Positions 1-45,701 of a stretch of 45,701 nucleotides of DNA are shown in pieces; the stretch's first letter is position 1; each line of letters begins with the position of its first letter. The stretch spans positions 1 to 45,701 of the forward strand of contig JAIEQK010000133.1 of assembly GCA_019747795.1 (NCBI GenBank), given 5' to 3'. Below the pieces are notes generated by a model. The model was not told the origin of the DNA. It did no database searches and was given only the letters and a program-made list of their open reading frames with translations. A program made the position numbers and the translations under genes. The stretch comes from Gammaproteobacteria bacterium (GTDB taxonomy: Bacteria; Pseudomonadota; Gammaproteobacteria; Ga0077536).

Positions 1-648
1 CAGCGCGCGCAGCGCGGCACCGTACCACAGCGCGAGGCGCAAGAGCGCCGGTAGTTCCCAAGGCCGCCGCAGCACGGCCAGCGCGGTCGCCAAAGCATGG
101 GTCTCGCCGTTCTCACCCATGCCTGCCAGCGCCGCGCGCGGCAGGCTGAAATCCGCTGGATCGATCACCACGCGCAGCGCGGCGCAGGGCACGCCGAACT
201 CCGCCGCGACCCTGGCCAGGCCGGCCGACTCCATGTCCACCGCCACGCAGCCGTGGCGCGCATGCAGCGCGCGCTTGACGACCTCGTCGGCGACCGGCGA
301 CCGCAGGCTCGCGAGGGGCGCGCAACGCGGAGCGAGGGGCGCGAGCGAGGCGACCAGGGCCTCGACCAGCGGCGGCGCGCAGTCATAACGTGGCGCGTCA
401 CCGTTCCATATGCTGCTTGCCACCACCAGGTCTCCGGGTCGCAGGGACGGATCGAGGCCGCCCGCCACGCCAAAGGTCATCAGGGCCTCGGCACCTTCGG
501 CGTACAGTCGCCGCGCGGCCGCTTCGGCGCGCGCCTGGCCGGGGCCGGCGATCACGCTGATGAACGGGTGCGCATCGAGCAGGCGTGCGTCGGGCGGCGG
601 CAGTCGCGCCGCCTCGCCCGCGAGCGCGGTGAGGATGCCGAGCTTCAC
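1..648 (-). CDS. hpnG: Hopanoid-associated nucleoside phosphorylase HpnG (3' end cut by window)
   Basis: Read from a GTG at 648 the frame stays open to the window edge (216 codons), so the C-terminus is missing. The product begins VKLGILTALAGEA and contains MTFGVAGGLDPSLRPGDLVV and the VAVDMESAG motif, which marks the MTA/SAH nucleosidase and purine-phosphorylase fold; the Glu in MES binds the ribose. HpnG is known to act on adenosylhopane in side-chain maturation of bacteriohopanepolyols. The start lies 27 bases after the stop of the squalene synthase gene on the same strand, so the two are probably cotranscribed, and this neighbour is what favours HpnG over a housekeeping MTA/SAH nucleosidase. 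The GTG start is inferred from homology and spacing; no strong ribosome binding site is visible. Confidence 0.82.
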   Translation of the reverse strand, partial: MKLGILTALAGEAARLPPPDARLLDAHPFISVIAGPGQARAEAAARRLYAEGAEALMTFGVAGGLDPSLRPGDLVVASSIWNGDAPRYDCAPPLVEALVASLAPLAPRCAPLASLRSPVADEVVKRALHARHGCVAVDMESAGLARVAAEFGVPCAALRVVIDPADFSLPRAALAGMGENGETHALATALAVLRRPWELPALLRLALWYGAALRAL

Positions 649-675
649 GGCACGGGCGCGCGGGCCGGACGGCCC

Positions 676-1755
676 TCAGCGCACCGGCTGGCCGGCGATG
701 CCGGCGACGCTCGCGAGCGGCGTGGCGATGTGCCGCTGCGGCAGTCCGAGCGACACGCCGGCGAACAGCAGTTCGAGCAGGCGATCGGAGCCCACCAGGA
801 GATTGGTCGCGACGACGGTGGCCTTGACCGCGTTGCGCGAGATCTTGACCTCCTGGCCATTGGCGAAATCGCGCCGCGCGTTCAGCTTGCGCAGGGTCAG
901 CACGGCCATGCCGAGCGCCCACAGGCAGAAGCGCCGGATGCCCGGCTCGCTTGCCGGCACGATCAAGGTGTAGCGCAGCGCGTTGCGCAGATGACCATGG
1001 GCGATGGCGATGAGCTGGCCGAGGCCGTCGGCGAAGGCCGCGCCGCCCTGGCCAGGCGCGACGCCGCTCAGCGTCACGCCCTTGGCGGCGAACAGATCGC
1101 GCGGCAGCCAGCAGGCGCCGCGCGCGCGATCGTCCCAGATGTCCTTCAGGATGTTGGTCATCTGCAGGCCTTCGCCGAAGGACACCGCGAGATGCATCAT
1201 CTCGGTCTCGCGCGCGGCGAGCGCCGGGCAGTGATCGACGAAGAGCGCGGTCAGCATCTCGCCCACCACGCCGGCCACGTAGTAGCAGTAGCGATCCATG
1301 GCCGGCTGATCGTCGACGCCGTCCAGCGTCTCCTGGCCCTGGTAGTACACCATGCCGTCCGACATGATGCGCACGCAGCGCGCCATGGCGGCCCGCACGC
1401 GCGGATTCAGGCTGTGAGTGATGCGGATGACGCGCGCCGTCTCAGCGATCAGTTCGCGTTCGGCGGCGGTGGCGTGCGGGGCGAGGCGCGGGGCCAGCTC
1501 GGTGGCGAAGGGCTCGGCAGCCTCGGCGCCCTCGACGATGGCGATGAAGCGCGCGGCGAAGCTGCGCTTGTCGTCGAAGGGCAGGCCGGCATCGTCCTCG
1601 ATGGTGTCCGCGATGCGGCACAGCAGATAGGCGTTGCTGACGGCGCGATCGAGGCCCGCGGGCAGTTGCGGAATGGTCAGCGCGAAGGTGCGCGACACAC
1701 CCTGCAGGATGCGGCGTTGGAACTCTTCGTCCTGGGCGGTCGGGGGGGCGGACAT
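676..1755 (-). CDS. Squalene synthase (farnesyl-diphosphate farnesyltransferase, Erg9-like)
   Basis: A 359-residue trans-isoprenyl diphosphate synthase that would condense two farnesyl diphosphates to squalene, the hopanoid precursor. The first Asp-rich motif is DTIED (residues 50-54) and the second is NILKDIWDD (201-209); between them lies YYVAGVVGEMLTALF (about 158-172), the region that in eukaryotic-type squalene synthases reads YVAGLVG. The length is closer to Erg9-type single-enzyme synthases than to the roughly 280-residue HpnC and HpnD of the three-enzyme HpnCDE route, and no hpnC, hpnD or hpnE is seen beside it. The hpnG gene follows directly downstream. The ATG at 1755 has only a weak GAGA-type ribosome binding site. 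Confidence 0.9.
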   Translation of the reverse strand: MSAPPTAQDEEFQRRILQGVSRTFALTIPQLPAGLDRAVSNAYLLCRIADTIEDDAGLPFDDKRSFAARFIAIVEGAEAAEPFATELAPRLAPHATAAERELIAETARVIRITHSLNPRVRAAMARCVRIMSDGMVYYQGQETLDGVDDQPAMDRYCYYVAGVVGEMLTALFVDHCPALAARETEMMHLAVSFGEGLQMTNILKDIWDDRARGACWLPRDLFAAKGVTLSGVAPGQGGAAFADGLGQLIAIAHGHLRNALRYTLIVPASEPGIRRFCLWALGMAVLTLRKLNARRDFANGQEVKISRNAVKATVVATNLLVGSDRLLELLFAGVSLGLPQRHIATPLASVAGIAGQPVR

Positions 1756-1837
1756 CGCGTCTCGATGGGCTTGACTGGGCCGCTCGGCGGCGCGGCGCAG
1801 TCTACACGAGCGCGCCGGGACGCGCAGCCCGAGCGCC

Positions 1838-2404
1838 TCAGTGCATCATCAGGATCGGCACGCCGATGAGCTTCTGGTGCAGGCCCATGATGAAGGCCAC
1901 GTAGATGCCGAGCCCCACCACCACCGCGACGCCATCGAAGACCGCGCGCGGCCGGGCCACCACCGGGCTGCGACCACCACGCTTGACCGCGATGAGATCG
2001 ACCACGCCCCAGGCGAGGAACGCGCCGAACAGCAGCACCGAGGCGAGGTCGCCGTTCGCCAGCAGGTGAGCCAGCGCCCAGGTCTTCAGCGCCATCAGCA
2101 TGGGGTTCTTCACCGCCGCCTTGATCTTGCCCGGAACGTAGGCGGCGACCAGCAGCACGAACACCGGCAGCATGAGCAGCATGGTCACGTGGCGCATCCA
2201 CAGGGGCGGCGTCCACAGTTCCGTCCGCGGCGCGTGGCCGAAGCCGTGCACGATCATGACGAAGCCGGCCAGCGACACCAGCGAGTAGAGCACGCGATAG
2301 GGGATGGGCCCGAGCTTGTCGACCGCGGCCTGTCTCGCGCCGCGGAACATGGTGAAGCTGTGCGCGGCGAAGAACAGCACCAGACCGGCGACGAACTCGA
2401 GCAT
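1838..2404 (-). CDS. NnrU family membrane protein
   Basis: A 188-residue polytopic inner-membrane protein beginning MLEFVAGLVLFFAAHSFTMF and containing PYRVLYSLVSLAGFVMIVHG and WMRHVTMLLMLPVFVLLVAAY, the conserved features of the NnrU family. About five to six hydrophobic segments are visible. NnrU was named in denitrifiers for a role near nitrite and nitric-oxide reductase genes, but the family is broad and no denitrification gene is present here, so the name should not be read as a function. The start at 2404 is chosen because upstream codons in the same frame are Arg/Pro-rich and non-homologous; GGGGAA lies about 7 bases upstream. The gene ends 82 bases before squalene synthase on the same strand. 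Confidence 0.8.
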   Translation of the reverse strand: MLEFVAGLVLFFAAHSFTMFRGARQAAVDKLGPIPYRVLYSLVSLAGFVMIVHGFGHAPRTELWTPPLWMRHVTMLLMLPVFVLLVAAYVPGKIKAAVKNPMLMALKTWALAHLLANGDLASVLLFGAFLAWGVVDLIAVKRGGRSPVVARPRAVFDGVAVVVGLGIYVAFIMGLHQKLIGVPILMMH

Positions 2405-2519
2405 GGCGGATTCCCCAGGATGGATGTCGGCCCATTCTAGAGAGCCGGGACCCGCCAGGACAGCCGGGCCGCGGGTCGGAGCGCATGGCCCTCCACCGGC
2501 GCGGCGGGACGCGTCGGGG

Positions 2520-3266
2520 TCAGCGCCGGGCCGTCGCCGCGTGCGAGGGAAAACGCCAGAGCAGCAGCACGATCGCGCCGAGCAGCGCGGCCGTCGCCGC
2601 GTAGCGGTCGAGCGCCAGGCCGCCGTGGGCGAGCGGCTTGTCGAGCAGGTCGCCGAGCACCGCGCCCAGCGGCCGGGTGAGGACGAAGGCCAGCCAGAAC
2701 AGCACGGTGCCCGACCACACACGGGAGCGGTAGAGCGCGGCGAGCGCCAGCAGCGCACCACCGAACAAGAGCGCGCTGCCGCCGTAGCCCAGGCCCGCGT
2801 CGTCGGCGAACCAGTCGCCGAGCGCGGTGCCGAGCGTCTGGGCGCACATGATGGTCAGCCAGTAGTGCGCCTCGGCGCGCGGCGTGACGATGCTGTCCAC
2901 CGCCACGCTGCCGAGCGCCGCGCGCCACCAGGCCAACGCGCCCAGCAGCAGGGCCGTGAGCAGCAGCGCGCCGCCGGCGTAGCCGATGCCGAGCGAGCGG
3001 TCGGCGAAGTCGGCGAGCGTGGTGCCGACGGTGGTGCTGGCCAGCACCGTGGCCCAGAACAGCCAGGGCAGGAAGCGCCGTGCCGCGATTTGCGCGACGA
3101 CGGCCACGAGGAACAGCGCGGCGAACACCGCGGTGCCCCACAGGTAGCCGAGTCCCATGGACATCGAGACCGCGTCGCCCGCGGTCTCGCCGAGCGTGGT
3201 GGCGCAGATCTTGACGGCCCAGAAGGCGAGCGTGACCTCCGGTACCTTGACCGTATCGCGCACCAC
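2520..3266 (-). CDS. DUF347 four-repeat integral membrane protein (COG4705)
   Basis: A 248-residue membrane protein with four copies of a motif of the form (T)xLGxxxxD plus GLGY: ATTLGETAGDAVSMSMGLGY (22-41), STTVGTTLADFADRSLGIGY (77-96), AQTLGTALGDWFADDAGLGY (142-161), and a degenerate RPLGAVLGDLLDKPLAHGG (198-216). This internal repeat defines the DUF347 family. Each repeat pairs a helix carrying conserved Gly/Thr/Asp with a second helix, giving eight or so transmembrane segments, which suggests a channel or transporter made of repeated hairpins; the substrate is not known. Two GTG codons stand side by side at the start (3266 and 3263), so the first residue is uncertain by one. It begins 9 bases after the CoA-transferase stop, so the pair is probably cotranscribed. 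Confidence 0.8.
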   Translation of the reverse strand: MVRDTVKVPEVTLAFWAVKICATTLGETAGDAVSMSMGLGYLWGTAVFAALFLVAVVAQIAARRFLPWLFWATVLASTTVGTTLADFADRSLGIGYAGGALLLTALLLGALAWWRAALGSVAVDSIVTPRAEAHYWLTIMCAQTLGTALGDWFADDAGLGYGGSALLFGGALLALAALYRSRVWSGTVLFWLAFVLTRPLGAVLGDLLDKPLAHGGLALDRYAATAALLGAIVLLLWRFPSHAATARR

Positions 3267-3275
3267 CTTCCGCGC

Positions 3276-4499
3276 TCAGAGATCAGGCTTCGCGATCAGT
3301 GCGCCTTCCTGCTCGAGCTTGCGCACCTCACCCTCGCTCACACCGGCGTACTTGGTGAACACTTCGACATTGTGTTCGCCGAGATAGGCGGCGCGCAGGT
3401 CCGGATGACGCGGGCCCTCCGAGAGGCGCAGCGGCATGCCCGGCACCTGGTAGTCGCCGAACACCGGGTCCTTAACCGTGCGGATGGTCTCGCGCTCGAC
3501 GAGGTGCGGATGCTTGCAGGCCTGCTCGATGGTGAGGATGGGGGCAATCGGCACGTGGTGCTCGAAGCCCCAGTTCTCGGCCGCCTCGATCGCGCTCGGG
3601 AATTTCTCCAGCGCCGCTTCCACCATCACGTTCAACTGGTCGCGGTTGGCGATGCGCGAGGGCCCGTCGCAGAAGCGCGGGTCGGTGGCGATCTCGGGGC
3701 GGCCGATGGCGTTGCAGAAGTTCTGCCACTGGTTCGGCAACACGGCGATGATCACGTAGCCCTCGCGGCACTTGTAGATGCCGAGCGGTGACACCGCGTA
3801 GTGGTGCTGGCCGCAGCGGAAGGGCTTGATCTCGCCGCCCGAGGCGGTGTGCGCCTGCACGTTCACTTCGTGGCAGTGGAAATAGGAATCGAGCAGCGAG
3901 GCTTCGACGTACTGCCCACGGCCGGTCTTCTCGCGGTAGTAGAGCGCGCCGTTGATCGCGGCCAGCAGATGCGTGCCGGTCATCACGTCACCGATGCCGA
4001 GCATGTAGAAGTAGGGCGGGCCGTCGGCCTCGCCGATCATGCTCAGCACGCCGGCGTAGGCCGCGCCGATGTAGTCATAGCCCGGCAGGGACGACAGCGG
4101 ACCGGTCTGGCCGAAGGCCGAGATCGAACCCATGATGAGCCGCGGGTTGATCTGATGCACCTTCTCCCAGCCGAAACCGAGACGCGCCACCGCGCCGGGC
4201 GCGAAGTTCTCCACCAGTACGTCGCACTTCTCCAGCACCTTGTAGAGCAGTTCCACCGAGCGCGGATCCTTGCGGTCGATGCCGATGCTCTTCTTGCCGC
4301 GGTTCTGCTGGATGTAGTAGCCGGAGCGACCGTTGCGCTGATAGGGCAGCGCGCGCGAGGCCTCGCCGTTCGGCGCGAGTTCGACCTTGATCACTTCCGC
4401 GCCCATCTCCGCCATCAGGCGCGTGGTGGTCGGGCCGGCCAGGGCCTGGGAGAAATCGAGCACGCGGATACCGTCGAGGATGTTCTTCATTTCGGCCAT
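3276..4499 (-). CDS. CaiB/BaiF family (class III) CoA-transferase
   Basis: A 407-residue family III CoA-transferase, moving CoA between carboxylic acids through an aspartyl-CoA anhydride. The N-terminus ILDGIRVLDFSQALAGPTTTRLMAEMGAEVIKVE is characteristic, followed by RGKKSIGIDRKDP and a conserved VENFAPG. The candidate catalytic Asp is in GIGDVMTGTHLLAAINGALYYR, the position that in formyl-CoA transferase is the nucleophile. The C-terminal PGMPLRLSEGPR and YLGEHNVEV motifs are also typical. The acyl substrate cannot be told from sequence. The ATG at 4499 has AGGA about 11 bases upstream; ATG 4490 (MKNILDG) is an alternative. It leads a two-gene unit with the DUF347 protein and is divergent from mshQ. 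Confidence 0.9.
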   Translation of the reverse strand: MAEMKNILDGIRVLDFSQALAGPTTTRLMAEMGAEVIKVELAPNGEASRALPYQRNGRSGYYIQQNRGKKSIGIDRKDPRSVELLYKVLEKCDVLVENFAPGAVARLGFGWEKVHQINPRLIMGSISAFGQTGPLSSLPGYDYIGAAYAGVLSMIGEADGPPYFYMLGIGDVMTGTHLLAAINGALYYREKTGRGQYVEASLLDSYFHCHEVNVQAHTASGGEIKPFRCGQHHYAVSPLGIYKCREGYVIIAVLPNQWQNFCNAIGRPEIATDPRFCDGPSRIANRDQLNVMVEAALEKFPSAIEAAENWGFEHHVPIAPILTIEQACKHPHLVERETIRTVKDPVFGDYQVPGMPLRLSEGPRHPDLRAAYLGEHNVEVFTKYAGVSEGEVRKLEQEGALIAKPDL

Positions 4500-4721
4500 G
4501 GCTGTTCCGTCCTTTCGTGGTCAGGAGTGGGCGTTGCAGTGCAGCAGTGGCCGGCGTCGGCGCGCGGCCTCGGGCCGATGGTAACCGAGGCCGTGGCGGC
4601 TGTCGGCACTGGATCCGGGGGGTGAGCGGCGTGTCGGTATCAAGCCCACGCGGGCCTCGGCCGCTAACCTCGGGCGCCCTCGCGCAACCGCGGCGCGTGT
4701 CGTCAGCTCGCAGGAAGTACC

Positions 4722-7640
4722 GTGTTGCCACCCTCGAAGCATCGCCCTCTTTCGGCGTTCCGTGTCGCCGTACGTGCCTGGGTGGCCCTATGCCTGCTGT
4801 GCGGCCTGACCGGGATGGTGTCCGCCGGCACCTATGACCAGTCCACCGTAGCCTTCAACTGGATCGACCCGGGCACCCATACCACGGTCACCTGGACTTC
4901 CGGCAAGTCGTGCACGGCCTACGCCAACGCGCCGGCGGACGACGACATCACCGCGCCCTTGCCCATCGGGTTCAACTTCCGCTATGGCACCACCACCTAC
5001 ACCACCGTGCAGGTGATGCTGAACGGCCGCCTGCAGTTCAACAACAACTACTGCGGTCACGGCACGCAGACGGTCGGCCCGCCGCCGACCTATCCGTTCG
5101 GCTATCCGAACGCCAACATGAACAACACCATGCGCATCTATGGCGCGGACCTGGACATGAGCAGCGGACCCTCCTGTCCGCCGGCGAGCTGCTTCGTGCG
5201 CTACACCGCCACGCCCATCGGCACGGCCCCCAACCGCCAGTTCGTGGTCACCTGGCGCAACGTGCGCGAGTGGAATTTCTCGTCCAGTTCCTTCGACATG
5301 CAGATCATCCTGAACGAGGACGGCTCGTTCGTTTTCCAGTACCTGTCGATCAAGAACTCATCGGGCGGCAAGGCGCAGGTCGGCTGGCAGCTGACCACCA
5401 CCGACTTCGAAGTGACGCGTAACGGTCCGCCCTCGGACAAGACCGCCTTCCGGTACTCGGTGCCGACCAGCGCGCCGAGCGGCCTGGCGGTCACCGCGTC
5501 CTCGGCGGTGGCCAGCACCTGCAGCCCGACCACCGTGACCCTCACCGCGCTGGACGCCGCCGGCAAGACAGTGCCGAGCTATGCCGGCACCGTGCTGCTC
5601 ACGACCTCGACGGGCCGTGGGGATTGGGCCATTTCGAGCGCCACCGGGACCCTGGTGATGGGCACGGCCAACAGCGGTAGCGCGACCTATACCTTCAACG
5701 GTTCGGGCAGTGGCCGGGACAACGGCACGGCGACGCTGAGGCTGAGCAACGTGCACGCCGATGTGCTGACCGTCACCGGTGCCGACGCCGCGGTCAAGGG
5801 ACTGTCTGCCACCAGCAGCGCCATCACCTTCCTCACCAATGCGTTCGTGGTGACACCCACCGATGTGCTCGGCACCACCGCCGTGGCGGGCCGGGGGCAC
5901 GCATTCAGAGCGGAGTTCTGGCGGCAGGATCCCAGTTCGGGCGCCTGCGGTATCGCCACCGGCTACACCGGCGCGCGACCGCTGGATGCCTGGGTGACGC
6001 GCGACGCGTCCGACCCCGGCGGCGCGGCGCCCACTGTCGGCGGGAGCGCGTTGCCGAACGCGCCGTCAGGCGGCATGGGCAGCAACAACCTCAGTCTCAC
6101 GTTTACCGCGGGCACCGCGACTTTCACTCTTGCGACCAGTGACGTCGGGAAGTACGCGCTCAACCTGCGGGACGACAGCCGCAGTTTCGCTTCCGGCGCC
6201 GACGTCGCGGGCGCCAGCGGCACGCTCACCGTGCGACCCTTCGCGCTTAGCGTGGAGAGCGTGAGCGCCGGGACCACCACCAATCCTGCCGCGAGCACGG
6301 CGAGCGGCGCGCTCTTCACCAGCGCCGGCAGCAATTTCAGCGCGACGGTACGCGCTGTGCTGTGGCAGGCCGCCGACGATCCGAGTAACAGCGGCACCCC
6401 CACCGGCGGCGCGAATCTGCTCGACAACACCGTCGCCGCGAGCTACGCCTGGCCCACCACCGTCGCCGCGGCCGCGCCCTTCACACCGGCGACCGGTGTG
6501 CTCGGCACGCTGAACAACGGCGCCATCCTGCAGAGTGCCTTCAGCGGCGGTCGACGCACGGTGAGCAACCTGCAGTACACCGAGGTCGGCAGCGTGAGCC
6601 TCGCCGCGAGCGCGGCCACCTATCTCAACACCGCCGGTGTCTCGCTCAGCAGTCCGGCGGTGGTGGTGGGGCGCTTTCGTCCGGCGGCGTTCGCCGTCGC
6701 CTACAACACGCCGGCCTTCAACACCGGCTGCGCCGGCGGGGGCTTCACCTACGTCGGCGCGCCCTTCACCTATCGCACGGCGCCGGTCATCACCGTCACC
6801 GCGCAGAACGCGCTAGGCGGCACGACGCGCAACTACACCGGCAGCTTCTGGAAGTTGACCAACGCCAGCCTGACAGGCAAGGCCTACAGCGCGCTGAGCG
6901 GCACCTTGAACACCGCCGCGCTGCCCGCGACCGACCCGGTGATCGTCGACGCCGGCAACGGCGTCGGCACGCTGACCTTCAGCACCGGTCCAACCGGCAT
7001 CGCGTTCGACCGCGGTGCGCCGAGCGCGCCCTTCAACGCCGAGATCGCGCTTGCCATCAATGTCATCGACGGTGATGGCGTGGCCTTTGCCTCCAACCCG
7101 GCGCGCTTCGGCGCGGCCACCGCCGGCAACGGCATCGCCTTCAACGACGGCTCGGCGCTCACCGCCAACGACAAGCAGATGCTTTGGGGGCGACTGCGCC
7201 TGGTGAGCGGCTTTGGCTCGGAACTGCTGCCGGTCGCCCTGCAGGTGCGCGCCGAGACCCTGACCGCCGCCGGGGCCTACGTCACCAACACCGCCGACAA
7301 CTGCACCGCGCTGCCCGGCGCGGCCATGACGCTCGCCAACAATCTCGAGACCAAGGCGGCCGGCGTGAACAGCATTCGCATCACCGCCGCGGCCAGCAGC
7401 TCGGCGACCATCGCGGGCGCCACCGTGGCGAACGGCGCTTCCACCGTCACCTTCTCGGCGCCGGGCGCCGGCAACACCGGCTTTGCCGGCTTCAACTACG
7501 ATCTCGCGAGCGCCGCCGCCACCTGGCTGCGCTTTGACTGGGCGGGCACCGGCAGCAACGACCAGAATCCATCGGCCCGCGCCGACTTCGGCATCTTCGG
7601 CGGACCGCGCACCGTCATCTACGTTCGCGAACCCTGGTAG
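4722..7640 (+). CDS. mshQ: MshQ-like secreted/pilus-associated protein (DUF6701-type C-terminus)
   Basis: A 972-residue exported protein. It starts at a GTG with AGGAAG 7 bases upstream, and has an N-terminal hydrophobic stretch (about residues 15-36, ending VSAG) that fits a signal peptide. The first 250 residues form a beta-rich Cys-containing domain (SGKSCTAY, NNNYCGHG, SCPPASCFVRY). The middle is a series of Ser/Thr/Ala-rich Ig-like stretches. The last 300 residues match the MshQ/DUF6701 pattern: a LWGRLRLVSGFGSELLPVAL segment, VTNTADNCTALPG, and a terminal RADFGIFGGPRTVIYVREPW. MshQ is encoded at the distal end of MSHA operons and is thought to be a surface or tip-associated component. 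Here it is on the opposite strand to the operon and about 1.65 kb away from mshP. Confidence 0.82.
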   Translation: MLPPSKHRPLSAFRVAVRAWVALCLLCGLTGMVSAGTYDQSTVAFNWIDPGTHTTVTWTSGKSCTAYANAPADDDITAPLPIGFNFRYGTTTYTTVQVMLNGRLQFNNNYCGHGTQTVGPPPTYPFGYPNANMNNTMRIYGADLDMSSGPSCPPASCFVRYTATPIGTAPNRQFVVTWRNVREWNFSSSSFDMQIILNEDGSFVFQYLSIKNSSGGKAQVGWQLTTTDFEVTRNGPPSDKTAFRYSVPTSAPSGLAVTASSAVASTCSPTTVTLTALDAAGKTVPSYAGTVLLTTSTGRGDWAISSATGTLVMGTANSGSATYTFNGSGSGRDNGTATLRLSNVHADVLTVTGADAAVKGLSATSSAITFLTNAFVVTPTDVLGTTAVAGRGHAFRAEFWRQDPSSGACGIATGYTGARPLDAWVTRDASDPGGAAPTVGGSALPNAPSGGMGSNNLSLTFTAGTATFTLATSDVGKYALNLRDDSRSFASGADVAGASGTLTVRPFALSVESVSAGTTTNPAASTASGALFTSAGSNFSATVRAVLWQAADDPSNSGTPTGGANLLDNTVAASYAWPTTVAAAAPFTPATGVLGTLNNGAILQSAFSGGRRTVSNLQYTEVGSVSLAASAATYLNTAGVSLSSPAVVVGRFRPAAFAVAYNTPAFNTGCAGGGFTYVGAPFTYRTAPVITVTAQNALGGTTRNYTGSFWKLTNASLTGKAYSALSGTLNTAALPATDPVIVDAGNGVGTLTFSTGPTGIAFDRGAPSAPFNAEIALAINVIDGDGVAFASNPARFGAATAGNGIAFNDGSALTANDKQMLWGRLRLVSGFGSELLPVALQVRAETLTAAGAYVTNTADNCTALPGAAMTLANNLETKAAGVNSIRITAAASSSATIAGATVANGASTVTFSAPGAGNTGFAGFNYDLASAAATWLRFDWAGTGSNDQNPSARADFGIFGGPRTVIYVREPW

Positions 7641-7726
7641 CGAGCTGCGCCCCTTCGTCGCCGGTCCGGACGGGCCTAGAATCCGCCCATCGGCTCGCCT
7701 TCGCGGGCCCGCCAGGGAGTTGCCCC

Positions 7727-8329
7727 ATGCACGAGAGGCGCCTGTTCTACACGCCGCTGTGGCAGACCAGCATGGTCGATACCGAGCCGCGCTGGACCCT
7801 GATGCGGCAGGCCATGCTCGATCGCATCGGCCAGCTTGTCCGCAGCGAGCCGAGTGTTAGCAAGAGCAATTTCGGCGGCTGGCAGAGCGAGGACGACCTC
7901 TACCGGCATCGTGAATTCGAGTGGCTCATCGAACGCATCCTGGAACGCGCCAACGAGATCGCGCCAAGCTACACGCCCGAGGGACGTTTCGACGGCGGCG
8001 TGATGTGGGCCAACGTCAACGGTCGCTTCAACTTCAATTCCGTGCACCTGCACGCCGACTCACTGTTGTCGGGCGTGATCTACCTGAAGGTCGCGCGCGA
8101 GGACCAGGGCGTGATCCAGTTCTTCGACGCGCGCGAGGGCGCGCCTGCGTCCTACTGGCGCAGCTTCGCGCGCCTGGAACAGGAGACCGAACTGACTCAA
8201 GGCGTGGTGACCGTGACACCGCGCGAAGGTGACATCCTGTTCTTCCCCGGCTGGCTCAAGCACTGGGTGACGCCGAACCTGACCGACGAGCCGCGGGTGT
8301 CGGTGTCGTTCAATTTGAGCATGAGTTAA
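7727..8329 (+). CDS. Putative 2OG-Fe(II) oxygenase (TIGR02466-like)
   Basis: A 200-residue cytoplasmic protein. The C-terminal half carries the double-stranded beta-helix signature: HLHADSLLSGVIYLK (first iron-binding His region, about 105-119) and EGDILFFPGWLKHWVTPN with RVSVSFNL, giving the distal His (about 183) and the Arg that binds 2-oxoglutarate. This arrangement and length match the small 2OG-Fe(II) oxygenase family annotated as TIGR02466. The biological substrate of that family is not established. It follows mshQ by 86 bases on the same strand, and could share its transcript, but nothing links it functionally to pili. The highly repeated region begins directly after its stop. Confidence 0.78.
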   Translation: MHERRLFYTPLWQTSMVDTEPRWTLMRQAMLDRIGQLVRSEPSVSKSNFGGWQSEDDLYRHREFEWLIERILERANEIAPSYTPEGRFDGGVMWANVNGRFNFNSVHLHADSLLSGVIYLKVAREDQGVIQFFDAREGAPASYWRSFARLEQETELTQGVVTVTPREGDILFFPGWLKHWVTPNLTDEPRVSVSFNLSMS

Positions 8330-8403
8330 GCACGGGGCATGTCTCGACCTGTCGCGCCGTCACTCGTCGCGCGGGAGAGGGTGCATGGGCGGCGGCGAGG
8401 CCC

Positions 8404-9281
8404 ATGGATTCCCGCTTTCGCGGGAATGACGGGTCTGGAAGGCGAGGGGCGAGGGGACGGTTCGCGCCTTCGATTCGATTCGATCCCGTGACCTTTGTGC
8501 AAACGAGGGTCCATCGGCGGTCGGCCAGGCCCATGGATTCCTGCTTTCGCAGGAATGACGGATTGCAGGTCGGAAGATCTGTACAGCTTTCCAATCCCGT
8601 CACCCGGGCGAAAGCGAGGTTCCATGGACGGCGGCGAGGCCGATGGATTCCCGCTTTCGCGGGAATGACGGGTCTGGAGGACGATGGCCGAGGGAACGGT
8701 TCGCGCCTTCGATTCGATTCGATTCGATTCGATTCGATTCGATCCCGTGACCCTTGAGCAAGCGAGGGTCCATCGGCGGTCGGCCAGGTCCATGGATTCC
8801 TGCTTTCGCAGGAATGACGGATTGCAGGTCGGAAGATCTGTACTGCTTTCCAATCCCGTCACCCGGGCGAAAGCGAGGTTCCATGGACGGCGGCGAAGCC
8901 GATGGATTCCCGCTTTCGCGGGAATGACGGGTCTGGAAGGCAGGGGCGAGGGGACGGTTCGCGCCTTCGATTCGATTCGATCCCGTGACCCTTGTGCAAG
9001 CGAGGGCCCATCGGCGGTCGGCCAGGCCCATGGATTCCTGCTTTCGCAGGAATGACGGATTGCAGGTCGGAAGATCTGTACTGCTTTCCAATCCCGTCAC
9101 CCTCGTGCAAGCGAGGGTCCACCGGCGGTCGGCCAGGCTCACGGATTCCTGCTTTCGCAGGAATGACGGATTGCAAGTCGGCAGATCCGTACTGCTTTCC
9201 AATCCCGTCACCCTCGCGAAAGCGAGGGTCCATGGGCGGTCGGCAAAGTCGAGCGGTTTCCGCGTTCGCGGGACGAAGGAG
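8404..9281. repeat. Composite REP-type palindrome array with variable GATTC tracts
   Basis: The 960-base stretch between the oxygenase and mshP holds no credible gene. It contains three copies of hairpin A, ATTCCCGCTTTCGCGGGAAT, at 8408-8427, 8647-8666 and 8906-8925, and four copies of hairpin B, ATTCCTGCTTTCGCAGGAAT, at 8537-8556, 8796-8815, 9034-9053 and 9145-9164. A degenerate relative lies near 9254-9275. A and B alternate, so the higher-order unit is about 240-260 bp (A to A spacings 239 and 259; B to B 259, 238, then 111). B differs from A by compensatory C/T and G/A changes that keep the stem. Flanking motifs (GTCGGAAGATCTGTAC, ATCGGCGGTCGGCCAGG) repeat with the units. The open frames across it are by-products of the repeats. 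Confidence 0.9.
8711..8740. repeat. (GATTC)6 pentanucleotide microsatellite
   Basis: Six perfect tandem GATTC units lie inside the second composite repeat, just before GATCCCGTGACC. The equivalent positions in the first and third composite units (8472-8481 and 8969-8978) have only two GATTC units. The four extra copies account for exactly 20 bases, which is the difference between the two A-to-A spacings (239 versus 259). This indicates slipped-strand expansion after duplication of the larger unit. Confidence 0.92.
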
Positions 9282-9291
9282 AGAGCTGCCT

Positions 9292-9771
9292 TTACGGCGC
9301 GCTCGTCACCCGCGCGACCAGCGTGCGCGAGGCGCGATCGCCGGTCGCCGCGGCGCCGGCGGTCGCGGTGCTGGTGAGGCTGTAGACCACGTAGGTGTTG
9401 CTGCCCTCGGTGACGGTGCTCGCCGTGCAGCCGGTGTTGATGGTGAAACCGCGCAGGCCATCGACGGCGGGCGCGAAGCTCGCCGTGCCGCAGGTACCGT
9501 TGGCGAGCGCCACGCGCGCCGCCCAGGCGAGACCGCTGGCGGCGGCGTTCTGCGCGCGCGCGGTCTGCAGGGTCAGCATGCTGCTCGCGTCGCTGGTCGC
9601 GGTGAGATTGACCAGTACGCCCGCCACCGCGGCGAGCGCGGTGATGAGGAACACCGCGGCGGGCAGCGCGAAGCCGCGAGATCGGCTGAACGGGCGGCTA
9701 GACGGGGACAGACCACGTTTGGCGCGTAGCGCAAAACGTGGTCTGTCCCCGTTTGGCTTTTTGCTCATCAT
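9292..9771 (-). CDS. mshP: MSHA biogenesis protein MshP (minor pilin-like)
   Basis: A 159-residue inner-membrane pilin-like protein of the MSHA pilus. A basic leader ends SRSRG and is followed by FALPAAVFLITALAAVAGVLVNL, a single helix without the Glu5 of major pilins, as is usual for MshP; then ARAQNAAASGLAWAARVAL matches the family's A-A-x-G-L-x-W motif. Two cysteines (about 96 and 117) may form a disulfide. The ATG at 9771 overlaps the mshO stop (ATGA), so translation is probably coupled. The leader is unusually long, about 33 residues, because a 51-bp palindromic element encodes residues 7-24. This is the last msh gene in the operon orientation; mshQ does not follow it. Confidence 0.85.
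   Translation of the reverse strand: MMSKKPNGDRPRFALRAKRGLSPSSRPFSRSRGFALPAAVFLITALAAVAGVLVNLTATSDASSMLTLQTARAQNAAASGLAWAARVALANGTCGTASFAPAVDGLRGFTINTGCTASTVTEGSNTYVVYSLTSTATAGAAATGDRASRTLVARVTSAP
9702..9752. repeat. REP-type palindrome inserted in frame in mshP
   Basis: Two perfect 19-base arms, ACGGGGACAGACCACGTTT (9702-9720) and its reverse complement (9734-9752), flank a 13-base centre containing a further GCGC-GTA-GCGC fold. The GGGGACAGACCACG core resembles REP sequences that accompany Y1-type (RAYT) transposases in many proteobacteria. The element is 51 bases, a multiple of three, and has no stop in the mshP frame, so it is translated as residues 7-24 of MshP. Confidence 0.88.
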
Positions 9772-10655
9772 GGCGCGTTGCTCACGGCCACCTGCTCGAG
9801 CAGGGTGACGGTCTCGGCGCCGCCGTTGGTGGCGTTGGTGCCGGTCACGCTGAGCTCGATGCTCACCAGGCCCGCGCGCGTCGCGGTGCCCGGCGTGTAG
9901 CGGAACACGCAGCCGGTGACCTGCACGGCGAGCGGCTGCGCGGTGCCGGCCGGCGGTACGCTCATCGCGGCCGCGATGCCGTAGTCCGCGTAGCGGCTCA
10001 GCGTGCCGAGGCCCAGGTCGCAGACGAAACTCACCGCGCCGTCCACCACGTGAAAACGCTGCTGGGGCGAGCCGCGCGGCAAGCTGCTGCCGGTGTCGCT
10101 GCGATCGAAGGTGAGCGCCACGCCGCCGGCGCCGCTGGTGACCGTCGCCACCCCGGCCAGGTTGTCGCCGGCCCACGCATCGGCGCCGGGTTGACCGGTG
10201 TTGAATACCGCCACGCAGTCGATGGTGCCGGCGCGACACGCCGCGCGGCCGCCGGTGCCGGCGACGATGGCGGCGGTGTTGGGCATGCCGCCCAGCACCT
10301 CGAAGCAGTCGCGCTGACGGGCGAAATCCAGGCTGTCGGTGTCGGCCCCGGTGCACACATCGTTGTTGCTGCCGTCGCCCGTGGCGCGATAGCGCCCGCC
10401 GCTTACCGTGCGCAGGAACTCGAGCGCGGTGCCGCCGCCGTTCACGCGCAGGCTGTTGGGCAGGGCCAGGGCTATCTCGCGCGTCATGCGCGTCAGTGCG
10501 ATGGTCGCGTAGTCGACCAGCGCGGCGCGACCGGCGGCGTCCCGCGCGGCATTGATCTGCGGCGCGACGGCGCGCCAGACCGAGATGGCGAGCACGCCGG
10601 TCACCACCAGCACGGTGATCATCTCGATGAGCGTGAAGCCGCGGTGCGCGCGCAT
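9768..10655 (-). CDS. mshO: MSHA minor pilin MshO
   Basis: A 295-residue type IV pilin-like protein. The class III signal is short, MRAHRG followed by FTLIEMITVLVVTGVLAISVW, with Glu at mature position 5, so it should be cleaved by the prepilin peptidase. Downstream QINAARDAAGRAALVDYATIALTRMTREIALALPNSLRV closely matches the MshO/PilW-like pattern in which a long helix ends in a conserved R-E-I-x-x-A-L-P-N-S-V/L-R. Paired cysteines (for example DVC, DCF, AACRAGTIDC) suggest disulfides in the globular head. It lies between mshD (6-base gap) and mshP (overlap). Minor pilins of this type are thought to prime pilus assembly and sit at the tip. Confidence 0.9.
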   Translation of the reverse strand: MRAHRGFTLIEMITVLVVTGVLAISVWRAVAPQINAARDAAGRAALVDYATIALTRMTREIALALPNSLRVNGGGTALEFLRTVSGGRYRATGDGSNNDVCTGADTDSLDFARQRDCFEVLGGMPNTAAIVAGTGGRAACRAGTIDCVAVFNTGQPGADAWAGDNLAGVATVTSGAGGVALTFDRSDTGSSLPRGSPQQRFHVVDGAVSFVCDLGLGTLSRYADYGIAAAMSVPPAGTAQPLAVQVTGCVFRYTPGTATRAGLVSIELSVTGTNATNGGAETVTLLEQVAVSNAP

Positions 10656-10661
10656 GTCGGC

Positions 10662-11189
10662 TCAGTAGTTGCCGCGGTAGGTGCTGAGCGTGAGCGGTGC
10701 GGCGAGCGCCGGATGGCTGACCGTGACGCTCACTCTCAGCAGTGCGCCGGCGTCGGAGCTCTGGCCGTTCAAGGTCTCGCCCGCACCGTCCACGTCCACG
10801 TCCACCGTGTAGCGCGAGAGCTGCGCGATGGCGTTGCCGAACTGGTCGCGCGCGCCGACGTTCTGCAGCCCGTCGTAGTCGCACATGTCGTCGAAGGTCG
10901 CACGCATCTCCGCCGGGCCGAAGGCGCCGGCGCAGGTCCCGCAGGCCGACGTGGTGCAGGCCGCGGCGCAGTTGGTGGAGAAGTCGGGGTCGCAGAAGTT
11001 GCGCGCGGTGATCTCCTCGATGTAGGCCTGGGCCACCGCGGTGGCCTGGGCCTGGACCATTGGGTCTGCGCTCTGGCCGACGCCGCGATTGATGGTCATG
11101 ACCACGCCGGCGAGACCGACGCCCAGCACCACGATGGCGGCCACCAGTTCCACCAGGGTCAGGCCCCGCTGCGCGCGCCGGCCGCTCAT
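10662..11189 (-). CDS. mshD: MSHA minor pilin MshD
   Basis: A 175-residue pilin-like protein with leader MSGRRAQRG and helix LTLVELVAAIVVLGVGLAGVV, keeping Glu5 for processing and assembly. The sequence then reads DPMVQAQATAVAQAYIEEITARNFCDP, which is the signature of MshD. A Cys-rich loop (residues about 66-88, with NCAAACTTSACGTCAG) is striking for such a small protein and probably forms two or more disulfides. The start codon overlaps the mshC stop by 4 bases, indicating translational coupling. It is part of the mshA-C-D-O-P pilin block. Confidence 0.9.
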   Translation of the reverse strand: MSGRRAQRGLTLVELVAAIVVLGVGLAGVVMTINRGVGQSADPMVQAQATAVAQAYIEEITARNFCDPDFSTNCAAACTTSACGTCAGAFGPAEMRATFDDMCDYDGLQNVGARDQFGNAIAQLSRYTVDVDVDGAGETLNGQSSDAGALLRVSVTVSHPALAAPLTLSTYRGNY

Positions 11190-11635
11190 CGCGCGAGCCC
11201 GGTCTCGGCGTCGACGGTGAACGCGTGCGGCCCGACAGTCACGGTCGCGCCGCCGCCGCCGATGGCCGCGCGGCCGATGCGATCGAAGCTGAAACCGGTG
11301 CTCGTGACAGTGACGCCGGTGGGCGCCGTCGAGCTCACCGCCGTGGCGGCGCCCGGACGGGTCAGCGCGACCTCACCGCCACCGCAGTCGATGAACGCGC
11401 TGTAGCCGCTGCTGAACGCGATGCGCGTGGCGCAGCCCGAGGCGATGGCCACCTGGTGCGCGTAGCGCGTCGCTGCGAGCGCGTCGTCGAAGAAGGCGCG
11501 GGTGCGGAATGGGCCGGGATCGGCGAAGCGCGGCGCGGCAATCGCCGCCACCGCGCCGACCAGCAGCACTGTGGTGATCAATTCGACCAGGGTGAAACCA
11601 CCCTGGCGCGCGGCAGCGGCATGCAGCCTGCGCAT
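11186..11635 (-). CDS. mshC: MSHA minor pilin MshC
   Basis: A 149-residue pilin-like protein beginning MRRLHAAAARQGG|FTLVELITTVLLVGAVAAIAAPRF, a GspH/FimT-like N-terminus with Glu5. The next part, ARYAHQVAIASGC with the conserved Cys, is typical of MshC. The open frame extends back to 11728, but that would overlap mshA by 65 bases and add a non-homologous Pro/Arg-rich leader. ATG 11635 leaves a 28-base gap after mshA and a normal prepilin leader, so I prefer it, although no clear ribosome binding site stands in front of it. The cysteine pair may form a disulfide. Confidence 0.83.
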   Translation of the reverse strand: MRRLHAAAARQGGFTLVELITTVLLVGAVAAIAAPRFADPGPFRTRAFFDDALAATRYAHQVAIASGCATRIAFSSGYSAFIDCGGGEVALTRPGAATAVSSTAPTGVTVTSTGFSFDRIGRAAIGGGGATVTVGPHAFTVDAETGLAR

Positions 11636-11663
11636 GCGCGCCGTCCGCGTCGAGACCTCGACG

Positions 11664-12107
11664 TTACGGGCAGCCGGTGGTGACGACGGTGACCGTCGGT
11701 TGGGTGTTGGCGGCCGTCGGCGCGACATAGGTCACGCTGCAGTTGGCCGGCGTGCCGGCCGAGGCGATGGTGTACACGCCGGTGCCCGCGGTATGCGTGT
11801 AGCCGGTGGTGTCGGACAGCGAGTTCTCGATGCCGCCGGCGCCGGCCGTGGGGTAGCCGTTGACCATTGCGACGGTGTTGCCTTCCATGGTGACCGAGGC
11901 GTTGGCCGCCAGGTTCTGCGCGATCTGCAGGCTGTGGGCCAGCGCTGCCGCCGAGCGCACGCTGCCGGCGAGACCGTTGATCGACGCCGCCCGCGCCTGT
12001 CCTTCCACGCCCGAGAAGCGTGGCAGGGCGAAGGCCGAGAGCAGGCCGAGAATCACGATGACGGCGATCAGTTCGATGAGGGTGAAGCCACCCATGGACT
12101 TTTTCAT
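11664..12107 (-). CDS. mshA: MSHA major pilin MshA
   Basis: A 147-residue major pilin candidate. The leader MKKSMGG is followed by FTLIELIAVIVILGLLSAFALPRF, the classical type IV N-terminal helix with Glu5. The mature head has two C-terminal cysteines (NCSVTY and TTGCP) enclosing the usual disulfide loop. Two starts compete: ATG 12116 (MSRMKK) and ATG 12107 (MKKS). AGGA directly abuts the first but stands 9 bases before the second, so the ribosome binding site points to 12107. The neighbouring mshB and mshF genes found between mshG and mshA in vibrios are absent; only 110 bases separate mshG and mshA here. Confidence 0.9.
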   Translation of the reverse strand: MKKSMGGFTLIELIAVIVILGLLSAFALPRFSGVEGQARAASINGLAGSVRSAAALAHSLQIAQNLAANASVTMEGNTVAMVNGYPTAGAGGIENSLSDTTGYTHTAGTGVYTIASAGTPANCSVTYVAPTAANTQPTVTVVTTGCP

Positions 12108-12192
12108 GCGAGACATTCCTTGCAGGTAGATGACCTTGACGCTCTGTGCTCTGCTCAGCGCGGCCCGTCCCGGCCACGCGGCGTTACCTTCT

Positions 12193-12220
12193 GTAGCGAC
12201 GCTGCGGCGCGGAAACTTTA
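12193..12220 (-). promoter_or_regulatory. Candidate FliA (sigma-28)-like promoter for mshA
   Basis: On the minus strand TAAAGTTT (12220-12213) is followed after 12 bases by GTCGCTAC (12200-12193). The sigma-28 consensus is TAAAGTTT, 11 bases, GCCGATAA: the -35 part matches exactly, the -10 part 5 of 8, and the spacing is one base long. It lies between mshG and mshA, where MSHA loci are known to carry an internal promoter. The -35 TAA is also the mshG stop codon, so the match could be partly chance. Confidence 0.3.
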
Positions 12221-13450
12221 GTGGCCCGCGCCCAGTTTCACCGTCGCCAGGTCCCACATCGGCAGAAAGATGCCGAGCGCGAACAGCAGCACGAAGGCCG
12301 CCAGCACGACGATGAGTACGGGTTCGATGGCGGCGCTCATGTGACGCACCTCGTAGTCGACCTCGCGTTCGTAGAAGGCCGCGCACTCGGCCAGCATGCG
12401 ATCCACCGCGCCGGTCTCTTCACCGACCGAGAGCATCTGCAGCACCAGCGGCGTGAACATGCCCGTGGCGGTCGCGCTGCGGCTCAGTGAATCGCCGCGC
12501 TCGACGCCGGTGCGGATGTTGCGGATGCGCTCGCCGATGAATTCGTTGTCCACCGCCTGGGCCATCACCGACAGCGCCTGGGGCAGCGGCACGCCGGCCG
12601 AGACCGACATCGCGAAACCGCGCGCGAAGCGTCCGAGCGTCGCGCGGTGGATGATGCTGCCGACCACCGGCAGGCGCAGCTTGAAGCCGTCCCAGCGGTA
12701 GCGCCCCTGCTCGGTGCCGACCCAGGTGCGAAAGCCGAACAGCGCCAGGGCCATGCCGGTCAGGATCGCCGGCCACCAGGCCACGCAGAATTCCGACATC
12801 CAGATGAGCACGCGGGTCGGCAGCGGCAGCGCGACCTTGGCGCGGGCGAAGATATGGGCGAACTGCGGGATCACCACCACGTTCAGCACGCCGATGGCGA
12901 TCACGATGGCCACCACCACGAAGCTCGGGTAGCGCAGCGCGCTCTTGATCTGGGCGCGGGTGTTGCGATCGCGCTCGAGGTACTCGGCGAGGTTGGTGAA
13001 GGCCTCGTCCAGTCGCCCGGTCTGTTCGCCGATGCGTACGGTGTTGATGAACAGCGACGAGAATATGCGCGGATGCTGGGCCAGCGCCGCCGACAGCTCG
13101 CGGCCGCTCTCGATATAGGCGCGAATCTCGCCGAGGGTGGTTGCCAGCACCGGGTTGCGCGCCGAACGCGCCAGCCCCGCCAGGCCCTGGGAAATCGGCA
13201 CGCCGGCGTGAATGAGCGTGTACATCTGGCGGCACAGCAGGATCAGGTCGTCCGCGTCGGGCTGCTGCGCGGCGAGCAGCTTGCGCAGCTCGGCGAGCGC
13301 ATCGATCTGGGCGATGGCCTGCTGGATCTCGATGGGGGTGATGCCGCTGTTCAGCAATTGGCTCGCGACGGCATCGCGCGACGCCGCCTCCAGGCGACCC
13401 TTGATCAGATCGCCACGGCGGCCGCGGCCTCGATAATCGAACTGCGGCAC
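12218..13450 (-). CDS. mshG: MSHA platform protein MshG (GspF/PilC family)
   Basis: A 410-residue polytopic inner-membrane platform protein that links the cytoplasmic ATPase to pilin polymerisation. It begins at a GTG (VPQFDYRGRGRRGDLIKGRLEA), preceded by GAGGGAA. It then has the two GspF domains: the first with MYTLIHAGVPISQGLAGLA (about 95-113) and the second with FARGFAMSVSAGVPLPQAL, each including the typical T-x-x-x-x-G-x-P-L/I pattern. Three transmembrane segments are visible, the last near the end (VLIVVLAAFVLLFALGIFLPMW). The upstream open frame to 13639 overlaps mshE and is not homologous. It starts 10 bases after mshE. Confidence 0.93.
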   Translation of the reverse strand: MPQFDYRGRGRRGDLIKGRLEAASRDAVASQLLNSGITPIEIQQAIAQIDALAELRKLLAAQQPDADDLILLCRQMYTLIHAGVPISQGLAGLARSARNPVLATTLGEIRAYIESGRELSAALAQHPRIFSSLFINTVRIGEQTGRLDEAFTNLAEYLERDRNTRAQIKSALRYPSFVVVAIVIAIGVLNVVVIPQFAHIFARAKVALPLPTRVLIWMSEFCVAWWPAILTGMALALFGFRTWVGTEQGRYRWDGFKLRLPVVGSIIHRATLGRFARGFAMSVSAGVPLPQALSVMAQAVDNEFIGERIRNIRTGVERGDSLSRSATATGMFTPLVLQMLSVGEETGAVDRMLAECAAFYEREVDYEVRHMSAAIEPVLIVVLAAFVLLFALGIFLPMWDLATVKLGAGH

Positions 13451-13460
13451 GGCGGTTCCC

Positions 13461-15233
13461 TCAGGCGGCGTTGCGGCGCGGCGTCGCGACCGTCGGCGCG
13501 CCGCTCGCGTCCAGGTCGTCGACCTCGAGGCCGAACTCGCCGTCGGCCGCGAGGCGGAGCGCTTCGGAGACTGTCGTGCGCCCTTCCACGGCGTAGTCGA
13601 GGGCCAGCCGGTCGAGCGTGCGGTAGGTCTTGCTCGCACGCGCGAGGCGCGCGAACTCGAGCCCGTCGCCGCGCGTCAGCGCGTCGGCCATGGGCGCGTC
13701 GACCTCGAGCATCTCGTACACGCCCATGCGGCCACGGTAGCCGGTGTTGTTGCAGCGATGGCAGCCGCGGCCCGCCTGGAAGCTCGCGGCGGCGGCCTCG
13801 GGACCCAGGCGCTGCTGCACCCACGCGCGCTCGGCGGGTTCCAGTTCGTGGGGCGCGGCGCAGCTCGTGCACAGGCAGCGCACCAGGCGTTGGGCCAGCA
13901 CCAGGCGCAGTGAGGAGGCCAGCAGGTAGCCCTCGGCCCCCATGTCCATCAGGCGGCTGACGCTGCCGATGGCGTCGTTGGTGTGCAGGGTGGAGAGCAC
14001 CAGGTGGCCGGTCATCGCGGCGCGCAGCCCGATCTCGACCGTCTCCTGGTCGCGCATCTCGCCGATCAGCACCACGTCCGGATCGAGTCGCAAGGTCGTG
14101 CGCAGCACGCGCGCGAAGCTCAGGCCAATCTGGCTGTTGACCTGCACCTGGTTGACCCGCGCCAGGCGGTATTCCACCGGGTCTTCGACGGTGACTATCT
14201 TCACCTGCGGCTCGTTCAGGAACTTGAGCGCGGAATACAGCGTGGAGGTCTTGCCGCTGCCGGTCGGACCGGTCACCACCACCAGGCCGTGGGGGCGCTT
14301 CAGCGCGTGGGTGAGACGCGCGAGCAGCGCGGGCGGCATGCCGAGCTGGGCGAGATCGCGCACACCCTCGCTCTGATCCAGCAGGCGCATCACCACCGCT
14401 TCGCCGGTCTGCAGCGGCATGGTGGCAATACGTACGTCGATGTTGCGATCCGACACGCGAATGCTGAAGCGCCCGTCCTGCGGCAGGCGCTTCTCGGCGA
14501 TGTCGAGGTTGGACATCAGCTTCAGGCGCTGTACCAGCGCGCTGGCGATACGCCGCTCGCCCAGCACCTGCTCGCGCAGCACGCCGTCGACCCGCATACG
14601 GATACGCAGCACCGCGTCGTCCGGCTCGATGTGGATGTCGGAGGCCTTGATCTGCACCGCGTCCTGGAAGAGCGAATGAAGCAGCTTCACCACCGGCGCT
14701 TCGCTCAAGTCGGCGCCGGCGGCGAGCTGGTCGACGTCGAAGTCGCTCTCCTTCAGTTCGTCCGACAGCTGTTCGGCGAGGCCCGAGATCTGGTCGCCCT
14801 GCCGGTAGACGCGATCCAGCACTTCCAGCAGTTCGTTCTCGCGCACCACCGCTATCTCGATGGTGCGATGGGTGATGCGCGTCAGCTCGTCGTAGGCGAA
14901 GAAGTTGGTCGGGTCGGCCATGCCGACCTGCAGCACCTGGCCGCGCTGTTTGAGCGCCACCACGCGAAAGCGTCGCGCGTGGACCTCCGGCACGAGCTTC
15001 ACGGTGTCCGGTTCGAACTGGTAGTGCGCCAGTTCGACGAAGGGCACGTTGAGCTGCTCGGAGAGGAAGCTCAGCAGGCTGTCCTGGGTGAGGCTGCCGG
15101 TATCCACCAGCACCTGGCCGAGCTTGCGGCCGGACTTCTTCTGCTCGGCGAGCGCGAGTTCCAGCTGGTGGGAGGAGATGATCTTCTTCTCGACCAAGAG
15201 GTCGCCGAGTCGAATCTTGCGCGGTAGCGTCAT
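13461..15233 (-). CDS. mshE: MSHA extension ATPase MshE with c-di-GMP-binding MshEN domain
   Basis: A 590-residue GspE/PilB-family hexameric ATPase that powers pilus extension. The N-terminal MshEN domain carries two tandem copies of the 24-residue c-di-GMP motif: RLGDLL...LELALAEQ (about residues 8-31) and KLGQVL...LSFLSEQ (37-60). MshE of Vibrio cholerae is the prototype for c-di-GMP binding by this fold. The ATPase part has Walker A GPTGSGKT, Asp and His boxes (TVEDPVEYRL, LSTLHTND) and Walker B DPDVVLIGEMRD. A C-terminal tetracysteine zinc site is formed by CLCTSC and CHRCNNTGYRGR. The ATG at 15233 overlaps the mshN stop by 4 bases. Both c-di-GMP motifs look intact, so pilus activity is predicted to respond to cellular c-di-GMP. 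Confidence 0.95.
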   Translation of the reverse strand: MTLPRKIRLGDLLVEKKIISSHQLELALAEQKKSGRKLGQVLVDTGSLTQDSLLSFLSEQLNVPFVELAHYQFEPDTVKLVPEVHARRFRVVALKQRGQVLQVGMADPTNFFAYDELTRITHRTIEIAVVRENELLEVLDRVYRQGDQISGLAEQLSDELKESDFDVDQLAAGADLSEAPVVKLLHSLFQDAVQIKASDIHIEPDDAVLRIRMRVDGVLREQVLGERRIASALVQRLKLMSNLDIAEKRLPQDGRFSIRVSDRNIDVRIATMPLQTGEAVVMRLLDQSEGVRDLAQLGMPPALLARLTHALKRPHGLVVVTGPTGSGKTSTLYSALKFLNEPQVKIVTVEDPVEYRLARVNQVQVNSQIGLSFARVLRTTLRLDPDVVLIGEMRDQETVEIGLRAAMTGHLVLSTLHTNDAIGSVSRLMDMGAEGYLLASSLRLVLAQRLVRCLCTSCAAPHELEPAERAWVQQRLGPEAAAASFQAGRGCHRCNNTGYRGRMGVYEMLEVDAPMADALTRGDGLEFARLARASKTYRTLDRLALDYAVEGRTTVSEALRLAADGEFGLEVDDLDASGAPTVATPRRNAA

Positions 15234-16405
15234 GGCTGGGTTCCGAGGCGAGCGATTTCAGCGGCGGCATAGGCGTCCATGGCGGCCGACAGCGCGCCGG
15301 TCGTCCGCGCTTGCGTGAAGGCCGTGCGCGCCGCCTGGCGTTCGTCCTGCGCGGCGAGCGAGATGCCGAGTCCGATCCAGGCGCGGCCGTCTGTCGGGCT
15401 CGCCTCCAGCACGCCGCGCCAGGTGGCGGCCGCGGCGGCGTGGTCGCCGGCATGCTGTTCGAGCGCGGCGATGAACGCGTGGTAGGCGGGATCGCGCGCG
15501 ACCGGTGGCGCGGCGGCCAGCAGGATGGCGAGCGCGCCGGCGGCGTCGCCGCGATCGAACAGCAGGTGGGCCAAGGTCTGCGCCAGTCGCGATGCGTGCG
15601 GCTGGGCGGCGAGCCCGCTGCGCAACTCGGCTTCGGCCACCGCCGTGCGGCCGGCGGCGAGCAGGTGGCGCACGTAGCGTTCGCGCATGCTCATGTCGGC
15701 GGGAGCGGCCAGCACCTGGGCGCGCAGGCGCGCCAGACCGTCTTCGACGTCGCCGCGTGCGATGGCTTGCTCGGCGCGCGCGAGCGCGCGCTGAGCGCCG
15801 TTGTCGGCCTGCGCGGCGCTCGGTGTGATGTGCATTTCGCCTAGCGTCTCTTCGGCGGGCGCCGGATCGTCGGCGAGCGGGGCGACCGCTTCGACCGCCG
15901 GCACCGGGGAAGTCGTGTGCGCCTCCGCGGGCCGCCAGTCGCGTTCGGCGGCGAGCAGGGCGGCGCGCGCATCGGGCATGGCGGGCGACGTCGTGCCAAC
16001 CGACGGGGCAGAGGGTACGGCTTCGGCCGTACGGGTGGGCGCGACGTCCTGCGCGACCACGTTCGACGCGACCGGCGCGGGTGCAGCCGCCTGCGTCTCG
16101 CTCGGCGCCGGCGTCGAGGCGCGCGCCGCGGGCGGCGCGACTTTCGGTTCGGCAACGGGCGGCGTCTGTGTGGCAGGCAGCGCCAGCGGGATCTCGAGGG
16201 TATGCGGCGCGGGCGCGCGATCCGTGGCCCACAGCAGTGCCAGGGCCAGGAGCGAGACCGCCAGCAGGCACCAGGGCAGCAGGCGCAGCCACGGCGCGTC
16301 CGCGCCGCTCACCTCCGCGGGCAGCAGGTCGCGCAGCACCTGGTCGACCGCGCCGCCGCGGTGGCGGCGATCGAGATCGTGCAGCACCTGGTTGATGAGA
16401 CTCAT
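15230..16405 (-). CDS. mshN: MSHA biogenesis protein MshN (TPR)
   Basis: A 391-residue bitopic protein. The N-terminus MSLINQVLHDLDRRH is the diagnostic MshN start. A single transmembrane segment follows at about residues 40-60 (LRLLPWCLLAVSLLALALLWA), so the rest is periplasmic. Residues 70-200 are Ala/Pro-rich linker, and the C-terminal half has TPR-like helical repeats (RALARAEQAIARGDVEDGLARLR, MRERYVRHLLAAGRTAVAEAELRSGL, AWIGLGISLAAQDERQAARTAFTQA). Such TPR proteins are thought to help stabilise or assemble the secretin. It overlaps mshM and mshE by 4 bases on each side, so translation of mshM, mshN and mshE is probably coupled. Confidence 0.9.
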   Translation of the reverse strand: MSLINQVLHDLDRRHRGGAVDQVLRDLLPAEVSGADAPWLRLLPWCLLAVSLLALALLWATDRAPAPHTLEIPLALPATQTPPVAEPKVAPPAARASTPAPSETQAAAPAPVASNVVAQDVAPTRTAEAVPSAPSVGTTSPAMPDARAALLAAERDWRPAEAHTTSPVPAVEAVAPLADDPAPAEETLGEMHITPSAAQADNGAQRALARAEQAIARGDVEDGLARLRAQVLAAPADMSMRERYVRHLLAAGRTAVAEAELRSGLAAQPHASRLAQTLAHLLFDRGDAAGALAILLAAAPPVARDPAYHAFIAALEQHAGDHAAAAATWRGVLEASPTDGRAWIGLGISLAAQDERQAARTAFTQARTTGALSAAMDAYAAAEIARLGTQP

Positions 16406-17277
16406 GCGCGTCCCACCAGGCCGCGCAGCCAGGTCATCGGACCGGGCACGCGCAGGCGCGGCCCGCCGCGCGCGTCGGCGGTGTCGGCGATCGCTTCGCG
16501 CACATGGCGCCTTGCGACCACCGCCTGGCCCTGGCCGTAGGCGCAGAGCAAGGCCTTGTGCGCGAGGATGTTCACCAGTCGCGGCACGCCGCGGCTGCCG
16601 TCCTGCAACGCGTCCAGCGCGCGGCGTTCGAACAGCTCGCCGTTGACGTGGCCGGCGACGGTCAGGCGATGGGTGACGTAGCGCGCGAGGCTGGCGCGAC
16701 CGAGCGGCTTCAGCTCGCAGGCGAAGGTGATGCGCTGGCGCAGCTGGCGGATCGACGGCTGGTTCAGCGTCGCTTCGAGTTCCGGCTGGCCGAACAGCAC
16801 GACCTGCAGCAGCTTGCGCTTCTCAGTCTCGAGATTGGTCAAGAGGCGCAGCGTCTCCAGTGTCGCGACCGGCACGGCCTGCGCTTCGTCCATGCACAGC
16901 ACCACCTGGCGACCGGCCGCATGCAGCGCGAGCAGCGCCTCGGTCAGGCAGCGCATCAGCTGGTGCTGGGTCGCGCGCTTCGGGTACTCGACGCCGAGTT
17001 CGTCGGCGAGCGAAAACAGGAGGCTCGACGGCCGCAGGTAGGGATTGGGCAGGTAGGCGCTGGCGAAGTCGTCGCCAAGGCGCTTCAGCAGGGTGCGGCA
17101 CAACATGGTCTTGCCGGTGCCCACTTCGCCCGTCACCTTGACGAAGCCTTCGCCGCCGCGCAGTGACACCAGCAGCACGTTCAGCGCGTCGTGGTAGCCG
17201 TCGCGCGTCATGAAATAGCTGGTGTCGGGCGTCAGGCTGAAGGGCAGCTCACGCAGACCGAAGTGTTCGAGATACAT
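16402..17277 (-). CDS. mshM: MSHA biogenesis ATPase MshM (ExeA/GspA-like)
   Basis: A 291-residue AAA ATPase of the ExeA family. It starts MYLEHFGLRELPFSLTPDTSYFM, the standard ExeA-type N-terminus, with Walker A GEVGTGKT (about residues 51-58), Walker B VVLCMDEAQAV and the sensor-like LLTNLETEKRKLLQVVLFGQPEL. ExeA-like ATPases assist multimerisation of the secretin together with a periplasmic peptidoglycan-binding partner. The start is fixed by an AGGAGGG ribosome binding site 5 bases before ATG 17277; the open frame continues further upstream but would overlap mshL and lacks homology. The mshL gene ends 22 bases upstream. Confidence 0.93.
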   Translation of the reverse strand: MYLEHFGLRELPFSLTPDTSYFMTRDGYHDALNVLLVSLRGGEGFVKVTGEVGTGKTMLCRTLLKRLGDDFASAYLPNPYLRPSSLLFSLADELGVEYPKRATQHQLMRCLTEALLALHAAGRQVVLCMDEAQAVPVATLETLRLLTNLETEKRKLLQVVLFGQPELEATLNQPSIRQLRQRITFACELKPLGRASLARYVTHRLTVAGHVNGELFERRALDALQDGSRGVPRLVNILAHKALLCAYGQGQAVVARRHVREAIADTADARGGPRLRVPGPMTWLRGLVGRA

Positions 17278-17299
17278 GTCACCCTCCTGGTGAATGCGC

Positions 17300-19072
17300 T
17301 CAGCGCTCGGGAAAGCCGAGGTTGCCGCCGACCTGGCGCGCGGCGATGTCGTCGAGGTTCCGTCCCAGCGCATCGAGTTCGCGGCGCGGTGCCTCGAAGG
17401 CCGCGGCCCAGTTGTCCGGCGTCTCGATCACCAGCGGGCGCAGCAGGATGACGAGTTCGCTCTTGCGCGACGCGGTCTGGCGGTGGCGGAACAGGCCGCC
17501 CAGCACCGGCAGTTCGCCGAGGCCCGGCGTCTTGGCATCGCGCTCCACGTCTTGGTTCTGCATCAGGCCGCCGATTACCACCAGCTGGCCGTTCAGCGCC
17601 TTCACGATGGAGTCGGACTCGCGCACCGTGGAGCGCGCGAGCGGCAGGGTCTGCTGTACGCCGCCGACGGTGATGTTCTTCTGCTGGTCCTGCACCTCGC
17701 TCACGCTCGGGTGGATGTGCAGCATCACTTCGCCGCTCTGGCTGATCTGCGGCGTGACGTCGAGCGCGATGCCGGAGAAGAACGGCGTCAGCTCGATGTT
17801 GGGCGTGGCGGTGGTGGCGGTGCCGGTGACGGTGGTGGTCGAGACGTCGGTGACGAAGAACTCGTCGGTGCCGACCTTGATCACCGCCTTCTGGTTGTTC
17901 ATGGTCGAGATGCGCGGGCTGGACAGCACCTGCACGTTGCCCTGGGTCTTCAGGAGCTCGAGGAAGGCGCCGAAGTCCTTGCCCTGCAACGCGAGCGAGA
18001 ACACGCCGCCGAAGCCGGAGGCCGGCAGGGCGAGGCCGGCCGCGCGTGGCAGCAGGGTGCTGAGGCCCTGGGTGTCGCTCGCGATCGGCGCGGCCGGGAA
18101 CACCGTGCCGCCACCGGTCTGGCCGAGGGTGAAGTCGCCGATCACGCTTGCCCAGTTGATGCCGGACTGGAAGCCGTCAGAGAGTTCGACTTCGAGAATC
18201 TTGGCCTCCAGCACCACCTGGCGCTGGGCGATGAGCTGCGCGGCGGTGAGGAAGTGCTCGACCTCGCGCAGCGCGCTCGGCAGCGCGCGCACCACGATCA
18301 CGCCGGACTGCGGGTTGACCACCACGCTGGTGCCCGCGCCCTCGCCGACGATGGCGCTGACCGAGGTGGTGAGTTCCTGCCAGAAGGAGGTCTCCGGCTG
18401 GCGCGTGATGATCTGCGTGCCGATGGCACTGCGCTGACCGTCGCGGCCGGCGCCGTTGCCATCGGTCGTGACGGGCGCGGTGTCGCCGTTCTGACCCACG
18501 CCCTGGTTGGCATCCTCGCGTCCACCGCGCTGCAGGGTGCCGGCGCTGACGAAGGTCGAAGACGCGCCGCTGCGGTTCATGTTCAGGTAGTTGATCTGGT
18601 AGACGCGTGCCTCGAGACGTGCCGGCATGATCTCGAAGCCGTAGGTGGTGCGCTCGAACTCGTAGCCGTAGACGTCGCGCGCGGCGGCGATCACTTCCGG
18701 GATGGTGACGTGCTTGAGACTCAACGAGATCTTGCCGCCGACGTCCGGATGCACCACCAGGTTGTAGCGCGTGCCGTCCACCAGGCTCATGAAGAACTGC
18801 CGGGCCGGGACTTCGTTCACCGAGATGTCGAAGCGCTGTTCGTCGCTCGGCGCGAGAGGCTTGGGCGCGTCCAGTTCGAGCTTCGGCACCAGCGCGCGCG
18901 TCACTTCCTCGGGCACCGGCACCGTCGCGGCCTGCGCGGCGGCGATCGTGTCGCGGGCGCTGTCCAGGTTGTCCTTGCGCGGCGGCGGGTTCTGGCAGCC
19001 GGCCAGCAGCAGAACGCAGAGCGCGGCCAGGGCCGCGCGGCGCTCAGCGGGAAACGGAACGAGAGTCCACAT
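17300..19072 (-). CDS. mshL: MSHA outer-membrane secretin MshL (lipoprotein)
   Basis: A 590-residue secretin that should form the outer-membrane channel for the pilus. The start MWTLVPFPAERRAALAALC leads into a lipobox LLLAGC with Cys26 as the predicted lipidated residue. N-domains include DISVNEVPARQFFMSLVDGTRYNLVVHPDVGGKISLSLKHVTIPE, a secretin/TonB short N-terminal domain. The secretin core contains VLEAKILEVELSDGFQSGINW, GNVQVLSSPRISTMNNQKAVIKVG and a C-terminal QLVVIGGLMQNQ...LPVLGGLFRH..KSELVILLRPLVIET. A Ser/Gly/Thr-rich insertion follows residue 165. The upstream open frame has Arg/Pro-rich codons without a signal, so 19072 is preferred. The start overlaps mshK by 29 bases. Confidence 0.93.
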   Translation of the reverse strand: MWTLVPFPAERRAALAALCVLLLAGCQNPPPRKDNLDSARDTIAAAQAATVPVPEEVTRALVPKLELDAPKPLAPSDEQRFDISVNEVPARQFFMSLVDGTRYNLVVHPDVGGKISLSLKHVTIPEVIAAARDVYGYEFERTTYGFEIMPARLEARVYQINYLNMNRSGASSTFVSAGTLQRGGREDANQGVGQNGDTAPVTTDGNGAGRDGQRSAIGTQIITRQPETSFWQELTTSVSAIVGEGAGTSVVVNPQSGVIVVRALPSALREVEHFLTAAQLIAQRQVVLEAKILEVELSDGFQSGINWASVIGDFTLGQTGGGTVFPAAPIASDTQGLSTLLPRAAGLALPASGFGGVFSLALQGKDFGAFLELLKTQGNVQVLSSPRISTMNNQKAVIKVGTDEFFVTDVSTTTVTGTATTATPNIELTPFFSGIALDVTPQISQSGEVMLHIHPSVSEVQDQQKNITVGGVQQTLPLARSTVRESDSIVKALNGQLVVIGGLMQNQDVERDAKTPGLGELPVLGGLFRHRQTASRKSELVILLRPLVIETPDNWAAAFEAPRRELDALGRNLDDIAARQVGGNLGFPER

Positions 19073-19418
19073 GACGTTTGATCTCGAGGGAGTTGAGACG
19101 CAGGGTGAGGGGACCGCGGTCGGTGGTGAGGCGCACGCTGTGCGGTTCGATACGTGCGAGGCGCGCGCCATCGAGCCGCTCGCCTAAGTGCAGCACGCTG
19201 CCGTTGACGATGGCGTGGGAGCGCGGTCCATCGAGCTTGATGGCGCTGAGCGCGTAGCTCGGCGCCGGCGCGTCGGCATCGTCTACGACCGTGGAGGGCG
19301 CGACGATGGCCGGGCGCATGGGGTCGGCGAGGGACGCGGCGTCGTCGGCCTGCGCCGACGCCAGCATGAGCGCGCCGACCAGCGTCAGCCAGGCACGAAT
19401 GGCGGGGTGCGCGTTCAT
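19044..19418 (-). CDS. mshK: MSHA biogenesis protein MshK
   Basis: A 124-residue exported protein. MNAHPAIRAWLTLVGALMLASAQA is a clear Sec signal peptide. The mature part reads ADPMRPAIV...YALSAIKLDGPRSHAIVNGSVLHLGERLDGARLARIEPHSVRLTTDRGPLTLRL, a small beta domain similar to PilP/GspC-type periplasmic modules, in which DPMRP and L-x-A-I-x-x-x-x-x-R-x-A-I-I-N-G are diagnostic for MshK. It probably links the inner-membrane platform to the secretin. It overlaps mshJ by 4 bases upstream and mshL by 29 bases downstream, where the tail runs into the MshL signal-peptide region in another frame. Confidence 0.85.
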   Translation of the reverse strand: MNAHPAIRAWLTLVGALMLASAQADDAASLADPMRPAIVAPSTVVDDADAPAPSYALSAIKLDGPRSHAIVNGSVLHLGERLDGARLARIEPHSVRLTTDRGPLTLRLNSLEIKRHVDSRSVSR

Positions 19419-20119
19419 ACGCCTATCCAGCCGCGGTCGAGGCTCACGGTGTAGACCACGATCGAGCCCTCGGCCGCCGGGTAGTCGCGGGTTTCGAGTT
19501 CGACGCGATCCCAGAAGAAGCCCCAGGGCAGGGTCTCCAGCGCGCGCAGGTAGGCGACCACGTCGGGGTAGCTGCCCTTGAAACGGATGCGGATGCCGTG
19601 GCGCCAGGCGCTTGGCTGCGTGGACGGGGCGGCCGCCGCGTTCGCCGGCGCGACTGCGGTGGCCGCAGTCCCCGAGTCGATCTGCGGCGCCAGCACGGGT
19701 TCGGCGCCGAGGCCTTCGAGCGCGACGAACTCGAGCTTGTCGAAGCGCTTCAGCACGGCCGACAGCACGGTCGCCATCTGCTCCTGCGACACCATGCGTC
19801 CGACCTTGGACTTGATCTCGCCTTCGACGCTCGCGAGTTCCGCGTTGCGCGCGGCGAGCGTGGCGACCACTTCGGCATCGGGATCGTGGCGCGCGGCTTC
19901 GAGCACCGCCTGGCTCAGCTGGTCGGTCTCGCGCAGTGCCGCGCCGAGCGTCTCCACCTCGCTCTGCAGGCGCACGCGCTCGGCGGTCATGGGCGCGAGC
20001 AGCAGCCCGTCCCACACCTTGACCACCACCAGGAGCAGCGCCGCCAGCAGCAGCACGCGCTCGTTCAGCTTGAGCGCGTCGACTCTTTCCAGCCAGGGCT
20101 TGAGCTTATCCATGCTCAT
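19415..20119 (-). CDS. mshJ: MSHA biogenesis protein MshJ (PilO/GspM-like)
   Basis: A 234-residue bitopic protein. A short cytoplasmic N-terminus (MSMDKLKPWLERVDALKLNERVLLL) is followed by one transmembrane helix (about residues 23-40) and a coiled coil (LQSEVETLGAALRETDQLSQAVLEAARHD). The C-terminal ferredoxin-like domain reads HGIRIRFKGSYPDVVAYLRALETLPWGFFWDRVELETRDYP, matching PilO/MshJ. ATG 20119 and ATG 20113 are both possible; both overlap the end of mshI2. It is expected to work with MshI/MshI2 and MshK as the inner-membrane alignment complex. The mshK start overlaps its stop by 4 bases. Confidence 0.87.
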   Translation of the reverse strand: MSMDKLKPWLERVDALKLNERVLLLAALLLVVVKVWDGLLLAPMTAERVRLQSEVETLGAALRETDQLSQAVLEAARHDPDAEVVATLAARNAELASVEGEIKSKVGRMVSQEQMATVLSAVLKRFDKLEFVALEGLGAEPVLAPQIDSGTAATAVAPANAAAAPSTQPSAWRHGIRIRFKGSYPDVVAYLRALETLPWGFFWDRVELETRDYPAAEGSIVVYTVSLDRGWIGV

Positions 20120-20732
20120 CGGTCTGCGCGACGGTCGCGGCCTCCTCGGTGGTGATGGTGAAGCCGATGCCCTCGCGCGCATCGTCGTCGCGTTCGAGCT
20201 TGAGGCCGGAGAAACTCTTGCCCTGGAAGGCCGCTTCGCCGGTCAGTCGCTGCACGAAGTCGGGGATCAGCGCGGGCCGCAGCGCGCGGCCCTCGAGCGC
20301 GATGTGGCTGCCGCCATCGGCGATCGTGACGTGCGTCAGCCAGGTGCCGTCCACGTGCTGGCGGGCGAAACCGAGCAGGTAGGGCGACAGGCCGGACGTG
20401 TTGCTGAACGCGCCCTGGCCGAGCACGCCGGCCAGGGACCTGGCGCGCTCCATCTCGTTGCTGACCCGCAGCAGTTCCTGGGCGAGCAGCGGGTTGCTCT
20501 GTCGCGCCGGGTAGGCCTGGCGCAGGCTGTCGAGGCGCGCGTGGGCCGTGACCCGCGCGGCCGACAGGCGCGCGACTTCGGCGGTCAGCGTGTGCAGCCG
20601 CCAGTAGCTCCAGCCATACATGAGCGCGAGCGCGATCAGCGCGCCGCCCAGCATCTGCGCGAGCATGGTCGCGCCGAACACCTTGCGCGGCGTGCGGAAG
20701 ATGGGCTGGTAGAGATTGACCGCCTGTCTCAC
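20106..20732 (-). CDS. MSHA biogenesis protein MshI2 (PilN-like)
   Basis: A 208-residue bitopic protein starting at a GTG (RQAVNLYQPIFRTPRKVFGATMLAQML) that overlaps the mshI stop (GTGA); GAGGAGGT lies 6 bases before it. NLYQPIFR is the diagnostic N-terminus of the PilN-like MSHA subunit, and a hydrophobic segment follows at about residues 20-40. Then comes a coiled coil (LTAEVARLSAARVTAHARLDSLR) and a C-terminal domain with QHVDGTWLTHVTIADGGSHIALEGRALRP, which matches the PilN periplasmic fold. In several MSHA loci this gene is called mshI1 or mshI2. It is the PilN partner to the PilM-like MshI. The open frame extending to 20882 overlaps mshI and is not homologous. Confidence 0.85.
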   Translation of the reverse strand: MRQAVNLYQPIFRTPRKVFGATMLAQMLGGALIALALMYGWSYWRLHTLTAEVARLSAARVTAHARLDSLRQAYPARQSNPLLAQELLRVSNEMERARSLAGVLGQGAFSNTSGLSPYLLGFARQHVDGTWLTHVTIADGGSHIALEGRALRPALIPDFVQRLTGEAAFQGKSFSGLKLERDDDAREGIGFTITTEEAATVAQTDEHG

Positions 20733-21667
20733 AGCGCGACCTCCTCGCGCCTGAGCGCGCCGCCGATGGCGAACAGGCAGCGCGCCTGGGTGGCGGCGTC
20801 GAGCGGGTCGGACCCGGTCAGCATGTCGTTCAGATCCAGCGCGCGCACGGTCATGCCGAGCTGGCTGTGCAGGTAGCGGCACACCCCGTCCAGCGGCAGG
20901 CCGCAGGGCGCGAACACGATGCTCTGCACCGGCGCCTGGGAGAAGTGACGTTCGTAGTAGTCGAGCGAGCGCTGGATCTCGATGATCAGCGTGTCGAGCA
21001 CGCCCTCGTTGGCCGCGCTCACGTCGACGCCATCGCCGAACAGGCGGGTGGTGCCGTAGTCGATGCGTCGCGAGAGGTAGAGCGCGCCGCGACGCGTGAC
21101 GGTCATGAGCCCGCGCGCCGCGCCGAGCGCCAGGAGCGCCACGCCGTTGGCGTCCTCGGGCAGCAGTTCGGCCACGTTACGCAGCGCGAACTCCGGGATG
21201 TCGATGACTTCGAGCGCAAGGCCCGCGCCGTCGTGGAGCTCGGCCAGACGCTTGACGGCGGTGTCGCGCGCGGCGACGGCATAGAGCCGATTGCTGCGCG
21301 CACCGTCGGCCGCCGGCAGGTCGAACACGTCGATGACCGCGTCGTCGACGTGGAAGTCGAGCAGTTCGTTCAGGCGCCAGCGCACCGCCGCGCGCATCTC
21401 GGCGGGCGGCACTTCCGGTGCGTCGACCATCACCAGGCTGTAGTCGGCGGGGTCCAGCAGGCTCACGGTGTGCACGCCCTTGGCGCGCTTGTCACGCGCC
21501 AGCGCGGCGTAGGCCTGCGCGGTGTCACCCTGGGCGATGTCCTCCACCCAGCTGAGCAGCGGCGCGCCGTTCGCTTGCTGGCGCACGAGCGCCGCCGCGA
21601 GACCGCCGTCGTGGGCGGCGACCCCGAGCTTCAGCGAACCATCTACCTTGCGCTTGAACCAACGCAC
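20729..21667 (-). CDS. mshI: MSHA biogenesis protein MshI (PilM-like actin fold)
   Basis: A 312-residue cytoplasmic PilM/MshI-type protein, first gene of the msh operon in this window. It begins VRWFKRKVDGSLKLGVAAHDGGLAAALV at a GTG with GGAGGG 7 bases upstream. APEVPPAEMRAAVRWRLNELLDFHVDDAVIDVFDLP is the conserved region where PilM-type proteins read P-x-x-E-l-x-x-A-v-r-W-x-l-k-d-l-l. RGALYLSRRIDYG and LIIEIQRSLDYYERHFSQAPVQSIVFAPCG complete the actin-like ATPase fold. PilM proteins bind PilN on the cytoplasmic face and contact the motor ATPases. Longer open frame to 21718 lacks homology. No mshH gene precedes it. Confidence 0.88.
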   Translation of the reverse strand: MRWFKRKVDGSLKLGVAAHDGGLAAALVRQQANGAPLLSWVEDIAQGDTAQAYAALARDKRAKGVHTVSLLDPADYSLVMVDAPEVPPAEMRAAVRWRLNELLDFHVDDAVIDVFDLPAADGARSNRLYAVAARDTAVKRLAELHDGAGLALEVIDIPEFALRNVAELLPEDANGVALLALGAARGLMTVTRRGALYLSRRIDYGTTRLFGDGVDVSAANEGVLDTLIIEIQRSLDYYERHFSQAPVQSIVFAPCGLPLDGVCRYLHSQLGMTVRALDLNDMLTGSDPLDAATQARCLFAIGGALRREEVAL

Positions 21668-21742
21668 CCTCGCACCCTCCGATTCCCGGTCGGCGCACCC
21701 ACGACAGGTGGGCGCCAACGGTGCTAGCGGCCGAAGGCGAAC

Positions 21743-21756
21743 GTGACTTGAGTCAC
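21743..21756. promoter_or_regulatory. Palindrome upstream of the msh operon (operator candidate)
   Basis: GTGACTTGAGTCAC is a perfect dyad with 6-base arms around a TG centre. It lies 76 bases upstream of the mshI GTG and about 119 bases upstream of the divergent monooxygenase gene, so it could control either. A further imperfect inverted repeat (GGCGCACCCAC / GGTGGGCGCC, about 21692-21715) sits in the mshI leader. No transcription factor can be named. Confidence 0.35.
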
Positions 21757-21874
21757 TTTCTCGCCCGCCTTAAGTCGGATGCGTGATAAGCAAGCGCCGA
21801 GCGCACGGTTTACCCTCGCGTGCGGCCGCTGCACACTCGCGGCTGCGCGCCGGGGCGGCGCTGGACGAGATCCC

Positions 21875-23200
21875 ATGGGCGACAGGCAATTGCATCTCGG
21901 CGCGTTCATGCGCCCGGTCAGCATCCACACCGGCGCGTGGCGCTACCCAGGCGCCTGGGCGGACGCGAACTTCAGCTTTCCGCGCCTGAAATACCTCGCC
22001 CAGCGGCTGGAGCACGCCTGCTTCGACGCCTTCTTCATGGCCGATCACCTGGCGGTGCTGAACATGCCGATCGAGGCCCTGCGCCGCAGCGCCACGGTCA
22101 CCTCCTTCGATCCGCCGACCCTGCTGCCGGCGCTGGCGGCGGTCACCGAGCGCATCGGCCTGATCGCCACCGGCTCCACCACCTTCGACTCGCCCTACCA
22201 CCTGGCGCGGCGCTTCGCCGCCCTCGATCACCTGAGCGGTGGGCGCGCCGGCTGGAACATCGTCACGACCTCCAATCCCGACGCGGCGCTGAACTTCGGC
22301 CTGACCGAGCACATGGAGCACGACGAGCGCTACGTACGGGCGCGGGAGTTCTACGACGTCGTGACCGGGCTGTGGGACAGCTGGGCGGACGACGCCTTTA
22401 TCCGCGACGCGCAGAGCGGCATCTACGTCGACCCCGAGCGCCTGCACGTGCTCGATCACCGTGGCAAGTACTACTCGGTGCGCGGGCCGCTGAACGTCGC
22501 GCGGCCGGTACAGGGCTGGCCGGTGATCGTGCAGGCGGGGGCGTCCGAGGCCGGCAAGCAGCTCGCGGCCGAGACCGCCGAAGCGGTGTTCGCCGGGGTC
22601 AGCGGCCTGCACGACGCCCGCGCGCTCTACGCCGACATCAAGGGCCGCATGCCCGCTGTCGGACGCGATCCCGAGCATCTCAAGATCCTGCCCGGCTGCT
22701 TCGTGGTGGTGGGCGACACGGTGGAGGAGGCGCGGCGCAAGCGCGCGCTGCTCGATTCGCTGGTGCACTACGAGAGCGCCATCGCCTCGCTCTCCATCGT
22801 GCTCGGCCACGATGCCTCGCGCTACGACCCCGACGGTCCGCTGCCGGACGACCTGCCGCCGTCCAACGCCTCGCAGAGCGGCCGCGAGCGGGCCATCGAT
22901 CTCGCGCGCCGCGAGGGCCTCACCGTGCGCCAGCTGGCCCAACGCTTCGGCGGCTTCGCCGGCCTGTCCATGGTCGGCACGCCGGCCAGCATCGCCGACG
23001 AGATGGAGACCTGGCTGTTTGATGCCGGCAGCGACGGCTTCAACATCATGTTCCCGTGGCAGCCGGGCGGCCTCGATGATTTCGTCGACCGGGTGGTGCC
23101 GGAACTGCAGCGGCGCGGCCTGTTCCGTCGCCGCTACGCGGGCGAAACGCTGCGCGAGCACCTGGGCCTGCCGCGTCCCGCCAACCGCTTCTTCGCCTAG
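21875..23200 (+). CDS. LLM-class flavin-dependent monooxygenase (NtaA/SnaA/DszA group)
   Basis: A 441-residue luciferase-like FMNH2-dependent monooxygenase. The N-terminus MGDRQLHLGAFMRPVSIHTGAWRYP, the LAQRLEHACFDAFFMADHLAVL strand, and HLARRFAALDHLSGGRAGWNIVTTSNPDAALNFG are typical of the NtaA/SnaA/DszA/SfnG group, which oxidises compounds such as nitrilotriacetate, dibenzothiophene sulfone or dimethyl sulfone. FVVVGDTVEEA and GTPASIADEMETWL near the C-terminus also fit. The upstream part of the open frame (from 21779) is Arg/Ala-rich without homology, so ATG 21875 is preferred. A separate flavin reductase should supply FMNH2, and none is seen here. It is 59 bases upstream of the TonB receptor on the same strand, suggesting that the receptor imports its substrate. 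Confidence 0.88.
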   Translation: MGDRQLHLGAFMRPVSIHTGAWRYPGAWADANFSFPRLKYLAQRLEHACFDAFFMADHLAVLNMPIEALRRSATVTSFDPPTLLPALAAVTERIGLIATGSTTFDSPYHLARRFAALDHLSGGRAGWNIVTTSNPDAALNFGLTEHMEHDERYVRAREFYDVVTGLWDSWADDAFIRDAQSGIYVDPERLHVLDHRGKYYSVRGPLNVARPVQGWPVIVQAGASEAGKQLAAETAEAVFAGVSGLHDARALYADIKGRMPAVGRDPEHLKILPGCFVVVGDTVEEARRKRALLDSLVHYESAIASLSIVLGHDASRYDPDGPLPDDLPPSNASQSGRERAIDLARREGLTVRQLAQRFGGFAGLSMVGTPASIADEMETWLFDAGSDGFNIMFPWQPGGLDDFVDRVVPELQRRGLFRRRYAGETLREHLGLPRPANRFFA

Positions 23201-23259
23201 CACCGGCGCGCCGGTTTCGTTCGTATAAGACCCGTTCCGACAGGGAGTTTGCTTCGACC

Positions 23260-25734
23260 ATGTCCATCCAGTCGCCCACGTCTCGCCGCCGTCGCGAGAC
23301 ATCCGCCCATCCGCGTGCGGCTCTGCGCGCGCCCCTGACCGCCGCGCTCACGTTCGGCCTGGCCGCGAGCGTCGCGGCGCGCGCCGAGGAGACGCCCGAG
23401 GACACCGTGGTGGTCACCGCCACCCGTGGCCAGTCGCAGTCCATTCTGAGCTCACCGGTGCCGGTCGACTCCATCGATCGCGACCAGCTGCGTTCCGCCG
23501 GCAGCTACGGCGCCGAGTTCGGCCAGGCGCTGCAATCCCTGGTGCCGTCGTTCAACTTCCAGCGCCAGTCGAATTCCGGCGCGGCCGACATCGTGCGCCC
23601 CGCGCAGCTGCGCGGCATGAGCCCGGACCAGGTGCTGGTGCTGGTGAACGGCAAGCGCCGCCACACCACCGCCGTCACCGGCATCGACGCCAAGGTGGGT
23701 CGCGGCACCGCGCCGGTCGACTTCAATTCCCTGCCGACCAACGCCATCGGTCGCGTGGAGGTGTTGCGCGACGGCGCGGGCGCGCAGTACGGCTCGGACG
23801 CCATCGCGGGCGTCATCAACGTGATCCTCGACGAGCGGCCCGAGGGCATCGAGACGCGCTTCAGCTACGGCGGTCACGTCACCGGCTTCGATCCGACCGG
23901 CGAGACCCTGACCGATGGCGGCACCTTCAACGCCAGCGGCTCGGCGGGCCTGCCGCTGCCCGGCAACGGCTTCCTGCGCACCGGCTTCGAGTACCGCGAC
24001 CGCGGCGAGACCGACCGCGCGGGCCTGGACCAGGTGCCGTTCTTCGAGGACGCGGGCAACATCCCGCTGGTCGGCGGGCGGCAGAACTTCAAGCCCGGCG
24101 ACGGCGCGAGCGAGGACGTCAACCTGTGGCTGAACAGCGGCATGGGTCTCACCGACAGCACCGAGCTGTACGGCTTCGCGACCTACAACCACCGCGATGC
24201 CGAGGGCACGGGCTTCTTCCGCTACCCGATCTCGAGCGCCAACCTGCGCGCGGTCTATCCCTTCGGCTACCGGCCGATCACGACCGGTGACAACGAGGAC
24301 ATCGCCGGCACCGGCGGCGTGCGCGGCGAGTTCGCGGCGTGGAACTGGGACGCGAGCCTGTCCTACGGCGTGAACGATTTCGAGAGCGGCGTGCGCCGCT
24401 CGCTCAATCCCGCGCTCGGCGTGACCAGTCCGACCGAGTTCCGTTCGGGCAACTACCAGAACGACCTGCTGAGCTTGAACCTCGACGTGAACCGCGGTTT
24501 CGCGGTGGGCCTCGCCTCGCCGCTGACGGTCGCGAGCGGCTTCGAATACCGCCACCAGGGCTTCGAGAGCCGCGCTGGCGAGCCGGCCTCGTTCGCCTCC
24601 GGTCCGCTGGCCGGTCCGCCGACCTTCGCCGCGATCGGTGCGCAGGCCGGCGGCGGTCTCCTGCCCGGCGAGGAGCGGGATCTGAATCGCGACGTGTACA
24701 GCGTCTACACCGAGCTCTCGGCCGACGTCGTCGAAAACGTGCTGGTGACGCTCGCGGGCCGCTACGAGAACGCGAGCGACTTCGGCGACTCCTGGTCCGG
24801 CAAGTTCGCCACGCGCTGGGAATTCGTGCCGGGCTACGCGCTGCGCGGCGCGGTGTCCAACAGCTTCCGCGCGCCGTCGCTGGTGCAGCTCGGTTTCGGT
24901 ACCTCGTCGTCGAGCTTCGGCGCGGGCGGCATCCTGACCACCGTCAACACCCTGCCGGTGGATGACCCGGTGGCGCGTGCGCTTGGCGCGGACGACCTGG
25001 AAGCCGAGACCTCGATGAACTACAGCGTGGGTCTGACCGGCCAGCTGCCGCGGGACATCGCGCTCACCATCGACTTCTACCGCATCGACGTCGACGATCG
25101 CATCACCTTGAGCGAGCGCATCGACTGCGTCGCGCCGAACGTCACGCCGGATGCCGCCGCGCGCTGCGCGGCGCGCAACATCACCGCCGCCAACTTCTTC
25201 ACCAACGCGGTCGACACCCGTACTCAAGGTGTGGACGTGGTCGCCACGCACGGCGAGCCGCTCGGGCGCGGCCACCTCGACGTGTCGGCGGCCTACGCCT
25301 ACAACCGCACCAAGATCCAGAACATCAACGATCCCCTGATCGCTGGTGTGGTGCTGGTCGGCGTGGAGGAGAGCAACACGCTGGAGAGCGCGGCGCCGCG
25401 CCATCGCGCGATCCTCACCACCACCTGGAAGGACCAGGTCTTCAGCGTGCTGGGGCGCTTGACCTACTTTGGCGAGACGACCCGCGTGTTCAACTTCGGC
25501 GGCGGTTTCGAGCCCGAGCAGACCTACGGCGGCGAGTGGCAGTTCGATACCGAGCTCGCCGCGCGCGTGGCCCAGCACGTGGAACTCTTCGTCGGCGCGA
25601 CCAACCTGTTCGACAACTACCCGGACAAGTCCATCGCCGACATTTCCTACTTCGGCAACCTGCCCTACGACGTGCTGTCGCCCATCGGCTTCAACGGACG
25701 CTTCGTGTATGCCGGCGCGCGGCTGGACTTCTAG
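23260..25734 (+). CDS. TonB-dependent outer-membrane receptor
   Basis: An 824-residue outer-membrane receptor. A long N-terminal region with a hydrophobic stretch (LTAALTFGLAASVAARA) ends in a signal-peptidase site. The TonB box region follows (EDTVVVTATRGQ, about 47-58). The plug domain contains LRGMSPDQVLVLVNGKRRHTTAV, FNSLPTNAIGRVEVLRDGAGAQYGSDAIAGVINVIL (about 165-200), all standard. The 22-strand barrel ends in YAGARLDF with a terminal Phe, as needed for Bam-dependent insertion. The LVNGKRRH subtype is common in large receptor families of oligotrophic proteobacteria, and the ligand is unknown. GGGAG lies 11 bases before ATG 23260. Its gene lies between an LLM monooxygenase and a DUF3574 gene whose start overlaps its end. 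Confidence 0.93.
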   Translation: MSIQSPTSRRRRETSAHPRAALRAPLTAALTFGLAASVAARAEETPEDTVVVTATRGQSQSILSSPVPVDSIDRDQLRSAGSYGAEFGQALQSLVPSFNFQRQSNSGAADIVRPAQLRGMSPDQVLVLVNGKRRHTTAVTGIDAKVGRGTAPVDFNSLPTNAIGRVEVLRDGAGAQYGSDAIAGVINVILDERPEGIETRFSYGGHVTGFDPTGETLTDGGTFNASGSAGLPLPGNGFLRTGFEYRDRGETDRAGLDQVPFFEDAGNIPLVGGRQNFKPGDGASEDVNLWLNSGMGLTDSTELYGFATYNHRDAEGTGFFRYPISSANLRAVYPFGYRPITTGDNEDIAGTGGVRGEFAAWNWDASLSYGVNDFESGVRRSLNPALGVTSPTEFRSGNYQNDLLSLNLDVNRGFAVGLASPLTVASGFEYRHQGFESRAGEPASFASGPLAGPPTFAAIGAQAGGGLLPGEERDLNRDVYSVYTELSADVVENVLVTLAGRYENASDFGDSWSGKFATRWEFVPGYALRGAVSNSFRAPSLVQLGFGTSSSSFGAGGILTTVNTLPVDDPVARALGADDLEAETSMNYSVGLTGQLPRDIALTIDFYRIDVDDRITLSERIDCVAPNVTPDAAARCAARNITAANFFTNAVDTRTQGVDVVATHGEPLGRGHLDVSAAYAYNRTKIQNINDPLIAGVVLVGVEESNTLESAAPRHRAILTTTWKDQVFSVLGRLTYFGETTRVFNFGGGFEPEQTYGGEWQFDTELAARVAQHVELFVGATNLFDNYPDKSIADISYFGNLPYDVLSPIGFNGRFVYAGARLDF

Positions 25735-26131
25735 GCGCGGGCTCGCGCTGGCGCTGCTCGTGTGCAGCGCCGGCGCGGCGGCGGACGGCGCAGCCTGCGC
25801 GCCGCCGGCGCAGCCCATGGCGCGCGTGCAGCTGCTCTTCGGCAGCACCATCGACGGCGAGCGCACGCTCGGCGAAGACGAGTGGCGACGCTTCGTCGAC
25901 GAAGAGGTCACCCCGCGTTTTCCGGAGGGCCTGACCGAGCTGAGTGGTCACGGGCAGTGGCGTCGACCGGATGGCGTGATCTCCCACGAACCGTCGCGTG
26001 TGCTGCTCATGTGGTACACGCCGGGCCAGGACCGCGGCCGCGACATCGAGGCGGTGCGCGAGGCCTACAAGACCCGGTTCAAGCAGTTGTCGGTGATGCG
26101 GGTCGACGGGATGGACTGCGTGTCGTTCTGA
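25709..26131 (+). CDS. DUF3574 family exported protein
   Basis: A 140-residue protein with a short signal peptide (MPARGWTSRRGLALALLVCSAGAAADG). The mature part reads MARVQLLFGSTIDGERTLGEDEWRRFVDEEVTPRFPEGLTELSGHGQWRRPDG..SRVLLMWY and ends IEAVREAYKTRFKQLSVMRVDGMDCVSF, which matches DUF3574 throughout (LxFG, TPRFPxGLT, GQWR, YKxRFxQxSV, CVSF). The function of DUF3574 is unknown. The ATG at 25709 lies within the last 26 bases of the receptor gene in another frame, so the two are probably translated from one message. Two cysteines (about 31 and 137) could pair in the periplasm. Its position behind a TonB receptor may indicate a role in handling the imported ligand, but this is inference. Confidence 0.83.
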   Translation: MPARGWTSRRGLALALLVCSAGAAADGAACAPPAQPMARVQLLFGSTIDGERTLGEDEWRRFVDEEVTPRFPEGLTELSGHGQWRRPDGVISHEPSRVLLMWYTPGQDRGRDIEAVREAYKTRFKQLSVMRVDGMDCVSF

Positions 26132-26145
26132 GCGAGGGTGCTTGT

Positions 26146-26240
26146 GCGCCGTGCATGGCCGGTTGAAACCGGCCCTACAGAGCACTGAAACGCCTGGGCT
26201 GTGCAATGTAGGGCGGGTTTCAACCCGCCATGCAAGGCGC
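26146..26240. repeat. Inverted REP pair (BIME-like) between convergent genes
   Basis: Two copies of a palindromic unit face each other: GGCCGGTTGAAACCGGCC with flank CTACA (left, about 26146-26179) and TGTAGGGCGGGTTTCAACCCGCC (right, 26207-26240). The left arm is nearly the reverse complement of the right, extending through GCGCC and TGCATGG on the outside. The internal hairpin stems differ by compensatory changes (CCGG versus CGGG), so each still folds. It fills the gap between the convergent DUF3574 and monooxygenase genes and may terminate both. Confidence 0.85.
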
Positions 26241-26257
26241 CCGCGGCAATGTCGGTG

Positions 26258-27619
26258 TCAACGCCGGTACGACGCCCCCACGTGCGGCGCGCTCAACTTA
26301 GGCCCCTTGCCGAACAGCTTCTCGCGCAGCGTGCCGGCGCGGTATTCGCGCTGGTGTACGCCACGGCGCTGCAGCTCCGGCACCACCAAGGCGACGAAGT
26401 CTTCGAAGGTCTCGTGCGCGACGACGTAGGTGAGATTGAAGCCGTCCACGCCGGTCTCCGCCTGGAACGCCTGCAGGCGGTCCGCGATCTCCACCGGCGT
26501 GCCGACCGCGAGCGGCCCGCGACCGCCGATGCCCACCCACTCGGCGATCTCGCGCACCGTCCAGCGGCGCGTGGGGTCGGCCTTGGTGAAGGATTCGAGT
26601 GCCGAGCGGTTGGCGTCGCGCTCGCTGTACTCGACCACGTCGTTCTCGGCGAGCGCACCTAGATCGACTCCCGTCCAGCCCGACATCAGCGCGAGCGCGC
26701 CGTCCAGGCTGACGTGCCCGCGGCACTCGGCGTACTTGTCCTCGGCCTCAGCCTGGGTGGGCGCGGTGATGGCGGTGAACATCGCGTAGATGAGGATGTC
26801 CGCCGGATCTCGCCCCACGGAGACTGCGGTGGCGCGAATGTCGTCCACGTAGGACTTCACGATGGCCGGCGTCGGGCCGTTCACGAACACGCATTCCGCG
26901 TGGCGCGCGGCGAAGGTCTTGCCGCGCGCCGAGGCGCCGGCCTGGTAGAGCAGCGGCGTGCGTTGCGGTGACGGTTCGCACAAATGAATGCCCGGCACCT
27001 GGTAGTTCGCGCCGTGGTGCGCGATGGGATGCACCTTGGTCGGGTCGGTGAACACGCCGCGCGCGCGGTCGCGCACCACCGCGTCGTCCTCCCAGCAGCC
27101 TTCCCACAGCTTGTAGCAGACCTCCATGTATTCCTCGGCGAGCTCGTAGCGGTCGTCGTGCGCCATCTGCCGGGTGAGGCCCATGTTGCGCGCCGCGCTG
27201 TCCAGGTAGGAGGTGACGATGTTCCAGCCGACGCGCCCGTCGGTCAGGTGATCGAGGGTCGACATGCGCCGCGCGAAGGGATAGGGATGCTCGTAGGTCA
27301 GCGCGCAGGTCACGCCGAAGCCCAGGTTCGAGGTGACGCCCGCCATCAGCGGCACCAGGAGCAACGGGTCGTTCACCGGCACCTGCACCGCGTCGATCAG
27401 CGCCGCGTCGGCGGTGCCGCGAAAGACGTCGTAGACGCCGAGCACGTCGGCCAGGAACACGCCGTCGAAGCAGCCGCGTTCGAGCGTGCGTGCCAGCGAA
27501 GTCCAGTAGTCCGCATGGCGGTAGCGCGCGGAGTTGTCACGCGGGTGGCGCCACAGGCCGGTGGCCTGGTGGCCCACGCAGTTCATGGCGAAGGCGTTCA
27601 AGCGGATGGGTTTCTGCAT
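26258..27619 (-). CDS. LLM-class flavin-dependent monooxygenase (DszA/SfnG-like)
   Basis: A 453-residue FMNH2-dependent monooxygenase. It begins MQKPIRLNAFAMNCVGHQATGLWRHPRDNS and has ARTLERGCFDGVFLADVLGVYDVFRG, FARRMSTLDHLTDGRVGWNIVTSYLDSAARNMG, DPTKVHPIAHHGANYQVPG and LLYQAGASARGKTFAARHAECVFV; these are in the order and form expected of the DszA/NtaA group. The C-terminus VPELQRRGVHQREYRAGTLREKLFG is also conserved, and the first monooxygenase here has the equivalent VPELQRRGLFRRRYAGETLREHLG. The two are clearly related but divergent (different substrate-pocket regions). The gene is alone on the minus strand. Substrate is unknown; alkyl-sulfone, alkane-sulfide and nitrilotriacetate-type molecules are all possible. 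Confidence 0.9.
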   Translation of the reverse strand: MQKPIRLNAFAMNCVGHQATGLWRHPRDNSARYRHADYWTSLARTLERGCFDGVFLADVLGVYDVFRGTADAALIDAVQVPVNDPLLLVPLMAGVTSNLGFGVTCALTYEHPYPFARRMSTLDHLTDGRVGWNIVTSYLDSAARNMGLTRQMAHDDRYELAEEYMEVCYKLWEGCWEDDAVVRDRARGVFTDPTKVHPIAHHGANYQVPGIHLCEPSPQRTPLLYQAGASARGKTFAARHAECVFVNGPTPAIVKSYVDDIRATAVSVGRDPADILIYAMFTAITAPTQAEAEDKYAECRGHVSLDGALALMSGWTGVDLGALAENDVVEYSERDANRSALESFTKADPTRRWTVREIAEWVGIGGRGPLAVGTPVEIADRLQAFQAETGVDGFNLTYVVAHETFEDFVALVVPELQRRGVHQREYRAGTLREKLFGKGPKLSAPHVGASYRR

Positions 27620-27710
27620 GGGGCGAGCATAGCGCAGCCCGCCGTCGTCCTCGCCCTTGGCGGCCGCGCCGGCGCGTGGCGCCGGCGTCGGCAGCGAGCG
27701 CTGCGCGCGC

Positions 27711-30497
27711 TCAGGTGCGCGCCAGCAGTTCCTTGACCGCCTTGGTCAGCGCTTCGTTCGGCTTGCGCTCCAGCATCTTCTCGAGCAGCGCCTTGGCTTC
27801 GGCGTTGCGCTTGGCGCCAAGCAATGCTTCCGCCTGGTGCAGCTGGTAGGTGGGGTTGTCAGGGCTGGCCTTGATGACCTTGTCCCACAGCCCGAACGCT
27901 TCCTCGTGCTTGCCCTGCTGGGCCAGGATGACCGCCATGGTATCCATCACGGCGGGCTGGTTGGGTTCGCGGGCCAGGGCCTGCCGCGCATAGTCGAGCG
28001 CTTCGGCCGGGGCCTTTTCGCGCAGCAGCCAGGCGAGGTTGTTCATCGCGACCGTGTTGGTCGGCTCGACCGCCAGCAGCCGCTTGAAGACCTCGATGGC
28101 CGCCGGTTCGTCCGCGGCCCGCAGCAGGAATTCGCCCAGCGTGTAGAGCGACGGCGGATCCTTGGGACGCTCGGCGACGAAGCCTTCGAGCACGGCGCGC
28201 CCTTCGCCCGTGTGACCGGCGGCCGCGTGGGCCTGCGCGAGCCCGACCGCGGTCGGGAGCGAGGGCCGCAGCTTGTAGGCCTGGTTGAGCGAGACGACGG
28301 CGTTGGTCGCATCGCCCTGGGCGAGGCGCACCTGGCCCTGCAGGTACACGGCATCGGCGTTGCCCGGATCGCTCTTGACCATGCGGTCGACGAGCGCGGC
28401 GGCCTCCGCCAGCTTGCCACGCTTGAGCTCCAGCCGGGCGAGCGCCAGTGCCGGTGCGATGCGGAACGGCTCGATGTCGAGCGCGCGCCGCAGCGCGGCC
28501 TCGGTGGCGTCTTCGTCGCCCGTCGCGGCCTGGGCCTGCGCCAGGGCGAACTGCACCTCGTCATCCTTGGGATTGCTCTGGGCAAGCTTGCCGAGCACGG
28601 CGACGGCATCCTTGGGCCGCTCGGCGCGCATGTAGGCGGTGGCGAGCTGGCGCGCGAACTCGCCCTGCTTCGGCACCATGGCCAGGCCTTCCTCGAGCGT
28701 GGCGATCGCCTCGTCGTTGCGCTTGGCGGCAGCCAGGAGGCTGTACAGGCTGAGTCGAGGGCCGGCCACCTTGGGCTGGAGCGCGAGCACCTGCCGGAGC
28801 GTGGCCTCGGTGGCCGCCAGGTCGCCGCGGCGCCTATCGATTTCCGCCAGCACCATCAGCAGGCCGATGTGCTTGGGGTTCTGCTTGAGGCCGTCGGCGA
28901 CGACCGCGCGGGCCTCGTCCAGCTTGCCTTCGGCGACGAAGCTCAGCGCCAGGTTGTTGGTTGCCTCGCCGAAGTCCGGTTTCAAGGCCAACGCCCGCTG
29001 AAAGGCCTCGCGCGCCTTGTCCGCCGCGCCGCGCTGCTGGTTGGCCATGCCCAGCAGGTTGTGGGTCAGCGCGTCCTTCGGATCGGCGCTCAGGAGCGCG
29101 TTCAGCAGGCTCATGGCCTTGTCGGTGTCGCCGCGTTCGAGCGCGCGCGCCGCGTCGAGATGCTTGTCGTCGGTGGAGCTCGACGTCTCGGCGGGCGCCT
29201 CGGCGGCTGTCTCCTCGGTGGTCGAGGGCACGACCGTGCCGAGCCCGATTTGCACGAAGCTGGCGGGCAGGGTGGCGCCCTGCCTCTCACCGCGAGCCAC
29301 CTCAGCCGCCACTTGCTGGGCGTCGCCGCTCTCGAGCGCCGAATTCAGCGCAGCTGCCATCTTGCCGAGGGTGTCCGCGCCCGTCACGGATTGCAGCGTG
29401 GCCATGCCGGCCTTGTAGTCCTGTTTCCTGGCCTGCACCACCGCGAGCAGCAGTTTCGCTTCACGCAGGAAAGGCATGGCGACCGCGGCCTTGTTGGCGT
29501 ACTGCTCGGCCTGCTCCAGCTTGTCCTGGCGCAGCAGCACCACCGCCAGGTAGAGCATGGAGGGACCGTGCTGGTCATAGCGGGCGAGGGCGGTCTCGAA
29601 CGCGGTGCGCGCGTCCTCGTTGGCGCCCTTCAGGAGCGCGCTGAGACCCTTCACGTACTCGACGTAGGGATGGTTGTTGTCGACCTTCTGGGCCGCGGCG
29701 GCGATGTCGCCGTCCGCCTTCTCGTTCTCGTTCCGCGCCAGCCGCACGACGGCGCGACTCAGCAGTTCGTAGGCGTTGTTGGGTCGCGCGGCGATGGCCT
29801 TGGTGTAGTAGTCCTCGGCCGCGCTCAGGTCACCCTGGATACGCTGGGCGTCACCGAGCAGGGAGAGCGCGGGCGCGTATTTGGGGTCGATGGCGATGGC
29901 CTTGTTCAACCATGCCATGGCCTTGGACGCGTCCTGCTGGGCGCTCAGGCGGGCGAGGCCGACCATCGCATCGAGGCACTTGGGATCCTGGGCGAGGGCC
30001 TGGTCGAAGCGCTCGCGCGCGGTCTGCCAGGCACGTCCGCCGGCGGCGCAGTCGCCGCGCGCGCTGGTCAGCGTCGCACGGTCCGCGGCCGGCAGCGCGG
30101 CGAAGGCCTCGGGCGTCAGGCTGGTCGACACCAGCGCGTCGAGCTTGTCGCAATCGCCCCCGAGGGCATAGGCCCGCCCCAGCGAAGCGGCGACCTGGGG
30201 CAGCGGCAGGCCGTTGCGCTGGGCGCGCTCGAATTCTCCCTGCGCCGCCTTGGCCACCTCGTTCGCGAGGTAGATCTGCCCGAGCAGGAAGCGGCCTTCA
30301 GGATTTTCCGGTTCCGACTTCAGAAACTGCTTGGCCTGGACTTCCGCGGTGGCGAGGTCCCCGCCGGAGAAGGAAGTGCGAATGGAGGCCAGGTCCGCGC
30401 CGCCGGAACTCTTGCTGCAGGCAGCCATGAGGGCGACGGTCAGCATCAGGGCGTGGCGCGGTTGCGGCCGCGGCCGCGACGGGATGGTGGTGATCAC
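27711..30497 (-). CDS. prsT: PEP-CTERM system TPR-repeat lipoprotein PrsT
   Basis: A 928-residue lipoprotein made almost entirely of tetratricopeptide repeats. The start is a GTG with GAGAGGA 6 bases upstream: VITTIPSRPRPQPRHALMLTVALMAAC, whose LMAAC is a lipobox. About twenty TPR helical pairs follow (for example NPEGRFLLGQIYLANEVAKAAQGEFERA, NAYELLSRAVVRLARNENEKADGDI). A Ser/Thr/Glu-rich linker at about 430-455 (TEETAAEAPAETSSSTDDK) divides the repeats into two blocks. Length and layout agree with TIGR02917, PrsT, which is found in genomes having PEP-CTERM/exosortase systems and is linked to exopolysaccharide export. The PEP-CTERM gene is directly upstream, separated by a terminator, so prsT needs its own promoter. 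No exosortase (epsH) is in this window. Confidence 0.88.
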   Translation of the reverse strand: MITTIPSRPRPQPRHALMLTVALMAACSKSSGGADLASIRTSFSGGDLATAEVQAKQFLKSEPENPEGRFLLGQIYLANEVAKAAQGEFERAQRNGLPLPQVAASLGRAYALGGDCDKLDALVSTSLTPEAFAALPAADRATLTSARGDCAAGGRAWQTARERFDQALAQDPKCLDAMVGLARLSAQQDASKAMAWLNKAIAIDPKYAPALSLLGDAQRIQGDLSAAEDYYTKAIAARPNNAYELLSRAVVRLARNENEKADGDIAAAAQKVDNNHPYVEYVKGLSALLKGANEDARTAFETALARYDQHGPSMLYLAVVLLRQDKLEQAEQYANKAAVAMPFLREAKLLLAVVQARKQDYKAGMATLQSVTGADTLGKMAAALNSALESGDAQQVAAEVARGERQGATLPASFVQIGLGTVVPSTTEETAAEAPAETSSSTDDKHLDAARALERGDTDKAMSLLNALLSADPKDALTHNLLGMANQQRGAADKAREAFQRALALKPDFGEATNNLALSFVAEGKLDEARAVVADGLKQNPKHIGLLMVLAEIDRRRGDLAATEATLRQVLALQPKVAGPRLSLYSLLAAAKRNDEAIATLEEGLAMVPKQGEFARQLATAYMRAERPKDAVAVLGKLAQSNPKDDEVQFALAQAQAATGDEDATEAALRRALDIEPFRIAPALALARLELKRGKLAEAAALVDRMVKSDPGNADAVYLQGQVRLAQGDATNAVVSLNQAYKLRPSLPTAVGLAQAHAAAGHTGEGRAVLEGFVAERPKDPPSLYTLGEFLLRAADEPAAIEVFKRLLAVEPTNTVAMNNLAWLLREKAPAEALDYARQALAREPNQPAVMDTMAVILAQQGKHEEAFGLWDKVIKASPDNPTYQLHQAEALLGAKRNAEAKALLEKMLERKPNEALTKAVKELLART

Positions 30498-30834
30498 TGG
30501 TGTCCTCTCGCATGAATCCTGTAGCGAAGCAGTACTGCGGTTCGCCTCGATGGGCTCGGTCCCGCGCCGCTCTGCCTGGGGAGCGCGCATACGCGCCGTG
30601 GCGTCATTGTCCAGGGCGCGTGGGGAAAAGGGTATCGGCAGCGTGCGCCGATGCAACAGGGGCCGCAGAACGGACCGGGCCACGGGGGCCGGTTCGTGCC
30701 GCGCGGGGCGGACGTTGCGAGACCCTCGCGATGAGGGCGCGAGGCGCACAAAAAAAAGCGGCGCCCCGTGGGGCGCCGCTCGATACTCGTCATGGCAGGG
30801 TCCGCGGGTTGCCCCGCGGACCGGCCCGGCGAAC
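30498..30834. other. Intergenic region between PEP-CTERM gene and prsT
   Basis: A 337-base gap with one strong terminator (30749-30780). The remaining 250 bases upstream of prsT show no convincing promoter; TTGCAT followed after 16 bases by TACCCT (minus strand, around 30625-30655) is a weak sigma-70 candidate only. No RNA gene or small open frame with a ribosome binding site was recognised. Confidence 0.5.
30749..30780 (-). terminator. Rho-independent terminator of the PEP-CTERM gene
   Basis: On the minus strand AGCGGCGCCCC and GGGGCGCCGCT form an 11-bp GC-rich stem around a two-base AC centre (30780-30757), followed by a run of eight T (30757-30750). It stands 55 bases past the stop codon of the PEP-CTERM gene and is the clearest terminator in the window. 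Confidence 0.93.
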
Positions 30835-31824
30835 TTACGCGCGCTTGCGGCGGCGCAGGTTCAGACCGGCGCCCAGCAGGCCGAGGCCCAGCAGGCTCAC
30901 CATGCCCGGCTCCGCGACGGTGAAGGCGCGGCCCGGGTCGTTGCTACGCAGGCCGACGATGCCGTTTGCCGGATCCGACCAGGCCGGCAGCAGGTTGAAG
31001 AACGTGCCGAATCGCAGGTCGCGCTGCTCGCCCAGTTCGCCAAACGCGCCGTCACCGTCGGTATCGACGTGGAACCAGTTGCCATTCAGCGCCGGCGCCC
31101 ACGCACCGTCAGCTCCGTCGATCTTGCCGTCGTTGTTGATGTCAACCACGTCGGCGAAGAACTGTGCCAAACCCTGGCCGTCCGGCGAGGTGAGCGAGGT
31201 CGGGTCGATGTCGCTGCGCAGGGTGTTGAAGTTATCACCGTTGATGATGCCGGGCTTGAACTGCAGACGCACCACCAGCTGCCCGTCGGTGAACTTGCCC
31301 GCCTGGTTGGCCGCCGTGCGGCTGGTCGGCGAGAAGCCACCGTTCAGGTCATTCTGGTCAATGTCGTCGGTCGCGGCGTCTTCCCAGTAGATGTCGATCC
31401 AGCCGCCGGTGGCGGTGGTCTGACCGGTGAGGGAGATGCCATAAAAGATGCCGCTAATCTGCCCCTGGTTAGTGACAATGTCACCAATGACAGGGAAGGT
31501 CGAGATGTCCGCGATACCGTCGTCAGCGAAGAAGGTGGTGCCTCCGGCGATGTCCCTGTTCGGAACGGTAACGCCGCCGCGCTGCATGGACGAAATGTTG
31601 AACACGCCCCAGTTGCCTTCAGAGGCCGGGGTGTCCGGAATGTTGTCGCCGGTGACGTCGATGCTGCCGCCGGGCACCACGATGCCGTTGGTGCCGCTGA
31701 CCTGCTCCAGGTTGTTGAACTGGAAGTAGATCGGCGCGGCCGGGGGCAGCGTGATCGGGGCCGCTTGGGCGGCGCCGGCACCGAGAGCCAGGGCGATGGC
31801 CGCGGAGGTGAGGGTCTTGCGCAT
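30835..31824 (-). CDS. PEP-CTERM sorting-domain protein with EF-hand/dockerin-like loops
   Basis: A 329-residue exported protein. MRKTLTSAAIALALGAGAAQA is a signal peptide. The C-terminus VAEPGMVSLLGLGLLGAGLNLRRRKRA is a PEP-CTERM tail: short motif, one hydrophobic helix and an Arg cluster, to be processed by an exosortase. The usual PEP is AEP here. The body has Asp-rich loops such as DINNDGKIDGAD (about 227-238), which fits the Dx(D/N)xDGx(I/V)xxx(D/E) calcium-binding pattern of EF-hands and dockerins, and DTDGDGAFGELGE nearby. AGGAG stands 7 bases upstream of ATG 31824. PEP-CTERM proteins are commonly part of extracellular matrix or floc formation. Expression is probably from the sigma-54-type promoter upstream and ends at the strong terminator downstream. 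Confidence 0.87.
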   Translation of the reverse strand: MRKTLTSAAIALALGAGAAQAAPITLPPAAPIYFQFNNLEQVSGTNGIVVPGGSIDVTGDNIPDTPASEGNWGVFNISSMQRGGVTVPNRDIAGGTTFFADDGIADISTFPVIGDIVTNQGQISGIFYGISLTGQTTATGGWIDIYWEDAATDDIDQNDLNGGFSPTSRTAANQAGKFTDGQLVVRLQFKPGIINGDNFNTLRSDIDPTSLTSPDGQGLAQFFADVVDINNDGKIDGADGAWAPALNGNWFHVDTDGDGAFGELGEQRDLRFGTFFNLLPAWSDPANGIVGLRSNDPGRAFTVAEPGMVSLLGLGLLGAGLNLRRRKRA

Positions 31825-31923
31825 TGGATAGCTCCTAATTGCTCTTTCTGGTGCCTGCTTCGGCAGGCTTCCCGAACACTGGCGCCGCTCTTCGTGGCCC
31901 GGGTATTCGCATGGCGGACATTA

Positions 31924-31939
31924 GGCAAAAGCTGGGCCA
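31924..31939 (-). promoter_or_regulatory. Sigma-54 (-24/-12) promoter of the PEP-CTERM gene
   Basis: On the minus strand TGGCCCAGCTTTTGCC (31939-31924) matches the sigma-54 consensus TGGCACGNNNNTTGCW at all invariant positions (GG at -24, GC at -12, correct spacing) and misses only three of the weaker ones. Transcription would start about 12 bases downstream, leaving a leader of roughly 88 bases before ATG 31824. PEP-CTERM genes in other proteobacteria are known to be controlled by RpoN with the two-component pair PrsK/PrsR. Confidence 0.72.
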
Positions 31940-32011
31940 GAATTGAAATCTTCCCCCTGGCCAATGGCTTAGGGCTGCTTAACGGGGGTTAACAATCTCG
32001 CCGACCCCAAA

Positions 32012-32030
32012 GTGTAAAGTCCATTGACAG
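32012..32030. promoter_or_regulatory. Dyad 1 (enhancer-binding-protein site candidate)
   Basis: GTGTAAAGTCCATTGACAG matches dyad 2 at 17 of 19 positions. It stands 73 bases upstream of the -24 element, about 100 bases before the predicted transcription start, the usual distance for a sigma-54 activator site. PrsR is the obvious candidate protein, but this is inference. Confidence 0.58.
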
Positions 32031-32146
32031 CTTGTCGGGCGGGATCTCCGGGCTTGCTCGGCCGTGTAATCGGGCGAATCAATATAAGCTCCTGTATTAG
32101 CGAGACATTCCTCCGCGACCGAGGCGCTGGAAGGGCTGTCTCGCCG

Positions 32147-32165
32147 GTGTAAATTCCATTGACAC
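32147..32165. promoter_or_regulatory. Dyad 2 (enhancer-binding-protein site candidate)
   Basis: GTGTAAATTCCATTGACAC is a near-perfect palindrome (GTGT-N-AAT-NNN-ATT-N-ACAC read on either strand). It lies 135 bases from dyad 1, close to 13 turns of B-DNA, so both would face the same side of the helix. The 470-base gap that holds both dyads and the promoter (31825-32294) contains no gene. Confidence 0.58.
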
Positions 32166-32294
32166 CGCTTCTGACGGGGAACGTGACGTGGTTCGCAGGA
32201 GCTCGGTGTTCGCCGCCAGTGTGGCCAAAAATTTCAGGCACTTGCGCTTGTCCGTCCACTTTACCGACAGGGCCCGGGCACGGCCTCGGGGCCG

Positions 32295-33140
32295 TCACGC
32301 ACTCTGCGGCACGCCGGGGAAGATGCCGGCCAGCGAGCGATAGTCCTTGCGCGTTGCTCCCGCCAGTTCCGCACCCTGCCAGCGCGCCTTCGAGCCCTGG
32401 TCGCGGGCCGGCAGCCAGTGGCATTGATAGAGCCTGAGCAGGCGCGAGCGCCGATGCACGACGGCTTCGCCGAAGGCGCTCTCCAGCGCCTGGGAGAGTT
32501 CGTCGAACCCCCAGGAGGCGATCAGGGAGTTCTGCGAGTCCAGCTGGAACTCGCGGGCCGCGGTGGGCGTGAAGATGCGCGGGAAGACTTCCGGTGTCGC
32601 CGGGTGATTGGGGCGCACGTGGTCGAACACCCAGACCGCGCAGCCGGTGGCCTTACGGACCGCGGCCATCTGCGCGAGGCAGGCCGCCAGGTGCGCGGCG
32701 CTCGGCAGGTGATGCAGGGCAAAGATGGTGCTCACCATGTCGACCTTGGCCGGCAGTTGGGCGGCGAAGTCGGTCATGTCACCTTCGACGAGGCTCACCC
32801 GCTCGGCAAGGCCGCGGGCGGTCAGCGCCCGCCTGCCTGTGGCGACCATGGGCGCGGAGAGGTCGATGCCGATGATGTTAAGGTCGGGCCGGCAGTTGGC
32901 GAGGTAGCCGAGGTACTGCCCCGAGCCCGACCCTAAGTCGACGACCGTGCCACCCTCCGGCAGCAGCGCGTGCATGGCGAGCGCGTTGAAGTGATAGACG
33001 GGGATCAGGGGGCCCTCGCCCTGGCCGTGAAAGGCCTCGACGTTGGCTTCGTCGTCCATGACCGCGGCCGGCTCGGGGCGGCGCTGGACCTGCGGTGCAC
33101 TGAACCATTCCTTGACCAGCATGCCGAGTAGCGAGCTCAT
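32295..33140 (-). CDS. Class I SAM-dependent methyltransferase
   Basis: A 281-residue cytoplasmic methyltransferase. Motif I is VVDLGSGSGQYLGYLA (about 67-82), motif II is IIGIDLSAPMVATGRRAL, motif III VSLVEGDMTDF and motif IV DMVSTIFALHHLPS. The N-terminal 65 residues (FSAPQVQRRPEPAAVMDDEANVEAFHGQGEGPLIPVYHFNALAMHALL) are not part of the Rossmann core and may hold the acceptor. The C-terminal 90 residues are also poorly placed. The acceptor cannot be named. It precedes the PEP-CTERM regulatory region on the same strand, but that gene has its own promoter. The start is ATG 33140; it is divergent from the membrane protein at 33334. Confidence 0.85.
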   Translation of the reverse strand: MSSLLGMLVKEWFSAPQVQRRPEPAAVMDDEANVEAFHGQGEGPLIPVYHFNALAMHALLPEGGTVVDLGSGSGQYLGYLANCRPDLNIIGIDLSAPMVATGRRALTARGLAERVSLVEGDMTDFAAQLPAKVDMVSTIFALHHLPSAAHLAACLAQMAAVRKATGCAVWVFDHVRPNHPATPEVFPRIFTPTAAREFQLDSQNSLIASWGFDELSQALESAFGEAVVHRRSRLLRLYQCHWLPARDQGSKARWQGAELAGATRKDYRSLAGIFPGVPQSA

Positions 33141-33333
33141 GAGTGGGATCTCCGCAGGATTGCCGACAAGATTCGACGAGCTTCGCGTCGGAGTCCAGAG
33201 GCTTGCGCACCCCGGCGCGTCATTGCCCTGTTATCAGCGCCCTGCAGGCCATTCATGACGAGACGTCAAAGCCTGTACGTGGGCTCGAAGCACGGTATAT
33301 GCTCGATTGGGGAATGACTGGACGGGAAGCGCG

Positions 33334-34041
33334 GTGCTGAAGGTCGACATCAGCGAGAATGAGCAGTCGCGGGACGCCACCGTGCCCGGCGCACAGGACC
33401 GCGCCCTGCTCGTCGCCCAGCTCCTCGGCACCCTCGCCATCATCGCCTTCCTGCCCGGCAACGCCGCCAAGGCCGGTGCCCTGCTAGTCCTGTGGGCCGC
33501 CACCTTCCGCCGCATCGAGTTCAAGGAAGTTGTCTTGGTGGTCGGCGTGTGCTGCTTCTTCACCGTCATGAACGCGATGTCGCTCGCCCAGGGCATCTTC
33601 AGCTTCACCGAGCCCGATGTTCTCGGCATGCCGGTCTACGAACTCTTCATGTGGGGCTTCTACATCCTCCACACCAAGCGGATGCTGGGCGACGCCCCGC
33701 CGGCGCCCTCGCGCGTGGCCTGGGGCCTGGCGCTCGCCTACTCGGCGGCCTTCGCCGCGATCAAGGACGCCCAGGTCCTGCTGATGGTGACCGGCACCTT
33801 GCTCGCCATCGCGGTATTCCTGTTCCACACGCGGCGCGACCTCGCCTTCCTCGGCTACATGGTGCTGCTCGGTGCGCTCATCGAGTACACCGGCGTCGGC
33901 AGCGGGCAGTGGACCTACCCGGGCGCGCCTCTCGGCGGCGTGCCACCCTGGTTCGTCACCCTGTGGGGCGGCGTCGGGCTGTTCTTTCATCGCCTGATCC
34001 TGCCGCTCATGGCGCCGCGACCGAGCCCGGTCCTGGCCTGA
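33334..34041 (+). CDS. Polytopic membrane protein of unknown function
   Basis: A 235-residue protein beginning at a GTG (VLKVDISENEQSRD) with GGGAAG 5 bases upstream; an in-frame TTG at 33307 is an alternative. It has six to eight hydrophobic segments, among them LLVAQLLGTLAIIAFLP, VVLVVGVCCFFTVMNAMSLA and VLLMVTGTLLAIAVFLFH. The C-terminal part contains LIEYTGVGSGQWTYPGAPLGGVPPWFVTLWGGVGLFFHR. An E-x-x-G-x-x-x-G-x-W-x-Y-P motif in membrane proteins recalls carotenoid and lycopene-cyclase-like families, but I cannot assign it with confidence. It ends 10 bases before the flavoprotein gene, and the four genes to 38659 have gaps of 10, 6 and 27 bases, so one operon is likely. Confidence 0.7.
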   Translation: MLKVDISENEQSRDATVPGAQDRALLVAQLLGTLAIIAFLPGNAAKAGALLVLWAATFRRIEFKEVVLVVGVCCFFTVMNAMSLAQGIFSFTEPDVLGMPVYELFMWGFYILHTKRMLGDAPPAPSRVAWGLALAYSAAFAAIKDAQVLLMVTGTLLAIAVFLFHTRRDLAFLGYMVLLGALIEYTGVGSGQWTYPGAPLGGVPPWFVTLWGGVGLFFHRLILPLMAPRPSPVLA

Positions 34042-34051
34042 GCCCACACCG

Positions 34052-35689
34052 ATGACCAGTCCAGACGCGGCCCCGTCCCCTTCATCGGGCCTTCCGGCCG
34101 CATTGTCGGCCTGGGCCGCGCTGCTCGGCGCCGAACACGTGCTGGACGGCGCCGCCGCGAGCGGCCGCTACGGGGCCTGCACGCTCAGGCCGGGGCGTAT
34201 CGTCAGCGCCGCGCTGCGGCCGGGCTCGGTGGACGAGGTCGTTCGCGTGCTCGCAATCGCCGGCCAGCATGGCGTCGCGCTCTACCCGGTCAGCACCGGC
34301 AACAACTGGGGCTACGGCAGCGCCAACCCGCCGCGCGCGGGAAGCGTGGTGCTCGACCTCTCGCGCATGAACCGCATCGTCGAGATGGACGAGGAACTCG
34401 GCTTCATCACCGTGGAGCCGGGCGTGACGCAGGGACAACTCCATCAGTACCTGCGCGAGCGCAACCTGCCGTTCCTGGTGCCGGCCCACGGGGGCGGGCC
34501 CGATTGCAGCCTCATCGGCAACGCCGTCGAGCGCGGCTACGGCATCACGCCCTACGCCGATCACTTCGCCGCGGTGATGGCGCTGGAGGCCGTGCTGCCC
34601 GATGGCCGGGTGTACCGCTCGGGCCTCGCCGAGGCCGGCGGCACGCTCGCCGACAAGGCGTTCAAGTGGGGCGTAGGACCCTATCTCGACGGACTCTTCA
34701 CGCAATCCGGCTTCGGCATCGTCACGCGCATGACCATCGCGCTCGCGCAGCGGCCCGAGTCCACCATGGCGTTCTTCTTCAGCCTGGCCGACGACCGCGA
34801 TCTGGAAGAGGCCGTGCTGCGCGTGCGCGATACCTTGCGCACGGTGAGCGGCGTGGTCGGCTCCGTCAATCTCATGAACCGGCGGCGCGTGCTGTCGATG
34901 ATGGTGCCCTACCCGCGCGAGCAGGTGCCGCCGGGCGGCATCGTGCCGGCTGCGCTCATCGAACGCCTCGGCCGTCATCATCAGGTGCTGGCCTGGACCG
35001 GCGCCGGCGCGCTGTACGGACCCAGCAGCGTGGTGGCGGGCGCCAAGCGTGCCGTCGCGCAGTGCCTGAAGCCGCTGGTCAAACGCCTGGTGTTCGTCTC
35101 CGGCGAACGGCTGCGACCCGCCAAGGCGCTGGTCGAGGCCGTGCCCATGCTGGCGCGCGGGCGGCTCGGCAACATCGTCACGACGCTCGACAAGACGCTG
35201 CGGCTGCTGGACGGCGAGCCGAGCGACATCGCGCTGCCGCTCGCCTACTGGAAGACGCCGGCGCGCCGGCCCGCCTCGGGCGACATGAATCCCGCGCGCG
35301 ATGGCTGCGGGCTCCTGTGGTACGCGCCGCTGGTGCCGATGAAGGCCGCCATCGCGCGGAGCTTCGTCACCATGGCGGAGTCGGTATGCGTGAAGCACGG
35401 CATGGAGCCGCTGATCACGCTGACCAGCCTCTCCGATCGCTGCTTCGACAGCACCGTGCCGCTGCTCTTCGACCAGGACGACGCCGGCGAGACCGCGCGC
35501 GCCCATGCCTGCCTCGAAGAACTGCTCACCACCGGCCAGCAACTCGGCTTCTCGCCCTATCGCGTCGGCATCGAGTCCATGGCGCACGTGGTGCGGCCGG
35601 ACACGACGTTCTGGCAGCTCGCGGGCGAATTGAAGCGCACAGTCGACGCCGGCAACCTGCTGGCCCCCGGCCGCTACTCGCTGGATTAG
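34052..35689 (+). CDS. VAO/PCMH-family FAD-binding oxidase (4-cresol dehydrogenase-like)
   Basis: A 545-residue flavoprotein with the VAO-type FAD-binding domain. The pyrophosphate loop STGNNWGYGSA is at about residues 85-95, followed by VVLDLSRMNRIVEMDEELGFITVEPGVTQGQLHQYL and GNAVERGYGITPYADHF (about 158-174), close to the GHGVTPYGDHF region of PchF/vanillyl-alcohol oxidase. The C-terminal substrate domain ends in AGNLLAPGRYSLD, also typical of the family. PchF is 521 residues. Enzymes of this group oxidise 4-alkylphenols and related compounds, passing electrons to a cytochrome or to oxygen. No cytochrome gene is present, so electron acceptor and substrate remain open. It is followed by the zinc-ribbon permease after 6 bases. 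Confidence 0.85.
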   Translation: MTSPDAAPSPSSGLPAALSAWAALLGAEHVLDGAAASGRYGACTLRPGRIVSAALRPGSVDEVVRVLAIAGQHGVALYPVSTGNNWGYGSANPPRAGSVVLDLSRMNRIVEMDEELGFITVEPGVTQGQLHQYLRERNLPFLVPAHGGGPDCSLIGNAVERGYGITPYADHFAAVMALEAVLPDGRVYRSGLAEAGGTLADKAFKWGVGPYLDGLFTQSGFGIVTRMTIALAQRPESTMAFFFSLADDRDLEEAVLRVRDTLRTVSGVVGSVNLMNRRRVLSMMVPYPREQVPPGGIVPAALIERLGRHHQVLAWTGAGALYGPSSVVAGAKRAVAQCLKPLVKRLVFVSGERLRPAKALVEAVPMLARGRLGNIVTTLDKTLRLLDGEPSDIALPLAYWKTPARRPASGDMNPARDGCGLLWYAPLVPMKAAIARSFVTMAESVCVKHGMEPLITLTSLSDRCFDSTVPLLFDQDDAGETARAHACLEELLTTGQQLGFSPYRVGIESMAHVVRPDTTFWQLAGELKRTVDAGNLLAPGRYSLD

Positions 35690-35695
35690 TCGCCG

Positions 35696-37420
35696 GTGTT
35701 CACGCGCTGCTCCAACACCGAGTGCCAGACCGCGTTTCGCGTGACCGCGCTGACCTTGCGCCAGTCGATGGGCATGGTCCGGTGCGTCAAGTGCCGCACG
35801 GTTTTCAATGCGCTCACCACGCTGGAGGAGAAGCGGCCCGAAGGCGTCGTCATCCCGATCTCCGAGCAGCTGCCCTTCGAGCAGATCGGCGATCGGCTGG
35901 TGTTCGATCCGCGCATGCTGTCGAACTCCGGGCGTTTCCGCGTCAAGCCTGGCGGCGGGCTGGAGGTGGAGGGCGGCAACGGTCTGCCGCCGCCGCCGGA
36001 CGAGCGCGAGGCGGCGGACGCCGCGCGCCGCGCGAGCGAAGAGCAGGACGACCTGCAGGACGAGGACGATTTCGCCGCGCGGCGGCAGCGCCGCATCGCG
36101 ACCGTCTCCAGCCAGTTCGACATCCCGCATTTCGACAAGTACGAGCCCTCGGCGGAGAAGGAAGCCGCCCACGCCGGTGGCGTCGACCTGCCGATGGCGG
36201 TGCGCGATTTCCTGCACGCGCTGCGCAACCTCGTGCGCCATCGGCGTCGCACCGGCATGGGCCTGACCGCCATCTCCTTCGGCGTGCTGGCGCTGATGCT
36301 GGCCGGCGGCTTCATCGAGTGGAACAACTGGGCGCTGCGTGAATCGACCATCCAGTCCCACCTCGGTCACATCCAGGTGATGCGGCCGGGTTTCCTGAAG
36401 GACGGCGAATCCGATCCGTTCTCCTTCCTGCTGCCGCAGGAATCCGAAGTGCTGGACGCGCTCGCGAAGCTACCGGAGGTGGAGGCGGTGGCCCCGCGTC
36501 TCGAGTTCTCCGGTCTGGTGAGCTTCGGCGAGACCACGGTGTCCTTCCTCGGCGAGGGCGTACTGCCCGAGGAAGAGAACAAGGTCTCGCGCTGGGTGCG
36601 CATCATCAAGGGCGAGAATCTATCGAGCGCGAAACCGAAAGGCATCATCGTTGGCAAGGGGCTCGCCGACAATTTGAAGGTCGGGCCGGGCGACAAGGTG
36701 GTGCTGCTGGGCTCCTCGGGCTCCGGCGGGCTGGGCGCGGTGGAGGGCGAGGTGGTCGGCATCTTCCAGACCACCAACAAGGCCTTCGACGACGCTTCAC
36801 TGCGCGTGCCGCTGGACGTCGCGCGCCAACTCCTGCAGGTGGAGGGCGCGCATCGCTGGGTGGTGCTGCTGAAGGACACCTCGCTCACCGACTCGGTGCT
36901 CGAGACTCTGCGCGAGCGCTTCAAGGGCGAAACCGATCTCGAGTTCGTGCCCTGGCTGGACATGGCGGACTTCTACAAGAAGGTCGTCGTGCTGTTCTCC
37001 GCGCAGATGAACCTCATCCGCTTCATCATCGCGCTGATCATCGTGGTCAGCATCTCCAACACGCTGTTCATGAACGTCATGGAGCGCACGTCTGAGATCG
37101 GCACGCTGATGGCGGTGGGCCTGAAGCGCAAGAAGATCATGAGCCTCTTCGTGCAGGAGGGTTTCATCCTCGGCCTGGTCGGCGGCATCGTCGGCGCCGT
37201 CGCCGGCTGGATGCTGGCGGAGGTCATCTCGCGCATCGGCATTCCCATGCCGCCGTCTCCGGGCATGGATTTCAGCTTCGAGGGCGAGATCATGGTGACC
37301 GTGCCGCTCGCGCTCGGCGGCGTGCTGCTCGGCTTGGTGGCTACCGTGCTGGCCAGTCTCTACCCCGCGCGCAAGGCCTCGCGCCTGGAGATCGTCGATG
37401 CGCTCCGCCATGCGCGCTGA
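35696..37420 (+). CDS. FtsX/MacB-type ABC permease with N-terminal MJ0042-type zinc ribbon
   Basis: A 574-residue fusion starting at a GTG 6 bases after the flavoprotein stop. Residues 1-40 are a zinc finger of the MJ0042 type: Cys5, Cys10, Cys30, Cys33 with FRVTALTLRQSMGMVRCVKCRTVFNAL. Residues 41-165 are a charged linker (EEQDDLQDEDD). The permease starts near 167 (MAVRDFLHALRNLVRHRRRTG) with TM1 at about 188-208, a periplasmic domain (DNLKVGPGDKVVLLG), then TM2 at about 441-460 (FIIALIIVVSISNTLFMNV), TM3 486-508, TM4 535-558 and the end YPARKASRLEIVDALRHAR. The topology places the zinc finger in the cytoplasm. I read no stop or shift between the parts; ATG 36194 could give a finger-less permease but has no good ribosome binding site. 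Confidence 0.87.
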   Translation: MFTRCSNTECQTAFRVTALTLRQSMGMVRCVKCRTVFNALTTLEEKRPEGVVIPISEQLPFEQIGDRLVFDPRMLSNSGRFRVKPGGGLEVEGGNGLPPPPDEREAADAARRASEEQDDLQDEDDFAARRQRRIATVSSQFDIPHFDKYEPSAEKEAAHAGGVDLPMAVRDFLHALRNLVRHRRRTGMGLTAISFGVLALMLAGGFIEWNNWALRESTIQSHLGHIQVMRPGFLKDGESDPFSFLLPQESEVLDALAKLPEVEAVAPRLEFSGLVSFGETTVSFLGEGVLPEEENKVSRWVRIIKGENLSSAKPKGIIVGKGLADNLKVGPGDKVVLLGSSGSGGLGAVEGEVVGIFQTTNKAFDDASLRVPLDVARQLLQVEGAHRWVVLLKDTSLTDSVLETLRERFKGETDLEFVPWLDMADFYKKVVVLFSAQMNLIRFIIALIIVVSISNTLFMNVMERTSEIGTLMAVGLKRKKIMSLFVQEGFILGLVGGIVGAVAGWMLAEVISRIGIPMPPSPGMDFSFEGEIMVTVPLALGGVLLGLVATVLASLYPARKASRLEIVDALRHAR

Positions 37421-37447
37421 GTTCGAACGGGAGCGGGGAGGCGCGCC

Positions 37448-38659
37448 ATGCTGAGGCTCGCCTTCCTGAATCTCTTTCGCCACAAGGTGCGGACGCTCAT
37501 CACCCTGGTGTCCATCGCCTTCGGCGTGGCGGCGCTGATCCTGGCCGGCGGCTTCGTGGAGGACATCTTCATCCAGCTGCGCGACGCCACCATCCATTCG
37601 CGCACCGGCTACCTGCAGCTCTACCGCGCCGGTTACTTCGAGTTCGGTCGGCGCGAGCCCTACGACTACCTCATCGACTCGGCGCCGGCGCTGGTGCCGA
37701 AGCTTCTGAAGCAGCGCGACACGGTGGACGTGTTGCAGCGGCTGAACTTCACCGGGCTCCTCAACAACTCCAAGGTCGACCGCTCGATCATCGCGGAGGG
37801 CGTGGAGCCGGACAAGGAAGCCAGGCTCGGCAGCTTCATCAGCATCATCGCCGGCGAGCAGCTGAAGGACTCGGACGAGAACGGCATGCTGATCGGCGAA
37901 GGCGTGGCCAAGTCGCTGCAGCTCGCGCCCGGTGACTTCGCCAACCTGGTGGCAACCACCACCGATGGCAGCATGAATACGCTGGAGGTGCGCATCGTCG
38001 GCGTGTTCCGCTCCTTCTCCAAGGACTTCGACGCGCGCGCGGTACGCGTGCCGCTGACCACCGCGCAGGAACTGCTGAACACCCAGGCGGTGCACAGCCT
38101 GGTGTTCTCGTTGAAGGACGTCAGCGCCGTCGACGGCGTGGTGGCCTGGCTGAAGCGCGGCCTGCCGGCCAAGAAGTACGAGATCAAGACCTGGCTGGAA
38201 CTGGACGACTTCTACCAGAAGACCGTCGCGCTCTACGACCGCCAGTTCGGCGTGCTGCAGGTGATCATCTTAGGCATCGTGCTCCTCAGCGTCGCGAACA
38301 GCGTCAGCATGACCGCCAACGAGCGGGTGGGGGAATTCGGCACGCTGCGCGCCGTCGGCCACACCTCGGGCTACGTCTACCAATTGCTGCTGGTCGAGAA
38401 CACCATCCTCGGCGTGATGGGCGCGAGCATCGGGCTCGGGCTCGGCGTCGGCCTCGCGCTTCTGATCTCGAAGATCGGCATTCCCATGCCGCCGCCGCCC
38501 AACGCGAATGCCGGCTACACCGCGCTCATCCGCGTGCTGCCGATGACGTGCGTGGTGGCGTTTCTGATCGGCTTCGCCGCGACGGTGATGTCGGCCGTGC
38601 TGGTCTGTCGCGGGCCGACGCGGCGCCCCATCGCCGAGGCGCTGCGTCAGAACATCTGA
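37448..38659 (+). CDS. FtsX/MacB-type ABC transporter permease
   Basis: A 403-residue ABC permease, partner to the zinc-ribbon permease. It begins MLRLAFLNLFRHKVRTLITLVSIAFGVAALILAGGFVEDIF (TM1), has a periplasmic domain of about 220 residues (SRTGYLQLYRAGYF, LIGEGVAKSLQLAPGDFANLVA), then VLQVIILGIVLLSVANSVSMTANERVGEFGTLRAVGHTSG (TM2 plus coupling loop), a third helix LLLVENTILGVMGASIGLGLGVGLALLI and a fourth VLPMTCVVAFLIGFAATVMSAVLV. This is the LolC/LolE/MacB fold of type VII ABC systems. The gene follows its partner by 27 bases with GGGAGG upstream of ATG 37448. It lacks the zinc finger. Confidence 0.92.
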   Translation: MLRLAFLNLFRHKVRTLITLVSIAFGVAALILAGGFVEDIFIQLRDATIHSRTGYLQLYRAGYFEFGRREPYDYLIDSAPALVPKLLKQRDTVDVLQRLNFTGLLNNSKVDRSIIAEGVEPDKEARLGSFISIIAGEQLKDSDENGMLIGEGVAKSLQLAPGDFANLVATTTDGSMNTLEVRIVGVFRSFSKDFDARAVRVPLTTAQELLNTQAVHSLVFSLKDVSAVDGVVAWLKRGLPAKKYEIKTWLELDDFYQKTVALYDRQFGVLQVIILGIVLLSVANSVSMTANERVGEFGTLRAVGHTSGYVYQLLLVENTILGVMGASIGLGLGVGLALLISKIGIPMPPPPNANAGYTALIRVLPMTCVVAFLIGFAATVMSAVLVCRGPTRRPIAEALRQNI

Positions 38660-38671
38660 AGCGAGCGGTCC

Positions 38672-39421
38672 TCAGCCGCCCAGCTTGCGCAGGAAGTCCT
38701 TGGCGAAGAACTTGTCCGGGATGTCGCGGAGCGTCAGCGAGGTGTACTCCAGCACCGATTCTTCGCCCTTCTTCAAGGCGTCCTTCAGCACCAGCTTCGC
38801 CGGGCGCATCGCACCGCCCATGTTCTTGTAGTCGCTGTAGATGCCGGTCTTCATCAGCCGCCCGGAGAGGGTGTAGAACTCGACCTTGTAGGGCCGGAAG
38901 TTCTGCGCGTTCACCCAGTACAGCACGCGGTTGTAGGTCACGCCCTTGTGCGCGGCGATGAGTTCGAGCACCTGGTAGTCCTGGCCGTCGATGTTTTCCG
39001 TGCGCAGCAGCTTGGCGTTGTAGTCGCCGGCGAAGTTGGCGCGCGCGAGATCGCCGTTCGCCACCTGCCCGGTCAGGCGCTGCGACAGCGGCAGGCGCAC
39101 CGGCTGCGAGACCGAGGGCAGGAACAGCCACAGGTCGGCGCCCTTCAGCAGCATCACCTGGCCCTTTTCGGTGGCCGGCGCCATGGTGCGCACGATGCTG
39201 TTGTCGTGGCCTTTCTGCAGCACCTGGTATTCGTGCAGCGAGGGCGCGCCCTTGCTCTTGGTCGAGGTCACCTTGACCGCGATCTGAAAGGCGCTGGTGG
39301 GAAAGCGGATGGCGTCGGCTTTCTCGACGATGGCTTGCGCGTTGGTCTCGGCGGCGTGGCTCGCGCCGGGCAGCGCGAGCGCGAGCATGAGCAGCGCGGG
39401 CAGGAAATTGCTTCTCGGCAT
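38672..39421 (-). CDS. Outer membrane lipoprotein-sorting (LolA-like) protein
   Basis: A 249-residue periplasmic protein with signal peptide MPRSNFLPALLMLALALPGASHA. It carries the LolA/LppX-like beta-fold typical of proteins annotated as outer-membrane lipoprotein-sorting protein: SAFQIAVKVTSTKSKG, QKGHDNSIVRTMAPATEKGQVMLLKGADLWLFLPSVSQPVRLPLSQRLTGQVANGDLARANFAGDYNAKLL, and NFRPYKVEFYTLSGRLMKTGIYSDYKNMGGAMRPAKLVLKDAL. These proteins bind lipid or lipoprotein acyl chains in a cavity. The gene lies convergent to the permease (12 bases between the stops) and divergent from the ATPase, so a regulatory region of about 200 bases is shared with the ATPase gene. Its position among the ABC genes implies a periplasmic carrier for that transporter. 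Confidence 0.85.
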   Translation of the reverse strand: MPRSNFLPALLMLALALPGASHAAETNAQAIVEKADAIRFPTSAFQIAVKVTSTKSKGAPSLHEYQVLQKGHDNSIVRTMAPATEKGQVMLLKGADLWLFLPSVSQPVRLPLSQRLTGQVANGDLARANFAGDYNAKLLRTENIDGQDYQVLELIAAHKGVTYNRVLYWVNAQNFRPYKVEFYTLSGRLMKTGIYSDYKNMGGAMRPAKLVLKDALKKGEESVLEYTSLTLRDIPDKFFAKDFLRKLGG

Positions 39422-39617
39422 GATGGTGTTCGGTTCTCGTCTGATCGTAGGAGGCCGCGCGGCGCGGCCGCTTCTGGTTAAATTCGTGTGGGTTCTATGC
39501 TAGCATCGAAGTCGCTCGGCTTTTCAAAGGCTTAGAGTAGATATTCAAAGTTCGTCCGGGCCTCGGGGCGGCGTGGACGACCCTGTTTCCCATGGACGCA
39601 TCCTGGATCGCCGGCCT

Positions 39618-40292
39618 ATGAGCGTAGTACGCGTCGAGCACGTCTCCAAAGAGTACCAACTGGGTAAGCAGACGGTGCTCGCGCTGGACGACATCTCCAT
39701 GGTAGTCGCCCCCGGCCGCTTCCTCGCCATCGCCGGACCTTCCGGCAGCGGCAAGACCACGCTGCTCAACATGATCGGCTGTATCGACACGCCCACCCGC
39801 GGCTCGATCTTCATCGGCGACGAGATGGTGAGCGGCAAGACGCCCGACGAACTCGCCGAACTGCGCTCTTCCACTCTCGGCTTCGTGTTCCAGACCTTTA
39901 ATCTGCTGCCGGTGCTGTCCGCGTGGGAGAACGTCGAATACCCCATGCTGCAGCGACGCGACATCAGTCGCGCCAACCGCCGCGCACGGGTCGATCACTA
40001 CCTGAACGTGGTGGGGCTTTCCGCCAAGGCCAAGCATCGGCCGAACGAACTCTCGGGTGGTCAGCGACAGCGCGTCGCCATCGCCCGCGCGCTGGCCGGC
40101 GGGCCGAGCATCGTGCTCGCCGATGAACCCACGGCCAATCTCGACTCGAAGACCGGCGAGAGCATCCTGGTGCTCATGAAGCAGATCAACGAGACCGAGA
40201 AGACCACCTTCATCTTCTCCACCCACGACTTCCGCGTGATGGAACTCGCCGACCGCGTGGTCAGCGTGGCCGACGGCCGCCTGGTGGTGTGA
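39618..40292 (+). CDS. ABC transporter ATP-binding protein (LolD/MacB type)
   Basis: A 224-residue ATPase with all motifs: Walker A GPSGSGKT (about 36-43), Q-loop GFVFQTFNLLP, signature LSGGQRQRVAIARAL, Walker B IVLADEPTANLD and H-switch FSTHDF. The LPVLSAWENVEYPML region is typical of LolD, FtsE and MacB. I start at ATG 39618 (MSVVRVEHVSKEYQLG), because upstream codons from GTG 39573 (MDDPVSHGRIL) are not part of the family; no ribosome binding site is clear at either. It presumably powers the permease pair encoded at 35696-38659. The ATPase gene is separated from the permeases by the opposite-strand LolA-like gene. Confidence 0.93.
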   Translation: MSVVRVEHVSKEYQLGKQTVLALDDISMVVAPGRFLAIAGPSGSGKTTLLNMIGCIDTPTRGSIFIGDEMVSGKTPDELAELRSSTLGFVFQTFNLLPVLSAWENVEYPMLQRRDISRANRRARVDHYLNVVGLSAKAKHRPNELSGGQRQRVAIARALAGGPSIVLADEPTANLDSKTGESILVLMKQINETEKTTFIFSTHDFRVMELADRVVSVADGRLVV

Positions 40293-40305
40293 GCCCGTCC
40301 GCCCG

Positions 40306-40749
40306 CTAGCGGGTGATCGCGACAAGCACGCTGCACGGCGCGTGCTCGATCAGCGCGGGCGAGGTCGAGCCGCGCCACCAGCGCTCCGCCCAGCTGTCCA
40401 GGTGCTTGTGGCCGACGACGATGAGGTCGGCCTCGATCTCGCGCGCGTAGCGCGTGATCTCCTCCACCGTGTCACCGACCAGCAGCACCCCCTTGGCGGT
40501 GACACCGGACGCCGCCATCTTCGCCACGCCCTCGTCCAGGATCGCCTGGTAGGCCTCGCGCTCGCGCTCGGTCTCCGGCGCGACGAACACGCCGCCTTCC
40601 ATGCTGCCGACCAGCAGCGATGAGGCATTCGGCATCACCGCCACCAGCGCGAGATCCGCGTGGCTCCACTGGGCGATGTCGACGCTGTCCAGCAGGGCCT
40701 TCTGCCCGGGTTCGGATCCGTCGTAGGCGAGGAGTATGTGCTTGTACAT
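40306..40749 (-). CDS. Universal stress protein (UspA family)
   Basis: A 147-residue UspA-like protein. It starts MYKHILLAYDGSEPGQKALLDSVDIAQ with a GAGAGG ribosome binding site 6 bases upstream of ATG 40749. ADLIVVGHKHLDSWAERWWRGSTSPALIEHAPCSVLVAI occupies the place of the ATP-binding loop; the second Gly of the standard G-2x-G-9x-G(S/T) pattern is His here and the spacing is one longer, so nucleotide binding may differ. The open frame that extends upstream to 41133 is not homologous. Its stop is 13 bases from the ABC ATPase stop, facing it, with a short palindrome CCCGCTAGCGGG at the junction (no U-tract). Confidence 0.92.
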   Translation of the reverse strand: MYKHILLAYDGSEPGQKALLDSVDIAQWSHADLALVAVMPNASSLLVGSMEGGVFVAPETEREREAYQAILDEGVAKMAASGVTAKGVLLVGDTVEEITRYAREIEADLIVVGHKHLDSWAERWWRGSTSPALIEHAPCSVLVAITR

Positions 40750-40905
40750 GGCGACCTCTCGGAAGGACTGCGGGCCGACGCCGTGACGGGCGTTCTGGAG
40801 CCCATTGAATGGCAAAACCGCGCGCGGCGGAAGAGGCGCTGGCCCCTGGCGCCGGGCGCGCGAGTGGCGTGAAATGGCGGCCTTGCCAACGTGGAGCCCG
40901 CGGCC

Positions 40906-41551
40906 ATGAAGCTCTATTCCCACCCCGAGTCCGGCAACAGCTACAAGGTGCGACTGCTGTGCGCGCTGCTCGGCGTCGGCTACGAGTGCGAGGACGTCGA
41001 CCTCATGCACGACGCCCAACATCAGCCGGCCTTCCTCGCCGTCAATCCGCGCGGCGAGGTGCCCTGCCTGGTCGACGGCGACATCGTGCTGCGCGACTCC
41101 GCCGCCATCCTGCTCTACATCGCCGGGAAGCACGGGCCGCGGCCCTGGTGGTCGGATGACATCGCCGAGCAGGCCGACATCCAGCAGTGGCTCGCCTTCG
41201 CCGCGAGCTGGGTGCAGTACGGCGTGTTCACCGCACGCGCGCTGGTGGCCTTCGGCATGCCGGCCAATGGTCTGCCGCTCGACTTCAAGGGCGAGAGCCT
41301 GGAGGGTGCGCGTATTCGCGGGCGGCGTTCACTCGAGATCCTCTCGCAGCAGCTTGGCACCCATGACTGGCTGGCCCTGCGGTCGCCCGACCATCGCCGA
41401 CGTGGCGGTGTTCCCCTACATCGCGCTCGCGCCCATGGGCGGCATCGATCTCGCGCCCTATCCGGCGGTGCTCGCCTGGATCGCGCGCGTGCGCGCGCTG
41501 CCGGGCTTCATCCCGATAGCGGGCCTGGACGACCCGCGTTACCGCGGTTGA
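40906..41551 (+). pseudogene. Glutathione S-transferase, frameshifted
   Basis: The N-terminal thioredoxin-like domain (MKLYSHPESGNSYKVRLLCALLGVGYE, then VNPRGEVPCLVDGDIVLRDSAAILLYIA with the Ser of the ES/DS glutathione site) reads from ATG 40906 in one frame. After GTHDWLA the homology moves to another frame: GRPTIADVAVFPYIALAPMGGIDLAPYPAVLAWIARVRALPGFIPIAGLDDPRYRG, ending at 41551. The change is at a CCC run at 41375-41377; removing one C restores WLACGRPTIADVAVF. So the gene has a one-base insertion, or an assembly error. If the frame were intact the protein would be about 214 residues, normal for a GST. The start of the next gene (ATG 41551) overlaps its stop. The open reading frame that joins the GST N-terminus to the downstream enzyme is an artefact of this shift. 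Confidence 0.85.
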
Positions 41552-42453
41552 TGAGGGCGCCGACCATGGATCCCGTTGTCATCAAGGCCTGTCTGAACGG
41601 CGCGCGCGGGCGCGACAAGAACACCAACGTGCCTTGGACGCCCGCCGAGGTCGCGGCGGAAGCCGAGCGCTGCGCGGCGGCCGGCGCAGCCATCGTGCAC
41701 ATCCATGCGCGTGGCGAGCACGGTGAGGTGAGCTATGACCCGGCGTGGTATGCCGAGGCCGACGCGCTCATCCGCGAGCGCACCGATCTCATCATCAATC
41801 ACACCACCGCCCGCCTGCCGGACGCCGACATCGGGCTGGTGCTGCGTTATCTCGAACAGACGCCGCTGCCGGTGGACATGGTGTCGCTGAACCTCGGCGC
41901 CATTCTCATCAACGGCGCGCGCGTGAACGACACACGTGGCACGCTCGCCATCCCCAACTCCTACGAGGACATTCGTCAGACCATTGCCGTCTGCGCCGCG
42001 CGCGGCATCGTGCCGGAGCCGGCGCTGTTCGACGCCGGCTTTCTGAGTCACCTGGTGATGCTGGAGGACGACGGCCTGTTGACGCGTCCGCGCTGGCTGC
42101 TGCTCGAGTTCGGCGGACGCTGGGGCGACGGGCTCTTGGTGATGCCCGGCACCACGCGGAGTTTCAGCTTCATGCGCGACTGCCTGCGCGACCTGTATCC
42201 CGAGGTCGCGGTCGCCGCGCATGGCTACGAGGACAGCGTGTTCCACATCGGCGCGCTGGCCATCGCGGGCGGCGACCATCTGCGTGTAGGCTTCGAGGAC
42301 CGGGTGACGCTGCCGGACGGTCGCCTCGCGCGCAGCAACGCCGAGTTCGTCGAATGGGCGGTGACCGTCGGCCAGGCCCACGGCCGTCGGCCGGCCACGC
42401 CCGACGAAGCGCGCGCCCTCATCGGCCTGCCGGACAAATCGGCGACGCGTTGA
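41551..42453 (+). CDS. BKACE (DUF849) beta-keto acid cleavage enzyme
   Basis: A 300-residue TIM-barrel enzyme of the beta-keto acid cleavage (3-keto-5-aminohexanoate cleavage, Kce) family. MDPVVIKACLNGARGRDKNTNVPWTPAEVAAEAERCAAAGAAIVHIHARGEHGEVSYDP carries the HIHAR motif, where the family has the zinc-binding His pair, and LIINHTTARLPDADIGLVLRYLEQTPLPVDMVSLNLG continues the fold. Family enzymes split a beta-keto acid with acetyl-CoA into an acyl-CoA and acetoacetate. The specific substrate is not evident. ATG 41551 overlaps the GST stop (TGATG); ATG 41566 is an alternative start just inside. The C-terminus RPATPDEARALIGL is also conserved. Confidence 0.85.
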   Translation: MRAPTMDPVVIKACLNGARGRDKNTNVPWTPAEVAAEAERCAAAGAAIVHIHARGEHGEVSYDPAWYAEADALIRERTDLIINHTTARLPDADIGLVLRYLEQTPLPVDMVSLNLGAILINGARVNDTRGTLAIPNSYEDIRQTIAVCAARGIVPEPALFDAGFLSHLVMLEDDGLLTRPRWLLLEFGGRWGDGLLVMPGTTRSFSFMRDCLRDLYPEVAVAAHGYEDSVFHIGALAIAGGDHLRVGFEDRVTLPDGRLARSNAEFVEWAVTVGQAHGRRPATPDEARALIGLPDKSATR

Positions 42454-42514
42454 GCCGTCCACGCCCTGCGTGCATGCCATCATCGATACGAACCTGAAAA
42501 AGAGGGGAGCTCCC

Positions 42515-43300
42515 ATGAAAGTCGCAGCCATCGGCCAGGTCTTCGTCAAGGCCACCCGTTTTCTCGCACCCACCACGGTGGAGGTCGATGCCGACGGCAT
42601 TCGTCACGACCGCGCGTTCGCGCTCGTCGAGGCGGACGACAAGTTCGTCAATTCCGATCAGCATCGCACCTTCCTGCCCTTGAGCTTCGACTACGACGCC
42701 GCGGCCGAACGCCTGCGCCTCAGCCTGCCCGACGGCCGCGTGGTCGAAGGCAGCGCCGCACCCGGCGAGCGCCGCTTCAGCATCGATCATGCGACCCTGC
42801 GCGACATCGACGTGGCCGAGGTCGCGGGGCCGTGGCGCGACGTCTTGAGCGAGTTCGCCGGCCGTCCTATCGGTCTCGTGCGCTGCCTGTCGCGCGGCCG
42901 CGGCATCGACGTGTTCCCGGTGACCCTGGTGTGCACCGGCTCGCTCGCGCGTCTGGCGCGCGAAGTCGGCGCGCCGGTCGACGCCGCGCGCTTCCGCGCC
43001 GGCTTCGTCATCGAGCACGAGGGCGAGCACGATGAAGACCATTGGGAAGGGCGCGAACTGCGCGTTGGCGCGGCGCGCCTGCGCGTGCGCACCGCCGTGC
43101 CGCGCTGCGCCATCACCGGCTTCAATCCTGCCTCCGGCGCGCGTGACCAGGACGTGATGAAAGGCCTCATCCGTTACCGCGACAAGGTCGGTCTGCCGGA
43201 CGGCATGCTGCCCGGCTACGCCACGCCGGGCTTCGCCACCTACGCCGAAGTGCTGGAACCCGGCCAGGTCTCGCTCGGCGATCCGGTGGTTCTCCTGTAG
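42515..43300 (+). CDS. MOSC domain protein
   Basis: A 261-residue protein with an N-terminal beta-barrel (MKVAAIGQVFVKATRFLAP, GIRHDRAFALVEADDKFVNSDQHRTFLPLSF) and a C-terminal MOSC domain. RFRAGFVIEHEGEHDEDHWEGRELRVGAARLRVRTAVPRCAITGFNPASGARDQDVMKGL contains the conserved Cys (in PRCAITG) that ligates molybdenum in MOSC proteins such as mARC and YiiM. The ATG at 42515 is fixed by an AGAGGGGAG ribosome binding site. Such proteins handle sulfurated molybdenum cofactor or reduce N-hydroxylated substrates. The gene follows the BKACE gene by 61 bases on the same strand. Confidence 0.88.
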   Translation: MKVAAIGQVFVKATRFLAPTTVEVDADGIRHDRAFALVEADDKFVNSDQHRTFLPLSFDYDAAAERLRLSLPDGRVVEGSAAPGERRFSIDHATLRDIDVAEVAGPWRDVLSEFAGRPIGLVRCLSRGRGIDVFPVTLVCTGSLARLAREVGAPVDAARFRAGFVIEHEGEHDEDHWEGRELRVGAARLRVRTAVPRCAITGFNPASGARDQDVMKGLIRYRDKVGLPDGMLPGYATPGFATYAEVLEPGQVSLGDPVVLL

Positions 43301-43318
43301 GTCGGACTTCAGTCCGAC
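43301..43318. repeat. Short REP-type palindrome
   Basis: GTCGGACTTCAGTCCGAC is a perfect 18-base hairpin that starts directly after the MOSC stop (TAG). TGTAGG...ACATTC flank it, the same kind of surroundings as the REP pair at 26146-26240. No U-tract follows, so termination would be weak. Confidence 0.7.
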
Positions 43319-43355
43319 ATTCTCCTTCTGTTCATCGATCGATCACGCTCGACCC

Positions 43356-44438
43356 ATGCCAAACGCCCTCCCCATCGTCCCCCCGGATGCCATCGACGCA
43401 ACATGGCTCACCAAGGCGCTGCGCGCGTCCGGCCATGACGTCGAGGTGCGCGGCGTGACCACCGAGCAGATCGGCACCGGTCAGATCGGCGACACGTTTC
43501 GTCTAACGCTGGACTATGCGGGTGGGCCGCCGGCCGGTGCGCCGCGCAGCGTGATCGGCAAGTTTCCGTCCGCCAACGCCGAGAGTCGCCAGGCCGCGCG
43601 CCTGTTCCGTATCTACCAGGCCGAGGCGCTCTTCTATCGCGAACTCGCGGCCACGGCCGGCATGCGCGTGCCCCATCCCTACCTCGCGCTGTTCGACGAG
43701 GAGACCCACGATTTCGTGCTGCTGCTCGAAGACCTGGGTCACCTGCGCGGCGGCAACCAGATGACCGGCTGCACGCTCGCCGAGGCGCGGGTGGTGGTGC
43801 GCGAAGCGGCGCGGCTGCATGCGTCGCACTGGGAGGATCCGCGACTCTATGCCTCCCCCTGGATCAATCGGCCCGAGACCGCCTGGAGCTTCTACACCGC
43901 GGATCAGATGCGCGGCGTCTGGCCGGGCTTCGTCGAACGCCACGGCCCGAGCCTGGCGCCCGAAGTGCTGGACGTCGCGCGCCGCCTGGTGGAAGGCTTC
44001 GATCGCTGGAACGCGCCGCGCGGCGGGCCGCGCAGCCTGGCGCACAACGATCTACGCCCCGACAACCTGCTGCTCGGCGAGCGGGATGGCGTGCCCGACG
44101 TGGTGGTGGTCGACTGGCAGACCATGACATTCAGCTACGGCGCTTCCGATCTGACCTATTTCCTGAGTGGTGCGCTGCCGCCGGACACGCGGCGCGCCCA
44201 CGAAGCGAAACTCATCGCCAGCTATCTCGAAGAACTGGCACGGGGCGGCGTGCGCGATTACGGCGAGCGCGAGTTCATGCGCGACTATCGCCATTTCAGT
44301 TTCACCGCGGCCGCCATCGCCATCGGCTCTTCGATGTCGGTCAAGCGCACCGAGCGCGGCGACGCGATGTTCATGGCGATGCTCGAGGGCGCGGCGCGCC
44401 ACGTGCTGGACCTCGACGCGCTCGCGGTACTCGCGTGA
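43356..44438 (+). CDS. Phosphotransferase/kinase-like protein (APH/ecdysteroid-kinase superfamily)
   Basis: A 360-residue protein kinase-like-fold enzyme. SVIGKFPSANAESRQAARLFRIYQAEALFYREL carries the ATP-binding Lys (KF) and the Glu of the C helix (E-x-x-F-Y-R-E-L). DFVLLLEDLG is the hinge. LAHNDLRPDNLLL (about 228-240) is the Brenner motif H-N/G-D-x-x-x-x-N with catalytic Asp, and VVVDWQTM (about 249-256) supplies the metal-binding Asp. The arrangement is that of the aminoglycoside phosphotransferase/choline kinase superfamily, in the group near ecdysteroid kinase-like and acyl-CoA dehydrogenase-associated proteins. No resistance gene was recognised; the acceptor is unknown. It begins 38 bases after a REP palindrome and ends 13 bases from the convergent methyltransferase gene. 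Confidence 0.82.
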   Translation: MPNALPIVPPDAIDATWLTKALRASGHDVEVRGVTTEQIGTGQIGDTFRLTLDYAGGPPAGAPRSVIGKFPSANAESRQAARLFRIYQAEALFYRELAATAGMRVPHPYLALFDEETHDFVLLLEDLGHLRGGNQMTGCTLAEARVVVREAARLHASHWEDPRLYASPWINRPETAWSFYTADQMRGVWPGFVERHGPSLAPEVLDVARRLVEGFDRWNAPRGGPRSLAHNDLRPDNLLLGERDGVPDVVVVDWQTMTFSYGASDLTYFLSGALPPDTRRAHEAKLIASYLEELARGGVRDYGEREFMRDYRHFSFTAAAIAIGSSMSVKRTERGDAMFMAMLEGAARHVLDLDALAVLA

Positions 44439-44451
44439 GTGGCGTGCCGCG

Positions 44452-45183
44452 CTAGAGGCGGCGGCGCAGCGCCGGGATCAGCATCGGCACGCGCGCGCGA
44501 TACTCGCGGTAGCGGTCTTCGAAGTGCGCGACCAGATCGCGCTCTTCGAGCAGCGTGCCGATGACGATGTAGCCAGTGGTGGCGAGCGCGAACAAGAGAT
44601 GCGTAACGGTCATTACCGGCGTCGCCCAGAAGGCCAGCAGGAAGCCGAAGTAGATCGGGTGGCGCACGTGCCGATAGAAGCTCGGCGTGCGAAAGCCCTT
44701 CTGCGGCAGGGGCTTTCCGCGAAAGTGGCACCACACCTGCAGCAGGCCCGAGAGTTCGAAGTGATCGATGAGGAAGGTGCTCACCAGCACCACGCCCCAC
44801 CCCGTCGCGCAGAGCGCCCACAGCAGCCAGGCCAGGCCGCTGCCGCTCACGTCCCACAGCACCCCACCCAGCGGACGCCACTGCCAGAAGATCAGCAAAA
44901 GCGCCAGGTTGGTGGCCAGGACGTAGGTGCTGCGCTCAATGGCTGGCGGCACGATGCGCGTCCACCACGCCTTGAACCCGCGTCGCGCCATCACGCTGTG
45001 CTGCACGGCGAACACGCCCAGCACCGCCAGGTTGATGGCGAGCGCCGCGAGGGTGAACTCGCCCGGCGGGAGATCCATGGACTTCGGCACCAGGAAATTG
45101 CCGACGAAGCCGATGGCGTAGAGGAAGGTCGCGAGGAACAGGGCGTAGCTCGCCACGCCGTAGAGCAGGAAGATCGTCGCCAT
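44452..45183 (-). CDS. mddA: Methanethiol S-methyltransferase (MddA-like)
   Basis: A 243-residue integral membrane methyltransferase of the isoprenylcysteine methyltransferase type. It starts MATIFLLYGVASYALFLATFLYAIGFVGNFLVP, followed by VFAVQHSVMARRGFKAWWTRIVPPAIERSTYVL and VSTFLIDHFELSGLLQVW. The SAM-binding C-terminus reads FRTPSFYRHVRHPIYFGFLLAFWATPVMTVTHLLFALATTGYIVIGTLLEERDLVAHF. These parts follow the pattern of MddA, which makes dimethyl sulfide from methanethiol with SAM. The start is ATG 45183; open frame to 45363 adds unrelated codons. The presence of other family members (NnrU and ICMT-like) means that biochemical function is inferred from family, not shown. It stands next to the selenoprotein gene on the opposite strand. 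Confidence 0.84.
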   Translation of the reverse strand: MATIFLLYGVASYALFLATFLYAIGFVGNFLVPKSMDLPPGEFTLAALAINLAVLGVFAVQHSVMARRGFKAWWTRIVPPAIERSTYVLATNLALLLIFWQWRPLGGVLWDVSGSGLAWLLWALCATGWGVVLVSTFLIDHFELSGLLQVWCHFRGKPLPQKGFRTPSFYRHVRHPIYFGFLLAFWATPVMTVTHLLFALATTGYIVIGTLLEERDLVAHFEDRYREYRARVPMLIPALRRRL

Positions 45184-45355
45184 GGTCGCTTTCCCGGCAG
45201 TGCAAGAGGACTCCATGTTAGCCCCTCGTCCTGGATGTACGTCTGTGGCAATTGGCACAGAGGCTTGGCGCCCTGCCCACCGCCATCTTGTGCCCGCGAC
45301 GCGCATCGCCCAACATCCGTTGCACGCTTTCCGTTCAACAACATGAGGGCCTGCC

Positions 45356-45697
45356 ATGAGCAAGCAAATCGGCTGGTACTACTTCCGCAAGGGGTGAACC
45401 AGCTGTGACAGAGCGTCCAAGTTCATGGACGCACGCGGGATTACTCCCAAGGAATCCGTACCGGCTTCGAGAAAGCTCGGCGCGGAGGATGCGCGCAGCC
45501 TGGCCGCCGCGGCGACCACCGTCATCGTGGCCAAGGGCAAGCAGAGCCAGACCTTCAAACCGGCCGGCAAGCCGACGGATGAAGTGATCCAGGCGATGCT
45601 CGGCCCCACCGGCAACCTGCGCGCGCCGACCATCGTCACCGGCAAGACGGTGCTGGTCGGGTTCAGTGAAGAGGTGTACCAGGCGGCGCTTGGTTGA
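45356..45697 (+). CDS. Selenoprotein of the ArsC-like (UxxC) family, Sec at codon 14
   Basis: From ATG 45356, with GAGGG 6 bases upstream, the frame reads MSKQIGWYYFRKG, then TGA at 45395-45397, then TSCDRASKFMDARGITPKE and on to a real stop at 45695-45697. Reading TGA as selenocysteine gives a 113-residue thioredoxin-fold protein with U14-T-S-C17, a UxxC redox motif. The C-terminus LGPTGNLRAPTIVTGKTVLVGF contains the APT cis-Pro region of ArsC/Spx-like proteins, and the whole follows the pattern of the ArsC-family (seleno)proteins known in other proteobacteria. A SECIS-like hairpin follows the TGA at the right distance. A frame that starts at the internal ATG 45425 lacks the active site. The likely function is thiol/disulfide or arsenate-type reduction. 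The gene ends 4 bases before the window edge. Confidence 0.85.
45413..45432 (+). promoter_or_regulatory. Bacterial SECIS element candidate
   Basis: GCGTCCA (45413-45419) pairs with TGGACGC (45426-45432), a perfect 7-bp stem around a 6-base loop AGTTCA. The loop has G in its second position followed by U, as SelB-binding loops require, and starts 22 bases after the TGA; the accepted range is about 16 to 37. The hairpin is inside the coding sequence, in the place bacterial SECIS elements occupy. Confidence 0.75.
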
Positions 45698-45701
45698 AGA
45701 C

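Follow-up and report, generated by a model that had tools for sequence, protein, structure and literature searches.

A UxxC selenoprotein gene of the ArsC/Spx-like family and its UGA-proximal hairpin in an uncultured gammaproteobacterial order

An interrupted reading frame and its family

Close to the end of the window, by which we mean the whole stretch of 45,701 nucleotides that was analysed, an otherwise open reading frame is broken by TGA, and the question is whether this codon is a stop, a defect or a site of selenocysteine insertion. The frame runs on the forward strand from ATG 45356 to a stop TGA at 45695–45697, four bases short of the contig end, and its sole break is the TGA at 45395–45397. 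Translated with TGA as U, 45356–45697 yields 113 residues, with the interrupting codon as residue 14 in the motif R-K-G-U-T-S-C and hence a U14-T-S-C17 pair. The first-pass annotation had described just this arrangement, a single in-frame TGA at codon 14 ahead of T-S-C and a proper stop, and its coordinates and counts are all correct; the 90-codon open reading frame that it gave as the product to be expected from a standard gene caller (45425–45697, forward strand, translation table 11) is likewise there. The read-through protein matches the NCBIfam model NF041106, "ArsC family (seleno)protein", at 105.7 bits (cut-off 85) over residues 5–108, and the family had been named rightly. We hold with high confidence that this is a genuine bacterial selenoprotein gene of that known ArsC-like family, in whose product U14 and C17 would engage in thiol–disulfide exchange, and that UGA at codon 14 is almost certainly read as selenocysteine. 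The earlier description of a "hidden selenoprotein" thus stands as to the selenoprotein, whereas "hidden" applies only where the gene caller lacks the NF041106 model.

Conservation of the UGA codon among homologues

Among 36 genomes of the window's own order, 14 carry the gene, with 15 copies in all; every copy has a single TGA, which occupies the identical aligned codon in all 15; the protein of the window shares 42–74% identity with the 14 same-order homologues over the whole length, on both sides of the TGA. A single-sequence query of genome contigs gave no match; with the same-order alignment as profile, 272 relatives were found among GTDB representatives, and the best 80 of these without exception show TGA at the site (80/80); they come from independent assemblies whose titles name Gammaproteobacteria, Deltaproteobacteria/Myxococcota, Acidobacteria, Planctomycetota, Gemmatimonadetes and others. 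A scan of 379 genomes of Myxococcota, the phylum of G435 according to its record title, produced 78 matches over the cut-off, 77 of them with one TGA, and the lone exception, in G815, encodes Cys at the site (WYYHRRSCETC). Low-scoring matches from the wider phylum (21–33 bits, no stops) were considered as Cys forms and rejected as such, and are read instead as probable ordinary Spx/ArsC relatives. The Sec column and C17 are invariant in the alignment. Where the first-pass annotation had looked to position 14 of the homologues for U or C, it is U in all of those just described save for the one Cys, and no unrelated residue occurs among them. Values of pN/pS (0.27 upstream of the TGA, 0.22–0.53 downstream) point to purifying selection on both sides.

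A pseudogene or a sequencing error, with TGA standing in for TGC or TGT in an ordinary Cys protein, would likewise leave a frame that is open but for one UGA, and the gene does lie close to where a contig of a draft genome ends. This explanation is refuted by the homologues and is left with a negligible probability: the same TGA recurs in all same-order homologues and in the 80 best relatives from independent assemblies, a genome of the same genus (L031/L086) included, purifying selection acts on either side of it, and the hairpin described below is conserved. That the UGA is instead a real stop, the gene being the 90-codon frame whose ATG at 45425 is indeed present, we consider extremely improbable. 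This ATG corresponds to residue 24 and is conserved in only 11 of 81 homologues (CTG in 38, TTG in 31), the residues WYYFRKG upstream of the UGA are conserved under purifying selection, and a protein starting at M24 would be missing both the active-site motif and the first strand of the fold; the 90-codon frame is thus unlikely to be a gene in its own right.

Two observations on related loci may be added here. One genome of the window's order (G029) carries the gene twice, on separate contigs (L025 and L035), and both copies have TGA. Large-genome Myxococcota G693, G780 and G622 encode sister UxxC proteins (L177, L178 and L179; IRFYGRA-U-TGC...LGTSGTLRAPT) that have TGA at the site, reach 61–63 bits, below the NF041106 cut-off, and reside in hosts with selA; they may form a separate, unmodelled selenoprotein subfamily.

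The hairpin behind the UGA and the selenocysteine machinery

Downstream of the UGA, at 45413–45432 on the forward strand, lies a hairpin of the bacterial SECIS type, with arms GCGUCCA (45413–45419) and UGGACGC (45426–45432) pairing over 7 bp around the 6-nt loop AGUUCA (45420–45425), in which G at loop position 2 is followed by U. The first-pass annotation had reported a perfect 7-bp stem with this loop and the apical loop 22 bases past the UGA, which is exact; the stem itself begins after 15 bases. Its folding energy is −12.2 kcal/mol (z −3.4), a value at least matched by 2 of 200 shuffles. Constraints quoted for bSECIS elements comprise a loop of 3–9 nt, a stem of 4–16 bp, a G at loop position 1 or 2, a UGA–loop spacing of 16–37 nt and an energy of at most −7.5 kcal/mol (PMC13188914), and the hairpin lies within every one of them. 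Rfam gave no match at gathering level in the region around the gene, and a longer fold (45392–45445) is only mildly better than shuffles, the signal residing in the short hairpin.

Because all seven pairs also form in 829 of 5000 (17%) synonymous shuffles of the window gene alone, this gene by itself leaves room for a chance hairpin, and it is the homologues that decide the matter. Across 81 distinct genes the stem has on average 6.68 of 7 pairs, versus 5.01 ± 0.12 after within-gene shuffling of synonymous codons, the best mean in 300 such shuffles being 5.40; stems with all seven pairs occur in 78% of the genes as observed versus 11% in the synonymous shuffles. The loop G comes from a Lys codon, for which all 70 genes with Lys at that place use AAG, although Lys codons elsewhere in the same genes divide into 703 AAG and 254 AAA (254/957 AAA). 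Among 40 diverse sequences four stem pairs have changes on both sides, with a number of double-change cells and a covariation score that none of 500 shuffles attains and that slid versions also never reach; part of this excess reflects relatedness, which the sliding control retains. Two outliers, L129 and L160, have other sequences, yet hairpins near the same place; L134 and, in part, L029 fit the 7-bp stem poorly in this register. Together, the synonymous shuffles, the covariation and the conservation of G in the loop show that selection at the RNA level maintains the hairpin. In the mechanism that we propose, SelB carrying Sec-tRNA-Sec would bind the hairpin at 45413–45432 behind the UGA, and selenocysteine would be inserted by SelB at residue 14, an event inferred from conservation in an organism whose machinery genes have been found.

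The first-pass annotation had predicted that the organism possesses selA, selB, selC and selD, and all four were recovered from the genome. Matches to selA (593 bits), selB (419 bits) and selD (266 bits, the gene being cut by a contig end) are all above curated thresholds, as is a tRNA-Sec with anticodon UCA, which scores 62 bits with Infernal and is called tRNA-SeC by ARAGORN. On contig 291 of the source genome, selA, selB, a further ORF and selC follow one another in this order within 5 kb (G000 contig 291:16138–21012, L184); our guess from its sequence is that the ORF between selB and selC is beta-lactamase-like. Of the 36 genomes of the order, 31 have selA, as do 33 of the 35 other host genomes of the selenoprotein gene that were sampled. 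No selA was detected in three hosts of the TGA gene (G029, G440 and G465), of which G465 has selB and the other two have no selB match over the cut-off; the absence of selA from these draft genomes is probably due to incompleteness. A search of the source genome for a seleno-formate dehydrogenase gave no match over the cut-off and no internal TGA, from which it follows that the machinery would be kept for other selenoproteins.

Reading of the UGA as another amino acid such as Trp, by suppression or through a reassigned code, would leave the frame open just as well. We give it a very small chance, for TGA terminates many long reading frames of the window, this gene included, the genome has tRNA-Sec(UCA), SelA and SelB, the only member above the cut-off without TGA has Cys instead, and the hairpin has SECIS geometry.

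Fold, inferred chemistry and relation to known families

The predicted fold of the selenoprotein is a single thioredoxin-like domain of the Spx/ArsC-like kind (AlphaFold model from 36 homologues, pLDDT 92.7, pTM 0.84). Its best solved neighbours in a structure search are the ArsC-family protein 3gkx (Z 9.1) and Spx 3ihq (Z 8.9), Z scores of 8–9 being moderate, and a sequence-profile search places the same Spx/ArsC group on top, aligning U14-T-S-C17 with C-T-S-C of Spx. In the model, U14 and C17 lie at the N-terminus of helix 1 (residues 15–26). The product would thus be a thioredoxin-fold protein with U14 and C17 in the place of the CTSC redox pair of Spx, and a U14–C17 selenenylsulfide could mediate thiol–disulfide exchange, reducing a disulfide or a peroxide-type substrate. 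The protein is a putative thiol–disulfide (selenenylsulfide) oxidoreductase.

Since its nearest relatives in both sequence and fold are ArsC and Spx, the selenoprotein might be a true arsenate reductase or an Spx-like transcription regulator rather than a general thiol oxidoreductase. We think this unlikely, though less so than the other readings of the gene. Pfam ArsC scores 22.3 bits, below its gathering score of 24, and the Spx/MgsR model TIGR01617 scores 23.0 bits, below its cut-off of 75.05. The conserved P91 is directly preceded by A90, a position that is Ala in 36 of 36 aligned members and Arg in Spx. R773 ArsC has catalytic Arg94 at this place, and one residue of its catalytic Arg triad stands just before the cis-Pro. 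The invariant A90 argues weakly against oxyanion chemistry of the ArsC type, its presumed equivalence to the ArsC Arg being drawn from the alignment to Spx.

Nor do arsenic-resistance genes recur in the flanks. A comparison of the ORFs lying up to 3 kb from 80 loci revealed no conserved neighbours and gave mainly the gene itself read in antisense; scattered neighbour clusters reach at most 8 of the 80 loci, and SelA, SelB and SelD were not found in these flanks. The neighbourhood, having no conserved members, therefore does not indicate a substrate. In the window, the divergent neighbour at 44452–45363 (reverse strand) encodes a methanethiol S-methyltransferase of the MddA type (338 bits to NF045656, cut-off 270), which is not common to other loci; its TTG start overlaps the selenoprotein gene and is probably too early, because the alignment to NF045656 starts only at residue 63.

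Among members over the cut-off, the single one with Cys (L176, G815 contig 28:296464–296766) lies about 115 bp from selA (295038–296348, on the opposite strand) and close to selB (293041–294984). On this basis the family could be a selenium-dependent Spx-like redox switch or a selenium-handling protein, acting as a partner of the Sec machinery itself, a speculative idea to which we assign a low probability, below that of an arsenate reductase or Spx-like regulator.

Compared with NF041106 (ArsC_rel_Se_1), the gene agrees in whole length, UxxC motif, Sec codon and SECIS hairpin, and nothing of substance differs. Spx of Bacillus subtilis (1z3e, 3gfk) and YffB (1rw1) likewise have a thioredoxin-like fold, and VGYNED of Spx corresponds to the C-terminal VGFxEE of the present protein; they differ in having a first Cys where Sec is found here and in their length (about 131 residues versus 113), and the sequence similarity is weak (E about 5e-6 as profile). 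The selenoprotein "Arsenate reductase (ArsC) 1" (PMC2398784) belongs to the same ArsC superfamily and has Sec at the catalytic position, in a UxxS rather than the present UxxC motif, and the two are separate families in PMC2398784 and PMC13188914. A 2008 survey of ocean metagenomes counted 42 Sec and 238 Cys sequences in its UxxC group "Arsenate reductase 2" (PMC2398784), a 2022 review lists an "Arsenate reductase-like protein" with UxxC (PMC9312934), and a 2026 review gives an arsenate reductase-like protein, UxxC, under model number NF041106 (PMC13188914); the equation of the 2008 group with NF041106 is taken from the 2026 review, whose entry is cited to one earlier source. With this gene an already catalogued family gains a new member, which comes from an uncultured order of Gammaproteobacteria.

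The finding is correct and ordinary for the field, the family being known and modelled by NCBI. Its value lies in a corrected annotation, as a caller that has no selenoprotein models would return a 90-codon fragment devoid of the active site, or nothing; in strong RNA-level evidence of selection on the family's hairpin, which might be used as a model case of how synonymous sites can validate a bSECIS element; and in marking an uncultured gammaproteobacterial lineage as a user of selenoproteins.
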